Part shown: positions 1 to 11,196 of the stretch, piece after piece
How positions within the stretch are numbered: the stretch's first letter is position 1
How the letters are laid out: each line of letters opens with the position of its first letter
NCBI GenBank assembly: GCA_023150835.1
Contig: JAKLKB010000171.1
Span: 1 to 11,196, forward strand
From: Myxococcota bacterium
Lineage (GTDB): Bacteria; Myxococcota_C; UBA6777
Direction: 5' to 3'
DNA: 11,196 nt
Made by a program: the position numbers and the translations under genes
The notes under the pieces: model-generated
What the model was told of the DNA's origin: nothing
What the model saw: the letters and a program-made list of their open reading frames with translations, nothing else
Databases searched by the model: none

Positions 1-85
1 GAGGGGGCTTGTGTTATGCGGAGGGGGGGGCTTGCGTTATGCGGAGGGGGGATTGTGTTATGTGGAGGAGGGCTTATGTTCGCTG
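1..85. repeat. G-rich tandem repeat, 20-23-nt unit, cut by the window edge
   Basis: Four consecutive units begin with GAGG and share the pattern GAGGGGG-CTTGTGTTATGCG: 1-20, 21-43, 44-64 and a more diverged one at 65-85. Length differences come mainly from the G-run, as expected from slippage. The array probably continues to the left of base 1. It lies at the 3' end of the FmdB-type gene and supplies that gene's stop codon and last eight codons. No function is visible. Confidence 0.8.
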
Positions 86-315
86 CACCAGTCGAGACCG
101 CAGTGATCACTTTGTGGCATGGGGAGGGCGGAAGCTGGGGCAGGATCCGAAGCAAAAGAGGCGACACGAGACGGTGTTGAAAAAGTGGACAGCAGCTTGC
201 TCACATCCTCGGAGCCACAAAACGGGCAAAGGATCTCCGCCATCAGATCACGCGAAGAGAGCAACTGCTCAAAACGCCGTCCACAGGCCGCGCAACCATA
301 CTCGAACAAAGGCAT
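58..315 (-). CDS. FmdB-type zinc-ribbon protein (85 aa)
   Basis: This is a small protein of the FmdB/CxxC_CxxC_SSSS zinc-ribbon family. It opens with MPLFEYGCAACG, the family hallmark of an MP-x-Y/F-E-Y-x-C-x2-C start. A second CPFCG knuckle follows, so C8, C11, C30 and C33 can bind one zinc. The usual Ser/Thr-rich stretch comes next (residues 43-63). Two extra cysteines, C72 and C77, lie near the C-terminus. The family is widespread; the name comes from a regulator suggested for an amidase operon, and most members have no proven function. The start at 315 is supported by a GAGAGG ribosome-binding site about 5 nt upstream. It is the last of four minus-strand genes, 69 nt downstream of the TPR protein. 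The last eight residues (78-85) are encoded by the tandem repeat at the window edge, so the C-terminus may vary between strains. Confidence 0.85.
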   Translation of the reverse strand: MPLFEYGCAACGRRFEQLLSSRDLMAEILCPFCGSEDVSKLLSTFSTPSRVASFASDPAPASALPMPQSDHCGLDWCSEHKPSST

Positions 316-384
316 ACGAACCTCTCGGTTTGTCTGTTGTTTCTTTGCAAACGGCTTGTTTCTTGTGGGTTTGTTGGGGGTGGT

Positions 385-1374
385 TTATTGGAACAAAGAA
401 CCTTGGCCGACGTTCACTGTTTGGGGTTTGGGAACCACGATCGCCACCACCACGCCACCCGCCACAACGACCCCGATGGTGATCCAAAACCAAGCTTGTT
501 TGTAAATAGGGGGGCCTTCTTTTACAACCTTGCGGCGCGTGACGCCGAGGTCATCGTCTTTGGCTCCGATGGTGTTGCTTGCGGCGACTTTGGTTTCGCT
601 GTCTTTTTTCTCGTTGGGATCGTCTTCAAACACAACGCCCCGACGTGCGGGCGGTTCCGTCTCTGTTGGAGCTGCCACTGGCTCGCCGCTGCCCGTGTTG
701 GCGGGGTTGGGGTCCGAGCCGGGCGCATCGCCGATCGGTGGAGGGGGCGCGACGTCTACGTTTTCAGGACGCGAGATCGGGTCGTCCCCTTTGACCAATT
801 GAACGTCTTTGTTGATCCGCTGCCCCGGGCGAAGATCGAAGTCAAGGTACACAGTTTTGTGTTCGTAAAGACTAACTTTATAACGATAACGCCCCGGCAT
901 CAAACGCTTTTTCCACGTCGTTTCGCCGATCTTCGTTTCGCCTTGGGTGGTGATCTGGATCACTCGCGCTTTCGGTGGCGTCGAAGCGATCGACAGATAA
1001 CACATATAACGCCGATCCAACGTCGCATACCAAGAAGCCGCTGCCTTGGTCACATCCGCCTTTTCGCAACGGCTACCATGCGCTGCTTGATAATACCGCT
1101 GCATCGCTTGGTAGGGGCGGTTCATCTTGTAAAGCATCTGCCCTTGGTACTGCAAAAAGGTCGCACGTCGACAGTTAAAACGCGGCAGGCGCGGCACATA
1201 GCTGTGTGCCGCCTCAAACGCTTTTAACGCCTTCGAGTATTCTTTCGCTCGTGCGTGGCTTTGCCCCTTCAAATAAGCATCTACCGCTTTTTGGATCTTG
1301 CTTGCCTTGGCTGTTTGAGGTTGCGCACACAGCGCCAACGCCAACAGCCATCCCATCGCTCTCATCCAACGCAT
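385..1374 (-). CDS. Secreted TPR/PEGA-like protein with C-terminal membrane anchor (329 aa)
   Basis: The protein is an envelope protein of a type common in Myxococcota. Residues 1-24 form a signal peptide ending in AKA, with cleavage likely before S25. Residues 28-100 are helical and TPR-like (AKEYSKALKAFEAAHSY, then a second helix pair). Residues 125-195 resemble a PEGA domain: a short beta-rich module with STPPKARV, then LMPGRYRYKV. A Pro/Ala/Glu-rich linker (about 200-290) leads to one transmembrane helix at 294-314 and a 14-residue tail. The TPR and PEGA-like parts should lie outside the cytoplasmic membrane. The frame is open upstream to 1476, but 1374 is chosen because it starts directly at the signal peptide and has an AAGGAG site 9 nt upstream. 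A 255-nt gap separates it from the upstream lipoprotein gene, so it may have its own promoter. Specific function unknown; a cell-envelope scaffolding role is only inference. Confidence 0.85.
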   Translation of the reverse strand: MRWMRAMGWLLALALCAQPQTAKASKIQKAVDAYLKGQSHARAKEYSKALKAFEAAHSYVPRLPRFNCRRATFLQYQGQMLYKMNRPYQAMQRYYQAAHGSRCEKADVTKAAASWYATLDRRYMCYLSIASTPPKARVIQITTQGETKIGETTWKKRLMPGRYRYKVSLYEHKTVYLDFDLRPGQRINKDVQLVKGDDPISRPENVDVAPPPPIGDAPGSDPNPANTGSGEPVAAPTETEPPARRGVVFEDDPNEKKDSETKVAASNTIGAKDDDLGVTRRKVVKEGPPIYKQAWFWITIGVVVAGGVVVAIVVPKPQTVNVGQGSLFQ

Positions 1375-1629
1375 CTTTTGTTTCTCCTTTGCCTTTCCCT
1401 GCGTGTCCTCGCGGGGTATCTCGCATGCTTCGCATACATCGGGATCTTCCGCCCCCAAAAGAGGCTTCTCCGACAAGGACTTCCAAACCTACACCAATCT
1501 TTTTTGATCGTCGAGAGGCCGAACCTGTTCTCAAATCTCACTCACGCTCAACCTCCAACGCCACGCAAACGCTCTCACCCCCCCTCACCTTACACCCCCC
1601 TTTTCGCAACATCCCCGCCTTGCTCGATC
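1375..1629. other. Intergenic region between lipoprotein and TPR/PEGA-like genes
   Basis: A 255-nt gap between two genes in the same direction. On the minus (coding) strand it is purine-rich, with G-runs around 1579-1603. I see no clear terminator hairpin with a T-run and no convincing -35/-10 pair, so whether the downstream gene is transcribed separately cannot be told from sequence. Confidence 0.5.
1384..1389 (-). promoter_or_regulatory. Ribosome-binding site setting the start of the TPR/PEGA-like gene
   Basis: AAGGAG on the minus strand lies 9 nt before the ATG at 1374. It supports this start over the upstream in-frame ATG at 1476, which would put a 34-residue hydrophilic stretch ahead of a clear signal peptide. 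Confidence 0.75.
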
Positions 1630-2577
1630 TCATTTGGGCGGTGTATAGGCAACCACCGCATTTTCTGCACAGCGTGGCCCGTCTTTCAAACGGAAGGTTC
1701 GCTTGTTGTCGCAGAGATCGCACAACAGTTCCTTGCTACCTGTCTTGATCGACTTTCCATCATTCGCATCGTTGCAACCTGCCGCCACTTCGGACACTTT
1801 GCGCCACTGCAAAGCGGCGGGTTCTGCGACCGTTCCTGCGCACAAGTAAGCTTCGTTGCCTTTGTCCAACAAGCACTTGATATCTTTCGTGCTTGCATCG
1901 CATCCCGCTGTCTTGGCGTCCACGGTGGGGACATACAAGCAGCTTTGTCCAAGCACCGAGCCACAAGCCCCCGCATCATCAACGCCTTTGCCTGTTCCAT
2001 CGTCGTTGCAATCGTCATCACGCCCGTTGCATTGCTCGCGATAACACAACCTACAAGTGCCGTTGTCTCCTCCCATACTGGCCCCTTGAATCCGCCAAGC
2101 CAACACGCACTTCGCGTTGGCTCCGACTTTGGATACACAGCTCTCTAAACCCCGTTGCAGGTAGCCTTTGCAGTCGATACTATCGGGACTTTCCTTGGAC
2201 AAGAAGAAGTACACATCGAACTTATCCACCCCCGCAGCCACCGACGCAGAGACCGAAGCATCGCTAAATGTCCCGCCCGCATCGCGCACAAGATACTTTC
2301 CATCCGGATTGTACTGCACAACGTAGGTCGGTGGATCACCCGCTTGGCCGCTCCAACGCAAGCCCACACATCCGTATTCTTTTCCACCTTGAAACAGCTT
2401 GTAAGGCCCATCAGGTGTCGGGATCTGTAAAGCAGCACCAAAGATCGCTTTTGGGCTTTGCGCCGCATCGCTGCAAACAATCGGTGTCGTCCTTCCTCCA
2501 CAAGCCCCCGCCAACAACCAGCCCATCCCCAAACATCCCAACGCTACCGCTCGCACAAAACGCCAAGATCGCAACAT
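1630..2577 (-). CDS. Cys-rich lipoprotein with MopE-like Asp-rich motif (315 aa)
   Basis: The N-terminus (basic residues, a hydrophobic stretch, then LLAGAC) fits a lipoprotein signal with C26 as lipidated residue. The -3 residue is Ala rather than Leu, so the lipobox is acceptable but not ideal. The mature chain has 18 further cysteines, spread from C35 to C303 and mostly well separated, suggesting a disulfide-stabilised extracytoplasmic protein. Residues 183-194 read CNGRDDDCNDDG. This matches the motif of the MopE-type putative metal-binding repeats found in many myxobacterial surface proteins, here as a single copy; acidic loops of this kind may bind Ca or Cu. Start 2577 is chosen over 2640 because it begins the signal peptide and follows an AGAGGTG site 7 nt upstream. 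The gene lies 59 nt downstream of the IscA-like gene in the same direction, probably co-transcribed. I recognise no family over the whole length; function unknown. Confidence 0.82.
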   Translation of the reverse strand: MLRSWRFVRAVALGCLGMGWLLAGACGGRTTPIVCSDAAQSPKAIFGAALQIPTPDGPYKLFQGGKEYGCVGLRWSGQAGDPPTYVVQYNPDGKYLVRDAGGTFSDASVSASVAAGVDKFDVYFFLSKESPDSIDCKGYLQRGLESCVSKVGANAKCVLAWRIQGASMGGDNGTCRLCYREQCNGRDDDCNDDGTGKGVDDAGACGSVLGQSCLYVPTVDAKTAGCDASTKDIKCLLDKGNEAYLCAGTVAEPAALQWRKVSEVAAGCNDANDGKSIKTGSKELLCDLCDNKRTFRLKDGPRCAENAVVAYTPPK

Positions 2578-2636
2578 CACAAAACACCTCTCTATACCAT
2601 CATGGGTCACCTGCCCACACTCTCCCACAGACAGGC

Positions 2637-2957
2637 TCAATTTTCCTCGGGCCTCACAAACACAAACCCACCACCGTACTGATTGTCAATAAAATCCAAC
2701 GTCGTCCCTTCCAAATAAGGAATCGAACTCTTGTCCAAGATCACACGCAAACCGCCTTGTGTCGAGACATGATCGCTCGGTTTGACCTTGCTCTCAAACG
2801 CCAGATCATAACGGTAACCGTTCCCTGCATCGATCAACAAGATCCGCACTCCGCTCTCTTTGGCGACGAGTTCCCGATCGATCGCCGTTTTCACTTGCTC
2901 AACAGCTCGCTGTGTCAACCGAACAGGCGCACTCTCGCTTTTTTGTGGCTTTGCCAT
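2637..2957 (-). CDS. IscA/HesB-like (A-type carrier fold) protein lacking all cysteines (106 aa)
   Basis: The sequence aligns from end to end with the A-type Fe-S carrier family (IscA, SufA, ErpA, HesB): VRLTQRAVEQVK at the N-terminus, then GYRYDLAFE, GGLRVILDKSS, YLEGTTLDFID and GGGFVFVRPEE. In functional carriers the first cluster ligand is the Cys of a GCSG motif. Here the matching segment (residues 43-47) reads DAGNG. The C-terminal CGCG ligand pair is missing because the protein ends at EEN, just where the family's NPN-x-CGCG tail would follow. There is no cysteine anywhere, so it cannot bind a cluster in the usual way. Cys-free HesB-like proteins are known in other bacteria with no settled role. 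The start at 2957 has a GAGGTGA site 10 nt upstream. It is the first gene after a good promoter and precedes the Cys-rich lipoprotein gene. Confidence 0.85.
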   Translation of the reverse strand: MAKPQKSESAPVRLTQRAVEQVKTAIDRELVAKESGVRILLIDAGNGYRYDLAFESKVKPSDHVSTQGGLRVILDKSSIPYLEGTTLDFIDNQYGGGFVFVRPEEN

Positions 2958-3009
2958 AACGACTTCTTCACCTCATTTTTCTACATCCATGCACAAAAAA
3001 AGTGGCCGC

Positions 3010-3038
3010 ATCCTAGTCCATCGCCAATCCCTTGTCAA
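3010..3038 (-). promoter_or_regulatory. Sigma70-type promoter for the IscA-like gene
   Basis: On the minus strand TTGACA (3038-3033, a perfect -35 consensus) is followed after exactly 17 nt by TAGGAT (3015-3010, four of six matches to TATAAT). Transcription would start near 3003, leaving a leader of about 45 nt before the ATG at 2957. The -35 box lies 15 nt from the edge of the 34-35-nt tandem array. Confidence 0.6.
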
Positions 3039-3053
3039 CGTATCCACCCATCC

Positions 3054-3364
3054 AAGCCCATACACCGAGCCTCACAACCACCGACATAAGCCCATACACC
3101 GAGCCTCGCCAACCACCGACATAAGCCCATACACCGAGCCTCACAACCACCGACATAAGCCCATACACCGAGCCTCACAACCACCGACATAAGCCTATCC
3201 ATCGGATCTCGCCAACCACCGACATAAGCCTATCCATCGGACCTCGCCAACCACCGGCACAAGCCCATACACCGAACGATACCCCCCCTCGATCCAAGCC
3301 CATCTACCGACCCAAACGAACGCCCATCCAAGCCCATCTACCGACCCAAACAACCACCCGTTGC
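3054..3364. repeat. Intergenic tandem array, about nine 34-35-nt units
   Basis: Units start with AAGCC. Copies at 3054-3087, 3088-3122, 3123-3156 and 3157-3190 share AAGCCCATACACCGAGCCTC plus an AACCACCGACAT end, with a 1-nt length change at CTCACAACC versus CTCGCCAACC. Copies at 3191-3225 and 3226-3260 are a second variant (AAGCCTATCCATCGG). Copies at 3261-3295, 3296-3329 and 3330 to about 3364 are more diverged (CCATCTACCGACCCAAAC). The ordered variants suggest local duplication followed by drift. The array lies between two divergent genes. Mixed 34/35-nt periods rule out a conserved reading frame, and there are no unique spacers. Confidence 0.9.
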
Positions 3365-3501
3365 AAACCACCACAAGCGGCCTCTTGCCTTTTTGGGGTG
3401 GGTTGTGATTGATAGCGCCCACCAAACCTCACCACCCGCGCAGAGGACCGATCTTTGCCCGACCACAGACGGTCCCCGCCCCAAGCCCAAAAGGATCCCC
3501 G
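3365..3501. other. Leader region of the PEPCK-like gene with an inverted repeat
   Basis: Between the tandem array and the ATG at 3502 there is a perfect 6-bp inverted repeat, GGTGGG (3397-3402) and CCCACC (3418-3423), with a 15-nt loop. It could be a weak hairpin or operator. TTGCCT at 3385-3390 could be a -35 box, but the best -10 match at 17 nt (ATTGAT) is poor. An AAAAGGA ribosome-binding site lies 6 nt before the ATG and decides that start. Confidence 0.4.
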
Positions 3502-5652
3502 ATGAGTACAAGGTACAAGATCGACGAACGTACGGCGGTCAACGAACTGAGTCATATCCGCGCATCTGCCATCACCTTGAGTTGCGCCCGCAACATCGCC
3601 CACAACCCAACGATGGACGAACTCTACGAGATGTCCTGCAACCAAGACAGCGCGATCATCACGGATGTACCGATGGCAGATCCCGCCTACGCAGGACTCA
3701 GCCCACAACACAACCGCGTGATCGTCTCTTATAGCGGCCAAGATACGGGCCGTTCATCTTGGGCGCGCTTGATCTGCCCACAGCCTGAAGAGATCCAACG
3801 ACACCCCGAACTTCTCGATACACGCGACCGCATCGAGCGCCTTGTGCGCGAAATGAACATCCAATTGATGCAAAAACAAACCCTCGTTCATACCGAAGTC
3901 TTCTTTGGGAAAAACCATTCTTTCATGGGCAAGATCCACATGATCGTCCCCAAAGAGTACGCCAAACTCGCTCTTGACCTCGGACTCAACTTTATCCGCG
4001 TCACCCCCGAATCGCAAAAGATCTACGACGCCTCCGATGTCCTCAAAATACCCGACCTTTGGCTTGTCTGCCACCCCGAATGGCTCAACCCAAGCTGGCA
4101 AGCATGGCGCAACCGCGTCACCCCCGCCAACCAAGAACAGATCGCCAAAGATCCCGAACCCAAGCGCTTAATGATGGTCTTCGATATCGCCTATTATACG
4201 GCGTATCTGCTCGGCGCTCGCTACTTCGGCGAAGTCAAAAAAGCCTGCCTCACCATGATCTGGGACGCCGCCATCAAAAGCGGTATCGGAATGCCCATAC
4301 ACGGCAGTTCCAAAACGCTCTTCGTCATCCCCCAAAACGCCCCAACCACCGCTCCTTCGTCGATTGACCAAAACACCCCAACCACCGCTCCCTCGCCGAT
4401 TGACCAAAACACCCCAACCACCGCTCCCTCGCCGATTGGCCAAAACACCCCAACCACCGCTCCCTCGCCGATTGGCCAAAACACCCCAACCACCGCTCCC
4501 TCATCGATCGACCAAAACACCCCAACCACCGCTCCCTCGTCGATTGACCAAACAGCCCAAACCACCGCACTTTCCAAGCCACAAGCCGTCACGTTCATCA
4601 CCATCGGCTTGTCTGGCTCGGGCAAGTCCACCATCGGAAACGATCCCCACCACGCCTTCCTCGATCCCCAAAAAGGCGAGTACTCCCGTATCGGCAACGA
4701 TGATGCCCTTGTGATCCTTTACGATAAGAACCTGCGCGATCATGGAACCGTCGGACTCGAAGACGGATGCTACAACAAATCCAACGACTACACTCCCGAT
4801 TCGATGTATCTTCGCACCGTACAATCGGCTGAAAACGTCATGGTCTTTCGCAACGATCAAGGAAAGCTCGATATCTTGCACCAAGATATCCTCAACGGGA
4901 ATGGTCGTGTCCAAACCGCACGCCACCTCTTGTCGGGCGCGGACAGCGATCTCAATACACCCCACCCTGATTACCTTTGCTTGCTGATGAAAGACGAAAC
5001 CCTCCCTCCCGTCGTGCGCATCACCAATTCTCAACTGATGGTTTCGATGTATATGTGCCTCGCAAGCCGCTCCACTTCCGCAGAAAATCTTCCCGTCGAA
5101 CAGATGGGCAAACTGCGCATGATCCCGGGCGCAAACCCCTTCAACACATGGGGCATGCAACAAGAAGCCGAATCGCTCGAAAAACTCGTACAACACCTTG
5201 GCTGCCAAGGTATCGTGATGAACACGGGCAGTTTCTTCATCAACGCCAACAAACAACGTGCTGGACAACTTCGCAAAGTCACCAAAGAGATCTCTCTCTC
5301 TATCTATCCGATGCTTGCGCAAAACAAGATCCGATGGATCGATTGGCCCTACTTCCCCGGTACGCAGATCCCCGCACCCGGCTGCTTTGAAAGCCTCTTC
5401 CCCCTCTTCGATCAGTACTTTCACCCCCTGCGCGTCGAAGACGAACAAGTCTTTTGCGAACTCCTACGCAACCGCCTTCTCGAACGACTTGACTTTCTCC
5501 TTAGCATCAAGATCGATCGCCGTTTTATCTTACCCATCCGAAAAGCCATCATCGAACTCGATTCCTACGAACTCAGCACTCGCGGACCCACCGCACACGT
5601 CGAAAACATCGAAACCTTGCTCGGCACAGGACGAGACAAATCCTCCCTCTAA
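3502..5652 (+). CDS. Divergent ATP-type phosphoenolpyruvate carboxykinase-like protein with repeat insertion (716 aa)
   Basis: The whole protein follows the fold order of ATP-type PEPCK, which converts oxaloacetate and ATP to PEP, CO2 and ADP. Recognisable blocks are TGRSSWARL (R84, matching the substrate-binding Arg of TGRSPKDK); LVHTEVFFGKNHS and LNPSW; GARYFGEVKK (Y241, K246, K247); MPIHGSS (H267, matching the metal-binding His of MHCSAN); the P-loop GLSGSGKST (369-377); IGNDDA (D400, D401); LEDGCYNKS; LPPVVRIT (R506); and NTGS (574). Metal, nucleotide and substrate residues all appear kept, but overall identity to classical PckA is low and the protein is longer than the usual 540 residues. 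It may be a separate PEPCK-related family; DUF4914 is one I would test first, from memory only. Residues 278-361 are a 12-residue repeat array inserted between the two lobes. Start 3502 is chosen over the open frame back to 3409 because it has a ribosome-binding site and the earlier part runs through leader DNA. It converges with the DUF2330-type gene 168 nt away. Confidence 0.82.
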   Translation: MSTRYKIDERTAVNELSHIRASAITLSCARNIAHNPTMDELYEMSCNQDSAIITDVPMADPAYAGLSPQHNRVIVSYSGQDTGRSSWARLICPQPEEIQRHPELLDTRDRIERLVREMNIQLMQKQTLVHTEVFFGKNHSFMGKIHMIVPKEYAKLALDLGLNFIRVTPESQKIYDASDVLKIPDLWLVCHPEWLNPSWQAWRNRVTPANQEQIAKDPEPKRLMMVFDIAYYTAYLLGARYFGEVKKACLTMIWDAAIKSGIGMPIHGSSKTLFVIPQNAPTTAPSSIDQNTPTTAPSPIDQNTPTTAPSPIGQNTPTTAPSPIGQNTPTTAPSSIDQNTPTTAPSSIDQTAQTTALSKPQAVTFITIGLSGSGKSTIGNDPHHAFLDPQKGEYSRIGNDDALVILYDKNLRDHGTVGLEDGCYNKSNDYTPDSMYLRTVQSAENVMVFRNDQGKLDILHQDILNGNGRVQTARHLLSGADSDLNTPHPDYLCLLMKDETLPPVVRITNSQLMVSMYMCLASRSTSAENLPVEQMGKLRMIPGANPFNTWGMQQEAESLEKLVQHLGCQGIVMNTGSFFINANKQRAGQLRKVTKEISLSIYPMLAQNKIRWIDWPYFPGTQIPAPGCFESLFPLFDQYFHPLRVEDEQVFCELLRNRLLERLDFLLSIKIDRRFILPIRKAIIELDSYELSTRGPTAHVENIETLLGTGRDKSSL
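4333..4584 (+). repeat. In-frame 36-nt minisatellite inside the PEPCK-like gene
   Basis: Six near-identical 36-nt units (starting at 4333, 4369, 4405, 4441, 4477 and 4513) and a degenerate seventh (4549-4584) encode QNTPTTAPS(S/P)I(D/G). Units differ at only a few bases and are alike even at third codon positions, so the expansion is recent. The period is a multiple of three, so copy-number change keeps the frame. The peptide is rich in Thr, Pro and Ser and should be an extended flexible linker. Confidence 0.95.
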
Positions 5653-5820
5653 ACTCATGTTGCGCAATGGTTTTGTGGGATTCTACCCCACACCCCGCAA
5701 GGGCGCACAGCTCCCTTGACCCTGTATTGGCGAAAAGATCACTGCTTTTCAAACCAACAACGCTCTCGCTTGAAGACCGCGAACACGGGGTTTTTGCGAC
5801 TGCACCGCTCCTCTCTACCT
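5653..5820. other. Convergent intergenic region with two short hairpins
   Basis: This lies between the 3' ends of the PEPCK-like and DUF2330-type genes. Two perfect 6-bp inverted repeats are visible: TGTGGG/CCCACA (5674-5679 and 5687-5692, loop 7) and GAAAAG/CTTTTC (5732-5737 and 5745-5750, loop 7). Neither is followed by a T-run on either strand, so a standard intrinsic terminator is not shown. They may still take part in ending transcription from both sides. Confidence 0.4.
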
Positions 5821-7161
5821 TCAAAGCCAGTTGCGCTTTCGACGGATCGCCCACAGTCCAAACAATCCAAACGCCCACAACAAGGCGACTTGCGAAAGAG
5901 AAGACGCCCCAATCGACGGATCCCAACGGATCGTTTGCTGTTGTTCGAATCGCCGTTCGTAGGGCTTGAACGTTCCCAAATGCCGATTCATCGGCATAAC
6001 CGCAGCAATCAAAACGCCCGAAAATACAGCCCCCACCGCAGACGCAAGCACGCGCCCCGTAATATCGCTCTGATCGACACTTTCCGAACCGATCTCGATA
6101 TCGGGAAGCGCACCCGCACCTTGAAGACGCACACGCAACCGCGTCAACACCGAATAACCGCTCTCCGCCATCGACACGATCTCTTGGAACTCTTGGCAAA
6201 ACGCATAATTCGGATCGTCATCGGGGATCTCTCTCGGGCACAGCTTGAGCAGATCTTGCTTGAATTCGGGAACAAATAAACCCGCTTGCGCGGCCTTGGT
6301 TTGCTCTCGAAGCGCCCCCTCGTAACTCCCCTTCCCTTCGGCATCAAACTGTTGCCGCACCACCCGCCCGATCTCTTCGAGCGACTTCTCTGTAAAGGCT
6401 TTGTTTGTAATCGCGTATCGCGCCCTTCCGATCGTCCAAAACACCACAGGAACATCCCCATCGTGCGGACTCAAAGACAGCCGATGCGTCCAGTCTTGAT
6501 ACGTCGGGCGAGGCAGCCGCACCAACAACGGCTCCACCGCTTGGATCTCCGACTTGCCGCTGGTCCTCAAACGAGCAAAGATCCATTGCGTGCGCTGCTG
6601 TGCGGAGATCGCCTTGAGTTGGGCTTCTTGGGAAGAAGACAGCGCAAAGCCCTGTTGTTGGAGCCACCCCAACATCTGCGCCAACGGCTCCACTTTGCCA
6701 TCGCTACTGTACGACACATCCGCCGGTTGCAACGAAAGCTTCGGCGCATCGAACAATTGCCCTAAAGAGATCGGTGCGTTTTCAGGCGCAGTGATCGAAT
6801 GGGCGCTTGGCCGCCCGCATCCCGTCCGCTGGTTGATGCTGTTGAGCTCGATAATCGGGGCTGTTAGCTTTTCAAGGCTTTTCATCCGATCTGTGCTGCT
6901 AATCAAAACGCCCAATCCTTTGGTATCTTCAAGCGGGATCGGAAGCATCCAAGCCACCTCCGTATCGTCGCTTTGCACCGCCACTTGCACATGCAACGCC
7001 AGTTGATCGCGTGTAAAGTGCGACAACACCCGCATCCCACGCACTCGCACTTGACGCTGTGGGTCTTTCGTGATCCAAAGCCCCGCTGCCTCCGCTTGAA
7101 CACTCCATCCCACCCAAACCAACACACTCCACACACCATACTTCCAGCCCAAAGACCGCAT
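5821..7161 (-). CDS. DUF2330-type envelope protein with C-terminal transmembrane helices (446 aa)
   Basis: A signal peptide (1 to about 26, ending VQAEAAG) is followed by a domain typical of DUF2330: residues about 30-110 with LALHVQVAVQSDDTEVAWMLPIPLEDT, then a segment ending TAPIIELN. That AWMLPIP core is the most recognisable part of the family. The domain should lie outside the cytoplasmic membrane. Near the C-terminus are two hydrophobic segments, about 371-391 and 425-439, the latter followed by RRKRNWL. This resembles the helix-plus-Arg tail of C-terminal sorting/anchor signals, but no MYXO-CTERM-like Cys/Gly motif precedes it. Only three cysteines are present, fewer than I would expect for many DUF2330 proteins. 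Start 7161 has a GGGAGG site 8 nt upstream. The gene is divergent from sdhC and convergent with the PEPCK-like gene. The biochemical role of DUF2330 is unknown. Confidence 0.8.
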   Translation of the reverse strand: MRSLGWKYGVWSVLVWVGWSVQAEAAGLWITKDPQRQVRVRGMRVLSHFTRDQLALHVQVAVQSDDTEVAWMLPIPLEDTKGLGVLISSTDRMKSLEKLTAPIIELNSINQRTGCGRPSAHSITAPENAPISLGQLFDAPKLSLQPADVSYSSDGKVEPLAQMLGWLQQQGFALSSSQEAQLKAISAQQRTQWIFARLRTSGKSEIQAVEPLLVRLPRPTYQDWTHRLSLSPHDGDVPVVFWTIGRARYAITNKAFTEKSLEEIGRVVRQQFDAEGKGSYEGALREQTKAAQAGLFVPEFKQDLLKLCPREIPDDDPNYAFCQEFQEIVSMAESGYSVLTRLRVRLQGAGALPDIEIGSESVDQSDITGRVLASAVGAVFSGVLIAAVMPMNRHLGTFKPYERRFEQQQTIRWDPSIGASSLSQVALLWAFGLFGLWAIRRKRNWL

Positions 7162-7273
7162 CTCAAAAACCTCCCGAAAAACCCACCTCTACACCAACAA
7201 AACCCAACCCTCGACCCTCCGCCATCGTTGCCCACGCAACCACCCGCTTGTCAAGGCATCCCAAAACATAGAG

Positions 7274-7406
7274 AGCCTCGCAGCCTCGCAACGGGTTGAC
7301 AAAAACCCGTGCTCGCGCCCTTGGTGCAACGCTTGTTGAGACTCGTCAAGGACTTCACGCAGCAGGTTGACAAAAACCCCATGTTCGCGCCACTTCACGC
7401 AGCAGG
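7274..7406. repeat. Mosaic direct repeats upstream of sdhC
   Basis: GGTTGACAAAAACCC occurs at 7294-7308 and 7365-7379, each followed within a few bases by a similar TG(C/T)TCGCGCC. ACTTCACGCAGCAGG occurs at 7352-7366 and 7392-7406, a 40-nt period that includes the second copy of the first motif. AGCCTCGC is a tandem 8-mer at 7274-7289. GGGTT-GACAAA-AACCC in the first copy could form a 5-bp hairpin. The TTGACA inside each copy looks like a -35 box but has no -10 partner at 16-18 nt. Confidence 0.75.
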
Positions 7407-7590
7407 GTTGTTGATCTGAAAACGTCTGTTCACCCCGCTAACACGGGGCAAACGGCTGTCTCCCCTTGTCGGGCGTGGGATGAAACTCCACACCTCTGTC
7501 CGTCTGCGCAAATTCCATATCTACCTGATCCGCAAAAAAAAAGCATCGCTCTGTGCGTGGCTATCCCCCACCGCGATGGCGTAAAGCAAC

Positions 7591-7618
7591 TTGCAAAGCC
7601 AACAAAAACGTGTATGTT
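7591..7618 (+). promoter_or_regulatory. Possible sdhCAB promoter
   Basis: TTGCAA (7591-7596) and TATGTT (7613-7618) are separated by 16 nt and each match the sigma70 consensus at four of six positions. Transcription would begin within the adjacent inverted repeat. This is a weak call made mainly on position upstream of sdhC. Confidence 0.25.
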
Positions 7619-7644
7619 GCACAAGAACAAACGGGGGCTTGTGC
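7619..7644. promoter_or_regulatory. Perfect inverted repeat GCACAAG-N12-CTTGTGC upstream of sdhC
   Basis: The 7-bp arms are at 7619-7625 and 7638-7644, centred about 90 nt before the sdhC start and directly after the possible -10 box. It could be an operator for a dimeric regulator or a hairpin in the 5' leader. No known regulator consensus is recognised. Confidence 0.4.
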
Positions 7645-7709
7645 GATCCAAGCCACCCGCAGCGCTCGAAACCCAAGCGTGTCAAGTGTTTCGGAGCCTA
7701 CACGCGAAG

Positions 7710-7716
7710 AAAGGAG
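7710..7716 (+). promoter_or_regulatory. Ribosome-binding site fixing the TTG start of sdhC
   Basis: AAAGGAG lies 6 nt before TTG at 7723. No ATG or GTG in frame gives a sensible N-terminus, and the next ATG falls inside the first membrane helix, so the rare TTG start is well supported. Confidence 0.8.
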
Positions 7717-7722
7717 TTCATC

Positions 7723-8409
7723 TTGAGCTGGTTGACTCGCACTTTTACCTCTTCTGTCGGGAAGAAATTCTTGGCAGGTCTCACCGGCCTCGGTATGTTT
7801 CTGTTCCTTATTGCCCATGTAACGGGCAACTTGACCCTCTTTATGAAGACCAAAGTCGGCCAAGATCCCGCCTTCAACGCCTACGCCAAAAAATTGCATG
7901 ATCTCCCCGGCTTTGCTCTCGCAGAAGCCCTGATCTTGCTCGCTTTTGCCGCACACGTCGTCCTCGTGATCTGGCTGTCTTACACCAACCGCCTCGCTCG
8001 CGGCGAACAACGCTACGCTGAAGTTCGCAGCAAACAAGACCCCCAAAATCAATTGGCCTTGTTCGCAAGCAAAACCACCCTACTCGGCGGCATGATCATC
8101 TTGGTGTTTTTGGTCGTCCACATGGCCGACTTCCGTATGGCGCGCTTCATGGACGGCAACTTGATCACCCAAGCCAAAGTCGTCAGCGCCCTCCAAGTCC
8201 CATGGCGCGCCTTCTTGTACGCGATCGCCAGCCTTCTCGTCGGATGGCACCTCTTCCACGGCATCCAAAGCGGTTTTCGTTCGTTGGGCATGCGTCACCC
8301 CCGATACATGACCTACATCCAAAAATTCGGAGTGATCGCTGCAGTCTTGATCGGCGCATTGTTTGCGTCGATGCCTATCGCGATCTTTGTCGGTTTTATC
8401 ACAAAGTGA
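7723..8409 (+). CDS. sdhC: Succinate dehydrogenase/fumarate reductase cytochrome b558 subunit (228 aa)
   Basis: This is the single membrane anchor of a complex II of the di-haem b type, as in Bacillus SdhC and Wolinella FrdC. It binds two haems b and passes electrons between the iron-sulfur subunit and the quinone. Five hydrophobic helices are visible at about 17-38, 64-86, 118-137, 163-184 and 203-224. Histidines in the first four fit the axial ligands: H32, H78, H133 and H176 (H179 is nearby and could replace H176). The segment GWHLFHGIQSGFRSLG is typical of the b558-type subfamily. Di-haem enzymes of this kind usually work with menaquinone. Translation starts at TTG after a strong ribosome-binding site. 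It is the first gene of sdhCAB, 56 nt before sdhA. The sequence cannot decide between succinate oxidation and fumarate reduction; frdC is the equally valid alternative name. Confidence 0.92.
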   Translation: MSWLTRTFTSSVGKKFLAGLTGLGMFLFLIAHVTGNLTLFMKTKVGQDPAFNAYAKKLHDLPGFALAEALILLAFAAHVVLVIWLSYTNRLARGEQRYAEVRSKQDPQNQLALFASKTTLLGGMIILVFLVVHMADFRMARFMDGNLITQAKVVSALQVPWRAFLYAIASLLVGWHLFHGIQSGFRSLGMRHPRYMTYIQKFGVIAAVLIGALFASMPIAIFVGFITK

Positions 8410-8465
8410 TCTGATGCGCTCCACCATCCACACGCGCACAGAAACAAACACAAGGGTGTTGAGGC

Positions 8466-10379
8466 ATGATCCTAGATCCAAGAACTCCAAGCGGCCCTCT
8501 CGATCAACGTTGGGCCAAAGCCAAAGAAGAAATGCGTCTCGTTGGACCCATCAACCGACGCAAATTCAAAGTCATCATCGTCGGAACCGGACTCGCCGGA
8601 GCTTCCGCTGCCGCCTCCTTGGGACAACAAGGCTACGATGTCCACTGCTTTACTTTCCACGATAGCCCTCGCCGCGCTCACAGTATCGCCGCACAAGGCG
8701 GTATCAACGCCGCCAAAAACTACCAAAACGACGGCGATAGCACGTGGCGTCTGTTCTACGACACCATCAAAGGCGGCGACTTCCGCGCCCGTGAGTCCAA
8801 CGTCTACCGCCTCGCTCAAAACAGCACCAACATCATCGACCAATGTGTCGCTCAAGGCGTCCCTTTTGCCCGTGAATACGGCGGAACCTTGGCCAACCGC
8901 ACCTTCGGCGGCGTCCTCGTCTCCCGTACCTTCTATGCTCGCGGTCAAACAGGACAACAACTCCTCCTCGGCGCTTACAGCAGCTTGATGCGCGAAGTCC
9001 ACGAACAACGCGTCAAACTCTACACCCGCCACGAGATGCACGACCTGATCGTCAAAGACGGCGTCGCCCAAGGCATCGTCACCCGCAACCTCATGACGGG
9101 CGAAGTCGAAGCTCACACCGCGCACGCTGTCCTCCTTTGCACGGGCGGTTACACCAACGTCTATTATCTCTCCACCACCGCTATGGCCTCCAACGTCTCG
9201 GCAACTTGGCGTGCCTACAAACGCGGCGCTTACTTTGGCAACCCTTGCTACGTCCAGATCCACCCGACTTGTATCCCTGTCTCTGGACACTACCAATCCA
9301 AACTCACCCTCATGAGCGAAAGTCTCCGTAACGTCGGACGCATCTGGGTCCCCCGTACTCCCGGGGACAAACGCCATCCCAACGACATCCCCGAAGCCGA
9401 GCGCATCTACTTCCTCGAAGAACGCTATCCCACCTACTCCAACATGGTCCCCCGTGACGTCGCCTCCCGCAACTGCAAAGAATACTGCGACAAAGGCCAC
9501 GGCGTCGGGGCCAGCGGCGACTCCGTTTACCTCGACTTCCGCGAAGCCATCGCCAAAGAAGGCGAACCCACCATCCGCTCCAAATACGGCAACCTCTTCG
9601 ATATGTACCACAAGATCATGGGCGAAGATCCTTACAAACAACCCATGAAGATCTATCCCGGACCCCACTACGTCATGGGGGGCCTCTGGGTCGACTATCA
9701 CCTCATGTCCAATATCCCCGGACTCTTCGTCCTCGGCGAAGCCAACTTCTCCGATCACGGTGCCAACCGCCTCGGCGCAAGCGCACTCATGCAAGGTCTC
9801 TCTGATGGATACTTTGTCGCCCCCTACACCGTCAGCAACTACCTCGCAAACAAAATGAACACACTACCCCTCTCCACTTCCGACGACGCTTGCAAACAAG
9901 CCATCGACGACACCCGCAACCTCATCGATCGCTTCCTCAAAGCCAAAGGAAACCAGTCCTCCGAAAGTTTCCATCGTCGCCTCGGTAAAATCCTCTTCGA
10001 CAAAGTCGGCATCAGCCGCACCAAACAAGGACTCCAAGAAGCCATCAAAGAGATCCAAGATCTTCGCGAAGACTTCTGGAACAATGTCCGCGTCCCCGGT
10101 GATGCAAGCTATGTCAACCAAGAACTCGAAAAAGCGGGCCGTATCATCGACTTTATCGAATTTGGTGAGCTCATGGCCCGTGACGCCCTCCACCGCGAAG
10201 AATCTTGCGGCGGACACTTCCGCGCTGAACACCAGATCGACGGAGAAGCCAAACGCGACGATGACAACTTCGCCTACGCTGCCGCTTGGCAATTCAACGG
10301 CCTCGACAAAGAACCCACCGTCCACAAAGACGAACTGAAGTTCGAGTCCGTGAAGTTGACACAAAGGAGCTACAAGTAA
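8466..10379 (+). CDS. sdhA: Succinate dehydrogenase/fumarate reductase flavoprotein subunit (637 aa)
   Basis: The catalytic subunit of complex II interconverts succinate and fumarate using covalently bound FAD. The dinucleotide-binding motif GTGLAG is at 40-45. H72 in [11 protein letters not shown] is the expected covalent FAD attachment site. Active-site residues match the family: H266 (HPT), R330 (PRDVASR, the catalytic proton-transfer Arg), H401 (HYVMGG) and R435 ([10 protein letters not shown]). The N-terminal extension with GPLDQRW and the overall length resemble the subfamily that accompanies b558-type anchors. An AAGGGTG site lies 7 nt before the ATG. The stop codon overlaps the sdhB start in TAATG, so the two are translationally coupled. 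Codons prefer C at the third position. frdA is the alternative name. Confidence 0.95.
10363..10369 (+). promoter_or_regulatory. sdhB ribosome-binding site inside the end of sdhA
   Basis: AAAGGAG lies 9 nt before the ATG at 10379 and within the last codons of sdhA. With the TAATG overlap it fixes the sdhB start and excludes the open frame back to 10286. Confidence 0.8.
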
Positions 10380-11140
10380 TGTCCAACAGCATCAAGCTGA
10401 CGCTCAATATCTGGCGACAAGCCAATCGCCACGCCAAAGGTCGCTTCGAAACCTACCAACCCAAGGACCTTACCACCGATATGTCCATCCTTGAGATGCT
10501 CGATTGTCTCAACGATGAACTGATCGCCGCTGGCAAAGAACCCGTCACCTTTGAACACGATTGCCGCGAAGGCATCTGCGGAACCTGCGGCATCATGATC
10601 AACGGCATGGCTCATGGTCCCGACCGTGGCACCACCACCTGCCAACTTTACCTCCGCCGCTTCAAAGACGGTGACACCCTTGTCCTCGAACCTTGGCGCG
10701 CCAAAGCCTTCCCCGTGATCAAAGATCTGCTTGTCGACCGCTCCGCCTTTGACCGCATCCAGATGGCGGGTGGTTACATCTCCGTCAACGTCGGAAACGC
10801 TCCCGAAGCCAACTCCATCCTCATCCCCAAAGATGTCGCCCTCGAAGCCTTCGATGCCGCCGTCTGCATCGGCTGTGGCGCTTGCGTCGCCGCCTGCAAA
10901 AACGCCTCCGCCATGCTCTTTGTCTCCGCAAAAGTCGGACACCTCTCCCTCATGCCCCAAGGACACCCCGAACGCCACGACCGCGCCCTCAATATGATCG
11001 CTCAAATGGACGCCGAAGGCTTCGGTTCTTGCACCAATACCCTCGAATGTTCCGCCGCTTGCCCCAAAGAGATATCCCCCAAATGGATCCAACGCCTCAA
11101 CGGCGAATACATCCAAGCCGCCGCTGTCACCCGCCGTTAA
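10379..11140 (+). CDS. sdhB: Succinate dehydrogenase/fumarate reductase iron-sulfur subunit (253 aa)
   Basis: This subunit carries electrons between the flavoprotein and the cytochrome b through three clusters. C62, C67, C70 and C88 (CREGICGTC, then TTTC) hold the [2Fe-2S] cluster with four cysteine ligands. C163, C166 and C169 (CIGCGAC) with C228 bind [4Fe-4S]. C173, C218 and C224 bind [3Fe-4S]. The arrangement matches Wolinella FrdB and other menaquinone-linked enzymes. Length is normal. The start ATG overlaps the sdhA stop. It is the last gene of the operon; a C/T-rich tandem repeat follows within a few bases and no terminator hairpin is seen before the window ends. frdB is the alternative name. 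Confidence 0.95.
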
Positions 11141-11141
11141 T

Positions 11142-11196
11142 CCCCCCCCTGCTTTTTCTACACTTTTTCTTTCCCCTGCTTTTTCTACACTTTTTC
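11142..11196. repeat. Pyrimidine-rich 27-nt tandem repeat after sdhB
   Basis: The unit CCCCTGCTTTTTCTACAC plus TTTTTCTTT occurs at 11146-11172 and again from 11173 to the window end, where 24 nt match perfectly. It is preceded by extra C residues (11142-11145). The array probably continues to the right. The plus strand is almost pure C/T and has no stem, so it is not an ordinary hairpin terminator. Confidence 0.85.

Follow-up and report, generated by a model that had tools for sequence, protein, structure and literature searches.

Organization of the locus

The window, that is the whole stretch of 11,196 nt analysed here, carries on its forward strand a gene for an ATP-type PEPCK-like enzyme, with a tandem array of 36-nt units lying in frame inside its ORF. 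PEP carboxykinase (PEPCK) acts in gluconeogenesis, and the bacterium in question is uncultured. The features considered below are as follows:

3054..3275, no strand assigned: second minisatellite, 35/69-nt unit, intergenic, 5′ of the PEPCK gene (Tandem Repeats Finder (TRF); comparison with the sister species)
3502..5652, + strand: CDS of a 716-aa ATP-type PEPCK-like enzyme (PF01293 match, fold match, conserved catalytic residues, dN/dS)
4300..4302, + strand: codon of the metal-site His267 (E. coli H232), a column invariant in 25 sequences
4303..4326, + strand: hairpin strand 1, residues 268-275 (DSSP on the AlphaFold model; also in an array-free relative)
4333..4584, + strand: 36-nt coding minisatellite, six near-identical 12-aa units and a degenerate seventh (TRF, unit listing)
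4582..4605, + strand: hairpin strand 2, residues 361-368, running into the P-loop (DSSP on the AlphaFold model; also in the relative)
4606..4629, + strand: P-loop GLSGSGKS, residues 369-376 (alignment conservation)

The array at 3054-3275 occupies the divergent intergenic region between an IscA-like gene and the PEPCK gene, and counts about one unit in the sister species; two arrays within 1.5 kb (3054-3275 and 4333-4584) thus differ between the two species. The contig end (3-80) carries an array of 21-23-nt units, which adjoins an ORF for an FmdB-type zinc-ribbon protein (58-315, minus strand) and is found in the sister as well. Downstream of the PEPCK gene, 7786-11140 carries fumarate reductase/succinate dehydrogenase genes (cytochrome b558-type C, A and B). 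This linkage was observed in the sister species only; a conserved PEPCK/fumarate-reductase neighbourhood is ruled out, since no such neighbours occur in the flanks (about 5 kb or more) of the gene in the more distant relatives.

A divergent ATP-type PEPCK

The ORF of 716 codons starts with an ATG at 3502 and runs uninterrupted through the array. Its product matches the PF01293 (PEPCK_ATP) profile with 69.9 bits, above the curated cut-off of 26.5. The closest NCBIfam model, NF006821, gave 129 bits, under its cut-off of 369, and the pckA equivalog TIGR00224 gave 40.9 bits against the 590 required. An AlphaFold model built from an input of 24 sequences (mean pLDDT 81.6, core mostly 85-97) had ATP-PEPCKs as its best solved matches by VIA, with Z 31.9 to Thermus ATP-PEPCK 2pc9 (rmsd 2.8 over 480 residues), about 28 to E. 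coli Pck and about 25 to GTP-PEPCKs.

In the alignment, R65, Y207, K212, K213, H232, S250, K254, D268, D269 and R333 of E. coli are kept. E. coli T255 is replaced by Ser, which we counted as conservation of the catalytic set, and the position of R449 aligns to Lys, in a weakly aligned region. The enzyme therefore shares with E. coli Pck and Thermus 2pc9 the fold, the P-loop, the metal-site Lys/His/Asp and the substrate Arg. It differs from them by an identity of only about 17-21% over structural alignments, by scores far under the TIGR00224 and other NCBIfam cut-offs, and by a hairpin turn ahead of the P-loop that is larger by about 86 residues. By its profile scores it belongs to a divergent subfamily outside the classic pckA equivalog, and it is probably enzymatically active.

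No second ATP-PEPCK and no GTP-PEPCK was found in the same genome, which speaks against a backup by another PEPCK. PPDK_N-family enzymes are encoded there, so that PEPCK may not be the only route to PEP.

The 36-nt array is real and local

TRF reported the array at 4332-4568 (period 36, 6.6 copies, 93% matches, no indels, score 388). In codon phase, six units at 4333-4548 follow the pattern QN[A/T]PTTAPS[S/P]I[D/G] and are followed by the degenerate seventh, QTAQTTALSKPQ (4549-4584). Both the coordinates and the count of six near-perfect units and a degenerate seventh, as given by the sequence-only reading, were correct. With 6.6 copies of 36 nt, the array falls within the definition of a coding minisatellite (units of 10-200 nt, at least four copies, regular length). 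It is not a chance repeat, because in 1000 codon shuffles of the PEPCK CDS the TRF score never exceeded 65. Elsewhere in the genome the unit has just two matches, each with 3 mismatches; it is therefore local, and a mobile repeat is ruled out.

One could suspect an assembly artefact, or a PEPCK gene decaying as a pseudogene. The copy number indeed comes from a fragmented draft (239 contigs) and the exact count could be off, since short-read assemblies can misstate repeat number. However, imperfect unit variants mark separate copies, and the independent assembly of the sister species has two diverged units in the corresponding position. The frame is fully open, the catalytic residues are intact and, with the array excluded, comparison with the sister gene gave dS 0.226, dN 0.013 and dN/dS 0.058. 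We regard either form of this explanation as extremely improbable.

Length and composition of the site in relatives

A PEPCK-like enzyme is encoded in all five genomes of the phylum that were compared. The sister species, collinear and with about 94.5% DNA identity (94-95%), is exactly 180 nt, or five units, shorter at the array site, where one full and one partial diverged unit remain. The copy number of the array thus varies by whole units, at the level of species, as expected from the earlier proposal that a 36-nt period allows change without breaking the frame.

Units 3 and 4 are identical, and the mean synonymous difference is about 0.10 among units 1-6 compared to about 0.20 between the PEPCK genes of the two species, as estimated over few sites. 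The recent expansion proposed from the sequence alone is in line with these values, and the expansion or homogenisation of the array looks recent, subsequent to the species split. Since there is one close relative only, the choice between expansion in this species and contraction in the other rests mainly on unit homogeneity, for which gene conversion could be an alternative source.

In the three more distant genomes the linkers are unrelated, with 31 (short), 61 (acidic) and 62 (Lys-rich) residues from the metal-site His to the P-loop, and a paralog among them has 25. Across the phylum this distance ranges from 25 to 102 residues, without relationship in linker sequence or composition, and it exceeds that of E. 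coli in 5/5 genomes (at least 25 residues). Unrelated linkers between conserved flanks imply that the linker can change freely in length and in composition.

The array enlarges the tip of a hairpin

As had been noticed from the sequence, the in-frame array lies just ahead of the P-loop, between H267 (MPIHGSS) and G369 (GLSGSGKST). The spacing of these residues is 102, compared to 16 in E. coli Pck (H232 to G248) and 16-28 in relatives outside the phylum. In the AlphaFold model, residues 282-354 of the array are disordered (pLDDT about 30) and the flanking strands are confident. In the model the array thus leaves the core as a surface loop, a point that the sequence-only reading had proposed to check; usually only a few residues long, this loop has grown here to about 80. 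In the model of an array-free relative (L038), a turn of ten residues (pLDDT about 78-90) connects the matching strands, 267-276 and 287-296.

The array had been described as lying between the two lobes of the enzyme. This placement is not compatible with published domain limits. In PEPCK from Mtb, residues 242-309 include the P-loop (269-277) and belong to the C-terminal nucleotide-binding domain (PMC4370629), and residues 260-325 of mammalian PEPCK form nucleotide-binding domain 1 (PMC4373879). Since the metal-site His and the P-loop belong to one nucleotide-binding domain in the solved enzymes, the array segment falls within one lobe. These limits, together with the hairpin seen in both models, rule out an inter-lobe linker. 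According to the models, the array is rather a greatly enlarged β-hairpin tip inside the nucleotide-binding lobe. This tip is expected to face away from the catalytic cleft, because the other ends of both strands are at the active site.

The sequence-only reading had also suggested that the length of the array might vary between strains and possibly tune domain closure. In a wider form of this idea, the array would be an adaptive linker of variable length, tuning domain closure or catalysis. Its position between two active-site elements and its variation by whole units with the frame kept would suit such a device. Nevertheless, both elements share one lobe. The hairpin that carries the insertion at its tip has strands that begin and end at the active site, and this tip should therefore face away from the cleft. 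Moreover, relatives carry unrelated linkers at the site and arrays of like kind occur in unrelated genes (see below). Closure tuning is thus unsupported and, in our view, very unlikely.

Tandem arrays across the genome

Tandem arrays with a period of at least 10 were surveyed in 0.69 Mb, about 9% of the genome, with ORFs called by length only (at least 120 codons). The sample contained 200 arrays, that is 288/Mb or 3.1% of the bases. Densities were 272/Mb in the sister species, 131 and 174/Mb in two other phylum members, and 17-150/Mb in small samples of other phyla (G032, which had no readable bases, was left out).

For arrays of at least four copies, we obtained 56/Mb with TRF, 40/Mb at 90% matches, and 71/Mb with a home-made imitation of the program used in a survey of 119 bacteria, where the maximum among tabulated satellite-rich bacterial replicons was 23/Mb (PMC6749651). 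The control sample G056 gave 33-50/Mb, from two or three arrays only. The arrays resemble the prokaryotic coding satellites of that survey (Subirana and Messeguer 2019, PMC6749651) in having units of 10-200 nt that are unrelated to one another, mostly have lengths divisible by three and encode amino-acid repeats. They differ in density (40-71/Mb against 23/Mb at most, a rough comparison given the different program and partial samples) and in that some lie inside core enzyme domains. If this density holds genome-wide, the lineage would be among the most minisatellite-rich bacteria described. Nothing relevant was found in the literature on repeats in related lineages.

Periods divisible by three were found for 124 of 138 arrays in ORFs (90%) compared to 16 of 35 outside (46%; Fisher p 7e-8). 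Arrays were present in 23% of the ORFs (104/450), and their translations are enriched in P, T, A, S and K and depleted in L, F, Y, I and W. Where flanks were found in the other species' sample, length differed between this genome and the sister for 7 of 11 arrays, in each direction, showing that length change is common. A match to MutS_I is present in 5/5 phylum genomes, which speaks against the idea that the repeats are unstable because MutS has been lost; small loops would, besides, be the expected target of MutS.

Most of the large arrays that were checked fall outside Pfam domains or in the stretches between them. Others interrupt or border such domains, as judged by Pfam spans: the MnmE G domain, a UvrD-like helicase, an NFACT N-terminal region, an HlyD barrel-sandwich and DUF455. 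In MnmE (L064:6082-7887, minus strand), an array of 4.3 copies of 48 nt directly follows the G3 motif DSAGLR, by switch II, and 110 residues separate this site from the next conserved motif, IGVER. The insertion is shorter in the sister species, and the corresponding segments are much shorter in the other phylum genomes. As in PEPCK, an in-frame array thus occupies a core loop of a P-loop NTPase and differs in length in the sister; the enzyme and the unit sequence differ, and so does the location, by switch II in MnmE and before the P-loop in PEPCK.

Origin and role of the PEPCK loop

Taken together, we consider it highly probable that the array is a coding minisatellite grown by slippage or recombination and tolerated in a surface loop, under selection for frame and fold, in a PEPCK gene that is otherwise normal and selectively maintained. 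Replication slippage or unequal recombination would enlarge the array in the hairpin turn between the metal-binding His and the P-loop. The 36-nt period would allow whole units to be gained or lost without frameshift, and selection would purge arrays that are out of frame or break the fold. The hairpin tip, already lengthened in the lineage, was probably a permissive site. Formation and expansion of minisatellites throughout the genome would likewise place arrays in loops of other core enzymes. Similar expansions in many genes, core enzymes included, point to a genome-wide habit rather than a control device specific to PEPCK, and we infer that the PEPCK loop is mostly a passive, tolerated disordered insertion.

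Alternatively, the Thr/Pro/Ser arm may be a low-complexity region selected for interaction, solubility, phosphorylation or clustering, and not for closure. All phylum members have a non-standard, mostly polar linker at the site, and the composition of the array promotes disorder. This composition is, however, not conserved (T/P/S, acidic or Lys-rich), one phylum member has only about 15 extra residues and the paralog fewer, and similar arrays occur in many unrelated proteins. Such an arm seems unlikely to us. More generally, a selected role of a long disordered loop at the PEPCK site is possible because all phylum members carry extra residues there; the shifting composition of the linker speaks against a role that is sequence-specific.

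In bacteria, the most familiar coding repeats are those of surface and secreted proteins. Here, coding repeats lie inside folded catalytic domains of central enzymes, with lengths that differ between sister species. The array-bearing enzymes offer a natural series for how much disorder an enzyme core tolerates and, if their density is genome-wide, the lineage would be a candidate system for the origin of repeats and their filtering by selection. A broader and rather unlikely scenario is that this small candidate phylum decorates housekeeping cores with length-variable disordered loops of selected role, through pervasive in-frame minisatellite growth. The enzymes concerned would be PEPCK and MnmE, and perhaps the UvrD-like helicase and the NFACT/RqcH-like protein; if true, this would mirror, in bacteria, the low-complexity insertions found in proteins of Plasmodium and Dictyostelium.

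Other array-bearing reading frames

Additional configurations were observed in the same genome. In-frame arrays interrupt or border the Pfam matches of the NFACT/RqcH-like ORF (L106:867-2888) and the UvrD-like helicase ORF (L080:5946-10133). An NAD-epimerase domain and a short-chain dehydrogenase are encoded in one ORF (L118:16852-19029, minus strand) with an array of 4.2 copies of 39 nt at the junction. Finally, a single ORF (L115:1157-3520, plus strand) combines NadC (quinolinate phosphoribosyltransferase) with a FHIPEP-family C-terminal domain, three copies of a 48-nt unit lying between them. The two parts also form a single frame in the sister species (871 aa) and NadC stands alone in other genera (320-335 aa), a distribution that suggests a genus-specific fusion with the minisatellite as bridge.
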